Shown piece by piece: positions 1 through 64,000 of a stretch of 64,000 bases of DNA; position 1 is the stretch's first letter; each line of letters starts with the position of its first letter. The notes under the pieces are model-generated. The model was not told where the DNA came from and ran no database searches. It saw nothing but the letters and a program-made list of their open reading frames with translations. The position numbers and the translations under genes were made by a program. Origin of the DNA: Maribacter flavus (lineage in GTDB: Bacteria; Bacteroidota; Bacteroidia; Flavobacteriales; Flavobacteriaceae); NCBI RefSeq assembly GCF_008386635.1, contig NZ_VUOE01000002.1, positions 434,001 through 498,000 of the forward strand. The letters are read 5' to 3'.

Positions 1-119
1 GAATCTTAAGAAAATTGTAAAGTTTACAATCCATCATGGAAAATCTACAATTGGGTATTTCTTTTTATAAATTGCGGTATCGTTCATGGAAATTTGAACA
101 GCAAATTAATGTTTACCCA

Positions 120-539
120 ATGAAATGTCTTATTACCATCATCTGTATTTTTTGGTTGAGCTTAGGGATGGCGCAAACCGCCACCATGGGCACCATAGAA
201 CTGGAAATTACTGGGATGGAAAACGACGAAGGGCAGATGTTGGTGGGACTTTACAATTCTGAGGAGGGTTGGTTGCTAAAGCCATTTAAGGGCGCTTTCG
301 GAAAAATAGCTAATGGGGTCACCACAGTTATTTTTAGGGATATTCCAGAAGGGGTTTATGCCATTTCCGTGTTTCACGACAAGGACAACGACGGAAAGCT
401 AAACCGGCTTTTTGGACTGCCTACTGAACGTTTTGGAGCTTCCAACAACGCACCTTCAAGATTTGGTCCCCCAAGATGGCGGGACGCAAAATTTCAGCTA
501 TTGGGCGGAACATTGAAACATTCAATTCAAATTCACTAA
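120..539 (+). CDS. DUF2141 secreted protein
   Basis: A 139-residue protein with a Sec signal peptide (MKCLITIICIF...LGMAQ) and the pattern of DUF2141: a GQMLVGLYN strand near the start of the mature chain, the acidic FHDKDNDGKLN loop, and the closing GLPTERFGASNNAP segment. The open frame extends upstream to base 36, but those 28 residues would bury the signal peptide, so the ATG at 120 is chosen. The function of the family is unknown; it is found mainly in exported proteins of Bacteroidetes and proteobacteria. It ends 12 bases before the next gene and probably belongs to the unit that runs into the LytS/LytR genes. Confidence 0.85.
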   Translation: MKCLITIICIFWLSLGMAQTATMGTIELEITGMENDEGQMLVGLYNSEEGWLLKPFKGAFGKIANGVTTVIFRDIPEGVYAISVFHDKDNDGKLNRLFGLPTERFGASNNAPSRFGPPRWRDAKFQLLGGTLKHSIQIH

Positions 540-551
540 AAGCTGTTCAAA

Positions 552-1175
552 ATGAAAAAAATTATCACACTGCTGCTAGTAGTGCTTACTACTAGTGCCT
601 GGTGCCAAGATCAATTTACCAAAGGAATGGAAAAGGCCTTTACGCTTTGGGGCGAGGGCAAGTCCATGGAAGCTTCCAATCTTTTTGAAAGAATAAGCAA
701 TGCGGAGCAAGATAATTGGCTGCCCTATTATTATGTAGCACAAATCAATACCATCAACTCCTTTGGCGAAAAGGACGAAAGTAAATTGAAACAGCAATTG
801 GAAAAGGCCCAACAGTTTTTGGACATCGCCAAGCGGATTTCGCCCAATAACCCAGAGATTATGGTCCAACAGGCCATGCTTTATACGGCATGGATCGCCT
901 TTGATGGGGCTACCTATGGAATGACCCATTCTGCCAAGGTTGTCTCCCTATACAATGAAGCTTTACGCATTGCGCCGGATAACCCTAGGGTGGTGTTTTC
1001 AAAGGCGGAGTGGGACATGGGATCCGCAGCTTATTTTGGTCAGGATACCGCCCCATTTTGTAAGGATGTGGAAAGGTCCTTGGAACTTTTTGCTAACTTT
1101 AAGCCTAAAGGTCCTTTTTATCCCAATTGGGGGGAGGACAGGGCGAAGCAAACCCATGAAAGTTGTAATGGATAA
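552..1175 (+). CDS. Secreted TPR-like helical repeat protein
   Basis: A 207-residue protein with a clear signal peptide (MKKIITLLLVVL...SAWCQ). The rest is helical and reads like two or three degenerate tetratricopeptide units: ALxLWxxGKxxEA at residues about 25-45, a run ending RISPNNPEI at about 95-105, and EALRIAPDNPRVVF at about 135-150. It is likely a periplasmic scaffold or binding protein; no catalytic motif is visible. Only 9 bases separate it from the histidine kinase gene, so the two are almost certainly cotranscribed, which suggests a role near that sensor. Confidence 0.85.
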   Translation: MKKIITLLLVVLTTSAWCQDQFTKGMEKAFTLWGEGKSMEASNLFERISNAEQDNWLPYYYVAQINTINSFGEKDESKLKQQLEKAQQFLDIAKRISPNNPEIMVQQAMLYTAWIAFDGATYGMTHSAKVVSLYNEALRIAPDNPRVVFSKAEWDMGSAAYFGQDTAPFCKDVERSLELFANFKPKGPFYPNWGEDRAKQTHESCNG

Positions 1176-1184
1176 TGTTGTGCG

Positions 1185-2549
1185 ATGGAAGCATCAAAAG
1201 ATTTGGGACAGGAGAGTAAGTTTTCTATTGAAACCATCAGGAAGGTTTTAAGGATAAGCTTGTATATTACGCTAGGTATTTCTGCAATCAATATCATTTT
1301 CGCCCTGCAGAATGGTATTGTATGGAAGCATGAATTGCAGGATGTGGCGATTACCTTCGTATATGCCTTCACAATTACCGCATGCAATATCCTTTATAAT
1401 GACTTCCTTTCCGAAAAATTCAGTTGGGAAACCCAAACGCAAAAACGGCTATGGTTTGGAGCTGTGGGATCTATACTCCTTACGGTACTTTCCTATGGCC
1501 TTGCAAGGATCTTTGTAGAAGTAGGTTATTTTGGGAATAGTTTTCAGGAATTTTTGAGGAACGAAGACTATGCAACCTATTTCTATACCTTGCTCATCGC
1601 TATTTTGGTATCGGCGATATTACATGCCTTTTATTTTTATAAGGCCTTACAGGACAGCAAAGTTAAGGAGCAAAAGGTAATAGCTGGGACGGCATCGGCG
1701 AAGTTCGATGCCTTGAAGAACCAGTTGGACCCCCATTTTCTATTCAATAGTTTGAACGTTCTTACAAGTTTGATCGAGGAGGACCCGGACCAGGCCCAAA
1801 AGTTCACCACGTCGCTTTCCAAGGTCTATCGATATGTATTGGAACAAAAAAACAAGGATTTGGTTTCCGTAGATGAGGAGTTACAGTTCGCCAAAACTTA
1901 TGTTAAGCTATTGAAAATGCGTTTCGAGGACAGTATCGTTCTGGATATTCCGGAAAATGCCTCCAATCCAGAGGCAAAAATCGTTCCGCTCTCCCTGCAA
2001 CTATTACTTGAAAACGCCGTAAAGCACAACATAGTAAACGCTTCAAAACCTTTGCATATAAGGATTTTCGAGGAAGACGGGAATTTAAAGGTAACAAATA
2101 ACCTTCAGGAAAAACAGGTGGTCAAGAAAAGCAGTGGTGTTGGCCTACAGAATATTCAGCAGCGCTATGAACTTTTGAGCCACCGAAAAATGGAAATCCA
2201 TAAAACCGACGGTAATTTCACCGTAGAACTTCCAATGTTGACCCAAAAAGTTTCCATTGTGGAGACCCAAGAGGAATTCATCGAGGACAAGCGCTATCAG
2301 AAGGCAAAGGAGAAAGTGGAAAATATCAAAGGCTTCTACGGGAACCTTATAGCCTATTGTATCGTTATTCCATTTATGGTCTATTTGAACCATAAGACCA
2401 CAAGCTTTCCTTGGGTGATATTTCCGGTTGTTGGATGGGGTTTTGGTCTGTTGACCCACGGTATGGAGGTTTTTGGCTATCACCCTATTTGGGGGAAACG
2501 TTGGGAGGAGCGCAAGCTCAAGGAGCTTATGGACAAGGATGATTTCTGA
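1185..2549 (+). CDS. LytS-type sensor histidine kinase with C-terminal 2TM domain
   Basis: A 454-residue membrane kinase. Four hydrophobic segments occupy roughly residues 22-150. A His_kinase (PF06580) domain follows, with QLDPHFLFNSLNVL around His184, the predicted phosphate acceptor. The ATPase part has the N-box LLLENAVKHN and the glycine box GVGLQNIQQRYE. The last ~90 residues (about 366-454) are a complete 2TM domain: RYQKAKEKVENIKGFYGNL, two membrane segments, then WGKRWEERKLKELM. That tail is homologous to the four small proteins encoded next. The kinase presumably phosphorylates the LytTR regulator at 4134. The stimulus is unknown. Confidence 0.93.
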   Translation: MEASKDLGQESKFSIETIRKVLRISLYITLGISAINIIFALQNGIVWKHELQDVAITFVYAFTITACNILYNDFLSEKFSWETQTQKRLWFGAVGSILLTVLSYGLARIFVEVGYFGNSFQEFLRNEDYATYFYTLLIAILVSAILHAFYFYKALQDSKVKEQKVIAGTASAKFDALKNQLDPHFLFNSLNVLTSLIEEDPDQAQKFTTSLSKVYRYVLEQKNKDLVSVDEELQFAKTYVKLLKMRFEDSIVLDIPENASNPEAKIVPLSLQLLLENAVKHNIVNASKPLHIRIFEEDGNLKVTNNLQEKQVVKKSSGVGLQNIQQRYELLSHRKMEIHKTDGNFTVELPMLTQKVSIVETQEEFIEDKRYQKAKEKVENIKGFYGNLIAYCIVIPFMVYLNHKTTSFPWVIFPVVGWGFGLLTHGMEVFGYHPIWGKRWEERKLKELMDKDDF

Positions 2550-2756
2550 TGCTTTCCTTGATGGATACCTTCATACTTCCATGGAAAATTCTTATTTACA
2601 GACATCGTTTTCCATCCCTACCGTTCCGGATGACAGTTTATCCTTCAAATTGTACAATTGGGTAAACCACTTTTTCAAAACCCCTGATAATCCCTGAAAT
2701 TTGATATATCAATAAAAAATAACCGGAAGAAATACATTCCTAAAAATGAAAAAATT

Positions 2757-3035
2757 ATGGAAAATACAAGCGATTACAGATACCGAAGGGCCAAGGAAAA
2801 AGTGGCCGAAATCAAAGGTTTTTATGGCAATTTACTGGCGTATTGCCTCGTCATTCCGTTTTTGATATATATCAACTATCAAACTACCAGTTTTCCCTGG
2901 GCCTTCTTTCCCGCTTTTGGTTGGGGCTTGGGTTTGTTGGGCCATGCGGCCAATGCCTTTGACTATAACCCATTTTTTGGAAAGGACTGGGAACGAAGAA
3001 AATTGGAAGAGTTTATGAAGAACGACGAACTTTAA
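2757..3035 (+). CDS. 2TM domain protein, copy 1
   Basis: A 92-residue protein made only of a 2TM domain (PF13239): a charged amphipathic start (RYRRAKEKVAEIKGFYGNL), two membrane segments joined by a loop with SFPWAFFP, the GWGLGLLGHA motif, and the tail NPFFGKDWERRKLEEFM. It resembles the C-terminal domain of the upstream kinase closely, down to the shared ...IKGFYGNLxAYCxVIPF stretch, which suggests it arose by duplication of that domain. It lies 207 bases after the kinase stop, the largest gap in this cluster. Its biochemical role is unknown. Confidence 0.9.
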   Translation: MENTSDYRYRRAKEKVAEIKGFYGNLLAYCLVIPFLIYINYQTTSFPWAFFPAFGWGLGLLGHAANAFDYNPFFGKDWERRKLEEFMKNDEL

Positions 3036-3083
3036 GGAAAACGGTATCTTTAAGGTAACCGAAGAATCAACAAACGTAACGTC

Positions 3084-3386
3084 ATGAATAACAGAGATCA
3101 AGAATCAAAATACTTTAGGGCCAAGGAACGGGTTGAAAACATAAAAAAGTTTTATACAAGTGCACTATCCTATGTAATCTTCATTGGCTTTTTGGCCGGA
3201 CTAAATTATTGGCTGAACGAATGGAATTATCCGTGGTTTTTGTGGGCCGCTTTCGGGTGGGGCATAGGGCTGGTTTTCCAAGGAGTAAAAGCTTTTGGAT
3301 TTAACCCGATTCTAGGAAAGAATTGGGAAGAACGTAAAATTAACGAACTGATGCGGGAAGAGGAGGAACAAACAAAATGGAAGTAA
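3084..3386 (+). CDS. 2TM domain protein, copy 2
   Basis: A 100-residue 2TM protein. It has the same plan as its neighbours: KYFRAKERVENIKKFYTS, first membrane segment, NYPWFLWAAFGWGIGL, second membrane segment, then NPILGKNWEERKINELM and an acidic end (REEEEQ). It sits 48 bases after copy 1 and its stop overlaps the start of copy 3 (TAATG or a 10-base overlap, depending on the start used), so translation of the two is probably coupled. Its function is unknown; it may interact with the 2TM tail of the kinase. Confidence 0.9.
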   Translation: MNNRDQESKYFRAKERVENIKKFYTSALSYVIFIGFLAGLNYWLNEWNYPWFLWAAFGWGIGLVFQGVKAFGFNPILGKNWEERKINELMREEEEQTKWK

Positions 3387-3721
3387 TGGAAAGAGATCAA
3401 AACAAAATTGAAAGGGCTAAAGAACGGCTTAAGGAACTAAAGGGTTTCTACTGGCATTTGGCTGCATATATTGGAGTGAACACATTTATTACCATTTCCA
3501 CCATCATTGGTAGGATGGGAAGCGGGGCGGATTTTTGGGATGTCCTGGATTTTGGAAGTTTTTCTATCTGGTTTTTTTGGGGCATAGGCCTATTTTTCCA
3601 TGGGATGAAAGTGTTTTCCTATAACCCGCTATTTTCAAAGGAATGGGAGAAACGACAGATTCAGAAATTTATGGAAGAGGATAAGCGTGAAGCTGAAAAA
3701 TTCGGTAGGCATGGAAGGTAG
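3377..3721 (+). CDS. 2TM domain protein, copy 3
   Basis: A 114-residue 2TM protein: IERAKERLKELKGFYWHLAA, a membrane segment, a longer loop than its paralogues (about 15 extra residues containing GRMGSGADFWDVLDFG), IWFFWGIGLFFHGM, then NPLFSKEWEKRQIQKFM and a charged tail. Two starts are possible: ATG 3377, inside the previous gene, or ATG 3386, which overlaps the previous stop as TAATG. The end overlaps the start of copy 4. Its role is unknown. Confidence 0.88.
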   Translation: MEVMERDQNKIERAKERLKELKGFYWHLAAYIGVNTFITISTIIGRMGSGADFWDVLDFGSFSIWFFWGIGLFFHGMKVFSYNPLFSKEWEKRQIQKFMEEDKREAEKFGRHGR

Positions 3722-4091
3722 TCTAAAACAATCGGAGAAATATAAAAAGGCGCAACGACAGGTGCAGCAGATCAAAAAATTCTACAGTCATCTAAGAGTG
3801 TATATCATTATAAATGCTCTTTTGATAATCGTTAAATTGAACCTATTTAATTGGTTCAAAGGTGAATATGATTGGATGCAGGACCCAAACTTTAGTGGTT
3901 GGGTAAGTTGGAACGTTATAGGAACTCCCATACTCTGGGGAATAGGTTTATTGGCCCACGCACTCTATGTTTTTAGGTTTAAATCGAAATCATGGGAGGA
4001 ACTAAAGCCTACATTCATCAAGAATTGGGAGAAAAGGCAAATGGAAAAATTTTTGAGAGAAGAGGAAGAGAAAGGTTCAATGAGAGAGTAA
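3711..4091 (+). CDS. 2TM domain protein, copy 4
   Basis: A 126-residue 2TM protein, the most diverged of the set: KYKKAQRQVQQIKKFYSHLR, a membrane segment, a loop with KGEYDWMQDPNFSGW, WGIGLLAHAL, and a tail NWEKRQMEKFLREEEEKG that keeps the W-E-x-R pattern. The frame is open back to a GTG at 3687, but the ATG at 3711, overlapping the stop of copy 3, is the better start. It is followed 42 bases later by the response regulator. Its role is unknown. Confidence 0.87.
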   Translation: MEGSLKQSEKYKKAQRQVQQIKKFYSHLRVYIIINALLIIVKLNLFNWFKGEYDWMQDPNFSGWVSWNVIGTPILWGIGLLAHALYVFRFKSKSWEELKPTFIKNWEKRQMEKFLREEEEKGSMRE

Positions 4092-4133
4092 GAGTTATTT
4101 TTTTGAACTATAAATTTTTGAATTAACACTCGT

Positions 4134-4889
4134 ATGAACGTAATTATTATCGAGGACGAAAAACCGGCTGCCAGAAGACTTGGCCGGTTACTAGGGGAGC
4201 TGGATGTGGCCGTTTCCACAATGTTACATTCGGTGGAGGAATCCATTGCTTGGTTTCAAGAAAACGAGCATCCCGATCTTATTTTTTTGGATATTCAATT
4301 GTCCGATGGTCTTTCCTTTGAAATTTTTGATGCAGTGGATGTAAAAAGTGCCATCATCTTTACAACGGCCTACGATGAATACGCCCTTCAGGCCTTTAAG
4401 CTCAATAGTATAGATTACTTGCTAAAGCCCATTGACGATGAGGAACTGGAGAGCGCCGTAAAAAAATACCGAAACCTAAAACCCGAAGCCAAGAAATTAA
4501 GTTTGGATTTTGAGGATATCAAAAAGCTACTGGTAAATCCGTTGGAGCGTGAGTACAAAAAGCGTTTTACTGCCAGGGTTGGTCAGCATTTAAAGATTAT
4601 AAATGCCGATGAGGTAGAATGCTTCTACAGTGAGAATAAAGGTACATATGCTGCCACTTCAGATGGTAGGAACTATCTACTGGACACCACCTTGGAAAAT
4701 CTGGAGGAGGAACTCAAACCCGATACTTTCTTTAGGGTGAGCCGCAAATTTTACGTGAACATAAACTATATAAAGGACATTATTTCCTACACCAATTCGC
4801 GCTTACAAATCAAACTCAATTCCTTTTCGGAGCAGGAAATCATTGTAAGCCGGGAACGCGTAAAGGATTTTAAGCTGTGGTTGGAGTGA
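4134..4889 (+). CDS. LytTR response regulator
   Basis: A 251-residue two-domain regulator. The receiver (residues 1-120) has the acidic pocket IIIEDE, the phosphoacceptor Asp53 in LIFLDIQLSDG, the switch threonine in FTTAYDEYAL, and the conserved lysine in LLKPID. The C-terminal half (about 150-251) is a LytTR DNA-binding domain, with FYSENKGTYA, RVSRKFYVNINYIKDI and a basic end. It is the obvious partner of the kinase at 1185. LytTR proteins bind pairs of short direct repeats about 21 bases apart; such a pair occurs at 9414-9447 in this window, though that link is only inference. Confidence 0.93.
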   Translation: MNVIIIEDEKPAARRLGRLLGELDVAVSTMLHSVEESIAWFQENEHPDLIFLDIQLSDGLSFEIFDAVDVKSAIIFTTAYDEYALQAFKLNSIDYLLKPIDDEELESAVKKYRNLKPEAKKLSLDFEDIKKLLVNPLEREYKKRFTARVGQHLKIINADEVECFYSENKGTYAATSDGRNYLLDTTLENLEEELKPDTFFRVSRKFYVNINYIKDIISYTNSRLQIKLNSFSEQEIIVSRERVKDFKLWLE

Positions 4890-4983
4890 GTGGAAAGTGA
4901 AAAGTTCAAAGTGAAAAATTAAAAGTGATTTTTTGCTTAACGCTTACTGCCAACTGTTACTGCCAACTGACAACTGCCAACTG
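4890..4983. repeat. Low-complexity mosaic repeat, copy 1
   Basis: The gap between two convergent genes consists of short imperfect repeats. AAAGTGAAAAGTTCAAAGTG-type words run to about 4927, and from 4948 there are three copies of CTGCCAACTG with 3-4 base spacers. The 34 bases at 4894-4927 match, in inverted orientation and at 28 of 34 positions, bases 28209-28242. No T-tract terminator or promoter is visible. Confidence 0.7.
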
Positions 4984-6177
4984 TCACTCCTCATTCTCCA
5001 CCCGGTTCTCATCAAATGCAGAGGGTAATAGGGTAGGAATCAGCTTAATAAAAATAGGTAAAAGGATAGCGCCCCCAGGAAGCAGGAAGATGGCCAGGGA
5101 CGGTATACTCTTAAAAATATCCAGCAATTGGGTTTGCACCTTTTTCTTTTCCTCTTTCGTAAGGTCCCTTACGGTGGATTTTGAAAGCAAGGACACCAAC
5201 TCGGCACTTCCGGAAAGTTCCTTGAGTAATCGCTTTTTGTTCCTTAGAATTAAACGGTTGACCAGTCTGGACATACTGTCGTAGAACTTTATGGCCATAT
5301 TATGGTCCTGCAAAAAGGGAATGGTTTCCTTGTTGGAATTTATAAAATTGGAAACATGCGCCAAGGAATTTTTTATGGTGTGGGCATCTAATTGGAGGTC
5401 CTTTCCTAGGATCTTTATGAACTCGGACTCCATAAATTCCAGGGATCCATCTTCCCAAACCGTTAAACATGCCAGTTTCAAAAGATACCTTTTTTCCCAT
5501 AGGTCATCATTTGTAAGCAACTGGTTTCTATAAGAGTTATCAAACTTTTGTGAATCACCATCGATAAAGGTCAATGACGAGGCCAATAATTGCGCCAGCT
5601 TTTTATCCTTTTTGTTCTTCCGCTTGGAAGTCAGGGCATGATAAGTAATGTTGATGGCAAGATATTCCAGCCGTTGTGCATGTTTTTTAATACCCTTTGC
5701 ATGTATTAGATACCTTTTAAATAGCAGCAAATCAATGAATAGGAGGGAATTCGTAATGGAACTATTGAAGGTTTTGCTGATAATATTATCCTCAAGATAC
5801 ACCCTTGAATCCAGAATTTTCTCAAGTTTTGAGGAGGTTTTGCTTCCGGAGAAGAGTTTTCCCAAAAAAGAAACTTTATTGACTTCCAAGGTCTCGTAAA
5901 ACCGAAATATCTTTTCAAGAAAATCTTGAAAATCGGTTTGTGGCTGTGCAATTTTTAAGGTGAAATAGAGCGCGGTCAACAAATTAATCTTGGCCTTTTC
6001 ATCCTCTGAAAACTCATGCTCCGGGGTAATGAAATCTGGGAAACCCGTGTTGATGCCATACGCAAAGCCCCAACTATTTAGGTCCTCGAATAAAATATCA
6101 AAACTGGTGTATCTCCCATCGTGGTATTTTACCAGAGAGCCAAACTTATCTATCCAGCCGTTTGCCGATGGGTTCAT
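4984..6177 (-). CDS. LETM1-related (biofilm-associated type) protein
   Basis: A 397-residue protein. The C-terminal ~80 residues carry a LETM1-like segment: VRDLTKEEKKKVQTQLLDIF followed by a hydrophobic stretch with LLPGGAILLPIF and ending PTLLPSAF. The first 300 residues are mostly helical and charged, with no motif I recognise. The architecture fits the LETM1-related biofilm-associated protein described in Flavobacteriia; mitochondrial LETM1 is a cation-exchange factor, but a transport role here is unproven. The frame is open to 6210; the ATG at 6177 (MNPSANGWIDKF) is the more natural start. It converges on the LytTR gene with a repeat-filled gap. Confidence 0.75.
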   Translation of the reverse strand: MNPSANGWIDKFGSLVKYHDGRYTSFDILFEDLNSWGFAYGINTGFPDFITPEHEFSEDEKAKINLLTALYFTLKIAQPQTDFQDFLEKIFRFYETLEVNKVSFLGKLFSGSKTSSKLEKILDSRVYLEDNIISKTFNSSITNSLLFIDLLLFKRYLIHAKGIKKHAQRLEYLAINITYHALTSKRKNKKDKKLAQLLASSLTFIDGDSQKFDNSYRNQLLTNDDLWEKRYLLKLACLTVWEDGSLEFMESEFIKILGKDLQLDAHTIKNSLAHVSNFINSNKETIPFLQDHNMAIKFYDSMSRLVNRLILRNKKRLLKELSGSAELVSLLSKSTVRDLTKEEKKKVQTQLLDIFKSIPSLAIFLLPGGAILLPIFIKLIPTLLPSAFDENRVENEE

Positions 6178-6408
6178 TTTGTTTTTATTGCGAGGTGGCA
6201 AAGTTAGCAAATTACCAATTCTGTTCCTTCGTCAAAATTGTTACACAATTTGTTCTATGGGCTAACCCAGAAAATAATAAATCAAATTGCTTCTGTTCCT
6301 TTTAAGAGATTGATATCGGGAATATATTAAGAATACTTTAACATTTAAAAGCAAACTTCTAATATTCAGTTCCGTAGGTAAGGTTGATTTAATCTAAAAA
6401 CTTTAATT

Positions 6409-7119
6409 ATGAAAAACAAAAATCTTATTACCGGTCTTGGGGTATTGTCCCTCATTGCGGCTCTCTTAGTAGCTGCGGACCACATCGATGCTCCGGATTC
6501 TATGGGAACCAGTGCTGATATTGCCGATTATTACGCTTTTGAGCCATCCTTGGGCTCGGACAACACGGTGTTTGCCGTAGACCTTCAGTCGAATGTACTG
6601 CCTGATTTGGCCTATGGTACCTTCGATGAAAATGTGTTGACCGAAATCAATATCGATACTAATGGGGATTTAGTTGAAGACTTGGTTATACAAGCGATTC
6701 CTAGGGACGGAAAAATGTATTTCTTTGGTCCTGTTGCCCCAACTACCACAGGAACTAGCGGTCAGGTAATGGTCGATAGTCCTTTGGGTTCCGTTGATAT
6801 TTCTACTGATACGGCCATCGTGGAAACGACTTCCAGTGGTGTTTCCCTATTTGCAGGGCCAAGGCAGGATGCCTTCTTTTTTGACTTTTTTCAATTCAAT
6901 GCGGTCATAGGTGGAATGGCACCTGAAGGATTTAAGCCTGCCGGAGACCCCAATTCAACTGAAGATGATGACACTACAGCGGTCGATACCTTTGATGGGG
7001 CCAATACCATGTCCATCGTAGTAGAAATTCCCAACACCATGTTGGGGGAAACAACGGCAACAAATGCCTTGGGCTTAACGGTTTACAAGACTTGGGTGAC
7101 TACCAATGCAAAACAGTAA
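6409..7119 (+). CDS. DUF4331-type secreted protein (N-terminal-like)
   Basis: A 236-residue exported protein: a signal peptide (KNKNLITGLGVLSLIAALLVAA) leads directly into the DUF4331 opening motif DHIDAPDS, followed by DIADYYAFEP. Later parts match the family (FFFDFFQFNAVIGG, and TMSIVVEIPNTMLG). Family members are usually much longer, about 400-550 residues, with a second half containing an RxGxPxxN segment. That half is absent here and appears in the next gene. Function is unknown. The next gene starts 25 bases downstream, so the two are one operon. Confidence 0.82.
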   Translation: MKNKNLITGLGVLSLIAALLVAADHIDAPDSMGTSADIADYYAFEPSLGSDNTVFAVDLQSNVLPDLAYGTFDENVLTEINIDTNGDLVEDLVIQAIPRDGKMYFFGPVAPTTTGTSGQVMVDSPLGSVDISTDTAIVETTSSGVSLFAGPRQDAFFFDFFQFNAVIGGMAPEGFKPAGDPNSTEDDDTTAVDTFDGANTMSIVVEIPNTMLGETTATNALGLTVYKTWVTTNAKQ

Positions 7120-7144
7120 TAACGAACGCTAAAAAAATAAAAAG

Positions 7145-7915
7145 ATGAAACTAAATAAAATAAAGTTCTTGTTCCTTACGGTCTGTACCGTTTTAACACT
7201 GGTAGCCTGTAACAACGATGATGATTTTACTCCTCCAATGGCCAATGCAACGTGCGATGATGGTATCATGAACGGAGATGAAACGGCTGTTGATTGCGGG
7301 GGTTCCTGCACACCTTGCGAAGATGGAATGGGTCCTATGATGCCAGATTTCTCAGGAACCTACGTGCAGATAGACTTTATGGGAAGGCCGGGGATTAATA
7401 CAGTGTTGAGCGCTGATGACGAAACAAAAAATGCGCACAACATGGCCATACCTTCTCAAATGGGCGCCATGTTCCAAGCTGGTTTTGAGGCTAGATTGGA
7501 AGCCTATCATGACGTGTACGCCAATCTTTTGGGAGCTAACCCAGATGATGTTAACTATGAACCCAATATCCTTGGTTTGGATGCGGCCACGCTTACCGGA
7601 TATTTGGCTGCCGATGTGTTGGAAGTAGCTCCGGATCTGCCAACGACCTACTTTGATCCAGGAACCGATAATGATATGGATGGAAGAATTTTGGTGCCAG
7701 ATGGTGACGAAGTTGCATTGACCGGTAGAAGGCCTCAGGATGATGTAATCGATGTTTCCCTGATTTTATTGTTCGGTGGTATGGAAGGCGATCGCTTTAG
7801 TGGTCAGGACATTGATATGGACGGAACACCAGATTTGCCAAGATTGACCTCGGACGGGGTTGGCCTAACCGCGGACATAGCTACAACATTCCCTTATTTG
7901 GGAGCTCCTGAATAA
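7145..7915 (+). CDS. DUF4331-like lipoprotein (C-terminal-like)
   Basis: A 256-residue lipoprotein: the leader ends in the lipobox VLTLVAC. After it comes a short cysteine motif (CDDGIMNGDETAVDCGG, then SCTPC), a linker type common in flavobacterial surface lipoproteins. The rest resembles the second half of DUF4331: YVQIDFMGRPGINTVL, a helical region, and a calcium-loop-like end (DIDMDGTPDLPR). Together with the preceding gene it may make up a split DUF4331 pair, one soluble and one lipid-anchored. A hairpin terminator follows at 7937. Confidence 0.8.
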   Translation: MKLNKIKFLFLTVCTVLTLVACNNDDDFTPPMANATCDDGIMNGDETAVDCGGSCTPCEDGMGPMMPDFSGTYVQIDFMGRPGINTVLSADDETKNAHNMAIPSQMGAMFQAGFEARLEAYHDVYANLLGANPDDVNYEPNILGLDAATLTGYLAADVLEVAPDLPTTYFDPGTDNDMDGRILVPDGDEVALTGRRPQDDVIDVSLILLFGGMEGDRFSGQDIDMDGTPDLPRLTSDGVGLTADIATTFPYLGAPE

Positions 7916-7936
7916 AGACTATGAAAAAGAGGAGCG

Positions 7937-7966
7937 AGGGGGAGTTTAAAACCTCCCCCTTATTTT
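7937..7966 (+). terminator. Intrinsic terminator
   Basis: An 8-bp stem AGGGGGAG/CTCCCCCT with an 8-base loop is followed by TTATTTT. It lies 22 bases after the DUF4331-like lipoprotein and 34 bases before the TPR lipoprotein, so it should end or attenuate the DUF4331 transcript. Confidence 0.75.
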
Positions 7967-7999
7967 AAAATTCTAAATGACAATCCAAATAAACAGATT

Positions 8000-9280
8000 A
8001 TGAAACGCTATTTATACTTTTTGGCACTAATTACCGTACTACTTTCTTGTTCAGAAAAGAAACAGTACGAGGTGGCCAATGCAAATGATTACAATAAATA
8101 TTTAATGGTAGAGACCCCAAAAACAACCTCCAAATATTTTGAACTATGGAATTCCAAGATCAGGGCAGACAGTATGCAACTGACTAGTTTTGGGATAGTA
8201 GGGGGTGAGTACAATCGTTTTTTTAAGGAGACAGGTGATATTGAGTATTTAAAAAAAGCGGAGAAAAGTCTCCAAAGAGCCGTAAAAATAGCTGCCGTAG
8301 GCAGGGCAGGGTATAGAAGGTCCTTGGCCAGAAACTACATATCACAGCATAGGTTTAAGGAAGCGTTGGTCTTGGCGGAAGAGGCACGGGAAATTGGTTC
8401 GGATCCCAGGGAAAATCGGTACCTACTTTTTGATGTTCATATGGAGTTGGGAAACTACGATACTGCAGAAAAGTATTTGGACAGCATAAAGAATATGAAG
8501 GACTTTGGATACTTGATCCGGTTGGCAAAATGGAACGACTACAAGGGCGATTTGGATACGACCATCAACTTTATGGAGAAGGCTAAGGCTATTGCTATTT
8601 CTTCCAAAAACGAGGCACTAATCTTGTGGAGTATCACCAATTTGGCCGATTATTATGGTCATGCGGGAAGACTACAGGATTCCTATGCCCACTACTTAAT
8701 GGCTTTGGAACTGGATTCCAATTATGCCTATGCGAAAAAGGGCATTGCCTGGATTGTGTTTTCCAATGATAAAAATCCGGAGGAGGCCCTTAGAATACTG
8801 GATTCTGTAACAAAGAACTATCAAGCTCCCGATTACTATTTGCTTAAGGCGGAAATAGCCGATTACATGGACAATGACCTGATACGCCTCAAAAACTTAA
8901 ACGAATATTTCCAAAAAGTGGATAACCCATCCTATGGCGATATGTACAACGCCTACAATGTAGGATTGTTTATTGATGAAACCGGGCAGTATGAAAAGGC
9001 ATTGGAACTGGCAAAGGAGGAGGTTTTCAACAGACCTACGCCAGAGTCTTATAGCTGGTTGGCGTATAGCCACCTAAAGATGGGCAATATAGAAAAGGCC
9101 AAGGAATTGATGGATAATTATGTACTTCATAAAACGTATGAACCTGCCCTTCTGTACCATGCTGCCGAAGTCTATAAGGCCAATAACGATGCGGAAAGAG
9201 TAAAGGATTTGAAAAAGGAACTTATTGGTGCAGTGTATGAATTGGGCCCGTTAATGGAAAGGCAAATTCAAGAACTGTAA
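8000..9280 (+). CDS. TPR repeat lipoprotein
   Basis: A 426-residue protein with a lipoprotein leader (MKRYLYFLALITVLLSC). The body is almost entirely tetratricopeptide repeats: for example EYLKKAEKSLQRAVKIA, RFKEALVLAEEAREIG, NYDTAEKYLDSI, RLQDSYAHYLMALELDSNYA and QYEKALELAKEEV. It is likely a periplasmic or outer-membrane scaffold. It follows the two DUF4331-type genes in the same direction; all three may serve one surface complex, with the terminator at 7937 lowering expression of this gene. A strong terminator follows at 9338. Confidence 0.85.
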   Translation: MKRYLYFLALITVLLSCSEKKQYEVANANDYNKYLMVETPKTTSKYFELWNSKIRADSMQLTSFGIVGGEYNRFFKETGDIEYLKKAEKSLQRAVKIAAVGRAGYRRSLARNYISQHRFKEALVLAEEAREIGSDPRENRYLLFDVHMELGNYDTAEKYLDSIKNMKDFGYLIRLAKWNDYKGDLDTTINFMEKAKAIAISSKNEALILWSITNLADYYGHAGRLQDSYAHYLMALELDSNYAYAKKGIAWIVFSNDKNPEEALRILDSVTKNYQAPDYYLLKAEIADYMDNDLIRLKNLNEYFQKVDNPSYGDMYNAYNVGLFIDETGQYEKALELAKEEVFNRPTPESYSWLAYSHLKMGNIEKAKELMDNYVLHKTYEPALLYHAAEVYKANNDAERVKDLKKELIGAVYELGPLMERQIQEL

Positions 9281-9337
9281 TTGGAGTACTATTTTTTCAT
9301 TACCGGTTTGTTTTAGGTTGGATTGTTTTGTTGTTTG

Positions 9338-9365
9338 CGCCATGACCTTTTGGTCATGGCGTTTT
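9338..9365 (+). terminator. Intrinsic terminator
   Basis: A perfect 10-bp stem (CGCCATGACC/GGTCATGGCG) with a TTTT loop is followed directly by TTTT. It lies 57 bases after the TPR lipoprotein stop. Confidence 0.88.
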
Positions 9366-9370
9366 ATCAG

Positions 9371-9447
9371 GATGCATTTCATCGAAAAGTTACCGATTTT
9401 TAACAATGGACAGGATGAAATACATATATTTAACGGTGAAATGCATA
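9371..9447. promoter_or_regulatory. Three related 13-mers, possible operator set
   Basis: The word GRTGAAATRCATM occurs three times just after the terminator: at 9371-9383 on the minus strand (read on plus as GATGCATTTCATC), at 9414-9426 (GATGAAATACATA) and at 9435-9447 (GGTGAAATGCATA). The last two are direct repeats exactly 21 bases apart, i.e. two helical turns, and both run into TATTTAA. The set is upstream of the 34-residue peptide gene at 9527. A regulator binding side by side on one DNA face, LytTR being one type, would fit. Confidence 0.45.
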
Positions 9448-9526
9448 TTTAAATCTATTTATAAGCCCCAAGACTTTTAAATAGGATATGAATTTAACCA
9501 AACCGAAACTTTAAAATTCACGTGTT

Positions 9527-9631
9527 ATGGAATACCTACTCTTTTCTTTGTGGATTGCTCTTATGGTACTATTGTTAGGAAAAACAATTCTGGCCCATCG
9601 TTCACTAAAAAAACTTTTGGATAGAAAATAA
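9527..9631 (+). CDS. 34-residue single-span membrane peptide
   Basis: A short frame encoding MEYLLFSLWIALMVLLLGKT followed by ILAHRSLKKLLDRK. It is one hydrophobic helix (residues about 3-23) with a basic C-terminal tail, the usual form of bacterial membrane microproteins. Its stop is one base from the stop of the RND exporter gene on the other strand. It has an isolated upstream region with repeated 13-mers, which argues that it is expressed. There is no Shine-Dalgarno sequence, as is common in this phylum. Function is unknown. Confidence 0.5.
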   Translation: MEYLLFSLWIALMVLLLGKTILAHRSLKKLLDRK

Positions 9632-9632
9632 A

Positions 9633-11882
9633 TTACGCTTCCTTTATCATTTTACGGATTAACACGGGCAACAATAGTATATCCAAAATCAAAGCGGTTA
9701 CTAGGGTTACGCTAATTATGATGCCTATCGTAATGCTGGGTTGGTGTATTGAAAACAAGAGCACCAAAAACCCAAAAAAGAGGATAAGGGTCGTAATCAC
9801 CAACGCCCTTCCTGTATGTGCAAATGTCTTTTCTAGGGCCTGTTCCTGAGTGAGTCCTTGGGTGATACCAAGTTTGTACTTCCCTAAAAAATGTATGGTA
9901 TCATCCACGGCTATACCAAATACAATGGCAAATACCACCGAAAGGGAGGCTTCCAATGGGATATTCAAATAGCCCAGTACGCTACCGGCAAAAAGAATCG
10001 GCAACATGTTGGGAATCAGTGAAATGATAAATAATTTTAAGTTCCTGAACACCAAGACCATTATGACGCCAATGAGTAGCAGGCCAAAGAACAGCCCTTC
10101 TAGCAGACTGCTTCGAATGTATTCCGCGTTTTTATCCAAGAGCATGCTTTTTCCGGTTACTTTGACCTTTATTTGTGTGGTATCCAGTTTAGTGTCAGCA
10201 TAATTTTCAATCTTCTCATATACCAGTTTTAAGCTATCCGTGCCTATATCCTGTAATCTTCCATTGATACGTGCCATGGAGGCATCCTTGTTTACGAACC
10301 GTTCCAATTGCTGCCTTCCCAATTTTTGGATATCCTTCTTGTATTTTTCAAAAGTGGCCGCATCATCGGGTAAGGTCAGAAATTCGGATTTATTTAGATT
10401 ATGTGCCTTGTGCAACACTTGGAATGGTAAATTGGAGGATTGGAGGTTGCCTATAGAAGGAATTTCGGCCAAATAATTCATCAATTTTTTAATTTCCAAT
10501 GCTACGGAGTAGTCCAAGACTGAATAGTCGTTTTTGGACATGACCGCGATTTCCAAGGGCCGGAAGCCGGCATAGTTATTTTGAAAATATTCAAAATCAG
10601 CCGCAATTTCACTTCTATTGGGCAACGTTCTTTTAAACTCATAATTGGTACTTATCAGACTGATACCCCATAAGCATAAAATCGTGAACACCGTTGTACC
10701 TAACAGAATGGGTCTTGGATAATCTTTGGTGAAAGTGTTCACTCCTTGAAGTAGGTCCACCCATTTCTTTGAGACGCTTTTTCTTCCCAACAGCATCCTT
10801 TCGGGAAGACTTATCAACAGCGATCCTGTAAAGAAGATAATGGTGATGTAAGCCACCATGACCCCAATAGCTGCGTTGATGCCAAATTCCTGAATGCTGG
10901 CCAACCTGGAGGATAACAGCGTCATAAAGCCCACCGCCGTCGTGACCGAGGTCAGTAAGGTAGTGAGTCCCACTTCACGAAGCGAGGAACGGATGGCTTT
11001 GTATCTAGGAATTCCCGACTGGATTTTGCGTATAAAACTGTCCGATACGTGTATCACATCCGAAGTACCTACAATGAGCATCAAAACAGGGTAAAAGGCA
11101 GCCATAGCGTTCAGTTCTTTTCCCCAAAGTGCCAAAATGCCTAAAAAAAGTAAAAGAGAAACACTTATGGACACCATTGAAATAAGGACCAAGGGCAGAC
11201 TTCGGTACACCAATAATAAAATAATCAGGACTAAAATAGCGGCTATGATGCTGGTCTTTAGGACTTCGCTTTTTTGCATGTCCACAATGGCTTCCAAAAA
11301 GAAGGCCCTCCCCAAGATGTGGTATTCCTCCAATTGATGTTTCTTTAAGGACGCCCGTACCTGGGAAAGCAAAAGCTCCGCCTGTTGGTAATCGATATCG
11401 TCCTGTGTGCGTAGGGCAACAACCGTAGAGGTAGCTTTTTGATCTATTAGGAAATTGGTAAAAAGCTTGTCCTGCTTAATTTTTTCCCAGTCCTTTTCAT
11501 AGGCCGAAGGGTCATCCAAATGGATTATGGGCAACTGGGTATAACCAAAGCTAGTTTTAAGTGGATAGGATAATGTCGTTAAGGATGAACGCTCCTCAAC
11601 AAAATCAAAGTCCTTGCTGTCTTCCGAAAAAGCATGGAATCGCTTCAAAAATTCTTGATCGAAAACGGTAGGTTCGTTTTCAACGGCGATGAGCAGAAAA
11701 TTATCATCGGTACCAAATTCGGCCACAAAATCTTGATAAAACTCCAGATCTGGATCTTCTTCGGGAAAAAACTGACTAAAATCAAATGAAAATCTAAGAT
11801 AGGGAAGTAAGGTAGCCGAGTATAGACCCAGTATTACAAAAAGAAATATACAGATTTTTTTTACTTGGGAAAGGTAGTTCAT
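9633..11882 (-). CDS. RND superfamily (MMPL-type) exporter
   Basis: A 749-residue membrane protein with the internal duplication of MMPL/patched-type RND transporters: an N-terminal span, a periplasmic domain of ~170 residues, five or six spans, a second periplasmic domain, and a final set of spans. The proton-relay aspartates appear in LMLIVGTSDVIHV and in FGIAVDDTIHFLGKY. Such proteins usually export lipids, hopanoids or hydrophobic molecules. No membrane-fusion or outer-membrane partner is nearby. The DUF547 gene lies 15 bases upstream and should share its transcript. Confidence 0.9.
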   Translation of the reverse strand: MNYLSQVKKICIFLFVILGLYSATLLPYLRFSFDFSQFFPEEDPDLEFYQDFVAEFGTDDNFLLIAVENEPTVFDQEFLKRFHAFSEDSKDFDFVEERSSLTTLSYPLKTSFGYTQLPIIHLDDPSAYEKDWEKIKQDKLFTNFLIDQKATSTVVALRTQDDIDYQQAELLLSQVRASLKKHQLEEYHILGRAFFLEAIVDMQKSEVLKTSIIAAILVLIILLLVYRSLPLVLISMVSISVSLLLFLGILALWGKELNAMAAFYPVLMLIVGTSDVIHVSDSFIRKIQSGIPRYKAIRSSLREVGLTTLLTSVTTAVGFMTLLSSRLASIQEFGINAAIGVMVAYITIIFFTGSLLISLPERMLLGRKSVSKKWVDLLQGVNTFTKDYPRPILLGTTVFTILCLWGISLISTNYEFKRTLPNRSEIAADFEYFQNNYAGFRPLEIAVMSKNDYSVLDYSVALEIKKLMNYLAEIPSIGNLQSSNLPFQVLHKAHNLNKSEFLTLPDDAATFEKYKKDIQKLGRQQLERFVNKDASMARINGRLQDIGTDSLKLVYEKIENYADTKLDTTQIKVKVTGKSMLLDKNAEYIRSSLLEGLFFGLLLIGVIMVLVFRNLKLFIISLIPNMLPILFAGSVLGYLNIPLEASLSVVFAIVFGIAVDDTIHFLGKYKLGITQGLTQEQALEKTFAHTGRALVITTLILFFGFLVLLFSIHQPSITIGIIISVTLVTALILDILLLPVLIRKMIKEA

Positions 11883-11897
11883 TTTGCGACTCTTCCA

Positions 11898-12782
11898 TTA
11901 AAGGGTCGCAAAATTATCCAATTCCAAGGTCCAATCATAATTTTTGTACTCAAGATCAATGCCCTTGGTGGTCGGAATCACGCCTTCCTGCTTCAATATC
12001 TCCTTTATACCGTCCGTACCGCCAAAATCTCCCCTGAACCAACTGAACAAGGATGTTACCCTTGCCTCTTTTTTGCCTGCATCGTACTCCGTGGTCCGCT
12101 TCAGGTAATTGCTGGTACTTTTGGCGAACTGTTCATCCAACCTTTTCCACTCGTAAATGGCTACGGGAGGACAGTCCTTTGCGCCGCAATTGAGGGCAAA
12201 ATGGATTCGATAGTCGGGCTCTTCTACCCGTAATCTTTTTTCGAATTCCCCAGGAAATAGTTTACCGATAAACCCCAAACCATATTCCCATTGAGACCCC
12301 CTTATGATGCCATGCTCAATCAATTCAAAGGAAATCATTTCCCCGGCAAAAGAAATCTGGTCCGCCTTAAAAAACTTGCTTCGATCCTTATACAAATCTG
12401 GGTTGTTCCCCAGTATTACCTGGATATAGGCATTGTAAATATTGACCCAAAAAGCCAATTTCTTTTGGTTCGTGTCAAGGGCATCTTCCAATTCCTTAAT
12501 GGTGACATTCGAAAAGGTATCCTGGATTTTTTGGGTATTTTCTTGGTTCTTGATTTTGACCAGGAATTCTACCGAAAGCTTGTTGAAGTCAATAGTTTCG
12601 GACTTGGATGTGCTTTGGCCAAAACCGTTCCAAGTGCCTATCAATAGGATAAAAAGTAAGTTGATTGGCACCGCCAAGTGGTAGAATTCTCGGAGGCCTG
12701 CCTTTAAATTAAAGGATTGTTTTTGGTGAATGCACCGTAGGCTTGCCCCAAAGTAGTCTGCTATATATTTTGAACGCTTCAT
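11898..12782 (-). CDS. DUF547 domain protein
   Basis: A 294-residue protein of the DUF547 family: FWVNIYNAYIQVIL, the cysteine-containing core IHFALNCGAKDCPP, and a C-terminal SLFSWFRGDFGG. The hydrophobic export segment (PINLLFILLIGTWNGFG) is preceded by about 40 unusual residues with no internal ATG, so the true start may be a non-ATG codon further in; the ATG at 12782 is used for lack of a better one. Function is unknown. It is cotranscribed with the RND exporter, a pairing that suggests a role at the envelope. Confidence 0.85.
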   Translation of the reverse strand: MKRSKYIADYFGASLRCIHQKQSFNLKAGLREFYHLAVPINLLFILLIGTWNGFGQSTSKSETIDFNKLSVEFLVKIKNQENTQKIQDTFSNVTIKELEDALDTNQKKLAFWVNIYNAYIQVILGNNPDLYKDRSKFFKADQISFAGEMISFELIEHGIIRGSQWEYGLGFIGKLFPGEFEKRLRVEEPDYRIHFALNCGAKDCPPVAIYEWKRLDEQFAKSTSNYLKRTTEYDAGKKEARVTSLFSWFRGDFGGTDGIKEILKQEGVIPTTKGIDLEYKNYDWTLELDNFATL

Positions 12783-13041
12783 GTGTTTTGTTTTTAGTAC
12801 CTACGTACGAATCCGTAAATGGTTTTATTTTGATAACCTATAGACTACCTTAATTATTGTTGGGATTACCACAGTATATCCTTTGCTGTTTTAATCTTTG
12901 TCGTAAATTATTTTTGAACTTTCAGTAGAATCTAAAGAATTATAGTGACGATTTTAAAACCCTTATGGTGCTAATTCCGTAGATTTAGAAAATCCCCTGA
13001 AAATTAAAGTTACGGACTTGGGGAACGACCTATTTGTTGCT

Positions 13042-13743
13042 ATGATCAGTATTATAATTCCATCGCATAAAGAAACCGTAAATATCGACCTATTGGTCGG
13101 TAGATTGTCAAGCTTTTCCTCGCAAGTTCCCTTTGAAATACTAGTGGCACTTTCACCTGAGAGCGAAATGGATTTTAAAAGGGAAACCCTGGATAAGGCC
13201 GATATTATAAGGTGCACTAAGAAGGGTAGGGCATGCCAGATGAACGAAGCGGCCAAATTGGCAAAAGGGGAGGTCTTGGCTTTTTTGCACGCCGATGTAA
13301 AACCACCGGACTCCTTCTTGTTCGATATCCAGAAGACTATAAAGAGTGGATTTGACGCCGGATTCTTTTCATACAGGTTCGATAGGGAAAGTTTGCCATT
13401 GAAGATCAATTCATATTTCACGGCTAAGGACGGCATATTTACAGGTGGTGGTGATCAATGCTTGTTTATAATAAGACAAGTTTTTGAAACCTTGGGCTGT
13501 TTTAAGGAAACCCAGGTTTTGATGGAGGACTTCGAGTTTTTTGAGCGCATGAAAAAGAATGGGATACGCTACAAGATCATAAAAAACGATTTGATAGTAT
13601 CTGCTAGAAAGTACGAAGCCAACTCCTATCTACGGGTGAACCTTTCCAACCTCTTGCTTGTAATCCTGTTTAGGTTGGGATATCCAAGTAAAAAACTAAA
13701 AACGATTCATGACAAACTCATCAGAACGCCCTACAACACCTGA
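13042..13743 (+). CDS. GT2 glycosyltransferase, TIGR04283 type
   Basis: A 233-residue family 2 glycosyltransferase. It begins with the nucleotide-binding strand MISIIIPSHKE, then has KKGRACQMNEAAKLAKGEV and the metal-binding FLHADVKPP, both typical of TIGR04283 (selenodomain-associated transferase 2; some relatives act in arsenosugar synthesis). A GGGDQCLFI segment and MEDFEFFERMK follow. The frame extends to 13018 without a better start; the ATG at 13042 places the first strand correctly. The last 35 bases overlap the next gene, so the two are translationally coupled. Confidence 0.85.
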   Translation: MISIIIPSHKETVNIDLLVGRLSSFSSQVPFEILVALSPESEMDFKRETLDKADIIRCTKKGRACQMNEAAKLAKGEVLAFLHADVKPPDSFLFDIQKTIKSGFDAGFFSYRFDRESLPLKINSYFTAKDGIFTGGGDQCLFIIRQVFETLGCFKETQVLMEDFEFFERMKKNGIRYKIIKNDLIVSARKYEANSYLRVNLSNLLLVILFRLGYPSKKLKTIHDKLIRTPYNT

Positions 13744-14800
13744 CATCATAAATGGCATACAACAAGTAGGTATAGGAGTGTCGGACACCAAGGCAGTTTT
13801 TAATTGGTATAGAAAGCACTTGGGTTTTGATATTCTTGTTTTCAAGGACGAAGCGCCGGCAGCACTCATGAAAAGGTATACAAGTGGTGAGATATGCCAT
13901 AGAAATGCTTATTTGTCCTTAAATATGCTGGGAGGGGGTGGTTTGGAAATCTGGCAGTTTTTGAGCAGAACTCCCCAAAAACCCAAATTCCCAATAATTC
14001 TTGGTGATTTAGGGATAAATGCTATGAAAATACGGAGCAACGATATTCAGAAGAGTTATGATTCGTTGAGGGGGCTGGAATTAAAATATTTGACAGGTAT
14101 AAATAAAACTGTGAAGAATGGAATTTCTTTCTATTTTCAGGACCCCTGGGACAATCTGGTCGAAGTTGTACAGGATAGATACTTTTTTAATAAGACAAGT
14201 TTGAGCACGGGTGGCGTGCTGGGAGTCGTGATAGGGGTTTCACAAATATCGGAATCGATACGGTTCTACAGTGATTTGTTGGGCTATAGTATTTTGGTAT
14301 CGGACCAAACTTTAGAATTGCCCCTTAACAACACACCTGATACAAATTTTGGTTTATTCAGGAAAGTGGTACTAGCGCATTCCCGACCTAATTTTGGTGG
14401 TTTTGGGGAGTTGTTGGGACCAACCCAAATAGAATTACTGCAAGCATTGGATAGAAAACCAAATAGAATATTCGAGGATAGGTTATGGGGTGATTTAGGA
14501 TATATCCACGTATGTTTTGATGTACAAGGGATGGAAAAATTAAGGAACCGTGCAGCCTCCTTAAACTATCCATTTACCGTAGATAGCGCCCAAAGTTTTG
14601 ATATGGGCGACGCGGCGGGCCATTTTAGTTATGTGGAAGACCCAGATGGAACCTTAATAGAATTCGTGGAAACCCATAAAGTACCTATTTTAAAACCATT
14701 GGGTATCTACCTTGATTTAAAAAAACGAAATCCGCATAAACCATTACCTAAATGGATGGTACGAACATTGCGATTTCATAAGGTCTCCAAGGATATCTAA
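13709..14800 (+). CDS. Two-domain VOC (glyoxalase-fold) protein
   Basis: A 363-residue protein built of two VOC modules. The first (residues about 12-155) opens GIQQVGIGVSDTKAVFNWY and closes YFQDPWDNLVEVV; the second (about 168-318) opens GVLGVVIGVSQISESIRFYS and closes YVEDPDGTLIEFVE. Metal ligands of the extradiol-dioxygenase/glyoxalase type are possible (His or Glu in the edge strands), but the substrate cannot be read. A basic 45-residue tail follows. The start lies inside the glycosyltransferase gene. ATG 13709 gives a natural N-terminus. Confidence 0.85.
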   Translation: MTNSSERPTTPDIINGIQQVGIGVSDTKAVFNWYRKHLGFDILVFKDEAPAALMKRYTSGEICHRNAYLSLNMLGGGGLEIWQFLSRTPQKPKFPIILGDLGINAMKIRSNDIQKSYDSLRGLELKYLTGINKTVKNGISFYFQDPWDNLVEVVQDRYFFNKTSLSTGGVLGVVIGVSQISESIRFYSDLLGYSILVSDQTLELPLNNTPDTNFGLFRKVVLAHSRPNFGGFGELLGPTQIELLQALDRKPNRIFEDRLWGDLGYIHVCFDVQGMEKLRNRAASLNYPFTVDSAQSFDMGDAAGHFSYVEDPDGTLIEFVETHKVPILKPLGIYLDLKKRNPHKPLPKWMVRTLRFHKVSKDI

Positions 14801-14814
14801 ATCCAGTAGATCAT

Positions 14815-14994
14815 TTAACTTTTTGTTGTTCTCAAAAGCCCGATTCCCGAGAAGAAAAATATACCGCCCAGAACGGCATATACGATCAAGGCCTTTGTTG
14901 TTCCTGTACTATTGCCAAATAATATGGCGGCGTAGACCAACCCCCCAATTCCTAACAGGGTGAGAATGGTACCAAAGAGTTTCTTTATATCCAT
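14815..14994 (-). CDS. Small two-span membrane protein
   Basis: A 59-residue protein: MDIKKLFGTILTLLGIGGLV opens the first membrane span, followed by a short GNSTGTTKA loop, a second span (IVYAVLGGIFFFSGIGLL) and the end RTTKS. Proteins of this size and layout are common and uncharacterised in Flavobacteriaceae. It converges on the VOC gene and lies downstream of the anti-sigma gene on the same strand. Confidence 0.7.
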   Translation of the reverse strand: MDIKKLFGTILTLLGIGGLVYAAILFGNSTGTTKALIVYAVLGGIFFFSGIGLLRTTKS

Positions 14995-15048
14995 GGTCGA
15001 AAAATACTAATTTTTCCAGTAAGCAATCTATAGTGGGATTCAAATAAT

Positions 15049-15846
15049 TTAGGAGGATGCAACCGCTCCAAGTGCATAGAGTTGCTCCAATGTGGGTGTC
15101 TCACTACCTCCGGCAGGTTCCAAAGTTATCCCAAAGGCTTCGGAATTATTTGGATTGTTCAGCGCAAACACCTTGTTTTCATCCTCGGTAAAATCTTCTA
15201 AAAGACCCATGCTCGTAGGGGTTAAGGGCGATAATTTTAAGGACCAAACTTGATAAACAAAACCATCCGGTGGTTCCGGAAGACCCTTCGCGTCAATAAA
15301 CACTTTTTCCTCTTGTTTGTTCCAATACGCCTTTGCGTAGGAATCCGGAGAAACTTGTTGCCCACCTAAAGGGATTACCAAAATATTTTGGTCCCTCAGC
15401 GTATTGAGGAGCTCCCGCGATTTTTCCAAGGAGGAATTAGACTCGGCTATTTGTTGTTCTAACTGTTGGTTTTGACTTTCTACCAATTCCAACTGGGATT
15501 TCAATTCCTTATTTTGATTATAGACCCAAAAAAGTCCAATGGCCAAAAGTATGGAAGCCGCCCAACCCAGGTATTGCGTCCAAGGCCTTGATTCTTTGGT
15601 CAGTGGAACAACCTTCGATGTATCCCCAGCATTCAATTGTGATCTTAGGGTTTCAAAACCGACAGGGGTTACGGTATTCGCTTTTTGTGAAATCTCTAGG
15701 ATGGCCGCCTCTATAGCCACAATTTCTGCCTTTATTTCTGGATATTCCTGTGCATATCTATGTATTTCCAGGTTTTCTTTCTCCGAAAGGACCCCTGCGA
15801 CGTACAGTTCCAAAATTCCAGACGCTATGTATTCTTGAACATCCAT
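15049..15846 (-). CDS. Anti-sigma factor, RskA type
   Basis: A 265-residue single-span protein. The N-terminal ~85 residues (opening DVQEYIASGILELYVAG) bind the sigma factor; a membrane helix (WAASILLAIGLFWVY) follows at about 90-106; next a coiled coil rich in Q, E and L (about 108-145); then a C-terminal RskA-type domain with QVSPDSYAKAYWN, GFVYQVWSL and FGITLEPAGGSETPT. It lacks the zinc-binding HxxxCxxC of ZAS anti-sigmas. It abuts the sigma gene with no spacer, which supports co-expression and pairing. Confidence 0.9.
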   Translation of the reverse strand: MDVQEYIASGILELYVAGVLSEKENLEIHRYAQEYPEIKAEIVAIEAAILEISQKANTVTPVGFETLRSQLNAGDTSKVVPLTKESRPWTQYLGWAASILLAIGLFWVYNQNKELKSQLELVESQNQQLEQQIAESNSSLEKSRELLNTLRDQNILVIPLGGQQVSPDSYAKAYWNKQEEKVFIDAKGLPEPPDGFVYQVWSLKLSPLTPTSMGLLEDFTEDENKVFALNNPNNSEAFGITLEPAGGSETPTLEQLYALGAVASS

Positions 15847-16383
15847 TTATTTTATCTCCATGTTTTCCCTGAGCTTGGAAATACAGCTTCTATTTCTAGT
15901 TTTAACGGTTCCAACGGGAATGGCCAGTTCTTCGGCCGCTTCCTTTTGTGTATACCCTCTAAAGTAAAGCATTTCAATTAGTTGTATACACTTTTTCTTT
16001 AGACTCCGGACTAACTTAAAGAGTCCTTCGGTTTCTACTGTAGCAACAACTTCCTCTTCCTTACTTTCCAAAATACGTACGAAGTAATCTGCGGAAAGGT
16101 TCTTTTTTTCATTTTTATACGACTTACTACGTATTTCATCGATGGCCGCATTTCTCGCAATGTTCAAGATCCAGGTAAAAAATCGGCCTTTGGATGCATT
16201 ATAACTGTCCGCATTGTCCCATATTTTGACGAATACATCCTGACAGATTTCTTGGGAGCGCACTTCGTTTTTGACAATGGTGTTGATTACCCCGCAGATA
16301 TTTTCGGAATACATGCCATAAAGTGTCTCGAAGGCGGAAACATCCTTCTCCCGAAATCTCTCAACCAGTTGTTCCAATTGCAT
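15847..16383 (-). CDS. ECF sigma factor (SigK-like)
   Basis: A 178-residue ECF sigma factor. Region 2 includes SQEICQDVFVKIWDNAD and FFTWILNIARNAAIDEIR; region 4 has MLYFRGYTQKEAAEELAIP followed by GTVKTR. The gene runs straight into its anti-sigma partner. A T-rich hairpin at 16402-16437 separates it from the superoxide dismutase gene. The target promoter cannot be read; ECF factors usually control their own operon. Confidence 0.92.
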   Translation of the reverse strand: MQLEQLVERFREKDVSAFETLYGMYSENICGVINTIVKNEVRSQEICQDVFVKIWDNADSYNASKGRFFTWILNIARNAAIDEIRSKSYKNEKKNLSADYFVRILESKEEEVVATVETEGLFKLVRSLKKKCIQLIEMLYFRGYTQKEAAEELAIPVGTVKTRNRSCISKLRENMEIK

Positions 16384-16401
16384 AGGGCTGAATTTAGCTA
16401 T

Positions 16402-16437
16402 TAAAAATAGAAAAAGCCACCCTATCAGGTGGCTTTT
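16402..16437 (-). terminator. Intrinsic terminator after sodC
   Basis: On the minus strand, a 6-bp GCCACC/GGTGGC stem, extended by four A-T pairs, has a 6-base loop and is followed by TTTTTCTATTTTTA. It lies 20 bases past the superoxide dismutase stop and insulates the ECF sigma gene. Confidence 0.8.
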
Positions 16438-16456
16438 ATCATATTATTTTTTAATC

Positions 16457-17050
16457 CTATTGGATAATTCCGGTACAACTTACTCTGGCACCGGCCGCAC
16501 CGCTCGGTTGACTGGTGAAATCATCCGTACCTTGGTGTACGATTACCGCCTTGCCCACAATATTTTTATTGGGGTCGTCACAACCAATACACCATTCAGC
16601 CGTTGAAAATTCGACCATTCCGTTACCGTCTGCATCGGCCATAAAGTTGCCAATATCCCCTTTGTGATAGCCTTCACTGGCACCCCATTTTCCATGGGGT
16701 TCGTTGGTAGGGTTCCAATGGCCTCCCGTAGAAGTTCCATCATCCGCGGAGCAATCTGCCTTTTCGTGTATGTGTATGGCATGCTCGCCTTCGGAGAGTC
16801 CTGTGAAGGACGCCATCATTTTTACCTCTCCGTTTTCTTCGGTAAAGGTGACCTCGCCCTGAACGCCACTATCACTTTTTGGCTCCATCATAAATTTAAC
16901 GGATTCCACTTCTTCCTCTTCCATGGTCATTTCTTCCATGGTTTCTTCCACTTCATTTGCAGCATCGTTGGTTTCCTTTTTAACTTCTTTACAACTAAAG
17001 ACTGCAAAAAGAGCCAATGCGGCCAGTGGTAATTTTATTACTTTTTTCAT
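16457..17050 (-). CDS. sodC: Cu/Zn superoxide dismutase lipoprotein
   Basis: A 197-residue protein with a lipoprotein leader (lipobox AVFSC, Cys20), an acidic linker rich in E and M (about 22-50), then a complete SodC domain: HAIHIHEKADCS carrying copper ligands, GGHWNP, HGKWG and HKGDIGNF for copper/zinc binding, VIVHQGTDDF, and GAAGARVSCTG containing the disulfide cysteine and active-site arginine. It removes superoxide outside the cytoplasm. It appears monocistronic. Confidence 0.95.
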   Translation of the reverse strand: MKKVIKLPLAALALFAVFSCKEVKKETNDAANEVEETMEEMTMEEEEVESVKFMMEPKSDSGVQGEVTFTEENGEVKMMASFTGLSEGEHAIHIHEKADCSADDGTSTGGHWNPTNEPHGKWGASEGYHKGDIGNFMADADGNGMVEFSTAEWCIGCDDPNKNIVGKAVIVHQGTDDFTSQPSGAAGARVSCTGIIQ

Positions 17051-17271
17051 ACGTTTAAAATTAAATTAATAGCTTGATTCTTAAATATTTCCTTTTGTAG
17101 AGGTATTTAACTCACCATAACAAATCCCTCAATGAGGGTTTCATTTTTTCTGGTTTTAAAATTTGAGTTTGTTAAAATTACGAAATTTCGTGCGCTATAT
17201 GAACTCATATCCCAATCATTTTAACAGGATTGGGAAATTTGATGGAGCTGCGAAGGAAAATACCGGCAATC

Positions 17272-17994
17272 CTATTTTTTATTGAAAAGCCCACGTAAAT
17301 CTGGATTATAGAATACAGCCACCTGTAGCCTGTCATAATTCACGGTTCTGAAATGATTTTTAAGATAACCGGCCTGTACACTTAGATTATGGGTCACATT
17401 AAGTCCCACTGCTGCATACAATCGGTTTTGGTCAAAGGCCTCGTTCTGTAGATTGATAAAAATTTCATCATAGAAATTCAAAAAGAAAATGTCCGTTAGG
17501 GGTACTGTCATCTGTAACCGATAGCGGGCACGGTGTTCAACTCTTTCATCAAAAAATGGACTATTTTCATTTTCAAGAGTTATAAAACGTTGTTCCAATC
17601 GATAGCGATGTTCAAATAAAAGTTCCCATACTTTATTCTTCAAAATGAACTGTTCAAAAATTCGGTTTTCCGAAATATTATCGGAAGCTGGTTCATCCAA
17701 ATCAATCAGGGCCGCCTCAAAATAAGTTGGATCCGTTTTTATATAGGCGTACCCCACAGTAGCAATGGCATTGTCATCAATGTGATAATTGAGACCTGTC
17801 CTAAGTAACAATTGATTGAAGTTTTTTGCCTGTTCAAAATATCGAAGTTGTGCTTCTGTATGGATGCTCCACTTCTCCGCAATCTGATTGGTGCCAAAAT
17901 ACATGTGCCAGCTTCCCAGTTTGTCTTCCCCAATCTCTTGGCCCAAGGCCGAATTCACAACAATACCCAATACAACAACTAGTAATCTCCTCAT
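17272..17994 (-). CDS. DUF2490 outer-membrane-like protein
   Basis: A 240-residue exported protein with a signal peptide (MRRLLVVVLGIVVNSALGQ). The remainder is a series of amphipathic strands (SWHMYFGTNQIAEKWSIHTE, LLLRTGLNYHIDD, EHRYRLEQRFI, YDEIFINLQN, LSVQAGYLKNHF), matching DUF2490, a family predicted to form a small outer-membrane beta-barrel. Function is unknown. It follows the S9 peptidase gene on the same strand after 53 bases. Confidence 0.85.
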   Translation of the reverse strand: MRRLLVVVLGIVVNSALGQEIGEDKLGSWHMYFGTNQIAEKWSIHTEAQLRYFEQAKNFNQLLLRTGLNYHIDDNAIATVGYAYIKTDPTYFEAALIDLDEPASDNISENRIFEQFILKNKVWELLFEHRYRLEQRFITLENENSPFFDERVEHRARYRLQMTVPLTDIFFLNFYDEIFINLQNEAFDQNRLYAAVGLNVTHNLSVQAGYLKNHFRTVNYDRLQVAVFYNPDLRGLFNKK

Positions 17995-18047
17995 AAATAT
18001 GCCTAATTCTGTATTTAAAAATTCAAGTCTTGAAATTAGACCTTTGA

Positions 18048-20024
18048 TTAAATATCGCTTTCCATGGATTCACCGTCCTCAATGGGCGTGCCTGCGTCGC
18101 CTTTGAGATAGACATCCAAAAATTGTAGTACCCTGCTGTAGGCCTCGATCTGGTTTTCCTTTTTTACAAATCCATGGCCTTCATCCTCAAAGAGCACGTA
18201 TTCCACGGGAACGCCATTTTTCTTGACGCCGGCCACGATTTCGTCCGATTCCACCTGAAGCACCCTAGGATCTTTGGAACCTTGTAGCACGATCAGGGGT
18301 TTGGTAACCTTATCGGTATGAAAAAGCGGGGAAATGGCCTTAAGCCGAACGGAATCCGCACTGTTGGGGTCTCCCAGCTCCAAATACAGGGCATCCTTAA
18401 AGGATTCCCACCAAGGTGGAATACTTCGTAAGGTCCTGATCCAGTTCGTTACCCCAAATAAGTTGACGCCCACGGCAAACTCTTCGGGTGTATAGGTCAA
18501 GGCCGCCATGGTCATATATCCTCCGTAGGAACCTCCAATAATCCCGATTTTGTCGCCATCGATTTCTGGTTGGGTGGCCAACCAATTCTTGCCCTCCACA
18601 CAATCCTTTAAATCCTTGTCGCCATGGTTGAGGTCGTCCATTTTGTAGAACGACTTGCCATAACCGCTGCTTCCCCGGTTGTTCACCGCCAACACGGCAT
18701 ACCCATGATTCACCAAGTATTGAATGAAGGAACTGAAATTCTGCCTGGATTGTCCGCCTGGACCACCGTGTACCCAAACCAAAGCCGGCACCTTGTTGGT
18801 TTCGGAAGCTTGATGGGGTTTGTAATAAATGGCAGGAATTTCCAATCCATCAAAGGATTTATACCGGATCACCTCCGCCGAGACCAAATCGCTTGGTTCT
18901 ATTTCCGGGTTCAGTACATTGGTAAGCTGTTTCAGCTCTTTGGTCTCTAAGTCATACACATATATATTACTGGGTGTTTGCGACCCGCCTGCGTAGAGAC
19001 TCATTAGTTTTTCGTCATCCGAAAAACCTACATTGGTGATGTCCATATTGGGTAGGGAGGGAAGGTCGATATTCGTTCCCGTTGCGGTCTCCGTAACGGC
19101 AATAACGTTCTTTGCGTCCTCGTTGATATAGGTTACCTGATAGGTGCCGTTCTCGGTGAAATAACTGCCCATAATATCCCAATCGCGCTCCATGACCTTG
19201 CTGCGTTCGCCAGATTGTATATCGTATTTCATTACATAGGAAAATTCGTTACCCAAATCGGTCGTGTAATACAACGCACCGCTGTCCGGAGTAAAATCCT
19301 GACCGCTATTGGCGCTCTGCGCTTCGTTGATCTGTGTCTTTTCACCCGTTTCCAAATTCTGAAGGAAGAGATTGGCATCATTCGTATTCAGGGATTTGGA
19401 GAGGGCCAGGTATTTTTGGTCCTTGCTTATAGGCCCAATGTCATAACCTTCATTGTTTTGATATATGAGTTGGGGTCTGTAATCCAAGAAATCCATTTGA
19501 TAGAGGTCCATATAGCGGGCATCCCGTTTGTTGGACGTGAAAAAGAAGCTCTTTTTATCGGCTGCCCACGCATGGAAACTCGCCCTTGCGCCCTCCTCAG
19601 GGGTCAAATCCGTAATGCTGCCATTGAGGTTTCTTATATAGATATGGTAGATTTCGTCGCCGTTTCCGTCCATCCTAAAGAGCATACGCTCGTCCTTGGG
19701 AAAATAGGAAATGGCAAACACCGAGGAACTGTCCGATTCCGTTACGGGCATCATCTCACCACCTTCTGTTGAAATTGTGTACATATTGTAGATGCCGGAC
19801 CTATTACTTGAAATCAAGAGCTTGCTATTATCCGGCGAAAAACTACCACCGCCAATGGCCTCGTTGTCCATCATTTGCTCAATGGTATAGGATTTCACCG
19901 TTTTAGTGATGGCAGCGTCCGGGTTTTCTTTGGGAGTTTCCTTGCAGCTCCATGCAATCATGGTAATAGAAGCAACCAGGGCTAAACCTTTTACAGGCAT
20001 ACATTTTAATAGTGTTCGTTTCAT
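18048..20024 (-). CDS. S9 family (prolyl oligopeptidase-type) peptidase
   Basis: A 658-residue lipoprotein (lipobox IAWSC) with an N-terminal beta-propeller (GGSFSPDNSKLLISS and other WD40-like repeats) and a C-terminal alpha/beta-hydrolase. The catalytic residues are Ser499 in IGGSYGGYM, Asp585 in GSKDPRV and His617 in DEGHGF; the oxyanion motif is WVHGGPGGQSR. It probably trims imported or periplasmic peptides. The frame opens at 20051, but ATG 20024 places the leader at the N-terminus. The methyltransferase gene upstream is separated by a degenerate hairpin repeat. Confidence 0.93.
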   Translation of the reverse strand: MKRTLLKCMPVKGLALVASITMIAWSCKETPKENPDAAITKTVKSYTIEQMMDNEAIGGGSFSPDNSKLLISSNRSGIYNMYTISTEGGEMMPVTESDSSSVFAISYFPKDERMLFRMDGNGDEIYHIYIRNLNGSITDLTPEEGARASFHAWAADKKSFFFTSNKRDARYMDLYQMDFLDYRPQLIYQNNEGYDIGPISKDQKYLALSKSLNTNDANLFLQNLETGEKTQINEAQSANSGQDFTPDSGALYYTTDLGNEFSYVMKYDIQSGERSKVMERDWDIMGSYFTENGTYQVTYINEDAKNVIAVTETATGTNIDLPSLPNMDITNVGFSDDEKLMSLYAGGSQTPSNIYVYDLETKELKQLTNVLNPEIEPSDLVSAEVIRYKSFDGLEIPAIYYKPHQASETNKVPALVWVHGGPGGQSRQNFSSFIQYLVNHGYAVLAVNNRGSSGYGKSFYKMDDLNHGDKDLKDCVEGKNWLATQPEIDGDKIGIIGGSYGGYMTMAALTYTPEEFAVGVNLFGVTNWIRTLRSIPPWWESFKDALYLELGDPNSADSVRLKAISPLFHTDKVTKPLIVLQGSKDPRVLQVESDEIVAGVKKNGVPVEYVLFEDEGHGFVKKENQIEAYSRVLQFLDVYLKGDAGTPIEDGESMESDI

Positions 20025-20106
20025 GGGATTGATTTTTTTGAATGTGAACATATCGGCTAAAAACCAATGTGCCTAAAGATACGGTAAATGAAATGTAAGG
20101 CCTACT

Positions 20107-20151
20107 TAAAAGTCCCCCTAAGTTTTTAAGGCCCGAAGTTTTGGGGCACTT
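20107..20151 (-). repeat. Degenerate type-A hairpin repeat
   Basis: Read on the plus strand, AAAAGTCCCCCTAAG is followed by an imperfect CCCC/GGGG stem and GCACTT. The opening matches AAAGTCCCCTCTAAA, the conserved start of the hairpin elements at 50149 and 51465. It sits just after the stop of the methyltransferase gene. It looks like a decayed copy of the same family. Confidence 0.4.
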
Positions 20152-20153
20152 GG

Positions 20154-20744
20154 TTATTTTCGCTCAAAAATCCCGAACAGTTCGTTTCCCTTTCTGGGCG
20201 GGATGGAATTGTAACACCGTGCAAATGTACGAACGGTAAAATAGGGGTCCAGATAGCCCAAATAAAGTTCCTTGTTGCCGCCAAAGGGCCTTTTTTCCAT
20301 ATCTTCCGTCAGGGGAAAATCGAACCAGAGCCCTGCAAGGATGCCATCAGGCTTGAGCAACCGGCGCATCTGCTTAAAGTATGCGCTCCTATTGGCATCC
20401 GTAGGTACTATGGAACAGAAAAAGGTCTGCTCCAGAATTAGGTCGTAGCTTCCTTCATGCGCAAAGAAATCGGCATGAATCACTTGGGCTTCGGGAAAAT
20501 GCGGGTTGCGTTTTTTGAACTCGGTCAACGGAATTTCGGCAACATCCAGTACGTGCACATTTTTAAAGCCGATTTCAAAAAGATATTCGGCCTCATATCC
20601 ATTACCGGCACCGGGTATCAGGATTTTTAGGTTTTTGTCCGTCAATTGGTCCGCGTATTCCTTGATGGGGGTGGAAGGGTAGCCAATGTTCCAGCCCGTG
20701 GTACCGGCCTCGTATCGTTGGGTCCAATAGGTTTTGTCGTCCAT
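20154..20744 (-). CDS. TPMT-family SAM-dependent methyltransferase
   Basis: A 196-residue methyltransferase of the thiopurine S-methyltransferase fold: YWTQRYEAGTTGWNIGYPS at the N-terminus, the SAM-binding LIPGAGNGYEAEYL, VHVLDVAEIPL, and DLILEQTFFCSIVP in the region corresponding to motif IV. Substrates may be small thiols, selenium or tellurium compounds, or halides; the sequence does not decide. The frame is open to 20837, but ATG 20744 (MDDKTYW) matches family starts and leaves a normal divergent promoter region with the gene at 20880. Confidence 0.88.
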   Translation of the reverse strand: MDDKTYWTQRYEAGTTGWNIGYPSTPIKEYADQLTDKNLKILIPGAGNGYEAEYLFEIGFKNVHVLDVAEIPLTEFKKRNPHFPEAQVIHADFFAHEGSYDLILEQTFFCSIVPTDANRSAYFKQMRRLLKPDGILAGLWFDFPLTEDMEKRPFGGNKELYLGYLDPYFTVRTFARCYNSIPPRKGNELFGIFERK

Positions 20745-20879
20745 AGCGGCGTGCTTAGAAAGACGAAAATAAGGACATTTTTGATAGCCATGCCGCTGTG
20801 GGTGCAGATCATACAAATTCGGTGTCCATTTATACACAATTTACCTATCTTCGGCGGATTAAAATCAAGCGGACCAAAC

Positions 20880-23800
20880 ATGAGAAATTACCTGTATTTG
20901 CTTTTCTTTTCCATCATTCTTTTTAATAGTGTATTCTCCCAGGAAGACCCCAAATGGCTTCGGTATCCGGCTATCTCCCCTGATGGTTCCACCGTCGCCT
21001 TTACCTATAAGGGAGATATTTACCGGGTTCCCAAAGAAGGGGGTGTTGCGCAGCAATTGACCTTCCACAAGGCGCACGATTATCAGGTCGTATGGAGCAA
21101 GGATGGGGACTCGCTGGCTTTTGCCTCCAACCGATTCGGGAATTTTGATATCTACGTAATGAACGCCAAAGGGGGCGAAGCGACCCGATTGACCTTCCAC
21201 AGCAACGATGAGACGCCCTACTCGTTTTCGGCGGATGATACAAGCGTCATTTTTGGAGCTGCACGTCAGGATGATGTGAAACATCGGCAGTATCCCATGG
21301 GACAACAACCGGAGCTGTATAGTGTTCCCGTCATTGGTGGTCGGGTTAACCAGGTATTGACCGTCCCTGCGGAAGATGTACAGGTAAATTCCGAGGGCAC
21401 TTTGATGGTCTATCACGATAAAAAAGGTTATGAAAATACGTTCAGAAAACACCATACATCTGCCATTACGCGCGATATTTGGAAATACGATGTAGCGACC
21501 GGCACACATACCAAGCTAACCAGTTTTAACGGGGAGGACCGTAATCCTGTTTTCAGTGACGATGGTAATTCCCTCTACTACCTCAGTGAGGAAAGCGGGT
21601 CTTTCAACGTCCATACATTGAATCTGGAAAATCCCGAAAATAAGGAGCAATTGACCTCCTTCAAGACCCATCCCGTTCGGTTTTTAAGCATCGGGAACGG
21701 GATTATGGCCTTCAGTTATGATGGGGAGCTCTATACTTTTGAGGAAGGTGGCGAACCTCAGAGGGTGGATGTGATCATCCGCACACAATCGGCCTCCAAT
21801 GCGGTGGAATACGTTTCCGTCAATGGCGGAGTCAGGGAAATGGACATTTCGCCCAATGGGAAGGAAATCGCCTTTATTAGTCGGGGCGAGGTATTTGCCA
21901 CTTCGGTAGATGGCACCATGACGAAGCGATTGACCAATACGCCGGAGCAGGAACGTTTTTTAAAATATATGCCAGATGGCAAGGCCATCGCCTATTCCAG
22001 CGAGCGAAACGGTAAATGGTCTATTTTCAAGACCGTAAAACAGCGTACCGAGGAAACCTATTTTTTTGCTTCCACCTTGGTAAAGGAGGATACCTTGGTA
22101 ACCGATAGTACCGATGTCTATTTGCCTGAATTCTCGCCAGACGGTAATCTAGTCGCTTATGTGGAAGGGCGTAGAACCTTGAAAGTCAAAAATTTAAAAA
22201 CAAAGGAGACCGTTATCTTACTAACGCCAAAGGATTTGTACCATTTCTCCGATGGGGACCAATACTATCAATGGAGCCCGGATAGCAAATGGTTGTTGGT
22301 GGATTGGGGCGTTACTTTGAGCAACAATGAAATCCTTTTGATTTCTGCCGATGGCAAGACCCGTAAGAACCTTACCGAAAGTGGCTACTATGACATGCAG
22401 CCCAAGTGGATTGGTGAAGGCAACCAGATCATTTGGTTCTCCAACAGACACGGCTTAAAAAGCTATGCCACCAGTGGGCAGTCGGAATTCGATGTCTATA
22501 CCATGTTCCTTACCAAGGATGCGTGGGACAAGTTCAATCTGTCCAAGGACGAATACGATTTGATGAAATTGATCGAGGAAGGCGATAAAAAGGAAGAGGA
22601 CAAAGAAGAAAATAAGGACGAAAAAAAGAAAAAGAAGAAGGACGAAGACACTAAGGAGGAACCCGTAAAACCCCTGAAGTTCGATTTGGAGGGCACCGAG
22701 GATAGGAAAAGCCGACTCACCATCCACTCCTCAAAATTGAGCGATGCCGTGTTGTCCAAGGACGGTGAAAAACTGTATTATCTCACGCGTTTTGAGGAGG
22801 ATCTGGACCTTTGGGAAACGGAAATCCGTACCAAGGAGACCAAAAAATTACTGTCCCTAGGCGCAAAATCAGGAGGTTTGCAATGGGATAAAAAGCAGGA
22901 AAACCTCTTTTTGTTGGCTGATGGCAGCATATCCAAAATCGATGTAAAAGCCGGGAAGAAGGAACCTGTAAAATTGAAATCGGAAATGGTCTTGGATGCT
23001 GATGCCGAACGCCGGTATATGTTCGACCATATTTGGTTGCGAACCAATGGTATTTTCTATCACAGCAACTTTCACGGTATCGATTGGACCGCTATGCGTA
23101 CCGAATACGAAAAATACCTGCCCTTCATTGGGAATAATTATGAGTTCGCGGAAATGATATCGGAACTATTAGGTGAGTTGAATGTTTCACATGCCGGAGG
23201 CAGGTATAACGACACTATCGATAATGGCGATGAAACTGCATCCTTGGGCATTTTTATGGACTATGCCCATACAGGCAACGGAATCAAAATCGCTGAGATC
23301 ATCAAAGGCGGGCCTTTGGACAAGGCCGGCTTCAATTTAAAGCCGGGGATGATCATCGAAAAAATAAATGGGGAAACCCTACTGTCCGATCGTGATGTAG
23401 CCAGTTATTTGAACCGCAAGGAAGGCGAATTTTTGTTGTTGGATATCATCGGTGAGAACAAAACCCAAAAGCAAATTACCGTTAAGCCCATTTCCTTGGA
23501 TGCCGAGGGCGATTTGTTATATAATCGGTGGGTGGAAACCAATGAAAAGGAAGTACTTGAAAAAAGTAAAGGTACTTTGGGCTACGTACACATTCCAGGA
23601 ATGAGCGACGGACCCTACCGCTCCATTTACGAGGAAATGATGGGCAAGTTTTTCGACAAAAAAGGGGTTATTGTGGATACCCGATTTAATGGTGGGGGCG
23701 ACCTGGTGGCCGATCTGGCCATGTTCTTTACCGGCGAGGCCTTTTTATCCTACGAGACAGAAGATCGGGTGGTAGGAGGGGAGCCCACTTCGCGCTGGAC

Positions 23801-24122
23801 CAAACCAACGTTGGCCCTATACAACGAGTCCATGTACAGTGACGGTTCCTGCTTTGCCAGCGGTTATACCGAATTGAAAATTGGGACTACGGTGGGGATG
23901 CCGGTTCCAGGGACCTGTAGCTTCGCAGGTTGGGAGCGTTTGCCAAACGGAGGCGTTTGGGGCGTGGTGCCCGTTAGTGCCAAGAACAAGGCAGGGGAGT
24001 GGATGGAGAACAATGAGACCGACCCAGATATCCTTGTCAAAAACCAACCCGAGGTCATCGCCAAAGGCCGTGATCAGCAATTGGAAAAATCCATTGAGGT
24101 TTTGATCGGGCAGGTGAAGTAG
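20880..24122 (+). CDS. Tricorn-type protease (S41)
   Basis: A 1080-residue secreted protease with a signal peptide (MRNYLYLLFFSIILF). Two WD40-like propellers follow (residues about 20-560, e.g. YPAISPDGSTVAFTYKGDIY), split by a lysine/glutamate-rich linker at about 575-600, then a core domain with Ser770-His771 in ELNVSHAGG, a PDZ domain, and the S41 domain with VDTRFNGGGDLV. The catalytic Ser987-Asp988 are in MYSDGS, with the probable partner Glu1046. All expected Tricorn active-site residues are present. It likely degrades oligopeptides in the periplasm. An in-frame extension to 20646 is rejected because the leader starts at 20880. Confidence 0.93.
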   Translation: MRNYLYLLFFSIILFNSVFSQEDPKWLRYPAISPDGSTVAFTYKGDIYRVPKEGGVAQQLTFHKAHDYQVVWSKDGDSLAFASNRFGNFDIYVMNAKGGEATRLTFHSNDETPYSFSADDTSVIFGAARQDDVKHRQYPMGQQPELYSVPVIGGRVNQVLTVPAEDVQVNSEGTLMVYHDKKGYENTFRKHHTSAITRDIWKYDVATGTHTKLTSFNGEDRNPVFSDDGNSLYYLSEESGSFNVHTLNLENPENKEQLTSFKTHPVRFLSIGNGIMAFSYDGELYTFEEGGEPQRVDVIIRTQSASNAVEYVSVNGGVREMDISPNGKEIAFISRGEVFATSVDGTMTKRLTNTPEQERFLKYMPDGKAIAYSSERNGKWSIFKTVKQRTEETYFFASTLVKEDTLVTDSTDVYLPEFSPDGNLVAYVEGRRTLKVKNLKTKETVILLTPKDLYHFSDGDQYYQWSPDSKWLLVDWGVTLSNNEILLISADGKTRKNLTESGYYDMQPKWIGEGNQIIWFSNRHGLKSYATSGQSEFDVYTMFLTKDAWDKFNLSKDEYDLMKLIEEGDKKEEDKEENKDEKKKKKKDEDTKEEPVKPLKFDLEGTEDRKSRLTIHSSKLSDAVLSKDGEKLYYLTRFEEDLDLWETEIRTKETKKLLSLGAKSGGLQWDKKQENLFLLADGSISKIDVKAGKKEPVKLKSEMVLDADAERRYMFDHIWLRTNGIFYHSNFHGIDWTAMRTEYEKYLPFIGNNYEFAEMISELLGELNVSHAGGRYNDTIDNGDETASLGIFMDYAHTGNGIKIAEIIKGGPLDKAGFNLKPGMIIEKINGETLLSDRDVASYLNRKEGEFLLLDIIGENKTQKQITVKPISLDAEGDLLYNRWVETNEKEVLEKSKGTLGYVHIPGMSDGPYRSIYEEMMGKFFDKKGVIVDTRFNGGGDLVADLAMFFTGEAFLSYETEDRVVGGEPTSRWTKPTLALYNESMYSDGSCFASGYTELKIGTTVGMPVPGTCSFAGWERLPNGGVWGVVPVSAKNKAGEWMENNETDPDILVKNQPEVIAKGRDQQLEKSIEVLIGQVK

Positions 24123-24146
24123 GCTGGCCATATAACGTACAAGTAA

Positions 24147-24184
24147 GTTATTCTGATCACGCGCATGGCCAAGAAGAAGAATCT
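24147..24184 (+). repeat. 38-bp direct repeat, left copy
   Basis: Begins GTTATTCTGAT and ends GAAGAAGAATCT. It matches the copy at 24707-24744 at 30 of 38 positions in the same orientation; the pair brackets the acetyltransferase gene. The family resembles a TCATTCTGAGCG-type dispersed repeat I recall from bacterial genomes, but that was not checked. Confidence 0.6.
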
Positions 24185-24262
24185 ATTAAAATACCATCAA
24201 GTCCTGGGTTTGGTGCCATAATGAATGAACAACTACAAACTTACCACTTTTAAACGCGTACT

Positions 24263-24679
24263 ATGAACCCAGTGACCAACCTAAAGTCTATACAGGAACT
24301 TTTGAAAGCGAACGACCTGCCCTTTGAAGATTTGGTAGAATCCAAAGTGGCCTTTTTGACCAAGGAAAAAAATGGCGAACTTATTGGATGTATTGGCATC
24401 GAAACATACGAAATGGATGGTTTGCTGCGTTCCTTGGCGGTAGACGATGCCCATAAAGGAAGAGGGGTGGGTAAGGAGTTATTGGACGAACTTTGTGAAA
24501 CCAGTAGGCAAAAAGGTATACAACGATTGCACCTTCTGACCACTACGGCAGATGCCTATTTTAAACGTTATGGTTTTGCTGTAACGGAACGGTCCACCGC
24601 TCCTACGGCCATCCTTGGAACTACCGAATTCTCTGAAATATGCCCTTCCAGTTCCGTGTACATGGTGAAGGAACTTTAA
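24263..24679 (+). CDS. GNAT acetyltransferase, ArsN2-like
   Basis: A 138-residue GNAT protein. The acetyl-CoA loop is in LAVDDAHKGRGVGKELLDEL, followed by the strand LHLLTTTADAYFKRYGF and the ending EFSEICPSSSVYM. These C-terminal motifs fit the ArsN2 subgroup, which is linked to arsenic resistance. No ars genes are next to it, so the substrate is open. The gene stands alone between two 38-bp direct repeats and is transcribed toward the AT-rich island, a setting that suggests it may have been moved as a unit. Confidence 0.85.
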   Translation: MNPVTNLKSIQELLKANDLPFEDLVESKVAFLTKEKNGELIGCIGIETYEMDGLLRSLAVDDAHKGRGVGKELLDELCETSRQKGIQRLHLLTTTADAYFKRYGFAVTERSTAPTAILGTTEFSEICPSSSVYMVKEL

Positions 24680-24706
24680 TTCTATTCCTATTCCTCCCAT
24701 TTTCTT

Positions 24707-24744
24707 GTCATTCTGATGACGAGCGTAGCGAGGAAGAAGCATCT
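24707..24744 (+). repeat. 38-bp direct repeat, right copy
   Basis: Begins GTCATTCTGATGACGAGCGT and ends GAAGAAGCATCT. It is the partner of 24147-24184 (30 of 38 identical) and lies 27 bases after the acetyltransferase stop. Confidence 0.6.
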
Positions 24745-24877
24745 CTTTATTGACCGATCCTCCCCGTTCATTTCAAACAAAACGCTACATATTTACCTTT
24801 CTCTTGCCAAAACCAATAATTTGTAGGATTTTTAGGGTAATCCCTCTAAATTAGAAATATATCAACTTGTTACTATA

Positions 24878-24885
24878 TACATTTG
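24878..24885 (+). promoter_or_regulatory. Bacteroidetes-type -7 box for DUF262 gene
   Basis: TACATTTG matches TAnnTTTG exactly and lies 23 bases before the ATG at 24909. No TTG is found at the proper distance upstream, so the promoter is incomplete or depends on another factor. Confidence 0.4.
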
Positions 24886-24908
24886 TTGGCATTCATTAAA
24901 AATAAACT

Positions 24909-26681
24909 ATGGCAATACTAAGAAAGCTAGATATCAGACCTGAATCCGTTGAATCGATTTACGGCTACTACAGAAAGAAAATGCTCCTTGTCAATAGGAA
25001 ATATCAGAGAAAACTGGTTTGGGGAATCGATGAGAAAGAGAAATTTATTGATAGCATTTACAATGGATTACCCATCCCTTTAATATTAGTAGCAGTTACC
25101 AAATATAAAGACAGTACTGTCTACGAGATAATTGATGGCATGCAAAGATTAAATGCAATTGTTTCATTTATTCAAAATGAAGTCCACTTAGGAGGAAAAT
25201 ACTTTAATCTTGAAACCCTAGCATTAACAAAAGCTCTAAAAGACAAAGGGAAAATCGAACAGAAAGAGCCGAAACTTTCAATTGAAGAGTGTCTTGAAAT
25301 AACCTCATATCAATTACCATTTTCTATATCATCATATGACAAGGAGGCTGATATTGAAGAAATTTTTAGGCGTATTAACTCTTACGGAAAAACTTTATCC
25401 AGCCATGAACTAAGACAGGCCGGATCAACTGGAACTTTTACTCAAATAGTTAGAGATTTAGCCGAGAATATAAGAAAAGATGTATCGCCTTCAGATAAAA
25501 TTCTTCTTGGCAACATGCGGAGAATAAGCCTTAGTAATCGAGGTTTAAAATATGGCATAGACCTTAGGGATGTCTTTTGGCACAAACAAAGTATTCTAAC
25601 AGAAAACAATATTCGAGCATCTCGGGATGAAGAAATAATTGCTCATTTAGTAATTGCGATGTTATTGGATTATGACATCAATATTAGTTCTACATCACTA
25701 GATAGAGCTTATGGCTTAAGCGATGACAACGAGGAGAACATCGATACTTCAGAGCTAATTAAAAGATATGGTGGGCCAGAGTTTATAAAACTCCAGTTTG
25801 AATCAATATTTCAAGAAATTCAGAACACTTTGGACGCATACAAATTCAATTTCAGAACACTACTATTTCGTGAGCCTAGCAAATACATGAATAATGCATT
25901 TCAGGCAATATTTTTGTCCTTCCATAACCTTTTGGTTAAAGAGCAATTGAAAATTGATAACTATAGAGAATTAAACAAAGAACTTAATGGAATTGGTGAC
26001 AAATACATCACTCCACATATTGAAGAAATTAGACATAGAGCGGCAAGGAAGAGAGTAATAGATTCCATTTCAGGTGTTCTTCGCAAACACTTCTCAAAAA
26101 GGGAAGAAACTGACCCTGCATTGTCTAATGGAGTTGTTAAACTAGAAAGCTTGTTATCCGCATCAAAAACAGAAAACTCATCCTATGACTTTAAACAAGG
26201 GTTTTATCAGATGGACAAGGAGAATAAGAACATTAAAGAAAAGGTTTTAAGAACTCTTTGCTCATTCGTCAACCTTGGAAGAAATGCAGTTGGATATGTA
26301 GTTATTGGAGTGGCTGACACCAAACACATGGCAAGTCAATTTGAAAAGTATTATGGCGAAAAATCACTGCAATTCAATGACTTTTTCATAAATGGAATTG
26401 ATGCTGAATGCCAAAAAAGATATAAAAGTCTGGACGAATACCGGACTAAGTTTGAGCAACTAGTTAGGTCAAGTGATATTCAACCAGAATACTATAAATC
26501 GCAGATTCTGAAAAACATTGATTTATTTACCTACCGAGATAAATCAGTAATGATTTTGAAAATTGAATCGAAAGATGATCCATTGAAACTTAATGGAAAG
26601 TTTTACCATCGTCAGGGAACAAGTACGGAGGAAGTTCCCTCTTCATCTGAAAGAGAACTTTGGGGTTTATTCTTAAAATAA
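24909..26681 (+). CDS. DUF262-AlbA_2 fusion, candidate defence protein
   Basis: A 590-residue protein. The N-terminal part (about 20-200) is a DUF262/GmrSD-type domain: NRKYQRKLVWGIDEKEKFID, the ParB-like IIDGMQRLNAIV, and IFRRINSYGKTLSSHELRQA. A helical middle follows (about 200-395). The C-terminal part (about 400-590) looks like an AlbA_2/Schlafen-type nucleic-acid-binding domain: ESLLSASKTENSSYDFKQGF and NLGRNAVGYVVIGVAD. The DUF1524 HNH nuclease that usually accompanies DUF262 in GmrSD enzymes is not seen. DUF262 proteins include modified-DNA restriction enzymes and phage-defence factors, so a defence role is inferred. The gene is clearly more AT-rich than its neighbours and stands alone, which points to transfer. 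Confidence 0.8.
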   Translation: MAILRKLDIRPESVESIYGYYRKKMLLVNRKYQRKLVWGIDEKEKFIDSIYNGLPIPLILVAVTKYKDSTVYEIIDGMQRLNAIVSFIQNEVHLGGKYFNLETLALTKALKDKGKIEQKEPKLSIEECLEITSYQLPFSISSYDKEADIEEIFRRINSYGKTLSSHELRQAGSTGTFTQIVRDLAENIRKDVSPSDKILLGNMRRISLSNRGLKYGIDLRDVFWHKQSILTENNIRASRDEEIIAHLVIAMLLDYDINISSTSLDRAYGLSDDNEENIDTSELIKRYGGPEFIKLQFESIFQEIQNTLDAYKFNFRTLLFREPSKYMNNAFQAIFLSFHNLLVKEQLKIDNYRELNKELNGIGDKYITPHIEEIRHRAARKRVIDSISGVLRKHFSKREETDPALSNGVVKLESLLSASKTENSSYDFKQGFYQMDKENKNIKEKVLRTLCSFVNLGRNAVGYVVIGVADTKHMASQFEKYYGEKSLQFNDFFINGIDAECQKRYKSLDEYRTKFEQLVRSSDIQPEYYKSQILKNIDLFTYRDKSVMILKIESKDDPLKLNGKFYHRQGTSTEEVPSSSERELWGLFLK

Positions 26682-26686
26682 CGAAA

Positions 26687-26746
26687 TGCCAACAACACCT
26701 ATACGCAATACCCTTCGGGACACTGGACATACCCAAACCGTTAGCA
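26687..26746. repeat. attC-like imperfect palindrome
   Basis: A 60-base element with ends TGCCAACA and CGTTAGCA, which are reverse complements except for two positions, and a small CCCTTCGGG hairpin inside. The ends resemble the R-box form (YAAC...GTTR) of integron attC sites. It starts 5 bases after the DUF262 fusion stop and ends 10 bases before the next gene, as expected for a cassette junction. No integrase gene is present in the window. Confidence 0.4.
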
Positions 26747-26756
26747 AACATATTAC

Positions 26757-27263
26757 ATGAGACTTTCAGCATTATTAAGTGTTTGTCTATTATTATGGAG
26801 CTGCAATTCAGAACCGATAGAGCCATTTGAATTGTCACTTCAAGATTTTAATTACGCTTCGGCCTACTCAAAAGTATATTCAATATCAAATGAAGGAATG
26901 AAGGTTGTTTTCAAAGGTGAATTAGAAAATGAATCGGATAGAATTTTATTTACATCAATTGATATTCCAACTAAGAACTTAAAAAGGCTTTCTCAAATCG
27001 ATTTCGACAATCTAAAAGCAGTCTATTCAAATCAATGTGTGCTAGATGGGGATATAAAGTTGTTCACCTACAAAAAGAAAGACACATTAAAAAATGTTTT
27101 AGTTGAAAATTACTTTCATGAAGAACTTAGCCCAGCAATTGATATTATTAACGAATTAGTTCCAAGAGAACATCAGCTTCTATATGATGAGAAGGAAATT
27201 AAGGAGCTTATGAAGGGTTGTGAAGAAATATTAATAATGGAGACCTTTCCTGATTTCAAATAA
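26757..27263 (+). CDS. Orphan lipoprotein in AT-rich island
   Basis: A 168-residue protein with a short lipoprotein leader (MRLSALLSVCLLLWSC). The mature part has strands (GMKVVFKGELENESDRILF), a charged middle with YKKKDTLKNVLV, and ends in helices (EKEIKELMKGCEEILIM). I do not recognise a family. It is AT-rich like the DUF262 fusion. Palindromic elements flank it on both sides, so it could be a mobile cassette unrelated to the upstream gene. Confidence 0.65.
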   Translation: MRLSALLSVCLLLWSCNSEPIEPFELSLQDFNYASAYSKVYSISNEGMKVVFKGELENESDRILFTSIDIPTKNLKRLSQIDFDNLKAVYSNQCVLDGDIKLFTYKKKDTLKNVLVENYFHEELSPAIDIINELVPREHQLLYDEKEIKELMKGCEEILIMETFPDFK

Positions 27264-27275
27264 AATAAATACGTT

Positions 27276-27356
27276 TACCAACAACGGTAACCGTTTCACA
27301 AGCCACTGACCCCGCCTGTACCTAACTGTACGTTCGGGTGGGTTCTTAAAATAGTT
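27276..27356. repeat. Second attC-like or terminator-like palindrome region
   Basis: It opens TACCAACAACGG, close to the start of the element at 26687, and contains AACGGT-A-ACCGTT, then an imperfect stem between GACCCCGCC and GGGTGGGTTC with GTAC/GTAC inside. The expected right end GTTAGC is missing. It could be a truncated cassette site or a terminator; it marks the right limit of the AT-rich island. Confidence 0.35.
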
Positions 27357-27375
27357 TTGTGCACTTTTCGCACAC

Positions 27376-28038
27376 TCAAGCGAGTTCATACAAGTATGTT
27401 TTAATAACCCCTTTTCCGCTTATTTCGGGTATCGACACCAATTCATTCACTTCCTTAACCTTTAATAGAAAGGGTGGTGCCAACAAATCCACACCGCTCT
27501 GCTTTTTGAGTCGGATGCTCTGTCCGGAGATTATATCAATGTTGGGTTCAAAGTCACCTTCGGGTAGGTGTTCCGTTACTAGTACGTACGTGTAGTTTGA
27601 TAGTTTTTTGACTATCGCCTTTATTTCCTCATTGGAAAGGTGTTGCAAAACCTGCCGAAGGATGATGCAGTCGGCTTTGGGAAGGTTATCCTTGGCAATG
27701 TCCAAACAGTGAAAGCTCACATGCTCCAATGCATTGTTCTTTTTATGCCATCCGATGAGGTCCTCCACAATATCTACGGCAATATATTCCCGGGAGTACG
27801 GTACAAGTCGTTTACCAATAGTAAAATCCCCACATCCCAAATCGCAAACCGTTAATGGGGGATGGAAGGAACCTAAAAAATGGGTAACCGCTTTCAGATA
27901 CGGTTCCACCATTGCTGGTTCGTGCGACCCATCACCACTGTAAAATTCGCCAGGATTCCCGCCCCAAAGGTTTTGCTCGTAAATCTGCTCCATCACGGCT
28001 TTTGTGGGCCATGGTTTTTTAGTTTTTTTGATGGGCAT
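27376..28038 (-). CDS. Class I SAM-dependent methyltransferase
   Basis: A 220-residue methyltransferase: the basic start MPIKKTKKPWPTKAVMEQIY, FYSGDGSHEPAMVEPYLKAV, the SAM-binding TVCDLGCGDFTIGKRLV, motif II IAVDIVEDLI, the acidic DCIILRQVLQHLSNEE, and VLVTEHLPEGDF. The layout suggests a small-molecule or glycan methyltransferase, but the substrate is not evident. It is the first normal-composition gene after the AT-rich island and is separated from the amidohydrolase by a 225-base low-complexity gap. Confidence 0.85.
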   Translation of the reverse strand: MPIKKTKKPWPTKAVMEQIYEQNLWGGNPGEFYSGDGSHEPAMVEPYLKAVTHFLGSFHPPLTVCDLGCGDFTIGKRLVPYSREYIAVDIVEDLIGWHKKNNALEHVSFHCLDIAKDNLPKADCIILRQVLQHLSNEEIKAIVKKLSNYTYVLVTEHLPEGDFEPNIDIISGQSIRLKKQSGVDLLAPPFLLKVKEVNELVSIPEISGKGVIKTYLYELA

Positions 28039-28045
28039 GGGAGGT

Positions 28046-28262
28046 TGGTTGTTAGATTTCTAGGGAGTTAGTGAGTTAGTGAATTAGTGAGACAGTGAAT
28101 TAGTTGTTTTTAAGTCTAACTTCTCAAATCTAACGTCTTAGATCTAACTTTTCATTTTTCATTTTCCGCTAAACGCTAAACGCTAAAAGCCAGAAACTAA
28201 CAGCTATTCACTTTTAGTTTTTCAATTTTCACTCTTCACTCTTAATTCTGCACTCTTCACTC
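28046..28262. repeat. Low-complexity mosaic repeat, copy 2
   Basis: The whole gap consists of short repeats: GTTAGTGA/ATTAGTGA units at 28067-28105, CTAAACG twice near 28170-28185, and CACTCTT units at 28230-28268. Bases 28209-28242 match the inverse of 4894-4927 at 28 of 34 positions. No regulatory site is obvious. Confidence 0.65.
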
Positions 28263-28263
28263 T

Positions 28264-29550
28264 TCACTCTGCATTCAAAAAAACGTACCCGTCCTTCATC
28301 ACAAATACAGGTTCGCGCATCGCTTTAATGTCTTTTAAAGGATTTCCTTTGACCGCGATGATATCGGCTAAAAAGCCTTCCGTTAGGTTTCCCAATTGGT
28401 CTAGATGGAACATTTTGGCGTTTCCGCTTGTAGCCGAAATCAATACGTCCAAGGGTTTCATGCCATACGCTACCATCAACTCCATTTCCCTGTAATTTTC
28501 CCCATGGGTAAACACACCCACATCCCCACCAAAAACGATCTGTACGCCCGATTCAAGGGCTAGCTTAAATGATTTTTTCTTGTTGGTAATGCGTTGTGGT
28601 TCTGGATCAGTTCCCTTTTTCCACCCTTGATATTGGGTAATGGCATCCCCCGCAGCAAGAGTAGGGCACAAGCCGATACCTTTTTCCTTCATCATGTTGA
28701 AAATTTCAAGTGTGCCGCCGTCTCCATGCTCAATGGTTTCCACGCCTCCCAAAATGGCCCTTTTCATACCTTCGGGCGTGCTAGCATGGGCTACCACATA
28801 TTTTCCCGCACTTTTGGCGGTTTCTACCATGGCATCGATTTCTTTCTGTAAAAAGGTAGGTTGGGAATCCGCTCCGGGCGTCCAGCGGTAATCGGCATAG
28901 ATTTTAATCAGGTCGGCCCCATTCCCCATCTGTGTGCGTACGGTCCGTATGGCTTCTTCTTTTCCGCTTACGGTTTCCGCTCCCAAGGGAACGGTGACCC
29001 CATCGTGAAAACCTTTTGGACCATAGGCACCCGTGGCGACAATTGCAGGACCTGCGACCAATAATCGGGGTCCGGGGATGATGCCTTGCTCAATGGTCTT
29101 TTTCAAATAGACATCCGTATACCCGGCACCCTCGGCGCCCAGATCGCGCATGGTAGTTATTCCTGCCATCAGGGAGTTTTTGGCATGTACGGTGCCGCGG
29201 ATGGCCCTCTCCACGGGCGATTCCTTTAATACCTGGTCGTTCCAGTCGGTTTCGTTGTATGGATGTAACAACAAGTGGGAATGTCCCTCGATGATACCTG
29301 GCATCAAGGTGGTGCCGGGTAGGTCCATTTCCGTTGTTGCTTTCGGGAATGTACGTCCTTCAAGATTACCGACGTACGTTATTTTATTACCTTCCACCAA
29401 TACCACCCAATTTTCATGAATTTCGGTTCCATCAAATACACGGTCCGGTTTCAATAGGGTCTGAGCCTGTATTTGGACCGATATGCCTAGATATACCAAC
29501 AGGGCCACCAGTGTAAGTCTCCCTAAGTTTAAATCGATACTAAATTTCAT
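28264..29550 (-). CDS. Secreted amidohydrolase (paralogue 1)
   Basis: A 428-residue metal-dependent hydrolase of the imidazolonepropionase-like group with an export leader (LTLVALLVYLGISVQIQA). Metal ligands: HSHLL in MPGIIEGHSHLL, the lysine-containing ADLIKIYADY, HAS in KYVVAHASTPEG, H in GGVETIEHGDGG, and the final Asp in VFGGDVGVFTHG. These enzymes cleave cyclic amides or dipeptides outside the cytoplasm. It is 86 bases downstream of a paralogous gene, and a palindrome lies in the gap. Confidence 0.92.
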   Translation of the reverse strand: MKFSIDLNLGRLTLVALLVYLGISVQIQAQTLLKPDRVFDGTEIHENWVVLVEGNKITYVGNLEGRTFPKATTEMDLPGTTLMPGIIEGHSHLLLHPYNETDWNDQVLKESPVERAIRGTVHAKNSLMAGITTMRDLGAEGAGYTDVYLKKTIEQGIIPGPRLLVAGPAIVATGAYGPKGFHDGVTVPLGAETVSGKEEAIRTVRTQMGNGADLIKIYADYRWTPGADSQPTFLQKEIDAMVETAKSAGKYVVAHASTPEGMKRAILGGVETIEHGDGGTLEIFNMMKEKGIGLCPTLAAGDAITQYQGWKKGTDPEPQRITNKKKSFKLALESGVQIVFGGDVGVFTHGENYREMELMVAYGMKPLDVLISATSGNAKMFHLDQLGNLTEGFLADIIAVKGNPLKDIKAMREPVFVMKDGYVFLNAE

Positions 29551-29575
29551 GTGTTTATTTTATTGTTTTTCAACG

Positions 29576-29635
29576 GTTACATGTAACATCCATATAATCA
29601 TTTCGATATATGTCCGAAATTCTGACATGGATGTT
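29576..29635. promoter_or_regulatory. Palindrome and long stem between the two amidohydrolases
   Basis: GTTACATGTAAC (29576-29587) is a perfect 12-bp palindrome, 25 bases before the start at 29550 on the minus strand. It overlaps the left arm of a second inverted repeat, AACATCCAT (29585-29593) with ATGGATGTT (29627-29635), whose right arm abuts the stop of the upstream paralogue. The layout could be an operator or a processing hairpin. Confidence 0.35.
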
Positions 29636-31042
29636 TCATTGTAGTAATTTGTTTAAATCTTCTTGGCTATAGCTGTTTCCATTCTTTAGCACCATAAAAA
29701 TATCCTGGGTATTTTGGATGTTTTCCAAGGGATTTTGATTGAGGATGACAATATCCGCCTGTTTTCCGGTTTTCAAACTGCCGTAGTCGGATTCCTTCTT
29801 TAGAAATTTGGCCCCATTATAGGCCGAAGCCTTTAGGGCATCCAATGGAGATATTCCCGCGTCTACCATGGCTTCCATTTCCTTGTGGAGGGATATTCCG
29901 GGATAGGTATAGCTATTAAAGGCCCCACTGTCTGAACCCGCCAGTAAGGAAACGTCGTTTTGGTTTAGGGTCAATGCCAATTTTTTGAAAAAGGTGTCCA
30001 GTTCCTTTCTGTCCTGTATCGCCTTTTCCGATGCATTTTGCGCCCTTTGGATACGCCCTTCATAAGTTTTTTGAATTCCGGGGGACATATATTTCAAATA
30101 TGCGTCCTCACTATGGTCCACCTCGTCCAAGTAACTCAGGGTATGTCCAATATGAAGTGTTGGCACCACAAACACATTTTTTTGTTTTAGGTGCTCAAAT
30201 GTTTGCTTGGCCACTGAGTCATTGTAAGTAGATTGCAGTATGGGCATGGCATCCCAAAAACCTATCTTTTCGTCTTGAAGTTGTTGGGTAATGGCGGCCT
30301 CCTCCGTGGAGCAACCTTTCATGATGTAGTAGAGATGTTCCACGGCGTCGATTCCTGCATCTATGGTGGATTCCAACGTAGCGGTAAAGGGCATGTGCCC
30401 CGAGGTAATCAATCCTCTTTTTTCCGCAGCCCGAATCGTATTGAGGTAGTTTTCTCCAGAAATCTTACTGTCATAGATTTTGACAAAATCCGTTGGGATG
30501 GCTTGCAGCGAATCCAAGGCCTTGTTGATATCCTCTTGATTTTCAACTTCGAGGGAACCTGCCCAAGTGGCCCCGGGACCGTCTATTTTTGGTCCCGAGG
30601 TAAAAATGGTCGGTCCAATCATACCATCATTTTCAATAGCCATTTTCCATTGCATGACGGCCGTGGTCAGATCGCCGCCAGCATCTCGCACCGTGGTGAT
30701 TCCATTGGCGATGAAGAGTCCTAAAAAACGTTTGTTGGCCTCAATTAGGGAGTCGCCCCCACGAAAATGTACGTGGTTGTCCCAAAAACCCGGTAGAATG
30801 AATTTTCCTGTGGCGTCTACCACATTTTTCGCAGTAGAGTTTTCATAGATTTCATCATACGCTACTTTGGCAATGCGCCCATCTGAAATATAAATATCAC
30901 CAACAACGACTGAGCCATCTTCCAGGTTAAGGATATTCCCACCCTTTAAAAGGGTATCATAGGAAACCCTTTTTTCTGCTTCACAGTTTATCAACAGCAA
31001 AAACACCATTCCGATACCTAGTAATAATAAACTGTATCTCAT
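29636..31042 (-). CDS. Amidohydrolase lipoprotein (paralogue 2)
   Basis: A 468-residue amidohydrolase with a lipoprotein leader (MRYSLLLLGIGMVFLLLINC). Metal-site segments: FILPGFWDNHVHFRGG, TDFVKIYDSKISGE, GLITSGHMPFTATL, GIDAVEHLYYI and LLAGSDSGAFN. The frame is open upstream to 31243 across the end of the phosphatidyltransferase gene; ATG 31042 gives the lipoprotein leader and is preferred. It is a paralogue of the downstream gene but well diverged, so the two probably act on different amides or dipeptides. Confidence 0.9.
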   Translation of the reverse strand: MRYSLLLLGIGMVFLLLINCEAEKRVSYDTLLKGGNILNLEDGSVVVGDIYISDGRIAKVAYDEIYENSTAKNVVDATGKFILPGFWDNHVHFRGGDSLIEANKRFLGLFIANGITTVRDAGGDLTTAVMQWKMAIENDGMIGPTIFTSGPKIDGPGATWAGSLEVENQEDINKALDSLQAIPTDFVKIYDSKISGENYLNTIRAAEKRGLITSGHMPFTATLESTIDAGIDAVEHLYYIMKGCSTEEAAITQQLQDEKIGFWDAMPILQSTYNDSVAKQTFEHLKQKNVFVVPTLHIGHTLSYLDEVDHSEDAYLKYMSPGIQKTYEGRIQRAQNASEKAIQDRKELDTFFKKLALTLNQNDVSLLAGSDSGAFNSYTYPGISLHKEMEAMVDAGISPLDALKASAYNGAKFLKKESDYGSLKTGKQADIVILNQNPLENIQNTQDIFMVLKNGNSYSQEDLNKLLQ

Positions 31043-31080
31043 CAGATATAAAATAAAATGAAAACGGAAGGTAAAAAGAA

Positions 31081-31848
31081 TTAGCGATTCAGTACTTGCC
31101 TGATCATGATAAATATAAATATCATGATGGAATAGCCTATGAAAAAGGGAATGATATACTGCTGCCAGCCCAACGTAAACATAAGACCAATAAGCAATAA
31201 TTGAAAGCCCAACCCAAAAGAGGAAACTGCCGTCATAAACCAATTTGGAAAGACTTTGCCTTTGGCGGCATTTTTATCCAATCTGTAAATGATGGAATCA
31301 AAAGTACCATAGCACAAAGAATATATCTTGAACATAGAGTTTACCGTTTTCTGTCTCTCCCCTTTAAGCGCATTGGGACTTTTGTTTTCAAAAACCCGAC
31401 TCGTGGTATCCCCATTATGCCTGTTCCGTAAAATGACATAGTAATAATTGTAGAGGGTGCCCTGTAACTGTAGACACATAAAAGATATTACCGTAAGTAG
31501 TAATGAACCGTCGGTAATGTACCAGATAGCCAAGAACAGCATTAGGTTTAAGCTAATATCGGATATTGAATCTAAATATCTTCCCGTATGTGATGGTGTA
31601 TTTTTGGCCCTCGCCAATTCTCCATCGGCGGCATCTAAAATTGATTTTAAAATCAAAAATAGCAACGCCAATCCATAATATTCATTGAGCAGGAGTACTA
31701 TTGCGGTTAAACCACTTACAAAGAATGCAACCGTGATATGGATAGGGGTGAGGGAGGTTGTCTTTATCGCTTGGACCAGTTGAAAGGCGACTGATCTTCC
31801 GTAATCCGATAGATCGAAAAAACGGTATTCTTCGGGTAATTTGGACAT
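31081..31848 (-). CDS. CDP-alcohol phosphatidyltransferase
   Basis: A 255-residue membrane enzyme with about six spans. The full CDP-alcohol motif is present: Asp72, Asp75-Gly76, Ala79-Arg80, Gly89, Asp93 and Asp97 in LDAADGELARAK and TGRYLDSISD. Members transfer a phosphatidyl or related group from a CDP-lipid to an alcohol, or make inositol phospholipids. The exact product cannot be assigned. The 39-base gap to the amidohydrolase gene allows cotranscription. Confidence 0.9.
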   Translation of the reverse strand: MSKLPEEYRFFDLSDYGRSVAFQLVQAIKTTSLTPIHITVAFFVSGLTAIVLLLNEYYGLALLFLILKSILDAADGELARAKNTPSHTGRYLDSISDISLNLMLFLAIWYITDGSLLLTVISFMCLQLQGTLYNYYYVILRNRHNGDTTSRVFENKSPNALKGERQKTVNSMFKIYSLCYGTFDSIIYRLDKNAAKGKVFPNWFMTAVSSFGLGFQLLLIGLMFTLGWQQYIIPFFIGYSIMIFIFIMIRQVLNR

Positions 31849-31982
31849 TTTACTGATAATTGCTTGAAATTACAATAACGGGAACACGCTAGCTTGTCAT
31901 ACCAAACAACTACTAGGCAAAAATAGGGCTTTATTCAGTTCCATTGGTAATACAAGTGCTTATATGACAAAAGGAGATGGTT

Positions 31983-32564
31983 TTACCTTCCATCTCCGTT
32001 TCTATATTTAATATTTTCGTGGCAATGCTGTATTATTTCGCTGATGCGCTTTTGTCTTGTTTCTTCCCTTTTGGCCTGGTTTAGCCAATAAAGATAACTC
32101 TTGCGTTGTCCCCTGGTGAAGTTTTGAAAATTTTCGAAAGCCTTTTCGTTAGCTTCGAATGCTGCCTGTAAATCATCGGGTAGGATTCCGGCCTCCACGT
32201 CGTCCAAAGAAGACCAAGAGCCGTTCTCCTTGGCTATTTTTACTGCCTCCAGGCCGGCTTCGTGCATAAGCCCATTAGACTTTAAATCGTTGATATAGTC
32301 CTTGTTCACTTTGCTCCAAACGCTTTTCGGTTTCCTTGGGCAAAAATATTGTTTGCGTTTGCCGTTGCCCAGACTTTTTACCGTACTATCTATCCATCCA
32401 TAGCACAAGGCTACTTTAACGGCCTCTTCCCAGCGCATACTGTCGTTCTCGTGTTCTACTTTGTAAAAGATCAAATGGATACCCTCATAATGGGTATGGT
32501 TACTATGTAGCCATTCCCTAAATTCCGTATCATTTTTAAAATAGAGTTCCGGTATTTTTGGCAT
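31983..32564 (-). CDS. YdeI/OmpD-associated family protein
   Basis: A 193-residue cytoplasmic protein of the YdeI family: ELYFKNDTEFREWLHSNH, WEEAVKVALCYGWIDSTV, YFCPRKPKSVWSKVN and the C-terminal GQRKSYLYWLNQAKREETRQ. The family has been linked to stress and antimicrobial-peptide tolerance, but no mechanism is established. It is divergent from the large ThuA fusion gene and probably monocistronic. Confidence 0.88.
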   Translation of the reverse strand: MPKIPELYFKNDTEFREWLHSNHTHYEGIHLIFYKVEHENDSMRWEEAVKVALCYGWIDSTVKSLGNGKRKQYFCPRKPKSVWSKVNKDYINDLKSNGLMHEAGLEAVKIAKENGSWSSLDDVEAGILPDDLQAAFEANEKAFENFQNFTRGQRKSYLYWLNQAKREETRQKRISEIIQHCHENIKYRNGDGR

Positions 32565-32620
32565 ATCGGCTTTTTTCCGTGTTAAATTCTACGTAAAATA
32601 CAATTTTAGCTGACAAACAA

Positions 32621-32651
32621 TTGGTTTCTATGCTATCTAATTCTATTTTTG
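32621..32651 (+). promoter_or_regulatory. Bacteroidetes-type promoter for ThuA fusion gene
   Basis: TTG at 32621-32623, a 20-base spacer, then TATTTTTG at 32644-32651, an exact TAnnTTTG. The ATG at 32688 would leave an untranslated leader of about 30 bases. Confidence 0.6.
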
Positions 32652-32687
32652 AAGCTATATTAAACCGACAAACATCAAAATTTACGT

Positions 32688-35600
32688 ATGAAAAAAGTTT
32701 TCAATGCGCTGCTCTTGGGCTTTGCGCTTATTATTGTCTCATGTGGTGGCAATAAACGTGACGGGGAACCCAAGGTCTTGGTTTTCTCTAAAACAGCAGC
32801 GTTTAAACACGCATCTATTCCTGCGGGCATCGCCGCCTTACAAAAACTTGGTCAGGAGAACGGCTTTGTAGTGGATACCACCAAAAATGCCGAAATGTTC
32901 ACGGATGAAAATCTGCAGAATTATTCGGCCGTTGTTTTCTTGAGTACCACAGGAAATGTCTTGGACCAATTTCAGGAAGCTGCCTTTGAACGCTACATTC
33001 AAGCAGGTGGAGGGTACGTGGGAATACATGCCGCTGCCGATACGGAATATGATTGGGGCTGGTACAACGATTTGGCCGGAGCCCAGTTTTTAAGTCATCC
33101 CAGGGGTACGCCAAACGCGGACTTCATAATAAAGGACAAGAATTTCATTGCTACGGAATTTTTTACGGACAGTGTTTGGAACAGGGACGACGAATTGTAC
33201 AATTATAAAAAGATAAATCCGGATGTGAACGTCTTGATGACCTTGGATGAATCCACGTATGAAGGTGGTGCCAACGGTGATTTTCATCCCATTGCCTGGT
33301 ACCATGATTTTGACGGTGGCCGTGCCTTTTATACCGGAGGCGGACATACGGACGAAAGCTATTCTGAAGATCTATTCTTGAAGCATGTATTGGGAGGAAT
33401 CAAATACGCTATTGGGGACAACGAACTATTGGACTATTCCAAGGTTACCACCCAAATACCTCCGGACAATGACCGTTTCTCCAAAGTGGTTCTTTCCGAA
33501 GGACAGTTTTTTGAACCCACCGAAATGGCTGTCTTACCTAACAATGACGTTTTAATCGCACAACGTAGGGGAGAGGTAGTATTGTTCAATAATGAGACTC
33601 AGGAACTCAAGGAAGTTGCCAAGTTGGATGTATATTTTAAAACATTGGAAACGCCTGGCGTGAATGCCGAAGAAGGGTTAATGGGATTGCAAAAAGATCC
33701 TGATTATGCCAACAACCATTGGATTTATTTGTACTACGCTCCAACGGGCGACAAATGGGTGAATCGTTTATCCCGATTCAAATATATGGATGGAAATTTC
33801 GACCTAGCTTCGGAGCAGATTATTTTGGAAGTGGATTCCCAACGGGAAATTTGCTGTCACACTGGTGGTTCCATTGCCTTTGGACCGGATAATCTCTTAT
33901 ATCTATCAACTGGAGACAACTCTACGCCGTTTAATGAAAGAGGGGAAAAATATGTAAACAATGGTTTTGCACCCTTGAACGACACGCCCGGCCATGAGCA
34001 GTTCGATGCTAGAAGGAGTTCAGGAAACACAAACGATCTTAGGGGTAAAATTTTGAGAATCAAGGTGAACGAGGATGGAAGCTATGATATTCCAGAAGGA
34101 AATTTGTTCCCTGTAGGTACTGAAAAAACCCGACCAGAAATTTATACCATGGGACACAGAAACCCTTATAGAATTTCAGTCGATGTAAAAAGAGGGTATG
34201 TTTATTGGGGCGACGTTGGCCCAGATGCCCGCGCCGATAGTTTGGAAACCAGAGGTCCTAGGGGCTATGATGAAATGAACCAGGCACGCAAACCAGGAAA
34301 CTTTGGATGGCCAATGTTCATTGGTGACAATTATGCCTACCATGAATACAATTATGAAACTGGGGAGTCAGGAGAAGCATTTGACCCTGAAAAACCAATG
34401 AATACCTCTAGGAACAATACGGGTTTGACTGAGTTGCCACCCGCAACGCCGGCCTACGTGTACTATCCCTACGTTGAATCCAGTGATTTCCCACAGACGG
34501 GAACTGGAGGTAGAAATGCCATGGCGGGACCTACCTATTATTCAGATTTGTATCCCGGGGACGACAAATTACCTAGCTATTATGACGGTAAGGTATTGAT
34601 CTATGACTGGATGCGTGGTTGGATGTTTGCCGTTCATTTGAAGGAGGATGGAAGTTTTAACCGAATGGAACCTTTTGCCCCTGAGGTAAAACTGAACAAT
34701 CTTATCGATATGGAGATGGGACCCAATGGAAGGGTATATCTCTTGGAATATGGTAGTGGTTGGTTCTCCCAAAATGCCAATTCTGGATTGGCCTATATTG
34801 AATACAATGGTGGAAACAGGCCTCCTGTAATCGATAATATGATTGTGGAGACCACATCGGGTCAGACACCTTTGGCTATCACCGCAACAGTGGAGGCCCA
34901 TGACCGAGAGAATGATGGTGTTTCCTACACTTGGGATTTCGGTAACGGAGAAACCAAGAAAACTACGGAACCTACGGTAAGTTATTCCTATGCAGATGCA
35001 GGATCGTATAATTTGAACGTTACGGTGACCGACGAAAAGGGTGAAGCTACCATAAGTTCAAGCACCAATATAGTTGCCGGAAATTCAAGACCTGAAATTA
35101 CCATCAATTTAAAAGGTGGGACCCCTGCCTTTTATCTTCCTGGTCAGAAAATCGATTATGAAGTAAACGTTAGCGATCCGGACGGTAGCCCCATTGATCA
35201 GGGCAATATTTTCGTGAGCGTCGATTATTTGGAGGGAATGGACAGGGTAGCCATGAATCTTGGTCATCAGCAGGTATCTGCAGCGGTAACCGGGAAGGCT
35301 CTGGCACAATCCATGGATTGCAAGACGTGCCATAAAGAAGCCGAAGCATCCATAGGACCCAATTATATGGATGTTGCCCAAAAATATAAGGATAGAAGGG
35401 ATGCCTTGGAATATTTACAGTCTAGGATCAAAACCGGAGGTAGCGGTGTATGGGGCGAAGTAACCATGCCCGCACATCCAAATATTACCTCAGACGAAAC
35501 AAGACAGATCGGACTATACATCCTTTCTTTGGCAGGGGACAAAGAGGAAGAAAAATCATTGCCTACAAATGGTACCATTACGGCAGAAGCCTCAGCGCCC

Positions 35601-36080
35601 GGAAATATGTTGGTCTTGACGGCCAGTTATACCGATGGTGGCGCCGAAGGAACCATTCCATTAACCGGCTCCAAGGCGGTGGCCATTCCCAGTAGCACCA
35701 TATTACTGACGGAAGATTTGAAAACAAGCAATATGCAGGCCATGAAATTTGGTGGTATGGATTTGATGTTGTTGAACAGTGCGTCCGGATGGTTGGAGTT
35801 AAAAGATACTTCGCTCAAAGGAGTCAATGCCTTGGTGCTTAATGCTGCCTGGCAAAGCCCTCCAAATTTGAGTTTTAGTTTCCAAATCCACGAGAACACA
35901 CCAAACGGACCCGTTATTGGAGAGGGAACCATGCCGGCACAGACTGGAGGTCAGGGTACACAGGTGAGCGTTCCAATTACCGGAACCGTTTCCGGCAATG
36001 GACCTTATTACGTGACCTACAAGGCCGAAGAAGGCAAGGAACTATCCATGGTCGCCTTGACGGGAGCCATGTTCAGGTAA
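32688..36080 (+). CDS. ThuA / sugar dehydrogenase / PKD / cytochrome c fusion lipoprotein
   Basis: An 1130-residue lipoprotein (lipobox IIVSC). Domains in order: ThuA (about 28-245, KVLVFSKTAAFKHASIPAGI and YVGIHAAADTEYDW); a PQQ-type sugar dehydrogenase propeller (about 265-705, EGLMGLQKDPDYANN, GHRNPYRISVD); a PKD domain (about 745-820, YTWDFGNGE); a single-haem cytochrome c module with Cys878-x2-Cys881-His882 and a probable axial Met927; and a CBM6-like C-terminus from about 960. It probably oxidises sugars at the cell surface and passes electrons to its own haem. It has its own promoter and terminator. Confidence 0.9.
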   Translation: MKKVFNALLLGFALIIVSCGGNKRDGEPKVLVFSKTAAFKHASIPAGIAALQKLGQENGFVVDTTKNAEMFTDENLQNYSAVVFLSTTGNVLDQFQEAAFERYIQAGGGYVGIHAAADTEYDWGWYNDLAGAQFLSHPRGTPNADFIIKDKNFIATEFFTDSVWNRDDELYNYKKINPDVNVLMTLDESTYEGGANGDFHPIAWYHDFDGGRAFYTGGGHTDESYSEDLFLKHVLGGIKYAIGDNELLDYSKVTTQIPPDNDRFSKVVLSEGQFFEPTEMAVLPNNDVLIAQRRGEVVLFNNETQELKEVAKLDVYFKTLETPGVNAEEGLMGLQKDPDYANNHWIYLYYAPTGDKWVNRLSRFKYMDGNFDLASEQIILEVDSQREICCHTGGSIAFGPDNLLYLSTGDNSTPFNERGEKYVNNGFAPLNDTPGHEQFDARRSSGNTNDLRGKILRIKVNEDGSYDIPEGNLFPVGTEKTRPEIYTMGHRNPYRISVDVKRGYVYWGDVGPDARADSLETRGPRGYDEMNQARKPGNFGWPMFIGDNYAYHEYNYETGESGEAFDPEKPMNTSRNNTGLTELPPATPAYVYYPYVESSDFPQTGTGGRNAMAGPTYYSDLYPGDDKLPSYYDGKVLIYDWMRGWMFAVHLKEDGSFNRMEPFAPEVKLNNLIDMEMGPNGRVYLLEYGSGWFSQNANSGLAYIEYNGGNRPPVIDNMIVETTSGQTPLAITATVEAHDRENDGVSYTWDFGNGETKKTTEPTVSYSYADAGSYNLNVTVTDEKGEATISSSTNIVAGNSRPEITINLKGGTPAFYLPGQKIDYEVNVSDPDGSPIDQGNIFVSVDYLEGMDRVAMNLGHQQVSAAVTGKALAQSMDCKTCHKEAEASIGPNYMDVAQKYKDRRDALEYLQSRIKTGGSGVWGEVTMPAHPNITSDETRQIGLYILSLAGDKEEEKSLPTNGTITAEASAPGNMLVLTASYTDGGAEGTIPLTGSKAVAIPSSTILLTEDLKTSNMQAMKFGGMDLMLLNSASGWLELKDTSLKGVNALVLNAAWQSPPNLSFSFQIHENTPNGPVIGEGTMPAQTGGQGTQVSVPITGTVSGNGPYYVTYKAEEGKELSMVALTGAMFR

Positions 36081-36100
36081 AAGAATCTTGTAGGATATTA

Positions 36101-36128
36101 AAAAGCCCGCTAACAAGCGGGCTTTTTT
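36101..36128 (+). terminator. Intrinsic terminator
   Basis: The 10-bp stem AAAAGCCCGC/GCGGGCTTTT has a 6-base loop and continues into a run of T. It lies 20 bases after the ThuA fusion stop. Confidence 0.88.
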
Positions 36129-36160
36129 ATTTTATGGTCGCTAAAAGGATTCTGGAAGCT

Positions 36161-36622
36161 TTAGTTTATTTTTTGACAAATGAGATTACCAATGTCCATT
36201 AAGGATGAAATCTCTTCCTCGGTAAAATCATAGGAAACAGGTTTGGCAATGCCGATGGTACCATACAATTTTCCATTATGTATCAATGGGGCCGCAAGGG
36301 AACCCTCTACTTTGGTTTCCTTGGCTGCCGGTCTCGCAACGCCGGATGCATCGGTCTGTAGATTGCACATCTCTACGGGCTTCATACGTTCCGCAGCGAT
36401 ACCCGCCATACCTTTGCCTATGGGAATTTCGGACACCTTCGGCATCAAAAAATCGGGAATGCCTTTTTGAGCCTGTAATTCCAAAATAGAAGTGTTCTGC
36501 CTTAAAAAGTGCAACGTTCCGGTGGAACAATCAAAATGGCTGATCGTCTCTTCCAAAACGTTTTGCCAATCGATGGGATTTTTTTCAAGAAGTATCGATA
36601 TTTTTTCAGGGATGCTATTCAT
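36161..36622 (-). CDS. GAF domain protein
   Basis: A 153-residue protein that is essentially one GAF domain: HFDCSTGTLHFLRQNTSILE, the helix KGMAGIAAERMKPVEMCNL, and SLAAPLIHNGKLYGTIGIAK. ATG 36622 is used rather than the TTG at 36631. GAF domains bind small ligands or sense redox state; no output domain is attached, so it may act by protein contact. It has no clear operon partner. Confidence 0.88.
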   Translation of the reverse strand: MNSIPEKISILLEKNPIDWQNVLEETISHFDCSTGTLHFLRQNTSILELQAQKGIPDFLMPKVSEIPIGKGMAGIAAERMKPVEMCNLQTDASGVARPAAKETKVEGSLAAPLIHNGKLYGTIGIAKPVSYDFTEEEISSLMDIGNLICQKIN

Positions 36623-36748
36623 TTTGATCAATAGGTATTTAAAACAATGATTTGCTATTTCCTCTAACGACGGGCAATTTAAGGATATTGTCAGTTTGGG
36701 GAATATGATATTTGTCAGCTACCCCTGAAATAATCTTAGGCCTTTTAT

Positions 36749-38353
36749 TTATACTTTTTTAACGTTCACGTAGAAGTTTGGGTCCACTTGTATATCTTTC
36801 CCTTTAAGTGATTTTGACTGCCACGCTGTGGTAGGGGTAATCCAAACGGTCTTTCCGGCCATCTCAACCTTTAAGGGCATTTTAAACCCATCGATGACAT
36901 TGGTAAATCGGTATTTTAGCTTGCCGTTCTGGATTTCATATTCAAAAACAGGGATATTGGCCGTTCTGAGATACTGTTCAAAGAATGGTTCAAAATCACC
37001 TTCGACTTGATCATCCAGATACTTTTCAATCTGTTTGGTTGTTACCGTTTGATGATAGAATTCCTCATTAAGTCCGCGTAGGGTGGCCCGCCACTTTTCA
37101 TCATCGTCCATGATTTGCCTGAACGTATGTAGGATGTTGGCTCCCTTGTTGTACATATCGCCAGACCCGGCTTTATTAACGTTGTAGGGCCCAATTAAAG
37201 GTCGGTCGTTTCGGATATTCTTTCGTATGCCCAGTAAATATTCCGCTGCCGCTTCTTTACCATAATAATATTCAATGAAAAGGCTTTCGGAATACATCGT
37301 AAATCCTTCGTGTACCCACATATCGGCAATATCCTTGTAGGTAATATTATTGGCGAACCATTCATGTCCGGCCTCATGGATGATGATATAATCGAACTTT
37401 AATCCCCATCCGGTGCCTGAAAGATCTCGACCTAAATAGCCATTCCCATACTGATTGCCATAGGTAACGGAACTTTGGTGTTCCATACCCAAATAAGGGA
37501 CTTCCACGAGTTTAAAGGAGTCCTCGTAAAAAGGATAGGGGCCGAACCAATGCTCAAAGGCTTCCATCATTTTGGGGGCCTGTTTGAACTGCTCCTTGGC
37601 TTTTTCCAGATTGTCCCGTAAAACGTAGTAATCCATGTCCAGCATGCCCTTTTCACCATCATAGGTTTCCCCAAAATGCACGTAATCCCCAATGTTCACA
37701 TTGACCCCATAATTGTTAATGGGGCTGGATACGAACCAATGATAGGTATTGGTTTCTTCGTCCACTTTTCGTAACCGACCATTGGAAACGTTCATGAGCC
37801 CTTTAGGGGCCTGTACGCTGATCAACATACTGTCTACCTCGTCGTACATATGGTCCTTATTGGGCCACCAGACACTGGCGCCCAGACCCTGACAGGAGGT
37901 GGCCACAAAATCCTTCCCATTATCATCTTTTTTCCATGAAAAGCCACCGTCCCAAGGGGCGCGCACCGCTTCTTTGGGATGCCCGGAATAATGCACTACA
38001 ATTTCGTTAAATTCTTCCACATTTTGAGTTTTCCCGAGTGTAACAAAATGGGCATTTCCATTGCTTTCGAAAGACAGGTTTTTTCCATCTTGTGTAATTT
38101 TTTCGATAACCAAAGGTGGCTGGAGATCTACTTGTAGCACTTGATTTTTATCGAGCACCTTATAGCGGATGGTATTCGTACCGGAAATAAATTTTTTATC
38201 GGGATCTACGGAAATATCCAAATGATAGTAAGTAAGGTCCCACCAGGCCCTTTCCGGGGTAATGCTGCCTCTAAGGGTATCCTGTTCCGTAAAGGTTTGG
38301 GAGATGCCAAGACTGTAAGTCAAGAAGGCAACATAAATCACTATGTTTTTCAT
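36749..38353 (-). CDS. M1 family metallopeptidase
   Basis: A 534-residue secreted aminopeptidase with an export leader (KNIVIYVAFLTYSLGISQ). The zinc site is complete: His326-Glu327-x2-His330 in IIHEAGHEWF and Glu349 in VHEGF, the HExxH-x18-E spacing of M1. The N-terminal domain (about 30-230) is the usual saddle, with YHLDISVDPDKKFISG. It is shorter than classical aminopeptidase N because the C-terminal helical domain is absent, typical of bacterial cold-active-type members. It likely supplies amino acids from peptides. Confidence 0.93.
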   Translation of the reverse strand: MKNIVIYVAFLTYSLGISQTFTEQDTLRGSITPERAWWDLTYYHLDISVDPDKKFISGTNTIRYKVLDKNQVLQVDLQPPLVIEKITQDGKNLSFESNGNAHFVTLGKTQNVEEFNEIVVHYSGHPKEAVRAPWDGGFSWKKDDNGKDFVATSCQGLGASVWWPNKDHMYDEVDSMLISVQAPKGLMNVSNGRLRKVDEETNTYHWFVSSPINNYGVNVNIGDYVHFGETYDGEKGMLDMDYYVLRDNLEKAKEQFKQAPKMMEAFEHWFGPYPFYEDSFKLVEVPYLGMEHQSSVTYGNQYGNGYLGRDLSGTGWGLKFDYIIIHEAGHEWFANNITYKDIADMWVHEGFTMYSESLFIEYYYGKEAAAEYLLGIRKNIRNDRPLIGPYNVNKAGSGDMYNKGANILHTFRQIMDDDEKWRATLRGLNEEFYHQTVTTKQIEKYLDDQVEGDFEPFFEQYLRTANIPVFEYEIQNGKLKYRFTNVIDGFKMPLKVEMAGKTVWITPTTAWQSKSLKGKDIQVDPNFYVNVKKV

Positions 38354-38468
38354 CTGTTTATTTTTATTGCTTTTAATAGGTCAGATGCGATTCGCCAGTA
38401 ACCAGCTCAATAGGTATCAAGACTTGTTATAGCTCATTTCATATCTAGTAAATATGCTTTTTGAGTAG

Positions 38469-38497
38469 ACCTGTCAGGTTTTTAAAACCAGACAGGT
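38469..38497. repeat. ACCTGTC hairpin repeat, copy 1
   Basis: ACCTGTC (38469-38475) pairs with GACAGGT (38491-38497); after an A-A mismatch the stem continues GGTTTT/AAAACC. It lies 7 bases beyond the M28 peptidase stop (minus strand), a terminator position. It is nearly identical to 56483-56517, including the mismatch. Confidence 0.7.
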
Positions 38498-38504
38498 TTG
38501 AAAA

Positions 38505-39836
38505 TTACCTAAAAATTCCATTGGGAAACACGACCGGACTTTCAAATCCGTTTGCACCCACAGCTGAAACGCCAAAAAAGTAATTATCTATGACGATGCC
38601 TTCTAGGGTGAACTCCGTGACATCCCCTACGTATCGGCTATTATCCCAAGTAGGGGAAGTGGTATCCCTCCAATAAATTTTATACCCTTTGGCCCCATCC
38701 ACCTTGCTCCATTGAAATTTCGCCGATGGTTCTACGATCCCCCCAATCTTAACTTCTTTAGGGGCCGGTGGTGCCCATGCCAGGGAAGCCAAATTGATTG
38801 CGTTTACCGCGGTGAGTTTGGCCGCGTACTCGAAATTCACGTGTTCCAATACATCCCCATAGGCGATGCCGTCCTCTACCCGAATATCCTGATGTTGTTG
38901 GGTGTAGTTTTCATGCGCCTCCATAATCCGGATTCCTGCAAAACCGGCGTCATTAAAGGGCCTATGATGCCCACCCCGCCCGAAACGGTCCAAACGATAG
39001 ATCATCATTGGATTCATTTCTGGCATGTAGGTTTTTACGGTTTTGTGTACGTAGCGTGCCAATTGTCTCGAGATACCATCTACTTCCCCTCCGTAGAATC
39101 TTCTGGCGCGTCTTTGTTCCTCGGTTTCATTGGGAGGAACAGGTTCGGAAAAGATTCGGAAATCGGTATTGCTGACAATGCCATCTACCCCTTTGATGTT
39201 ACCGATCATATCATTATTAAAAATCCCGATAATCTCCCAGCCTTGGTCCTTGGCATATTGGGCCACACCGCCACCACCGAACAACCCCTGTTCCTCCCCG
39301 GAAAGCCCCATGTAGATGATGCTATTTTCAAAGGTGTACTTAGAAAGTACCCGCGCAGCTTCCAAGGTTCCGGCCATACCACTGGCATTGTCGTTGGCCC
39401 CGGGGGAATCGTCCGTAAAATTGGTTGGGTCGCTTACGCGCGAATCGATATCCCCGCTCATAATGATATATCTGTTGGGATATTTGGTGCCTTTTTGAAT
39501 GGCCAGGACATTAACTACCTCCACATCATGGACAATACGTTGATTGGCCCCTTTTTTGACTAAATCCTTCTGGTAAAAGACATTCAAACAGCCATTACAG
39601 GCCTGGGAAGTTTTTTCAAATTCCGATTTGATCCACCGCCTCGCGGCCCCAATACCACGGGTTTGGGAAACGGTATCGCTCAGGGTATGCCGAGTGCCAA
39701 AATTGGCCAGTTTGGTAACATCGTTTTCTATACGTTCTGCAGAGACTGCATCGATGATATCATAAATTCGTTGGTCCGTCTGGGCCGATAAAGTTAGCGA
39801 AATTGTCAAAAGACCTAGAATTAGCAATTTTTTCAT
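38505..39836 (-). CDS. M28 family peptidase with fibronectin-like tail
   Basis: A 443-residue secreted peptidase with a leader (KKLLILGLLTISLTLSAQ). M28 metal-site motifs: SPGANDNASGMAG, LSGEEQGLFG, FNNDMIGNI and GRGGHHRPFND. The first ligand position, usually His in HxD, reads GDIDS here, so Asp replaces His, which may be a subgroup trait. The last ~90 residues (KEVKIGGIVEPSAKFQWS...GYKIYWRD) look like a fibronectin III domain. It is probably an extracytoplasmic aminopeptidase. ATG 39836 is chosen because it gives the leader at the N-terminus. Confidence 0.9.
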   Translation of the reverse strand: MKKLLILGLLTISLTLSAQTDQRIYDIIDAVSAERIENDVTKLANFGTRHTLSDTVSQTRGIGAARRWIKSEFEKTSQACNGCLNVFYQKDLVKKGANQRIVHDVEVVNVLAIQKGTKYPNRYIIMSGDIDSRVSDPTNFTDDSPGANDNASGMAGTLEAARVLSKYTFENSIIYMGLSGEEQGLFGGGGVAQYAKDQGWEIIGIFNNDMIGNIKGVDGIVSNTDFRIFSEPVPPNETEEQRRARRFYGGEVDGISRQLARYVHKTVKTYMPEMNPMMIYRLDRFGRGGHHRPFNDAGFAGIRIMEAHENYTQQHQDIRVEDGIAYGDVLEHVNFEYAAKLTAVNAINLASLAWAPPAPKEVKIGGIVEPSAKFQWSKVDGAKGYKIYWRDTTSPTWDNSRYVGDVTEFTLEGIVIDNYFFGVSAVGANGFESPVVFPNGIFR

Positions 39837-39875
39837 TTTTGGTTTCATTTGAAGTGTCCTTAAAAGTATTAAAAA

Positions 39876-41042
39876 TTAAACATTTTTAAGTTTTAAAAGA
39901 TGCCAAACTCCTAGCGCCGGACCTATGGCCAATACCAGAAACAAATAGTTGATGCCGATACTGTCCTGTAAATAGCTAAGCAGTTGAATGCTAACGATGG
40001 TAATGCCAAAACCTATGCAAGTGGCCACGGTAAGAGCCGTACCTTTTATATCGGCCGAGGCAGATGCTGCTACTAATTTGGATAATTGGGGTGAATCTGC
40101 AGTCACTGCAAAACCCCATAAGGACCAAACCATTAAAAATAGAACAAGAGGTAGCACGAACAGGATAGGTGATATTAAACAGCATATTCCGGATATGATT
40201 AGTGCTGTTATAGCCACTTTTCTACTTCCTGTTTTTTTGGATATTATACCTCCTAAACCACATGAAATACTACCGATGCCGATGATGATACCTGTCCATA
40301 AAGGCACTAAAATTTCCCTTCCGTGAAGCGTATTGTAAAATGAAATAGCCAATGGAGTGAAGGCCCAAAAGGCATAGAGTTCCCACATATGCCCAAAATA
40401 TCCGAATGCCGCCTTACGGAATGCATTGATTTTGAATAGCCTTGGACCTGAATATAGATTGACTTTTAAGCTTTTTTTCAGAAAAGGTCCATCCGGAACC
40501 AAAAAGTACATCAATGCCCCTCCCAAACAAGTGAAGGTAGAGGTCGCCACTATAATTCTATAAGGATCACTTCCCCATGCCGTACTGTTTATTAGGTAGG
40601 GAAATCCGGTACCCAGAACAAGGGCACCCACCAAAAAACCCAATGCCATTCCCAATCCTTTTTCATAGTAGTCCGCTGCAATCTTCATTCCAACCGGGTA
40701 AATGCCCGCCAAGAAAAATCCTGTGCCGAAACGGGCCAAGAGCAAGCTCCACTTGGTCATTTGGTCCGTTATTAAGTAGAGATTACAAAGCGCGGCCAAA
40801 AAGGCACAGACCATAAACACCCGTGAAGGCGAGAACCTATCGGCAATCATAAGCAGGGCGAAAAGTAACGTCCCTACAATAAAACCCAACTGGACCGATG
40901 ATAACACCCAACCCATAATTTCGTGGCCCAAGCCCGTTTTTAGGATTAATTCATCCACTATGGTATTGCCTGCAAACCATGGTGATGTACATGCGAACTG
41001 AGCAATTATAATCGTTGGAAGAATGTGTGGTTTTTGTTTCAA
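39876..41042 (-). CDS. MFS transporter
   Basis: A 388-residue, roughly 12-span major facilitator: the loop 2-3 region ADRFSPSRVFMVCA, GTGFFLAGIYPVGMKIAADY in the fourth span, and a second half opening YGHMWELYAFW. The substrate is unknown; the sequence resembles bacterial YwoG/NarK-like transporters only in general layout. It begins 8 bases after the propeller-SnoaL gene and is probably cotranscribed with it and with the trehalose synthase gene. Confidence 0.88.
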   Translation of the reverse strand: MKQKPHILPTIIIAQFACTSPWFAGNTIVDELILKTGLGHEIMGWVLSSVQLGFIVGTLLFALLMIADRFSPSRVFMVCAFLAALCNLYLITDQMTKWSLLLARFGTGFFLAGIYPVGMKIAADYYEKGLGMALGFLVGALVLGTGFPYLINSTAWGSDPYRIIVATSTFTCLGGALMYFLVPDGPFLKKSLKVNLYSGPRLFKINAFRKAAFGYFGHMWELYAFWAFTPLAISFYNTLHGREILVPLWTGIIIGIGSISCGLGGIISKKTGSRKVAITALIISGICCLISPILFVLPLVLFLMVWSLWGFAVTADSPQLSKLVAASASADIKGTALTVATCIGFGITIVSIQLLSYLQDSIGINYLFLVLAIGPALGVWHLLKLKNV

Positions 41043-41050
41043 CCCCTTAT

Positions 41051-42574
41051 TTACCTTAGGAAAGTGACTTTAGCTATTTTTCCATTTTCAACTTCATAGA
41101 TAGCTACCGCGGAAAACATATTGCCATTGGCCGTTACCTGCTCTTCGTCTATCACTTTGTTGCCAATAACAATTCTATTCTTGATTTCACATTTCAGGTC
41201 TGGGGTGGATGTAAAAAATTCGGTGTAGCTTTTTCGCATATCCTCAGGTCCATCTGTGGATAGGTTTTTAGGGAAGTTATAGAGTTTAACAGTGTCTGTA
41301 TAGGTTGCCATAAATGCATCGATATCCCTTTTATTATAAGCATCCAACTGGTCCTGGACGATACTCTCGGGATTGGATTCCGACCCTTTCTCAAAAATAA
41401 ATGTCATGCTCGAAATTCGGTAGGACACTTCATATATGGCCACTTGCTTAGAAATACTTCCGTCTCCCGTAACTTTTTCATGGTCGATTACAAAATTGCC
41501 CAAGGTGATCCGGTTTACGACTTCTACATCATATTTTTTGTTATCCGGGGACAGGTTCCGATAGTTCTCCCGCATTTTTTGATGCCCGATATAAAGGGTG
41601 TCCGCCGGAAAATTTTGAACTAACACGTTTTCACTATAACAATTGACAAAAGTATCCAAATCTCCCGAATTATAAGATTCCACCTGTTTTTGAACGATTT
41701 TGTATTTTGGGTCTTCGGTTACGAATGCCATCCTTTTTCCATTGGGACTTATCGCGAGTCGGGATAGGGACGGAATTTCTTTTTCTTCAAAGGAATGTAA
41801 AAGTTTCCAAGTTTGTCCGTTCGCATAATCAAATCCCAACAGACTATTCCTAAAGCCTGCCAATACCATACCGCTATCGGTCCAAACTACGTCTTCTACA
41901 GAACCAAAAAGGCCAACAATATTCCTTGTTGCCCCAGAAATGGGATGCATGGATTTTACCATGGCCGTGTCGTTTTCTTTTGAAATATAACTGATCATCT
42001 CCGTTTGGGGAATCCTGTGCAGCGACCTGCCCACATTTTTTTGTAGGGTGTAGCGGGTATTATCCTGAAGGTTTACGACGACTAAATCCATACGGTTTTC
42101 AATCAAGACCGTACATACTAGGATATGGTCGCTGTACCATACGTGATACCCTACTTTTAAATCGGCAATAAGTTCTTTGTGATTTCCAGTCTCAAAGTCA
42201 TACTTATACAATCTTTGTAAGCCGTCATCGTCCAATCGTATTGCAGAAATATCCTCCGTGCCCTGTATCCTCAAAGGGGAATATTCACCTCCATTTGGGG
42301 TATCGTTGATCCACGATTTTGAATCCGAATCAATATTGTAAAGGGCTATATCTGTCTGTCCGTTTCGTGTGGAAGCAAAAAGAATTCTGTCATCATCGTA
42401 AAAGGAAGGTTGATTGTCGTAGCCTTCATTGTTGGAAATATTCTTAGGTTCCCCAATTTTGAGCGTTCCCTCATTCCATTCCAAATCGGCCAGAAATACT
42501 TCCGTGCTCGACTGGGAATAGCATTGTAAACAAAAAAATAAAGCGAGTAGCGAAATGATTGGTAACCGACTCAT
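41051..42574 (-). CDS. Secreted propeller protein fused to two SnoaL-like domains
   Basis: A 507-residue exported protein (leader RLPIISLLALFFCLQCYSQ). The first 280 residues are TolB/PD40-type propeller repeats (GYDNQPSFYDDDRILFASTR, RLAISPNGKRMAFVTED). Two tandem NTF2/SnoaL-like domains follow (about 285-395 and 400-507); each opens VQxQ-x5-YN-x-D-I/L-x-x-F, as in VQKQVESYNSGDLDTFVNCY, and each carries NRIxxGNxVIDxExVT. They are clear duplicates of each other. The combination is unusual and its function unknown. ATG 42574 gives the leader. Confidence 0.82.
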   Translation of the reverse strand: MSRLPIISLLALFFCLQCYSQSSTEVFLADLEWNEGTLKIGEPKNISNNEGYDNQPSFYDDDRILFASTRNGQTDIALYNIDSDSKSWINDTPNGGEYSPLRIQGTEDISAIRLDDDGLQRLYKYDFETGNHKELIADLKVGYHVWYSDHILVCTVLIENRMDLVVVNLQDNTRYTLQKNVGRSLHRIPQTEMISYISKENDTAMVKSMHPISGATRNIVGLFGSVEDVVWTDSGMVLAGFRNSLLGFDYANGQTWKLLHSFEEKEIPSLSRLAISPNGKRMAFVTEDPKYKIVQKQVESYNSGDLDTFVNCYSENVLVQNFPADTLYIGHQKMRENYRNLSPDNKKYDVEVVNRITLGNFVIDHEKVTGDGSISKQVAIYEVSYRISSMTFIFEKGSESNPESIVQDQLDAYNKRDIDAFMATYTDTVKLYNFPKNLSTDGPEDMRKSYTEFFTSTPDLKCEIKNRIVIGNKVIDEEQVTANGNMFSAVAIYEVENGKIAKVTFLR

Positions 42575-42596
42575 TCGTATTTCATAAAGTTCCAAT

Positions 42597-44810
42597 TTAA
42601 TGCATGTCGGCAAATCGGCCTAAAATATCCCTAACATTTTTTGTGTTGTCCACAAAGTATTTGGCATGGGTCTTTTGCCTTCCAACTTTAACCGTAATGG
42701 CATCTTCAGGCAATTCCTGGAACATAAATTCATCGGTCCAATCGTCCCCAATAGCAAACACAAAATCGTAATCATGTTCAGAAAATACCCGCATGGAGGC
42801 CCTTCCCTTATTCACGTTGCTGCTTTTGATTTCCATTACCTTATTTCCATTCAAAACGCTGAGGTCATCATTGGCGATCAAACTGGTCAATACCGTATTC
42901 AGTTCCACGGCACGTTTCTGTCCGAAATCGGGATCCGTCTTTCTGTAGTGCCATGCCAGGGAGTAGTTTTTCTCCTCGATAAAACTTCCGGGTGTTCTGT
43001 CCACAAAGGAATCCAAGACTGGATGTATTTTTTCCATCCAATCCTTTTTAACTTTCTCAAGCATCCTAAAATCCTCCCCATTCTGGGAAATCCACACCCC
43101 GTGTTCCACAATCATATTATATCCCTTGTGCATGAACCACTTGGTAAAGGTCTCTTTGTCCCTTCCGCTGATCAAATACATGTCCGTATTTTCCTGGGCG
43201 GCAATTTCATCCAACAATTTATAAAGTTGCTCATCTGGCTTTGCCATTTGGGGATCTTTGTGGAAGCCTGCCAAAGTACCGTCATAGTCGAGGAATACGA
43301 GCCGTTTTTTTGACGAGACATATTTCTTCATGACCGTATTCATTAGATCTACCGAAAGTCTTCTTGAAATATACGTACGGTCCTTTTCCTTTTGGTTAAG
43401 CAATGAGTTCATGAAATCGTTCGCCCATTTCTCCACATTATATCGTTCCAAGCGTTTTTGGAGTACGGAATTACGTTGTTGTTGCTCTTCCTGGGGCATG
43501 TTGATGGCCCTATCCAAGGTATCGGCAATTTGCTCAAAATTATTGGGGTTTATCAACAGGGATTCGTTCATTTCATTTGCAGAACCTGCCATTTCGCTCA
43601 AAATCAGCACGCCGGTCTTGTCCGTTCTTGTGGCAATGTATTCTTTGGCAACAAGGTTCATACCATCTCTAATGGGGGTAAGCCAGGCGATATCGCACGT
43701 TGTGTACAAATCGATGAGGTTATCAAAGGGCATCGATCTGTAAAAATACCAAATGGGTGTCCAGCTTACGGTGGAAAGTTCCCCATTGATTCGACCTACC
43801 AATTCGTCGATTTCTTTTTTCAATAGTTGGTATTGCGGTACATTGGAGCGTGAGGGTACCGCCAAAATTATCAATCGAACTTTCTCCTTGTATTGCGGAT
43901 ATTTGTTCAAGAAGTATTCAAAGGCGTTCAACCGCTTCGCGATTCCCTTGGTATAGTCCAAACGGTCTATGGATAGGAAGAACTTCGCATCGGGAGTAGA
44001 TTCCTTATGGGTATCCAATCTTTTTTGTAATTCAGACTTTTGAGATTCATCGCGCTGTGCATGCTCCATCGCCGCTTCATTAAACTTCTTATAATCGATA
44101 CCCATGGGGAAGGAGTCTACCTTGATGACCCTGTCGTCCAAATAAATATCATTGAAGCTCACTTCAAGCCCCAAAAGCCTACGTACCGAACTTAAAAAGT
44201 GCCTTTCATAATCATAAGTGTGAAAACCTATGAGATCGGAGCCCAAAAGCCCGGACAGTATCTCTTTTCGCCACGGCAAGGTCCTGAATATTTCAAAAGA
44301 TGGAAAGGGAATATGGAGAAAGAAACCAATGGAGACATTGGGCCGTTTCTCACGCACCATTTGGGGCACAAGCATTAATTGATAGTCATGGACCCAAATA
44401 ACGTCATCATTATCGGCTTTGTCCAAGATGGCATCTGCAAATTTTTGGTTTACGCTCTTGTAAATTTCCCAACTTTCCCATTCAAACTCGGAATACTCCA
44501 AAAAGTAATGGAACAGGGGCCAAACGGTTCGGTTACTAAAACCATAATAAAATCCGTCTACCTCTTTTTGGGTAAGTTTCACTTTGGAAGAACCGTGCTC
44601 CGCCAAGGCATTGTCTATTTGCGACTCTAGCTCCTCTGGTGTTTCTTCGTCCGTGAGACCGCTCCAGCCAATCCAGAGGCTGTCGCCACCGGAATGGACA
44701 GATTTCATTCCTGTAGCCAGTCCGCCAACACTGGGTATTGCCGAAATAGTTCCATTGCTGATTTGTAATTGTACGGGGAGTCTATTTGAGATTATGATAG
44801 TTTTGGCCAT
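42597..44810 (-). CDS. otsAB: Bifunctional trehalose-6-phosphate synthase/phosphatase
   Basis: A 737-residue fusion. The N-terminal ~480 residues are OtsA: RLPVQL, WIGWSGL, VIWVHDYQLMLVPQMV, GFFLHIPFPSFEIFRTLPWR, GFHTYDYERHF and LSIDRLDYTKGI. After a linker the C-terminal ~230 residues are OtsB: LDYDGTL with the nucleophile aspartate, ISGRDKETF, and GDDWTDEFMF. It makes trehalose from UDP-glucose and glucose-6-phosphate. The frame opens at 44900, but ATG 44810 (MAKTIIISNR) is the family start. It is divergent from the GH15 gene, an arrangement often seen for trehalose loci. Confidence 0.96.
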   Translation of the reverse strand: MAKTIIISNRLPVQLQISNGTISAIPSVGGLATGMKSVHSGGDSLWIGWSGLTDEETPEELESQIDNALAEHGSSKVKLTQKEVDGFYYGFSNRTVWPLFHYFLEYSEFEWESWEIYKSVNQKFADAILDKADNDDVIWVHDYQLMLVPQMVREKRPNVSIGFFLHIPFPSFEIFRTLPWRKEILSGLLGSDLIGFHTYDYERHFLSSVRRLLGLEVSFNDIYLDDRVIKVDSFPMGIDYKKFNEAAMEHAQRDESQKSELQKRLDTHKESTPDAKFFLSIDRLDYTKGIAKRLNAFEYFLNKYPQYKEKVRLIILAVPSRSNVPQYQLLKKEIDELVGRINGELSTVSWTPIWYFYRSMPFDNLIDLYTTCDIAWLTPIRDGMNLVAKEYIATRTDKTGVLILSEMAGSANEMNESLLINPNNFEQIADTLDRAINMPQEEQQQRNSVLQKRLERYNVEKWANDFMNSLLNQKEKDRTYISRRLSVDLMNTVMKKYVSSKKRLVFLDYDGTLAGFHKDPQMAKPDEQLYKLLDEIAAQENTDMYLISGRDKETFTKWFMHKGYNMIVEHGVWISQNGEDFRMLEKVKKDWMEKIHPVLDSFVDRTPGSFIEEKNYSLAWHYRKTDPDFGQKRAVELNTVLTSLIANDDLSVLNGNKVMEIKSSNVNKGRASMRVFSEHDYDFVFAIGDDWTDEFMFQELPEDAITVKVGRQKTHAKYFVDNTKNVRDILGRFADMH

Positions 44811-44912
44811 AAATCGCAATTTTTGCTTTGAAATAAATTTATTTTCCCTCAATTTCGGGAAAAAGAAGGGCAATAGCAATTGTATGCCCAAATGAATCAA
44901 GATTTTTATTGA

Positions 44913-46718
44913 ATGAATAATTTGGATTACGGAATAATAGGGAATTGTAGAAGTGCGGCCTTGGTATCAAATAGAGGCTCCGTAGATTGGTGCTGTCTTC
45001 CAGAATTTGATTCCTCATCGCTGTTCGCAAAGTTGTTGGACGAAGAAAAGGGGGGTAGCTTTGAGGTTTTGGTCAATGACTCCTATGTGATTAAACAACG
45101 TTACAAAAAACATACGGCTGTATTGATTACCAAATTTACTTCTGGGGAGGACGTATTTGAAATTCGTGATTTCATGCCACGTTATAGAAAAGCCGAAGGT
45201 GGTTATAATTCACCACCGGAAGTTATAAGGTACATAAAACATATTAGTGGAAAACCAAAATTCAGTGTCAAATACGACCCAAGGTTGGAATATGCCTTTG
45301 GAAAAACTGAAACATATGTAAAGAAGAACTTTATTGTAAGCTTGACCCACGGTGAGAAATTCGATACTTGCTTCTTGTACACCTCATTTAATAAAAATGC
45401 AGTAGTGGAAGGAAGAGAGTTGGAGATTACGGAAGATGGATATTTTCTTTTGGGTTATAATGAGAAGTTGTTCCAGCCCTCCGTACGGAAAATGTATACT
45501 GAACTTGAAAGAACAAAAGTATATTGGCTCAATTGGAGCAGTAAGACTCCAAACTATAAAAAGTATAATTCACAAATAAGCAGGAGTGCCATTACACTTA
45601 AATTGTTGACCTATGACAAGTCCGGCGCCGTATTGGCCGCCGCGACTACTTCTTTGCCCGAAACCATTGGGGAAGTCCGAAATTGGGATTATCGCTTCTG
45701 CTGGATACGGGACGCTTCCATGGCCATCAAGGTCATAGGCGAATTGGGCCATAGAAACGTTGCCAAACGGTATTTACAGTTTATAGTGGACCTTATTCCG
45801 GATAAGGACGAGAAACTCCAAATCATGTACGGTATCAATAAGGAGAAAAAATTGACGGAACGTACCTTGGACCATTTGAGCGGCTACAAAGGCTCAAAAC
45901 CTGTACGAATTGGGAATGCGGCCTACAAGCAACGACAAAATGATATCTATGGAATTCTAATGGATGTTATTTACGAACAATTGTCCAAATACAGTAATGA
46001 CACTGAAAATGGAGAGGATTTATGGGGAATAACAAAGGGCATCGTTTGGATTGTATCGCACCACTGGAAGGAGGCGGATAAGGGTATATGGGAATTTAGG
46101 ACTGAAGATAGACACTTTACCTTCTCAAAAGTTTTGTGCTGGGTTGCCATTGATAGAGCCATTAAAGTGGCCCGATTGTTCCGAAAAACCCACAAATTAG
46201 AAAAGTGGACCCAATTGGAGCAGGAAATCAAAAACGATATTCATGCCAACGCATGGAATCCAGAGGTGAATGCCTTTACCCAATCCTATGGCTCTCCCGA
46301 TATGGATGCATCGGTCTTGCTTATGGAATCCTATGGGTTTATCCATGCCAAAGACCCTAAATTCGTAAGTACCGTTCATGCCATAGAACGGGAATTGAGC
46401 AACGATGGTCTTTTATACCGATATAAAAACGAGGATGATTTTGGCTTGCCCTCCTCTTCCTTTACCATTTGTACTTTTTGGTTCATTAACAGCCTGTTCA
46501 AGATTGGGGAAAAGGAAAAGGCCATGAAACATTTCGATACGCTGTTATCCTATAGCAATCATTTAGGTCTCTTTAGCGAAGATATTGATTTTAAGACCAA
46601 AAGATTGCTCGGAAACTTTCCGCAGGCCTATTCGCATTTGGCATTGATAGAGTGTGCCATCAACTTTTCCAGACAGGAAAGCGAGGAGCAGGTATTGGCG
46701 TCCATTAACAAATTGTAG
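44913..46718 (+). CDS. GH15 family protein (trehalase/glucoamylase-like)
   Basis: A 601-residue GH15 protein. The N-terminal sandwich opens LDYGIIGNCRSAALVSNRGS and WCCLPEFDSSSLFAK; the (alpha/alpha)6 barrel contains NWDYRFCWIRDASMA and the general-acid Glu394 in KGIWEFRT. The usual base glutamate in the FW-containing motif (EGxF...CxFW) is missing: the sequence is G511-L-P-S-S-S-F517 before TICTFW. It may therefore be a subgroup with altered chemistry. Its position beside the trehalose synthase suggests a role in trehalose or maltose turnover. The 3' end overlaps the next gene by 14 bases. Confidence 0.88.
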   Translation: MNNLDYGIIGNCRSAALVSNRGSVDWCCLPEFDSSSLFAKLLDEEKGGSFEVLVNDSYVIKQRYKKHTAVLITKFTSGEDVFEIRDFMPRYRKAEGGYNSPPEVIRYIKHISGKPKFSVKYDPRLEYAFGKTETYVKKNFIVSLTHGEKFDTCFLYTSFNKNAVVEGRELEITEDGYFLLGYNEKLFQPSVRKMYTELERTKVYWLNWSSKTPNYKKYNSQISRSAITLKLLTYDKSGAVLAAATTSLPETIGEVRNWDYRFCWIRDASMAIKVIGELGHRNVAKRYLQFIVDLIPDKDEKLQIMYGINKEKKLTERTLDHLSGYKGSKPVRIGNAAYKQRQNDIYGILMDVIYEQLSKYSNDTENGEDLWGITKGIVWIVSHHWKEADKGIWEFRTEDRHFTFSKVLCWVAIDRAIKVARLFRKTHKLEKWTQLEQEIKNDIHANAWNPEVNAFTQSYGSPDMDASVLLMESYGFIHAKDPKFVSTVHAIERELSNDGLLYRYKNEDDFGLPSSSFTICTFWFINSLFKIGEKEKAMKHFDTLLSYSNHLGLFSEDIDFKTKRLLGNFPQAYSHLALIECAINFSRQESEEQVLASINKL

Positions 46719-48156
46719 TTTCAGAGGAAACTAAATTTTGGGCCAATAGAACGATTTTGTCCAAAAGGTTTTGAAAATGAACCTTGGTTGTAAAGGGATT
46801 CATAACGGTGACCCGCAAATAGTGCCAGCCCCGTAACTTCGTTTGAACGATATAGAACTCGCCGTCTTCCAAAAGTTGCTGACGTACCTTGGCATTTAAT
46901 TCGTTTAACTGATTCTGGGATAGGTTTGCATGGGTATATCGAAAGCAAACAATATTGGACATTGGCGTAACTGCCAATGCAAAACTGGGATGTTTTTCGA
47001 TTATTTGCCCTAAGGCTGCACCCATGTCATATAATTGGGTCACATAGGCTTCAAAGACTTCCTCACCATAGAATTTGAGCATCGTATACCAATGGATGCT
47101 CATCATGGTCTTGGTGCACTCGAAGGTTCTTTTTCCGGAATTGTACCAATCCTCATGGTCTGAATCGGTCAGTAAATAATCTGCTTTTTGGCTGAACGTT
47201 GCATTGGCATACATACCGTTTTTAAGTAGCAGGGCCGTGGTAATCGTTGGCAGCATCATCATTTTATGTCCGTCTATGACAACGGAATCGGCTTTTTCTA
47301 TACCTTTTAACGTGTATTTGTATTTTTTGGAAAATACACCCGCACCGCCATGGGCACCGTCCACATGGAACCATAGTCCCTTTTGTTCCGCAAAACTACC
47401 TATGGCTTCCAGATTATCGAACATACCCGTTGCCGTGGAAGGAGCACTTCCCACAATGGCAAAGATGGTAATTCCCTTTACTTTCGCTTCTTGATATTTT
47501 TCTTCCAAGACAGATGTGTCCATCTGGTAGGATTCCGTACAAGGTATTTTAATGATTCCTTTCTCTCCAAGTCCCATAATTCTGGCTGCCCGGTCTACAC
47601 AGTAATGGGCTTCCTCGCTCACCATAATACCTAGGGCACTGCTCGTTCCTGCATTCCAAACATCTTCTTTTAATATAGCTTTTCGCGCCGTTAAAAGCGC
47701 CGTGAGATTCGCTAAGGTCCCGCCGGAGGTCAGAAATCCCCGGGCATCCGCATTCCATCCAATTTTCTCGCATAGGACATTGGTTACTACGCGCTCAATG
47801 GCGCTGGGCGACATACCCATTTCGTAGACCGCCATCCCATTGTTCAATAAGGAACTGATCATGCCGGTAAGTGCCGTTATAGGTGCCGCCGGACTCACCT
47901 GATGCCCAATGTAATGGGGATGGTGTACGTAGGTGGTACGTTCCGTAATCGATTTGAACAACTCCTCAGGTTTGCCATGTTCCAAAAAATCCTTCCAAAA
48001 TTCCAATTCGGTTTCCGGGTCGTTCCAATGGATGGCCTTGCCCGTTTTCTCCTGAAGTTTATCGGCCAAATGTTGTGTCAACATTTCTATGGCCCTATGG
48101 CCGTTTTCCTCAAAGAGCTCGGTGGAATAGACCTTGTGTAATAGAGTGTTCTGCAT
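46705..48156 (-). CDS. PLP-dependent group II decarboxylase
   Basis: A 483-residue fold-type I enzyme. The cofactor lysine is Lys298 in VIDGHKMMM; nearby are FHVDGAHGGAG, whose aspartate binds the PLP nitrogen, and TSGGTLANLTALL. Family members decarboxylate aromatic amino acids, glutamate, aspartate or diaminobutyrate; this one cannot be assigned to a substrate from sequence alone. It is convergent with the GH15 gene (14-base overlap). A terminator on the same strand lies upstream at 48193 and isolates it from the fad cluster. Confidence 0.9.
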   Translation of the reverse strand: MQNTLLHKVYSTELFEENGHRAIEMLTQHLADKLQEKTGKAIHWNDPETELEFWKDFLEHGKPEELFKSITERTTYVHHPHYIGHQVSPAAPITALTGMISSLLNNGMAVYEMGMSPSAIERVVTNVLCEKIGWNADARGFLTSGGTLANLTALLTARKAILKEDVWNAGTSSALGIMVSEEAHYCVDRAARIMGLGEKGIIKIPCTESYQMDTSVLEEKYQEAKVKGITIFAIVGSAPSTATGMFDNLEAIGSFAEQKGLWFHVDGAHGGAGVFSKKYKYTLKGIEKADSVVIDGHKMMMLPTITTALLLKNGMYANATFSQKADYLLTDSDHEDWYNSGKRTFECTKTMMSIHWYTMLKFYGEEVFEAYVTQLYDMGAALGQIIEKHPSFALAVTPMSNIVCFRYTHANLSQNQLNELNAKVRQQLLEDGEFYIVQTKLRGWHYLRVTVMNPFTTKVHFQNLLDKIVLLAQNLVSSETTIC

Positions 48157-48192
48157 AAGTCAAAATTAGATGCTTCGCACAATTTGTACAAA

Positions 48193-48224
48193 TAAAAAAA
48201 CCGCTCCAAATAGGGGCGGTTTTT
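48193..48224 (-). terminator. Intrinsic terminator of fad cluster
   Basis: On the minus strand, CCGCCCC pairs with GGAGCGG (one G-T pair) around a 5-base loop, and is followed by TTTTTTT. It lies 34 bases after the acyl-CoA dehydrogenase stop. Confidence 0.85.
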
Positions 48225-48258
48225 GCTTCTGTCTAACAAAACAAAAGGGCAATCTGAA

Positions 48259-50064
48259 TTAGTCAAAGGTATAACCCTGGTCTGCCGCGACTTTATCCGC
48301 AATTTGGGTACGTAAAGCCACCACATTTGGGTTATTGGTATATTTTGTAAAGCGTTTGAGTCCCATAAGCATCATGCGTTGCTCATCGCCTTCGGCGAAG
48401 GAAACGATGGCCTCCTTTCCTTTCTGAATGATGATTTCAGTCGCTCGATATAAATAGAGCTTGGACATGGCAATTTGTATGGCCTGTGCATCTTCACCAA
48501 AACGCTTGGCATTTTTCTCGGTACGTAATAATGCCGATTCCGCAAGATATACCTGAATCAGTATATCCGATGCAGCCATTAACAATTGCTGATGTTCTTC
48601 CAATTGAGGTCCAAATTTCTGTACGGCACTACCTGCAACCATCAAGAACACTTTTTTCAACCGTTTCAATAAGTCCTTTTCCTCGGCGAACAATTCCGAG
48701 AAATCGGGGGTATCAAAAGATGGTATGCCCATCAGTTCCTCTCCAACAGCGGTTGCAGGTCCTAGTAGATCTACATGGCCTTTCATGGCCTTTTTTATCA
48801 GCATGCCTACGGATAGCATCCGGTTGATTTCGTTGGTTCCCTCGTAAATTCGGGCTATCCGTGCGTCCCGCCAGGCCGATTCCATCGGGGTATCGGCACT
48901 AAAGCCCATACCACCAAAAATCTGTATTCCTTCATCCGTGGTTTGCTGTACATGTTCTGAAACCGCCACTTTCAATATGGAGCACTCAATGGCATACTCT
49001 TCCACACCCTTCAACTCGGCCTCCTGATGGGAGTTACCGTCGGCCTCCCGTATCGCGATTCGGTCCTCGATATTCTTGGCGGCACGATAGCAGGCCGCTT
49101 CATCCACGTATGCGTTGGTGGCCATATCCGCAATTTTCGCCTTGATGGCACCGAAACTCATGATCGGAACCTTGAACTGAATGCGTTCATTGGCGTATTT
49201 TGTGGCCTCGTTTATCACCCTTCTTTGCGCTTCCAAACAGGCTGCGGCCAATTTTATCCTACCCACGTTCAGGGCGTTCATGGCGATTTTAAAGCCGTTT
49301 CCGCGCTCCGATAGCATGTTTTCAACGGGCACCTTTGTCTCATTGAAAAATACCTGCCGGGTAGAGGAGGAGTGGATGCCCAATTTCTTCTCTTCGTCCC
49401 CTAAGGTAATCCCGTTGCTCGGGTCGTTCTCGACTATAAAACCTGTGATGTTTTTATCGTCCTCGATTCTTGCAAAGACAATGAACAGGTTGCAGAACCC
49501 GGCATTGGAAATCCACATCTTCTGACCCGTAATACTGTAATACTTGCCATCTTCTGAAAGTACGGCCTTGGTTTTACCCGAGTTGGCATCCGATCCGGCA
49601 CCCGGTTCGGTCAAGCAATATGCCCCAAACCACTCACCGGTAGCCAATTTGGGCACATATTTTTGTTTTTGTTCCTCCGTTCCATACAAGGTAATCGGCA
49701 TGGTACCGATTCCTGTGTGGGCACCAAACGCCGTGCTGAAGGAACCCGTAGCCCCCGAAATATAATCACAGACCAACATGGTGGATACGAAGCCCATTCC
49801 CATGCCATCATATTTTTCTGGAACTGCGATGCTTAAAAGACCCAATTCACCCGCCTCGCGCATACACTCTTCGGTATAGGCGTAATCTTTCTTTTCAAAT
49901 CGTTCCCAATGGGCCCAAAGTTTTCGGTCCACGAATTCCTTGGTGCTCTCCCGCATCATTTTTTGCTCTTCGTTGAGGTCCTCTAAGGTAAAAATGTCTT
50001 CACAATTAGTCTCTTTCACTAAAAATTGACCTCCTCGAAGGATTTCTTTATCTGTTGTTTCCAT
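48259..50064 (-). CDS. Acyl-CoA dehydrogenase
   Basis: A 601-residue flavoprotein. ACAD motifs: AYCLTEPGAGSDANSG (FAD and substrate binding), KMWISNAGFCNLFIVFA, and QIFGGMGFSADTPMESAWRD leading to the catalytic glutamate in ARIYEGTNEINRM. The C-terminal ~150 residues are an extra helical domain like that of long-chain or VLCAD-type enzymes. It is the first oxidation step of beta-oxidation. The ATG is immediately preceded by a hairpin repeat supplying an SD-like track (GGGGAGG). Last gene of the cluster. Confidence 0.95.
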   Translation of the reverse strand: METTDKEILRGGQFLVKETNCEDIFTLEDLNEEQKMMRESTKEFVDRKLWAHWERFEKKDYAYTEECMREAGELGLLSIAVPEKYDGMGMGFVSTMLVCDYISGATGSFSTAFGAHTGIGTMPITLYGTEEQKQKYVPKLATGEWFGAYCLTEPGAGSDANSGKTKAVLSEDGKYYSITGQKMWISNAGFCNLFIVFARIEDDKNITGFIVENDPSNGITLGDEEKKLGIHSSSTRQVFFNETKVPVENMLSERGNGFKIAMNALNVGRIKLAAACLEAQRRVINEATKYANERIQFKVPIMSFGAIKAKIADMATNAYVDEAACYRAAKNIEDRIAIREADGNSHQEAELKGVEEYAIECSILKVAVSEHVQQTTDEGIQIFGGMGFSADTPMESAWRDARIARIYEGTNEINRMLSVGMLIKKAMKGHVDLLGPATAVGEELMGIPSFDTPDFSELFAEEKDLLKRLKKVFLMVAGSAVQKFGPQLEEHQQLLMAASDILIQVYLAESALLRTEKNAKRFGEDAQAIQIAMSKLYLYRATEIIIQKGKEAIVSFAEGDEQRMMLMGLKRFTKYTNNPNVVALRTQIADKVAADQGYTFD

Positions 50065-50097
50065 AAGCCTCCCCTGACCCCTCCAGCGGAGGGGAAT
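50065..50097 (-). repeat. Type-B hairpin repeat at acyl-CoA dehydrogenase start
   Basis: On the minus strand, CCCCTCC and GGAGGGG form a 7-bp stem with loop GCT, followed by TCAGGGGAGGCTT and the ATG of the dehydrogenase gene. The matching element at 51377 ends in the same GAGGCTT-ATG. Confidence 0.65.
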
Positions 50098-50148
50098 TGT
50101 CAGTTAATTTTATTAGTTAAACAATTTTTATCTATTCCGATGCCCAAA

Positions 50149-50184
50149 TAAGTCTCACCCTTTGGGTGAGATTTAGAGGGGACT
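50149..50184 (-). repeat. Type-A hairpin repeat after thiolase stop
   Basis: On the minus strand: AGTCCCCTCTAAA, then an 8-bp stem TCTCACCC/GGGTGAGA with an AAA loop, then CTTA. It starts 2 bases after the thiolase stop codon. The same pattern with a changed but still paired stem is at 51465. Confidence 0.65.
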
Positions 50185-50185
50185 T

Positions 50186-51376
50186 TTAATTTAAAAACTC
50201 ATAAATGCCTGCGGCACCTTGCCCGGTACCTACGCACATGGTGACCATTCCATATTTCCCTTGCATGTTCCTTTTGCGCATTTCATCAAAAAGCTGAACC
50301 GATAGTTTTGCCCCAGTGCATCCCAAGGGATGACCCAAGGCTATTGCACCACCATTGACGTTAACTATATCCGGGTTCAATTTTAATTCACGGATGACAG
50401 CCAAGGATTGGGAGGCAAAGGCCTCGTTCAATTCAATTAATTCTACATCCTCCTGTTTTAAACCGGCCTGTTTCAAGGCTTTGGGTACGGCGGCTACAGG
50501 TCCAATTCCCATAATCCTGGGAGGCACGCCAGCGGCCGCATAATTGACCAAACGGGCTATCGGTTCAAGGTTGAGCTCCTTGACCATTTCCTCACTCATG
50601 ACCATTACGAATGCCGCACCGTCACTCATTTGTGAGGAGTTTCCTGCCGTAACACTGCCATCGGCTGCAAACACGGGACGCAATTTTGCCAATGCCTCCA
50701 GGGATGTTCCTTTACGGGGACCTTCATCCTTGGTTACCGTATATTTTTTAGTTGCTTTTTTTCCATTTTCATCTACATAGGTTTGCTCGACTTCAATGGG
50801 AACGATTTGGTCTTGGAATCGGTCTTCCGCTTGTGCCTTTAATGCCTTCATGTGGGAATTATAGGCAAACTCGTCCTGGTCTTCCCTGGAAACATTGAAT
50901 TCCTTGGCAACAGCTTCGGCGGTATTTCCCATCCCCCAGTAGTAATCCTCATGTCCGGATTTTACCAAATCGTAGTTGAGTTCGGTTTTATAACCCGTCA
51001 TGGGAACCGCGCTCATACTTTCTGCTCCTCCGGCAATGATACAATCTGCCATTCCCGATTGGATTTTGGCCGTAGCAATCCCTATCGTTTCAATACCCGA
51101 GGAACAAAAACGGTTTACCGTAACCCCTGGTACATCCACAATGTTCAGGCCCATCAAGGAAATCAACCTAGCCATATTAAGACCTTGGGAACCTTCGGGC
51201 ATGGCATTGCCAACAATGACATCATCGATTCTTTTTTTGTCAAGTCCCGGCAATTCCTTCATCATATGTTCGATGGTTTCCGCTGCCAGTTCGTCCGTTC
51301 TTTTGAATCGGAATACACCTTTGGGCGCCTTTCCTACGGCAGTCCTATATCCTTTTACTATATATGCTGTTTTCAT
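50186..51376 (-). CDS. fadA: Acetyl-CoA C-acyltransferase (3-ketoacyl-CoA thiolase)
   Basis: A 396-residue thiolase. Catalytic residues are Cys91 in VNRFCSSG, His in GGAIALGHPLGCTGA, and Cys in MVTMCVGTGQGAA. It performs the last, thiolytic step of beta-oxidation. The frame extends upstream to 51424 through a hairpin repeat, but ATG 51376 (MKTAYIVKGYRT) matches thiolases. The gene starts directly after a type-B repeat and ends 2 bases from a type-A repeat. Confidence 0.95.
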   Translation of the reverse strand: MKTAYIVKGYRTAVGKAPKGVFRFKRTDELAAETIEHMMKELPGLDKKRIDDVIVGNAMPEGSQGLNMARLISLMGLNIVDVPGVTVNRFCSSGIETIGIATAKIQSGMADCIIAGGAESMSAVPMTGYKTELNYDLVKSGHEDYYWGMGNTAEAVAKEFNVSREDQDEFAYNSHMKALKAQAEDRFQDQIVPIEVEQTYVDENGKKATKKYTVTKDEGPRKGTSLEALAKLRPVFAADGSVTAGNSSQMSDGAAFVMVMSEEMVKELNLEPIARLVNYAAAGVPPRIMGIGPVAAVPKALKQAGLKQEDVELIELNEAFASQSLAVIRELKLNPDIVNVNGGAIALGHPLGCTGAKLSVQLFDEMRKRNMQGKYGMVTMCVGTGQGAAGIYEFLN

Positions 51377-51409
51377 AAGCCTCTCCCCAGCCCTCTCCAA
51401 AGGAGAAGG
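51377..51409 (-). repeat. Type-B hairpin repeat at thiolase start
   Basis: On the minus strand: TTCTCC-TTT-GGAGAGG (stem TCTCC/GGAGA), then GCTGGGGAGAGGCTT directly followed by the thiolase ATG. Partner of the element at 50065. Confidence 0.65.
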
Positions 51410-51464
51410 AGTAAAATGGGTCATTATTTAGTAGTTATTAATTTTCATAGTTAGTCCGCTTTCA

Positions 51465-51497
51465 TAAGTCTTCCCTTTGGGAAGATTTAGAGGGGAT
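51465..51497 (-). repeat. Type-A hairpin repeat after fadB stop
   Basis: On the minus strand: ATCCCCTCTAAA, then the stem TCTTCCC/GGGAAGA with an AAA loop, then CTTATGA. It begins 2 bases after the fadB-like stop codon. Compared with 50149 both arms of the stem have changed together, so pairing is kept. Confidence 0.65.
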
Positions 51498-51498
51498 T

Positions 51499-53904
51499 TT
51501 AATTTCTTAACGGTTTACCCGTTTTTAACATGTGTTGAATACGTTCTAAGGTTTTTCTTTCTGTACAAAGGGAAAGGAAGGCTTCACGTTCCAAATCCAA
51601 TAAGTATTGTTCCGATACCATGGTTGGTTCCGATAAATCGCCACCCGCCATGACATAGGCCAGCTTGTTGGCGATTTTCTTATCGTGTTCGCTGATATAG
51701 TGGCTGGCCTCCATAGAATCCGTTCCCACTAGGAACATGCCCAAAGCTTGTTTGCCCAATACTTTTACGTCTTTTCTCTTTGGCGGTTGGGTGTATCCGG
51801 ATTCTGCCATTAACTTGGCATATTCCTTGGCCGTCGCAATTTGTCGGTCTTTGTTCACCACCACGATATCCTTTCCATGCTGTAGGATGCCCAAATCGTA
51901 GGCTTCATAGGCAGAGGTCGATACCTTGGCCATTCCAATGGTCAGGAAATATTCCTGGAGGACGTTCAATTCCACATCTCCCTTTTTAAAGGAATCCGAT
52001 GCCCTCATGGCAAATTCCTTGGAACCGCCACCACCTGGAATAACACCGACACCGAACTCCACAAGACCGATATAGGTCTCCGCAGCTGCTACGACCTTAT
52101 CCGCGTGTAGCGATAATTCACAACCACCGCCTAAGGTCATCCCATGTGGTGCCGAAATGGTGGGTATGGCCGAATAGCGCATACGCATCATCGTGTCCTG
52201 GAACATTTTAATGGCCATGTTGAGCTCGTCATATTCCTGCTCGACCGCCATCATAAAAATCATTCCGATATTCGCACCCACGGAGAAGTTCGCGGCTTGG
52301 TTACCTACGACCAATCCTTGGAAATCCTTTTCGGCTAGGTCGATGGCCTTATTTAGTCCGGCCAAAACATCGCCGCCAATCGTGTTCATTTTGGACTGGA
52401 ATTCACAGTTAAGGATTCCATCACCTAAATCTTCAATTACGACACCGCTATTTTTAAAGACCTCCTTGGTTTTACGAATATTATCCAAAATGATAAAGGC
52501 ATCTTGACCCGGTACCTTAACCATTTCCTTTTTAGGGATATCATAAAAATAGGTGTTGCCGTCCTTCACACTATAGAAGGAAGTAATACCCGCCTCTTTC
52601 ATGTCGGCAACCCAAGATGAGGCTGTTTGGTCTTCCGCTTTAATAAATTCCAAGCCTTTTTCCAAACCTACGGCATCCCAAATCTGGAAAGGTCCGTGTT
52701 CCCAACCAAATCCGGCTTTCATTGCATCGTCAATCTTATATAATTCGTCCGATATCTCTGGAATCCGATGCGAAACATAGGCGAACAGCTGACCGAAACT
52801 CTTTCGGTAAAATTCTCCTGCCTTATCTTTTCCATCGACCAAAACGGGGAATCTGTCCACCACTTTGTCAATGGTCTTTGTCAATTCCAAGGTTCCGAAT
52901 TTGGCACTTTTCTTGGACCGATACTCCATCGTGTCCAAATCCAAGGTCAAAATTTCGCTCTTGCCTTTATCGTCCTGTACTTTTTTATAAAAACCTTGTC
53001 CGGTTTTGCTGCCTAACCATTTGTTTTCCATCATGGTCTTGATGAAATCCGGCAGGGCAAAAAGTTCGTGTCGCTCGTCGTCCTTGCAATTTTCAGAAAT
53101 TCCGTTTGCAACATGTACCAACGTGTCCAAGCCTACTACGTCCACGGTCCTAAAAGTGGCGGATTTTGGTCGGCCAATAACAGGCCCGGTCAATTTATCT
53201 ATTTCCTCCACGGTCATGTTCAATTCCTTGACCGTATGGAACAAACTTTGAATACTGAAAATGCCGACCCTATTTCCAATAAAAGCAGGTGTGTCCTTGG
53301 CAACTACGGATGTTTTACCCAAGAACTTTTCCCCATATCCATTTAGAAATTCCAACACTTCAGGAAGCGTCTTTGGGCCCGGGATAATTTCGAATAGTTT
53401 TAAATATCGAGCTGGATTGAAAAAGTGGGTACCACAAAAGTGCTTTTGGAAATCCTCACTTCTTCCTTCGCTCATAAATTTTATGGGTATCCCCGACGTA
53501 TTGGAAGTGATAAGGGTTCCCGGAGTTCTGTGTTTTTCCAGATTTTCAAAAACTTGTTTTTTGATATCCAATCGTTCTACGACCACCTCAATGATCCAAT
53601 CGACTTTACTAACCTTGGAAATATCGTCCTCTAAATTTCCGGTGGTAATCCTATCGGCGAACTTTTGGTGGTAGATGGGAGAAGGTTTCGATTTTAATGC
53701 CGATGCCAAGGAATCGTTTACCAAGCGGTTTCTAACTACTTTGTCTTCCAAAGTAAGTCCTTGGGCTTTTTCCTTGTCCGTAAGTTCCCTCGGTACAATA
53801 TCCAGAAGCAATACTTCTACCCCGATATTGGCAAAATGGCAAGCAATACCGCTACCCATAATACCCGAACCAATTACTGCTACTTTTTTAATATGCTTGA
53901 TCAT
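51499..53904 (-). CDS. fadB: 3-hydroxyacyl-CoA dehydrogenase/enoyl-CoA hydratase
   Basis: An 801-residue bifunctional enzyme with the dehydrogenase first: NAD-binding VAVIGSGIMGSGIACHFAN, then FCGTHFFNPARYLKL with the catalytic histidine, and the C-terminal 3HCDH domains. The hydratase part lies at about 480-700 with the oxyanion glycines in MTLGGGCELSLHAD and the acid pair in IGLVEFGVGVIPGGGG. This order is opposite to that of E. coli FadB, as is usual in Bacteroidetes. Performs the second and third steps of beta-oxidation. It follows marR by 15 bases. Confidence 0.94.
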   Translation of the reverse strand: MIKHIKKVAVIGSGIMGSGIACHFANIGVEVLLLDIVPRELTDKEKAQGLTLEDKVVRNRLVNDSLASALKSKPSPIYHQKFADRITTGNLEDDISKVSKVDWIIEVVVERLDIKKQVFENLEKHRTPGTLITSNTSGIPIKFMSEGRSEDFQKHFCGTHFFNPARYLKLFEIIPGPKTLPEVLEFLNGYGEKFLGKTSVVAKDTPAFIGNRVGIFSIQSLFHTVKELNMTVEEIDKLTGPVIGRPKSATFRTVDVVGLDTLVHVANGISENCKDDERHELFALPDFIKTMMENKWLGSKTGQGFYKKVQDDKGKSEILTLDLDTMEYRSKKSAKFGTLELTKTIDKVVDRFPVLVDGKDKAGEFYRKSFGQLFAYVSHRIPEISDELYKIDDAMKAGFGWEHGPFQIWDAVGLEKGLEFIKAEDQTASSWVADMKEAGITSFYSVKDGNTYFYDIPKKEMVKVPGQDAFIILDNIRKTKEVFKNSGVVIEDLGDGILNCEFQSKMNTIGGDVLAGLNKAIDLAEKDFQGLVVGNQAANFSVGANIGMIFMMAVEQEYDELNMAIKMFQDTMMRMRYSAIPTISAPHGMTLGGGCELSLHADKVVAAAETYIGLVEFGVGVIPGGGGSKEFAMRASDSFKKGDVELNVLQEYFLTIGMAKVSTSAYEAYDLGILQHGKDIVVVNKDRQIATAKEYAKLMAESGYTQPPKRKDVKVLGKQALGMFLVGTDSMEASHYISEHDKKIANKLAYVMAGGDLSEPTMVSEQYLLDLEREAFLSLCTERKTLERIQHMLKTGKPLRN

Positions 53905-53919
53905 TTTAATAAAGCTGTA

Positions 53920-54372
53920 TTATTTAGTTGTTGCTTTTTTTGTGTAAATCTTTTTATCCACTATAAGTTTGTTGATGACCTCCGTAACCTCAAAGAAGTT
54001 TTTTAATTTTTCTTCGGATACATGATTTTTTACCACTTCATTAAACTGAAGTACAACATCCTTGGAATCCTTCCGTTTTTCCAGTCCGAAATCTGTAAGA
54101 TGGATCAAAACTCCACGTCCATCCGCTGGATTCGGTTTTCTTTCGATCAGTCCTTTTTCTTCCATACTTTTTAGGATTCTGGACAAGCTGGTCGCTTCCA
54201 TTCCCATTTTTGGCCCCAATGAAGTGGAAGGCGTACCCGTCTTTGGATCAATGCTCAATAAAGTAAAACCGATAGCCATTGTAGTTTCAAAATTCTTAGC
54301 TTCCTCATTGTACATTCGGGCTACTGCCTGCCATGTAGCACGAAGGGCATAGTCAATGGTAACTTCCTTCAT
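53920..54372 (-). CDS. MarR family regulator of the fad cluster
   Basis: A 150-residue winged-helix protein: FETTMAIGFTLLSIDPKTGT near the dimer helix, the recognition segment MEATSLSRILKSMEEKGLIE, and the wing RKPNPADGRGVLIHLTDFG. It begins 15 bases upstream of fadB and is the first gene of its transcript. A perfect 28-bp palindrome next to an exact TATATTTG box lies just before it, so it probably represses its own operon and is released by an acyl-CoA or fatty acid. Confidence 0.92.
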   Translation of the reverse strand: MKEVTIDYALRATWQAVARMYNEEAKNFETTMAIGFTLLSIDPKTGTPSTSLGPKMGMEATSLSRILKSMEEKGLIERKPNPADGRGVLIHLTDFGLEKRKDSKDVVLQFNEVVKNHVSEEKLKNFFEVTEVINKLIVDKKIYTKKATTK

Positions 54373-54391
54373 AAGGTTTTTAGTTGGTTAC

Positions 54392-54430
54392 CAAATATAT
54401 AAAAATTTATTATGCATGCATAATAAATTT
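54392..54430 (-). promoter_or_regulatory. marR promoter with 28-bp perfect palindrome
   Basis: Bases 54403-54430 form a perfect palindrome with 14-bp arms, centred on GCATGC (AAATTTATTATGCAT on each strand). Three bases downstream in the reading direction is TATATTTG (54392-54399 on the minus strand), an exact -7 box, 20 bases before the ATG. A dimeric repressor on the palindrome would cover the -33 region. Confidence 0.7.
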
Positions 54431-54516
54431 ATGAAATTTTGAAATTCCCTATTTGCTTTTCGAAGCAGAATTACTTTCTGGCCACGATTTTAGACGGGGA
54501 CGGATTTCATTTAGAT

Positions 54517-56289
54517 TTATCCATGCCCATAGATATCGTTGTACAGGTCTATGTACTTTTCCTTAACGATTTTCCTCCGTAGTTTCATGGTAGGGGTTAG
54601 GTGACCGCCTTCAATGCTCCAAACATCTGGCGTGAGCCTAAACTGCTTCACTTTTTCCCATTTCGCGAATTGCTCGTTTGCCAAATCGACCTCGGTCTGG
54701 TATTGTTCCAACACCACGGGATTTAGGATAATATCAGAATTCTCTGGGATTGTCAGCCCTTTTTTGGTCGCCCAATCATGCAGGAAGGCGAAATCTGGTT
54801 GTATCAAGGCGGCGGGCATTTTCTCACCTTCGCCTACGACCATGATCTGTTCAATGAAGCGGGATTGTTTGAATCGGTTTTCCAATAATTGTGGAGCCAC
54901 ATACTTGCCCCCGGAGGTTTTGAACATTTCCTTTTTTCGGTCCGTAATCCGTAGAAATCCGTCGGCATCTATTTCACCAATGTCACCCGTATGGAAGTAG
55001 CCATCTTTCAATACTTCAGCGGTTTTTTCAGGTTCCTTATAATAGCCCAACATTACATTGGGACCTTTGCAAAGGATTTCGCCGTCGTCCGCGATTTTCA
55101 CTTCGACCTTGTCAATGATCTTGCCCACAGATCCAATTCTCCAACCACCACCTTTTTCCTGGTTGACCGAAATTACCGGCGAGGTTTCCGTAAGTCCGTA
55201 GCCTTCCATTACAGGAATTCCTGCCGCTCCAAACACTCGGCTCAACCTTGGTTGAAGGGCGGCACTTCCTGAAACCATCGTTGTTAGGTTGCCCCCAAGA
55301 CCTTCTTGCCATTTGCTAAAAATTAATTTACGGGCCAGTTTCAATTGCTGCTCGTACCACCATCCATTGGCGCCGTAAGGTTCAAATTTAAGTCCTACGG
55401 ATACCGCCCAGAAAAAGAGCTTTTTCTTGATACCCGTCAGAGCACTTCCTTTGGCGATGATGGCGTCATAAACCTTCTCCAAAAGTCGGGGTACGACCGT
55501 CATTACATTGGGTTTTACCTCCTTGATATTATCACTGATCTTGTCCAAGCCTTCCGCAAAGTGGATTTCAATACTGCAGTATTGGTATAGATACAAAATC
55601 ATTCGTTCAAAAATGTGGCATACCGGTAAAAAACTCAGGGCACTCGCCCCGGCGTTAAAAGGTACCCGTTGTTCGCTCGCTATGACATTGGAAACAATGT
55701 TGTCATGGGAAAGCATCACGCCCTTGGGTCTTCCGGTGGTTCCGGAGGTGTAAATCAACGTGGCCAGGTCATTTGCCTTGACCTGTTCTTTTAGTTTATC
55801 CACTTCGGCCTGATTGGAATCGTCCTTGCCCAGGTCTAGTACGGCCTGCCAATTATCACAATCGTTCAAGGTTTCAAAACTGTAAACTCCCTTAATATGT
55901 TTTAGGTTCGATTTGATGGAATTCACTTTCGCAAGCACTTCGGCACAGGAAACAAAGCAAAACCTAGCCTCTGAATGGTTTAATACATATTCATAATCCT
56001 CTTCCGAAATGGTAGGGTAAATGGGTACGGTTTGTGCACCCAACTGTAAAACACCAATATCCATAACGTTCCATTCCGTACGGTTGGTCATGGAGATGAT
56101 GGCGATTTTGTCGTTGGGTTTTACGCCAAGACGCACTAGACCTCGGCTAATTGCATTTGCTTTATCGATATATTCTTGGGTTGATGTGGATATCCATTTT
56201 CCATCGTATTTGGTGACCAGTGCTTTCTGCAATGGATAGTTTTCCAATTGATAATAAGGAAAATCGAAGAGGCGGGTAACTTTTTGCAT
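54517..56289 (-). CDS. fadD: Long-chain fatty acid-CoA ligase (AMP-forming)
   Basis: A 590-residue adenylate-forming enzyme: P-loop LIYTSGTTGRPKGVMLSH, MEGYGLTETSPVISVN, GYFHTGDIGEIDADGFLRIT and the C-terminal lysine region KEMFKTSGGKYVAP. It activates free fatty acids with CoA and ATP for the beta-oxidation genes next to it. It is 144 bases upstream of marR on the same strand and probably has its own promoter. The long-chain specificity is inferred from context and similarity. Confidence 0.93.
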   Translation of the reverse strand: MQKVTRLFDFPYYQLENYPLQKALVTKYDGKWISTSTQEYIDKANAISRGLVRLGVKPNDKIAIISMTNRTEWNVMDIGVLQLGAQTVPIYPTISEEDYEYVLNHSEARFCFVSCAEVLAKVNSIKSNLKHIKGVYSFETLNDCDNWQAVLDLGKDDSNQAEVDKLKEQVKANDLATLIYTSGTTGRPKGVMLSHDNIVSNVIASEQRVPFNAGASALSFLPVCHIFERMILYLYQYCSIEIHFAEGLDKISDNIKEVKPNVMTVVPRLLEKVYDAIIAKGSALTGIKKKLFFWAVSVGLKFEPYGANGWWYEQQLKLARKLIFSKWQEGLGGNLTTMVSGSAALQPRLSRVFGAAGIPVMEGYGLTETSPVISVNQEKGGGWRIGSVGKIIDKVEVKIADDGEILCKGPNVMLGYYKEPEKTAEVLKDGYFHTGDIGEIDADGFLRITDRKKEMFKTSGGKYVAPQLLENRFKQSRFIEQIMVVGEGEKMPAALIQPDFAFLHDWATKKGLTIPENSDIILNPVVLEQYQTEVDLANEQFAKWEKVKQFRLTPDVWSIEGGHLTPTMKLRRKIVKEKYIDLYNDIYGHG

Positions 56290-56482
56290 AGTCGGTTTGT
56301 AAAACTTTTTTGCAAAATAATGAAAGAACTTGGGATTCTAAATAGGTACTATTAAAATTACCTGTTAATAATTATGAATATGGTAAATGAAAATGAAATG
56401 CAATTGGTTGTTTTTCTTAACGTATTCCCGTGGCCGTTCCCTTAGATGGCAATACCAATGTTTAGTAGCTGTTTTTGGGGAC

Positions 56483-56517
56483 AAGACCTGTCAGGTTTTA
56501 AAAACCAGACAGGTCTT
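56483..56517. repeat. ACCTGTC hairpin repeat, copy 2
   Basis: AAGACCTGTC (56483-56492) pairs perfectly with GACAGGTCTT (56508-56517); after an A-A mismatch the stem goes on GGTTTT/AAAA with CC. It lies 12 bases past the purL stop on the minus strand, like copy 1 after the M28 gene. Confidence 0.7.
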
Positions 56518-56529
56518 AATAGCATCAAA

Positions 56530-59500
56530 TTAACCGTTATAAATAATTCCTTTATTTGTTTGATATAACCACTCCCTGGCATTCACAAAAGCCTCCAACC
56601 AAGGAGAAGCTTCATCGTTTCTATCCGATGGATAATAGGCCCAATTCCAAGGAAAGGTGGATCGCTCAATATGTGGCATGGTCACCAAATGCCTGCCCGA
56701 TCTATCACAAAGCATGGCCGTATTGAAATCGCTGCCGTTTGGGTTTGCTGGATAGCCTTCGTACCCATATTTTGCTACAATGCCGTACTCGCATTCGTTT
56801 TTTGGTAATTTGAACTTGCCCTCACCATGTGAAATCCAAACTCCCAAAGTACTGCCCGCCAATGAGGATAGCATGACCGAGTTGTTCTCCAGGATCTTTA
56901 CCGAAGTGAAATTGCTTTCATGTTTGTGGGAGTCGTTGTAGGTCATTTTTCCATGTATATCGTGCTCCGGATTTATCAAATCCAATTCCATGAACAATTG
57001 GCATCCGTTGCAGATTCCAATGGATAAGGTATCGGGCCTGGCAAAAAAGTCCTTGATGACCTTATTGGCCTTTTCGTTGTATTTGATCGCTCCTGCCCAG
57101 CCTTTGGCACTCCCCAGAACGTCGGAATTTGAAAAGCCTCCTACAGCACCTAAAAATTGGATGTCCTCCAAGGTTTCCCTGCCTGAAATTAAATCGGTCA
57201 TATGAACGTCCTTCACATCGAATCCGGCCAGATACATGGCATTGGCCATTTCCCGCTCGGAGTTGCTTCCTTTTTCACGAAGAATCGCCGCTTTGGGCCT
57301 GGTCTGTCCTTCGGCAAGGTTTCGGCTAGGAAGTTTGATGGGCCCTGAATTCGGAAATGTATAATGTAAGGGTTGGTGCTTATAATTTTCATACCGGTCC
57401 TTGGCAAGTCCGTTGGCCGTTTGTTTATTATCCAATAAATAGGAGGTCTTGAACCAAGTATCACGTAACGACGCAATGTTCAGTCCCATTTCCATACCAC
57501 CGTTTTTGATGGTAAGTTCGGGCGTATGGGTCACCGTTCCTATTTTCTTTACGTCGATATTGGCATCGACCAGTAATTTTTCGACCAGGTTATCCCGAAG
57601 TTGAAAGACGATACCAGAATTCTCCGAGAAAAGTAATTTTATAGTGTCCGTTTCTCCCAAATCGGTCAGGTCCAAATCAGCTCCCAAATGGGTATCGGCA
57701 AAACACATTTCCAACAAGGTAGTTATAAGTCCGCCAGACGCAACATCATGGCCTGCGAGGATTTGCTCGTTTTGAATCAAGGTTTGTATCAGGTCGAAAA
57801 CCGATTTAAAATAATCGTCGTTCTGAATGGTAGGAGCTTCAGAACCAATGGAATTGCGTACTTGGGCAAACGAAGAACCACCTATTTTAAAAGCGTCCCT
57901 GGAAAGGTTGATGTAGTAAATGGAACCCCCATTTTTTTGCAATACAGGCTCCACTACCTTTTTGATATCGTTACAACTTGCGGCTGCCGATATAACTACG
58001 GTGCCCGGTGCGATTACATCCCCATCCGGGTACTTCTGCTTCATGGAAAGGGAATCTTTTCCCGTTGGAACGTTGATGCCAAGGGCGATGGAAAAATCCG
58101 AGACCGCTTGGACAGCCTGATACAACCGTGCATCCTCGCCTTCGTTTTTACAGGGCCACATCCAGTTGGCGGATAAAGAAACAGACTTTAATCCGTCTTT
58201 CAACGGGGCCCAGATGATGTTGGTCAAAGCTTCGGCAATACTATTTTTACTACCCGCGGCTGGGTCGATCAACCCTGAAATAGGGGAGTGGCCAATACTC
58301 GTAGCTATGCCTTCGGTTCCCTTAAAGTCCAAGGCCATGACCGCAACATTGTTCAAAGGCAGTTGCAAGGGCCCAGCGCATTGTTGTTTTGCCACACGCC
58401 CCCCAACGCAACGGTCCACCTTATTTGTTAACCAGTCCTTGCAGGCTACGGCCTCCAATTGCAGGACTTGGTCCAAATATTCGTAAAAGTGTTCCAATCC
58501 ATATTCAGGTTCCTTGTAGGACCTTTTGACGGAAACATCCCTCATAGTCGTTTTTGGGGAACTTCCAAAAATATCCCCCAATTGCACGTCCATAGGTTTT
58601 GCACCGGTTGTTTTGGATTCAAAGGTAAATCGGTCGTCCCCGGTTACATCGCCCACCTCGTACATAGGCGAACGTTCACGATCGGCAATCCTTTTTAAAA
58701 GTGCCGCATTTTCTTGTCCGATGACGAGTCCCATGCGTTCCTGGGATTCATTCCCAATAAGTTCCTTGGCCGAGAGTGTAGGGTCGCCCACGGGCAATTT
58801 GTCCAAATCTATCTTGCCGCCGGTTTCTTCCACCAATTCCGATAGGCAATTCAAATGGCCTCCGGCACCGTGATCGTGAATGGAAACAATACTATTGTTT
58901 TCACTTTCGACCATACCTCTGATTGCGTTGGCGGCACGTTTTTGCATTTCTGGATTGGAACGTTGTACGGCATTCAATTCGATGGCGGAACTAAATTCAC
59001 CCGTATCCGCGCTGGAAACAGCGGCACCGCCCATGCCTATCCTGTAATTGTCGCCACCAAGAATGACAATTTTATCCCCTTTTTTCGGAGTGTCCTTCAA
59101 AGCCTGTTCCGCTTTTCCATAACCGATTCCACCCGCTTGCATGATTACCTTGTCATAGCCCAATCTTCTGGCTTCCGCTCCAAGAGCCGAGTCTTTTTCA
59201 TCGTGCTCGAATGTAAGGACGGAACCTGCAATTAAGGGCTGCCCGAACTTATTCCCAAAGTCCGATGCCCCATTGGAGGCTTTGATTAAAATATCCATGG
59301 GGGTCTGGTAGAGCCATTTTCGTTCTGGCATGGCCTGTTCCCATTCCCTATCTTTTTCAAGCCTTGAAAATGAAGTCATGTACACCGCCGTACCTGCCAA
59401 GGGCAATGATCCCTTGCCACCTGCCAAGCGGTCCCTAATTTCCCCGCCGGAACCTGTTGCGGCCCCGTTGAAGGGCTCAACCGTGGTAGGGAAATTGTGG

Positions 59501-60243
59501 GTTTCGGCTTTTAGGGATAATACGGAATCAAACTCCCTCTCTTCGTAAAAATCGGGTTTGTCGGCCGATTTTGGGGCGAATTGTATGGCTTTGGGTCCTT
59601 TTAAAAAAGCCACGTTGTCCTTGTAGGCCGATACGATATCGTTGGGGTTTTCCTGGCTCGTCTTTTTTATTAGTTTGAAAAGGCTTGATGGCATTTCCTT
59701 GCCGTCGATTATGAAAGTGCCATTGAAAATTTTATGCCGACAATGTTCCGAGTTTACCTGACTAAAACCGAATACCTCTGAATCCGTCAATTTCCTTCCC
59801 ATTTTCTTGGAAAGACCTTCCAAATAGGCGACTTCCTCATCGCTCAAGGCCAAACCTTCATTTTGGTTATAACCGGCAATATCGGCTATTTCCAAAATGG
59901 GTTCCGGAAGTATGTTGATATCATAGATAGTCTGACCGATGCCCTTGTACTTTTGGGAAAGCATGGGGTCAAAATCGTAAAAATCCTTAGAAACGGCATT
60001 GAATTCCTCGATCCTAAGAATGCCCGTAATCCCCATATTCTGGGTGATTTCAACGGCATTTGTACTCCATGGGGTAATCATGGCGGCCCTTGGACCAACA
60101 AAAAAGGCGTCCAGCGACGCCACATGTATTTTGGGTTGGTTGCCGAACAACCATGTTAATTTCTGTTCATTTTCCAGCGTGATTTCCTGGGTGGTTTGGA
60201 CGGCAAAAATTTTGGCTGCCGGGTTTCCAAAAAAGTGAATCAT
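56530..60243 (-). CDS. purL: Phosphoribosylformylglycinamidine synthase
   Basis: A 1237-residue large-type PurL. In order: a PurS-like N-terminal domain (1-150), a linker with SEVFGFSQVNSEHCRHKIF, two AIRS halves (DSVLSLKAETHNFPTTVEPF with the ATP-binding residues, and VNVPTGKDSLSMKQ), and a C-terminal glutamine amidotransferase with the nucleophile cysteine in SIGICNGCQLFMEL and partner histidine in TMPHIERSTFPW. It makes FGAM in purine synthesis. ATG 60243 (MIHFFGNP) is preferred to the TTG at 60264. Confidence 0.96.
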   Translation of the reverse strand: MIHFFGNPAAKIFAVQTTQEITLENEQKLTWLFGNQPKIHVASLDAFFVGPRAAMITPWSTNAVEITQNMGITGILRIEEFNAVSKDFYDFDPMLSQKYKGIGQTIYDINILPEPILEIADIAGYNQNEGLALSDEEVAYLEGLSKKMGRKLTDSEVFGFSQVNSEHCRHKIFNGTFIIDGKEMPSSLFKLIKKTSQENPNDIVSAYKDNVAFLKGPKAIQFAPKSADKPDFYEEREFDSVLSLKAETHNFPTTVEPFNGAATGSGGEIRDRLAGGKGSLPLAGTAVYMTSFSRLEKDREWEQAMPERKWLYQTPMDILIKASNGASDFGNKFGQPLIAGSVLTFEHDEKDSALGAEARRLGYDKVIMQAGGIGYGKAEQALKDTPKKGDKIVILGGDNYRIGMGGAAVSSADTGEFSSAIELNAVQRSNPEMQKRAANAIRGMVESENNSIVSIHDHGAGGHLNCLSELVEETGGKIDLDKLPVGDPTLSAKELIGNESQERMGLVIGQENAALLKRIADRERSPMYEVGDVTGDDRFTFESKTTGAKPMDVQLGDIFGSSPKTTMRDVSVKRSYKEPEYGLEHFYEYLDQVLQLEAVACKDWLTNKVDRCVGGRVAKQQCAGPLQLPLNNVAVMALDFKGTEGIATSIGHSPISGLIDPAAGSKNSIAEALTNIIWAPLKDGLKSVSLSANWMWPCKNEGEDARLYQAVQAVSDFSIALGINVPTGKDSLSMKQKYPDGDVIAPGTVVISAAASCNDIKKVVEPVLQKNGGSIYYINLSRDAFKIGGSSFAQVRNSIGSEAPTIQNDDYFKSVFDLIQTLIQNEQILAGHDVASGGLITTLLEMCFADTHLGADLDLTDLGETDTIKLLFSENSGIVFQLRDNLVEKLLVDANIDVKKIGTVTHTPELTIKNGGMEMGLNIASLRDTWFKTSYLLDNKQTANGLAKDRYENYKHQPLHYTFPNSGPIKLPSRNLAEGQTRPKAAILREKGSNSEREMANAMYLAGFDVKDVHMTDLISGRETLEDIQFLGAVGGFSNSDVLGSAKGWAGAIKYNEKANKVIKDFFARPDTLSIGICNGCQLFMELDLINPEHDIHGKMTYNDSHKHESNFTSVKILENNSVMLSSLAGSTLGVWISHGEGKFKLPKNECEYGIVAKYGYEGYPANPNGSDFNTAMLCDRSGRHLVTMPHIERSTFPWNWAYYPSDRNDEASPWLEAFVNAREWLYQTNKGIIYNG

Positions 60244-60275
60244 ATCGGTACGTTTCTTTTGCAAATTGGAAAATG

Positions 60276-60283
60276 CAAAATTA
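60276..60283 (-). promoter_or_regulatory. -7 box of purL
   Basis: On the minus strand TAATTTTG, an exact TAnnTTTG, lies 32 bases before the purL ATG. No TTG is found at the right distance upstream. Confidence 0.4.
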
Positions 60284-60356
60284 CGATTTTAACCCTTATT
60301 TTTCATAGTGTAAGGTGGACAGTTTTCAACCAATATTGTTGATATAAAATTCATCT

Positions 60357-60725
60357 CTAAGGATTTTCTGTAAAGTAAATCAAGGCTGTATCCTTTTGTA
60401 TTTCAATACGCATCAAATCCAAAAAAGAAATTCCGTTACTATAATATCCTCCCACAGTTTCAATTGTTTCTCCATCCGCTTTGTTATATAACACTACATA
60501 GCTTCCATTGGTCTTGGCATTCACCATTTTTAGAAATCCGGATTTGGATTCCTTTGGGCCCAATAGTTCGATAACCAGACTATCGGTATTCTCCGAAGTT
60601 TTTACAACGATATTGGAAATGTTTTGTTCGGTAGTATTGGTAATATTTATGTCGATGCCGTTCCCACGAAATAAATAGCAAGAACTCAACAAAATGAATA
60701 GTAAGGCTATTGGAACATTTTTCAT
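60357..60725 (-). CDS. Small lipoprotein of unknown function
   Basis: A 122-residue lipoprotein (lipobox ILLSSC). The mature part is beta-rich: GIDINITNTTEQNISNIVVK, LVIELLGPKESKSGF and GSYVVLYNKADGETI. I do not recognise a family. On the minus strand upstream, TTG, a 17-base spacer and TAACTTTA form a possible promoter. It is not obviously linked to purL, 113 bases downstream. Confidence 0.78.
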   Translation of the reverse strand: MKNVPIALLFILLSSCYLFRGNGIDINITNTTEQNISNIVVKTSENTDSLVIELLGPKESKSGFLKMVNAKTNGSYVVLYNKADGETIETVGGYYSNGISFLDLMRIEIQKDTALIYFTENP

Positions 60726-60892
60726 TGTATCGTTTCCATTAGCATTAAAGTTATTTGATTTTTTTTAGTTCAAAACCTTTAAAATTAAAATTAGGAAGCC
60801 CCTAAATTGAAATATGGTAATTATTTAATTTGGGAATACCTGCAATCCAATATTTTAGTACCTTTTACAAACTAATTCAATAATCGACCAAA

Positions 60893-62479
60893 ATGACTAA
60901 AAGACTATGCACGTTCATCATGTGCCTTTCCTGTGCCATGCTGACCTTCGCCCAAAAAAAGTATTCCAAGAAACAGATCGAGAAATTTAAAACGGAAGCC
61001 AATGCCTTGATCGAATCCGATAAAAAGATGGCCCAGGTGATGGTGGACAAGATCTTTAGTTTTGCCGAGCTTGGCTTTCAGGAAGTGGAGTCCTCCAAAT
61101 ACCTTACGGGGATTTTACAGGAGTATGGTTTTGAAATCGAAAATTCGCTTTCGGGCATTCCAACCTCCTGGTTCGCGAAATGGAGCAACGGGGAAGGCCC
61201 TGTAATCGCTTTGGGAAGCGATGTGGATTGTATTCCCAAAGCTTCGCAGTACCCTGGGGTTGCTTATCATAAGCCCCTTGTTGAGGGAGCGCCAGGGCAC
61301 GGTGAAGGCCACAATGCCGGTATTCCCCTGAATATCATGTCGGCCCTCGCCGTAAAGGAAATTATGGAAAAGGAGAACATTGGGGGAACCTTGATACTTT
61401 GGCCGGGTATCGCCGAGGAACTGGTGGCTGCCAAAGCTTGGTATGTGCGCGATGGTCTTTTCGATGATATCGACATGTGTATTTTTACCCATGTAGGGAA
61501 CAATTTAGGTGTCTCCTACGGACCCACCAGGGGTACCGGATTGATATCCGTGGAGTATTCCTTTGAAGGAGAAGCGGCACATTCCGCAGGTTCGCCCTGG
61601 CGCGGAAGAAGTGCTTTGGACGCCGCCGAACTGATGAACATAGCCTGGAATTATAAAAGGGAGCATTTACATCCCCTAAAAAGATCACACTCCATTTTTA
61701 CCGATGCAGGGGACCAGCCCAATGTAGTGCCATCCAAGGCCGCTATCTGGTTTTATTTTAGGGACATAAAGTATGAAGGAATTATGGAAATGTATGCCCT
61801 TGCCAATGATATGGCCAAGGGAGCCGCCTTGATGACGGGTACCACCATGAGCTCCAAAGTATTGGGAACTGCGTGGCCAAGACATTATAACAAGGTCATT
61901 GCAGAAACCATGTATGACAATATCAAGCAGGTGGGACTTCCGCAATGGTCAGAGGCCGACCAAACCTTGGCCAAGGCCGTACAGACAGAGGTCGGTTCCG
62001 AAAAAATTGAAGGTTTGCCAACGGAATTGGATCCCCTTGGACTTCCGGTGGAAGAGCCGGTAAGTGGCGGTTCGGACGATATTGGCGATATTTCATGGAA
62101 AGTACCTACCGTGACCATGCGGTTTCCATCCAATATTCCCGGCTTGCAGGGACACCATTGGAGTAATGCAATCGCCATGGCCACGCCCATTGCACACAAG
62201 GGTGTAGTTGCCGGGGCCAAGGCCGAGGCCATGACCATTCTGGATTTTTTAACGAAGCCGGAACTTCTCGAAGGGGCTTGGGACTATTTTAAAAACGTAC
62301 AACAAAAGGAAACTACCTATAAACCAATGATCGCCGAAACCGATATGCCACCGATTTACTTGAATACGGACAAACAGGGCCAGTTTAGGGAGGAGCTTCA
62401 AAAATATTACTATGACGAAACCAAATACGACAGTTATTTGGAACAATTAGGCGTGGAATATCCCACTGTCAAAGAATAA
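60893..62479 (+). CDS. M20 family amidohydrolase (AbgB-like), secreted
   Basis: A 528-residue exported enzyme (leader RLCTFIMCLSCAMLTFAQ) of the M20D group. Metal-site segments: VIALGSDVDCIPKA, PGHGEGHNAGIPL, LWPGIAEELVAAKAW with the catalytic and binding glutamates, IFTHVGNN, and a histidine in LQGHHWSNA. The lid domain is at about 205-340. Relatives cleave p-aminobenzoyl-glutamate or N-acyl amino acids. It is followed by the HxlR regulator gene. Confidence 0.92.
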   Translation: MTKRLCTFIMCLSCAMLTFAQKKYSKKQIEKFKTEANALIESDKKMAQVMVDKIFSFAELGFQEVESSKYLTGILQEYGFEIENSLSGIPTSWFAKWSNGEGPVIALGSDVDCIPKASQYPGVAYHKPLVEGAPGHGEGHNAGIPLNIMSALAVKEIMEKENIGGTLILWPGIAEELVAAKAWYVRDGLFDDIDMCIFTHVGNNLGVSYGPTRGTGLISVEYSFEGEAAHSAGSPWRGRSALDAAELMNIAWNYKREHLHPLKRSHSIFTDAGDQPNVVPSKAAIWFYFRDIKYEGIMEMYALANDMAKGAALMTGTTMSSKVLGTAWPRHYNKVIAETMYDNIKQVGLPQWSEADQTLAKAVQTEVGSEKIEGLPTELDPLGLPVEEPVSGGSDDIGDISWKVPTVTMRFPSNIPGLQGHHWSNAIAMATPIAHKGVVAGAKAEAMTILDFLTKPELLEGAWDYFKNVQQKETTYKPMIAETDMPPIYLNTDKQGQFREELQKYYYDETKYDSYLEQLGVEYPTVKE

Positions 62480-62503
62480 CTTTTTAAGTAAAAAATAGTA
62501 ACG

Positions 62504-62541
62504 AACATCGGTCTATAATTTAGACCTATGTTTTATATTTG
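62504..62541 (+). promoter_or_regulatory. HxlR operator and promoter
   Basis: Bases 62504-62532 form a near-perfect palindrome: AACAT-c-GGTCTA, five bases, TAGACC-t-ATGTT; 12 of 14 pairs match. It is followed at once by TATATTTG (62534-62541), an exact -7 box. The layout matches the MarR control region at 54392 and suggests autoregulation. Confidence 0.65.
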
Positions 62542-62582
62542 GGGTGTATCAAAGTATTATCTACATTTTAAATACCACAGTT

Positions 62583-62951
62583 TTGAACAAACCATCCGAA
62601 TATTGTCCGGTAACCGCCTGTATGGAGGAAATAGGTAGCAAATGGAAGCCGATTATCCTTTTCAGGGTTTCCATGGGTATCAACCGATTCTCAACGCTTC
62701 TAAAGAACATAGAAGGTATCAACAAGCAAATGTTGAGCAAGCAATTAAAGGAATTGGAAAAATCACAAATCCTGGAACGCAAAATGTACGCGGAAATCCC
62801 ACCACGTGTGGAGTACACTATTACGGCCAAAGGCAAAACCTTCATGCCAGTTGTTCAAGCCATGAAAAAGTGGGGACAAAAACCTACGGAGAAAACTTCG
62901 GTCAAAAAAACCGATACCCAAGGGGACCAACAATTGCCCTTGTTCGGTTAA
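62583..62951 (+). CDS. HxlR family transcriptional regulator
   Basis: A 122-residue winged-helix regulator: the conserved cysteine in EYCPVTACMEEIGSKWKPI, the recognition segment NRFSTLLKNIEGINKQMLS, and the wing ERKMYAEIPPRVEYTITAKG. The frame opens at GTG 62544, but that codon would lie at or before the predicted transcription start. The TTG at 62583 puts CPV at residue 8, as in other members, and is preferred. A palindrome overlaps its promoter. The last four bases overlap the next gene's stop. Confidence 0.85.
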   Translation: MNKPSEYCPVTACMEEIGSKWKPIILFRVSMGINRFSTLLKNIEGINKQMLSKQLKELEKSQILERKMYAEIPPRVEYTITAKGKTFMPVVQAMKKWGQKPTEKTSVKKTDTQGDQQLPLFG

Positions 62952-64000
62952 TTGGTTGTTTCTTTTTGTAATAAGGCCATATAAAAGCCGTCAAAGCCGC
63001 TTTTGGAGGCGAATATTTTCTTTTCAGTCACCAATGTAAATTTGCTCCCTTCCTCAGAGGTCAGAAAGGTCTTTACCTGCTCCGAGTTTTCTTGGGGCAA
63101 TATGGAACACGTAGCATATACCATCTTACCACCCGCTTTTACGATCTTGCTGTAACTTCTTAAGATTTCCTGTTGGGTCTTGGTAATCTCTTCCAGAAAT
63201 ACCGGCTGTAATTTCCACTTGGTATCCGGGTTTCTACGAAGTACCCCTAGACCTGTGCAGGGAGCATCGATCAAAACCCTGTCCGCACTATCGTATAACT
63301 TTTTGAAGACCTTGGTAGACGTTATCTCCCTAGGTTCTATATTATGCGCTCCATTTCTTCTGGCACGTCTTTTCAGTTCCTTTAGCTTGCTGCCATAAAT
63401 ATCCATGGAGATCAGCTGTCCTTTGTTTTCCATCAATGCGGCCAAATGCAGGGATTTTCCTCCTGCACCGGCACAGGTATCCACAACGCGTTGCCCTGGT
63501 TTTACGTCCAAAAGTTCCGCTACCAATTGACTAGAGGCATCCTGTACCTCAAAAAGTCCATCCTTAAAACTTTGGGTTACGAATACGTTGGCCCGTTCCG
63601 GAAGCATAAGTGCGAGGGGATATCCTTTAATGGGTTCGGTAACGATGCCTTCGTCCAAAAGTTTTTTTCGAAGTTTTTCCTTCGTGGTTTTAAGGGTATT
63701 CGTTCTAAGGATGACTTCGGCAGGCTCGTTCAATTTTGCGATTTCGGCTGTCCAAAGTTCCTCACCCAAGGCTTTGGCACACAATTCATCGATCCAATCA
63801 GGGATGGCCTCTCTGTATTTTCGAATTTTGGAAAGTTCGTCAAACCGACCTTTAATCCTTCTTTCTGGGGTAGGTTCAATTTGTTTCCAATCGGGCAACT
63901 TAATCCCGCTTAATACTGCCCATACCGCCCACATTCTAAAAAGGTCGGGCCTGGTGAAAGGTGCTTTCACCTCGGCAATTTCGGCATACAACCTTTTGTA
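62948..64000 (-). CDS. rsmB: RsmB-type 16S rRNA cytosine-C5 methyltransferase (partial)
   Basis: The C-terminal 350 residues of an RsmB/NOP2-family enzyme; the frame is open to the window edge, so the N-terminus is missing. SAM-binding VVDTCAGAGGKSLHLAAL, SMDIYGSKLKELKRRARR, the catalytic cysteine region VLIDAPCTGLGVLRRNPDTK (motif IV) and VYATCSILPQENSEQ (motif VI cysteine) are all present. It methylates a cytosine of ribosomal RNA. Its stop overlaps the HxlR gene's stop on the other strand. Confidence 0.9.
   Translation of the reverse strand, partial: YKRLYAEIAEVKAPFTRPDLFRMWAVWAVLSGIKLPDWKQIEPTPERRIKGRFDELSKIRKYREAIPDWIDELCAKALGEELWTAEIAKLNEPAEVILRTNTLKTTKEKLRKKLLDEGIVTEPIKGYPLALMLPERANVFVTQSFKDGLFEVQDASSQLVAELLDVKPGQRVVDTCAGAGGKSLHLAALMENKGQLISMDIYGSKLKELKRRARRNGAHNIEPREITSTKVFKKLYDSADRVLIDAPCTGLGVLRRNPDTKWKLQPVFLEEITKTQQEILRSYSKIVKAGGKMVYATCSILPQENSEQVKTFLTSEEGSKFTLVTEKKIFASKSGFDGFYMALLQKETTN

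What the first reader, a model, noticed from the sequence alone, without database searches (positions are those of the whole stretch)
24909..26681. DUF262 fused to an AlbA_2-like domain without the HNH nuclease
GmrSD-type enzymes pair DUF262 with a DUF1524 nuclease. Here the C-terminus is instead an AlbA_2/Schlafen-like domain. It is a single AT-rich gene in a foreign-looking island, so a one-gene phage-defence system that recognises nucleic acid through AlbA_2 is plausible and poorly described.
Basis: partly seen in the sequence, partly recalled or inferred. Interest (0 to 1): 0.7.

Follow-up and report, generated by a model that had tools for sequence, protein, structure and literature searches.

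The report
Integron-borne DUF262–Schlafen immune protein candidate
A single mobile bacterial gene joins a phage-sensing type of domain to a domain resembling the RNA-cutting parts of animal antiviral proteins, and some of its relatives sit where prophages and integrons keep phage-defence genes, so it is probably a one-gene defence system that has not been characterised.

Summary
ORF 24909-26681 (590 aa) is DUF262/GmrSD_N (residues 22-171) plus SLFN_AlbA_2 (422-576), with no DUF1524/HNH. In 31 aligned homologues the AlbA_2 part keeps three carboxylates at Schlafen-RNase positions (E422, D/E427, D/E470) and invariant K429. The predicted fold (pLDDT 86.6) matches BrxU and, more weakly, SAMD9 tRNase and Schlafens. 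So AlbA_2 is more likely the RNase effector and DUF262 the NTP-dependent sensor. The "island" is two integron gene cassettes. The 5' boundary GTTGGCATT exactly complements the attC R'' box AATGCCAAC; 4 of the 6 closest homologues (window included) pass this test, 0 of 26 other loci do. The same genome has a chromosomal integron. Homologues lie within 85 nt of a P2-type portal gene in 10 of 36 viral contigs, one side of the old/tin anti-phage hotspot, and on many E. coli plasmids. In L003 the next cassette is a PADLOC defence candidate. Defence, RNase activity and tRNA as target are inferred. My searches found no paper on this fusion, but a preprint on bacterial Schlafens could not be read.

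The parts
24909..26681 (+). CDS, 590 aa, DUF262 (GmrSD_N) - helical middle - SLFN_AlbA_2 fusion
24972..25421 (+). DUF262 / GmrSD_N domain (residues 22-171)
   Evidence: Pfam PF03235, E 1.5e-23
25134..25148 (+). NTP-site motif D76-G-M-Q-R80 (canonical GmrSD motif DGQQR)
   Evidence: D, G, Q, R invariant in 31 of 31; position 78 M or L; motif meaning from PMC10952713 passages
26172..26636 (+). SLFN_AlbA_2 domain (residues 422-576), probable RNase effector
   Evidence: Pfam PF04326, E 3.2e-10; fold matches to SAMD9 tRNase and Schlafens (the table does not show which residues align, placement on this domain is inferred)
26172..26195 (+). E422-x4-D427-x-K429: first two carboxylates and lysine of the Schlafen-type active site
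   Evidence: E422 and K429 invariant, 427 D/E in 31 of 31; SLFN13 E205/E210; SAMD9 E196/K198
26316..26318 (+). D470: third carboxylate
   Evidence: D 27, E 4 of 31; SLFN13 D248, SAMD9 D241, matched by spacing
24848..24888 (+). attI-like site immediately upstream of the gene, ending in the GTT core
   Evidence: same block begins 7 nt (own genome) and 5 nt (G001) after an integrase stop codon; aligned in 8 loci, degenerate in L055 and L086
24885..24893 (+). 5' cassette boundary GTTGGCATT
   Evidence: exact complement of the attC R'' box; 2 of 500 resampled flanks reach 9 nt; letters rechecked
24886..26740 (+). integron gene cassette 1 (carries the DUF262-AlbA_2 gene)
   Evidence: left homology to G030 ends at 24888, attC homology to G009 ends at 26742
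26685..26746 (+). attC site of cassette 1 (R'' AATGCCAAC ... R' GTTAGCA)
   Evidence: aligned with attC sites of own and related integrons; R boxes good, only 3 of 6 L-box pairs form in this copy
26741..27293 (+). cassette 2: 168-aa ORF 26757-27263 with lipoprotein-like N-terminus, and a shortened terminal attC
   Evidence: same gene in G029 and G006 at other loci (3 of 35 genus genomes incl. own); R'' exact in L057, 2 of 10 mismatches here

Best explanation
The gene is a mobile, single-protein anti-phage immune factor carried as an integron gene cassette. Its DUF262 (ParB/Srx-type NTPase) half and helical middle part probably sense an infection cue; modified phage DNA is the precedent from GmrSD, BrxU and SspE. 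NTP turnover then releases or positions the C-terminal Schlafen/AlbA_2 domain, a metal-dependent RNase with triad E422/D427/D470, which cleaves RNA, most likely tRNA, and stops translation so that the phage cannot replicate. Shown here: domain content, conserved residues, predicted fold, cassette structure, and homologues beside defence genes or in anti-phage hotspots. Inferred: the defence function, the trigger, RNase activity, tRNA as substrate, and coupling by NTP.
For: (1) Domains. (2) After residue 400 the only always-acidic columns in 31 sequences are 422, 427, 470, 500 and 509; the first three have Schlafen triad order and spacing (5 and 43, against 5 and 38 in SLFN13); K429 invariant. 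SAMD9 tRNase uses E196, K198 and D241 among others. (3) AF2 pLDDT 86.6, pTM 0.79; Foldseek hits BrxU 7p9k (E 3.6e-4), SAMD9 7ksp_B, 9o0d_C and 9o0d_A (prob 1.00, E 0.02-0.06), and SLFN11, 13, 5, 12, 14 chains. (4) Context: integron cassette; 10 of 36 viral contigs have the portal gene within 85 nt and one more at 522 nt, the gpQ side of the A-Q interval that PMC9122126 describes as holding old/tin and a hotspot of anti-phage systems; E. coli prophage copy between baseplate V and virion morphogenesis genes; next cassette in L003 matches PADLOC PDC-S49, E 1.8e-130; Klebsiella plasmid copy near TIR and Lit-family genes. (5) DUF262 without DUF1524 occurs in anti-phage systems with other effectors (PD-T4-2, Menshen, Dazbog).
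Against: No activity was measured. Only 2 Foldseek PDB hits reach E<=0.001, both BrxU; SAMD9 hits have high probability but weak E, Schlafen hits modest to low probability, and whole-chain TM is low. I could not inspect side-chain geometry in the model. Two of 31 members have no AlbA_2 match at E<=0.01. Some AlbA_2 proteins are thought to be regulators rather than nucleases (recalled). 25 of 36 viral contigs show no portal gene in the fetched flanks, and the gpA side was not checked. The neighbour scan had no control, so enrichment is not shown. The window's own neighbours are ordinary genes.
Confidence: 0.6

Rival explanations
1. One reading: AlbA_2 binds phage nucleic acid as the recognition part and DUF262 (ParB/Srx fold, NTPase and possibly nuclease) is the effector.
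For: Some AlbA_2 proteins bind nucleic acid (recalled; PGAP labels the IS-split E. coli half 'RNA-binding domain-containing protein'). ParB/Srx proteins can nick DNA (PMC12839542 passage).
Against: The three Schlafen-type carboxylates and the lysine are kept in 31 of 31 rows, which mere binding would not obviously require; in GmrSD, BrxU and SspE, DUF262 acts as NTPase upstream of a separate nuclease.
Confidence: 0.15
2. A plasmid/prophage/integron stabilisation or inter-element competition factor (toxin-like, addiction or exclusion of other mobile elements) rather than phage defence proper.
For: E. coli plasmid copies viewed lie beside the pemIK toxin-antitoxin module; integrons carry toxin-antitoxin cassettes (PMC8618304 passage), and own integron has a HigB toxin gene with an HTH gene next to it; PMC8544851, on plasmid fitness costs, holds the word DUF262 once (search listing only).
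Against: The window cassette holds no second gene for an antitoxin; relatives lie at the portal side of the P2 anti-phage hotspot.
Confidence: 0.15
3. A type IV restriction enzyme in which the AlbA_2 domain has replaced HNH as the DNA-cutting part.
For: Same DUF262 family as GmrSD; BrxU is the top fold hit.
Against: The corresponding triad is an RNase site in SLFN13 and SAMD9; no His is conserved in >=70% of rows.
Confidence: 0.06

Closest known systems
phrog_26759 (PHROGs, unknown function)
   Same: Full-length match, residues 12-574 to profile 9-578 of 593, E 4.8e-82; by that match the same protein family, from viruses of bacteria/archaea.
   Different: No function assigned there.
GmrSD / BrxU / SspE (DUF262 + DUF1524)
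   Same: N-terminal DUF262 with D-G-x-Q-R motif; BrxU best fold hit.
   Different: No DUF1524/HNH; third motif position M or L instead of Q; Schlafen-type C-terminus.
Menshen NsnA and PD-T4-2 component A (PADLOC)
   Same: DUF262 without DUF1524, in anti-phage systems with OLD (Menshen) or HEPN (PD-T4-2) partners.
   Different: Matches do not reach the AlbA_2 part (1.4e-27, residues 10-360; 5e-20, residues 16-187); here the effector is fused and the unit is one gene.
SAMD9/SAMD9L tRNase and Schlafen (SLFN11/13/14) RNases of animals
   Same: AlbA_2-type fold with acidic residues plus lysine; in SAMD9 joined to an NTPase-containing, NLR-like protein.
   Different: Only the nuclease domain is related; the sensor here is DUF262; identity 9-17% in the fold hits.
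Chromosomal integron gene cassettes
   Same: 5' boundary, attC with covarying boxes, attI-like site, integrase elsewhere in the genome.
   Different: No integrase directly at this locus (cassettes at a solo attI-like site); the genome's integrase points the same way as its cassettes with the attI-like site after its stop codon.

Membership tests
GmrSD type IV restriction enzymes | N-terminal DUF262 domain | tested here: met
   PF03235 31 of 31
GmrSD type IV restriction enzymes | (I/V)DGQQR motif | tested here: inconclusive
   DG[M/L]QR: D, G, second Q and R invariant, first Q in 0 of 31
GmrSD type IV restriction enzymes | DUF1524 / HNH nuclease | tested here: not met
   not among the 7 Pfam families matched by 31 members at E<=0.01; no His conserved in >=70%
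GmrSD type IV restriction enzymes | cleaves modified DNA | not testable with these tools
   needs biochemistry
Schlafen/AlbA_2 RNases | SLFN_AlbA_2 domain | tested here: met
   41 bits against cut-off 25.3; 29 of 31 at E<=0.01
Schlafen/AlbA_2 RNases | three-carboxylate triad | tested here: met
   422, 427, 470 acidic in 31 of 31, matched by order and spacing; geometry not inspected
Schlafen/AlbA_2 RNases | RNA/tRNA cleavage | not testable with these tools
   needs biochemistry
Integron gene cassette | 5' boundary complementary to own attC R'' box | tested here: met
   9 nt exact; reached by 2 of 500 resampled flanks
Integron gene cassette | attC with paired R and L boxes | tested here: inconclusive
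   set of 23 sites 93.7% paired, covariation score reached by 0 of 500 shuffles; in the window copy R boxes are good but 3 of 6 L-box pairs form
Integron gene cassette | integron integrase available | tested here: inconclusive
   375-aa recombinase in same genome passes NF040815 (243.6 against 220) but not TIGR02249 (212.6 against 265); none of the listed own-genome matches lies in the window, list cut
Menshen / PD-T4-2 | partner genes of the system next door | tested here: not met
   six neighbouring genes scanned with PADLOC: one match, mad2 1.2e-9 to a methyltransferase; three nearest also with Pfam

The most novel reading that the evidence does not exclude
A widespread, uncharacterised class of one-protein bacterial immune sensor: a DUF262 NTPase that detects infection and fires a fused Schlafen/SAMD9-like tRNase, giving bacteria a counterpart of SAMD9/SLFN11 antiviral logic. 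It moves between phyla as integron cassettes, P2-like prophage cargo and plasmid cargo.
Probability: 0.5. Interest if true: 0.78.

Novelty: new variant of a known kind. Interest (0 to 1): 0.6.

Why it matters
DUF262 proteins are usually filed as type IV restriction enzymes, and NCBI labels E. coli copies of this family 'GmrSD restriction endonuclease domain-containing protein'. If the family ends in an RNase, that label misleads for a family of which 803 of 5426 E. coli genomes carry at least a piece and 105 carry 80% or more. The same DUF262 sensor would then be plugged into DNA-cutting and RNA-cutting effectors alike. It would tie bacterial immunity to the Schlafen/SAMD9 antiviral RNases of animals, and would add Bacteroidota integrons to the places where defence genes are stored and exchanged.

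Tried and rejected
A natural two-gene split (G078, L091/L093) looked like support for separable parts. It was rejected: the gap of about 130 nt is bounded by inverted repeats (read by eye), so it looks like a small element inserted at the linker.

Rfam scan of 24000-28200 gave one match, below its gathering score. First AF2 run with 6 close sequences was unusable (pLDDT 36.4). phmmer against PDB found nothing at E<=1; the A3 profile against PDB had best E 0.085, BrxU. First viral scan with the single sequence found no relatives; the alignment scan found 36.

The leader repeat 24811-24847 was first read as part of attI. Parts of it also occur without the attI block upstream of other genes in G006, so I treat it as a separate repeat. 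PADLOC scan of 128 neighbour ORFs from 34 homologue loci gave 26 families (25 shown), each in 1-2 members: suggestive, no control, not used as enrichment.

Literature: searches for DUF262 + AlbA_2 (0 papers), DUF262 + Schlafen (1; passages read, not this fusion), DUF262 + integron (10; of these, passages of PMC4619093, PMC12409362, PMC3710099 and PMC11980606 were seen), and a six-term search (8). In passages read, PMC4619093 lists DUF4268, DUF4357 and DNA_binding_1 as extra domains, with 0 hits for PF04326; PMC12373910 surveys 20 GmrSD clusters of Enterobacteria, with 0 hits for AlbA or RNA-binding in its main text; supplements were not read. [quoted passage not shown]

Full report
OBSERVATION. 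The ORF 24909-26681 on the + strand encodes 590 aa. Pfam finds GmrSD_N (DUF262) at residues 22-171 (E 1.5e-23) and SLFN_AlbA_2 at 422-576 (E 3.2e-10), both above their curated cut-offs, with no DUF1524 or HNH family at E<=1. The two good PADLOC matches do not reach the AlbA_2 part: NsnA 1.4e-27 (residues 10-360) and PD-T4-2_A 5e-20 (residues 16-187). NCBIfam gives nothing at E<=1. PHROGs gives a full-length match to phrog_26759, E 4.8e-82, function unknown. The architecture is therefore real and recurrent. GC is 0.343 and GC3 0.302, against GC 0.42-0.48 in the seven non-cassette genes measured.

THE PROTEIN FAMILY. Full-length relatives at 65-77% identity were found in five Bacteroidota records (L001-L005). 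In plasmids, 145 of 1524 matching records cover at least 80% of the query; the best rows are at 35-37% identity. In viral contigs, 36 loci encode a relative. A sampled phylum search found a match at E<=1e-30 in 4 of 395 genomes, the own genome included, and none of 35 same-genus genomes has a full-length one, so within Bacteroidota the gene is rare and patchy. Alignment A3 holds 31 sequences: the query, L001-L005 and 25 of the 36 viral loci. All 31 match GmrSD_N and 29 match SLFN_AlbA_2 at E<=0.01; no HNH-type family appears.

CONSERVED RESIDUES. In A3 the DUF262 motif reads D76-G77-[M/L]-Q79-R80, with D, G, Q and R invariant; in GmrSD proteins (I/V)DGQQR is described as the NTP pocket (PMC10952713, passages). 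After residue 400 only five columns are acidic in all 31 rows: 422 (E), 427 (D 12, E 19), 470 (D 27, E 4), 500 and 509; K429 is invariant; no His column reaches 70%. The same holds in A1, 13 sequences with plasmid, prophage and distant members. SLFN13 uses E205, E210 and D248, and E205A and E210A were inactive (PMC5862951, passages). SAMD9 uses E196, K198 and D241 among others (PMC12331169, passages). Order and spacing agree (5 and 43 residues here, 5 and 38 in SLFN13). This equivalence rests on spacing and the Pfam match, not on a superposition.

FOLD. AF2 with A3 gave pLDDT 86.6 and pTM 0.79. Foldseek against PDB has only two hits at E<=0.001, both BrxU. Next come 3lmm, ParB/Noc chains, SAMD9 (7ksp_B, 9o0d_C and 9o0d_A at probability 1.00, E 0.02-0.06; 9o0d_D at 0.87, E 0.15) and SLFN11, 13, 5, 12 and 14 at lower probability. 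Against predicted viral proteins, GmrSD N-terminal-domain proteins lead. The picture is a GmrS-like front and a Schlafen/SAMD9-like back.

HOW IT MOVES. Synteny with the same-genus genome G030, which has other genes at this place, runs from before the GNAT gene to 24888 with a short gap and resumes at 27437 in the methyltransferase. The left break falls at the GTT core (24885-24887). A 54-nt element just after the stop codon (26689-26742) recurs in G009 after an unrelated gene and also ends at GTT. This is the anatomy of an integron gene cassette. A test made for it asks whether the 5' boundary starting at GTT is the exact complement of the R'' box ending in AAC after the stop. It gives 9 nt for the window (reached by 2 of 500 first-order resampled flanks), and 9, 13 and 9 nt for L001, L002 and L003 (0, 1 and 0 of 500). 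L004 and L005 fail with 3 and 5 nt. The other 26 loci tested (plasmid, prophage, distant) give 0-7 nt, though three of them (L113, L115, L122) also had fractions of 0.01, 0.022 and 0.002 at 7, 7 and 6 nt. So 4 of the 6 closest proteins are cassettes by this test and none of the 26 others reaches 9 nt.

THE GENOME'S OWN INTEGRON. The same genome holds, at C2:996.5 kb, a 375-aa tyrosine recombinase followed by a run of co-directional genes, many separated by attC-like elements (L083); a relative, G001, has the same layout (L085). The recombinase passes NF040815 (243.6 against 220) but not TIGR02249 (212.6 against 265). Of five cassette proteins scanned, Pfam names a HigB toxin, an HTH protein beside it, a CoiA N-terminal domain and a metallo-beta-lactamase fold; one has no match. 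Twenty-three attC sites, the window's included, were aligned. Most were picked with a pattern that asks for AAC, TAT and GTT, so those invariant cores are partly by selection. The three outer L-box pairs were not asked for, and they carry the covariation: overall 93.7% of cells pair, with a covariation score of 0.191 against 0.069 for shuffles (0 of 500 as high) and 0.002-0.057 when slid. In the window copy 3 of 6 L-box pairs form, so this copy may be partly decayed. The block before the gene also begins 7 nt after the integrase stop in the own genome and 5 nt after it in G001, and it occurs at further loci without an integrase directly before it. I read it as an attI-like site; the window locus is then a small cassette cluster without its own integrase.

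HOTSPOTS ELSEWHERE. In viral contigs the gene lies 39-85 nt from a P2-type portal gene in 10 of 36 (three of these, L111, L112 and L132, carry an identical gene) and 522 nt from it in one more; 25 of 36 show no portal within the fetched flanks, and the gpA side was not checked. The A-Q interval of P2-like phages holds old and tin and is a hotspot of anti-phage systems (PMC9122126, passages; its main text has no hit for DUF262, GmrSD, AlbA or Schlafen). In E. coli a second variant matches over at least 80% of its length in 28 of 5426 genomes, all on chromosomes; one of the 12 rows shown is interrupted by IS1. Two annotated regions were viewed: in one the intact gene sits in a P2-like prophage between baseplate V and virion morphogenesis genes, in the other the annotated gene is shorter (1386 nt) and the prophage is reduced. 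On E. coli plasmids the first variant gives any match in 803 of 5426 genomes and 80% or more in 105 (the 803 include 28 chromosomal places); copies viewed lie beside pemIK. Six of 12 evenly spaced rows end at nucleotide 1284 and three hold only 1276-1773; one annotated case shows IS1B in between. The C-terminal half is thus often cut off, which fits a costly effector but proves nothing. A Klebsiella plasmid copy has a TIR-domain gene and a Lit-family gene nearby. In L003 the next cassette, after a clear attC, encodes a KAP NTPase matching PADLOC candidate PDC-S49, E 1.8e-130. Against this, six genes around the window gene gave one weak PADLOC match.

MECHANISM. The best reading is a one-protein immune factor. 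DUF262 plus the middle region senses and hydrolyses NTP, as in BrxU and SspE, where NTP use and recognition control a C-terminal nuclease. The AlbA_2 domain is the effector and cuts RNA, most likely tRNA by analogy with SLFN13 and SAMD9. Known DUF262 systems without DUF1524 pair with other effectors: HEPN in PD-T4-2 and OLD/TOPRIM in Menshen, and a predicted BECR RNase in the candidate operon ptuXYZ (PMC11980606, passage). A direct fusion to a Schlafen-type RNase fits that modular logic. Every functional step is inferred.

NOVELTY. In the literature held I found no description of this fusion (searches; passages), but one relevant preprint could not be read and newer defence catalogues may contain it. 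I rate it a new variant of a known kind: known sensor, known nuclease fold, combination and mobility not found described.

Noticed in passing
own genome G000:C2:996528-1010500 (L083:1029-15001): Chromosomal integron with the integrase gene pointing the same way as its cassettes and the attI-like site right after its stop codon; includes four near-identical ~450-nt repeats (L083:2282-2660, 2733-3111, 3184-3562, 4250-4628) that look like gene-less cassettes.
   Followed up: partly
window 24811-24888; L053, L055, L084, L086: Solo attI-like sites preceded by a conserved ~40-nt leader recur at several loci without an integrase directly before them; in G006 one (degenerate) stands directly before another DUF262 gene, L086:5022-6305.
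   Followed up: partly
window 26757-27263: 168-aa protein with lipoprotein-like start, a second cassette; same gene in 3 of 35 genus genomes (own included) at different loci; no Pfam match at E<=1.
   Followed up: partly
window ~27286-27302; L053 ~5320; L057 ~160-185: A short element GGT(T)AACCGTT(G/T)CACAAG follows the last gene of the insert in three places; it may be a truncated terminal attC or a fixed end site.
   Followed up: no
L134 and other E. coli plasmid records: IS1B splits the homologue near residue 426-428 with a 9-nt overlap, leaving a DUF262-only ORF on many plasmids.
   Followed up: partly
L091:1375-1507 (G078): Small element with inverted-repeat ends inserted in the linker before the AlbA_2 domain of a homologue.
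   Followed up: yes
G006, e.g. C1:1486563-1487381: Eight places in one genome hold a 298-aa IntI-like recombinase frame with the same score, in the copy viewed followed by a transposase-like gene (L086:2894-4024, recognised by eye); looks like a multicopy transposon.
   Followed up: no
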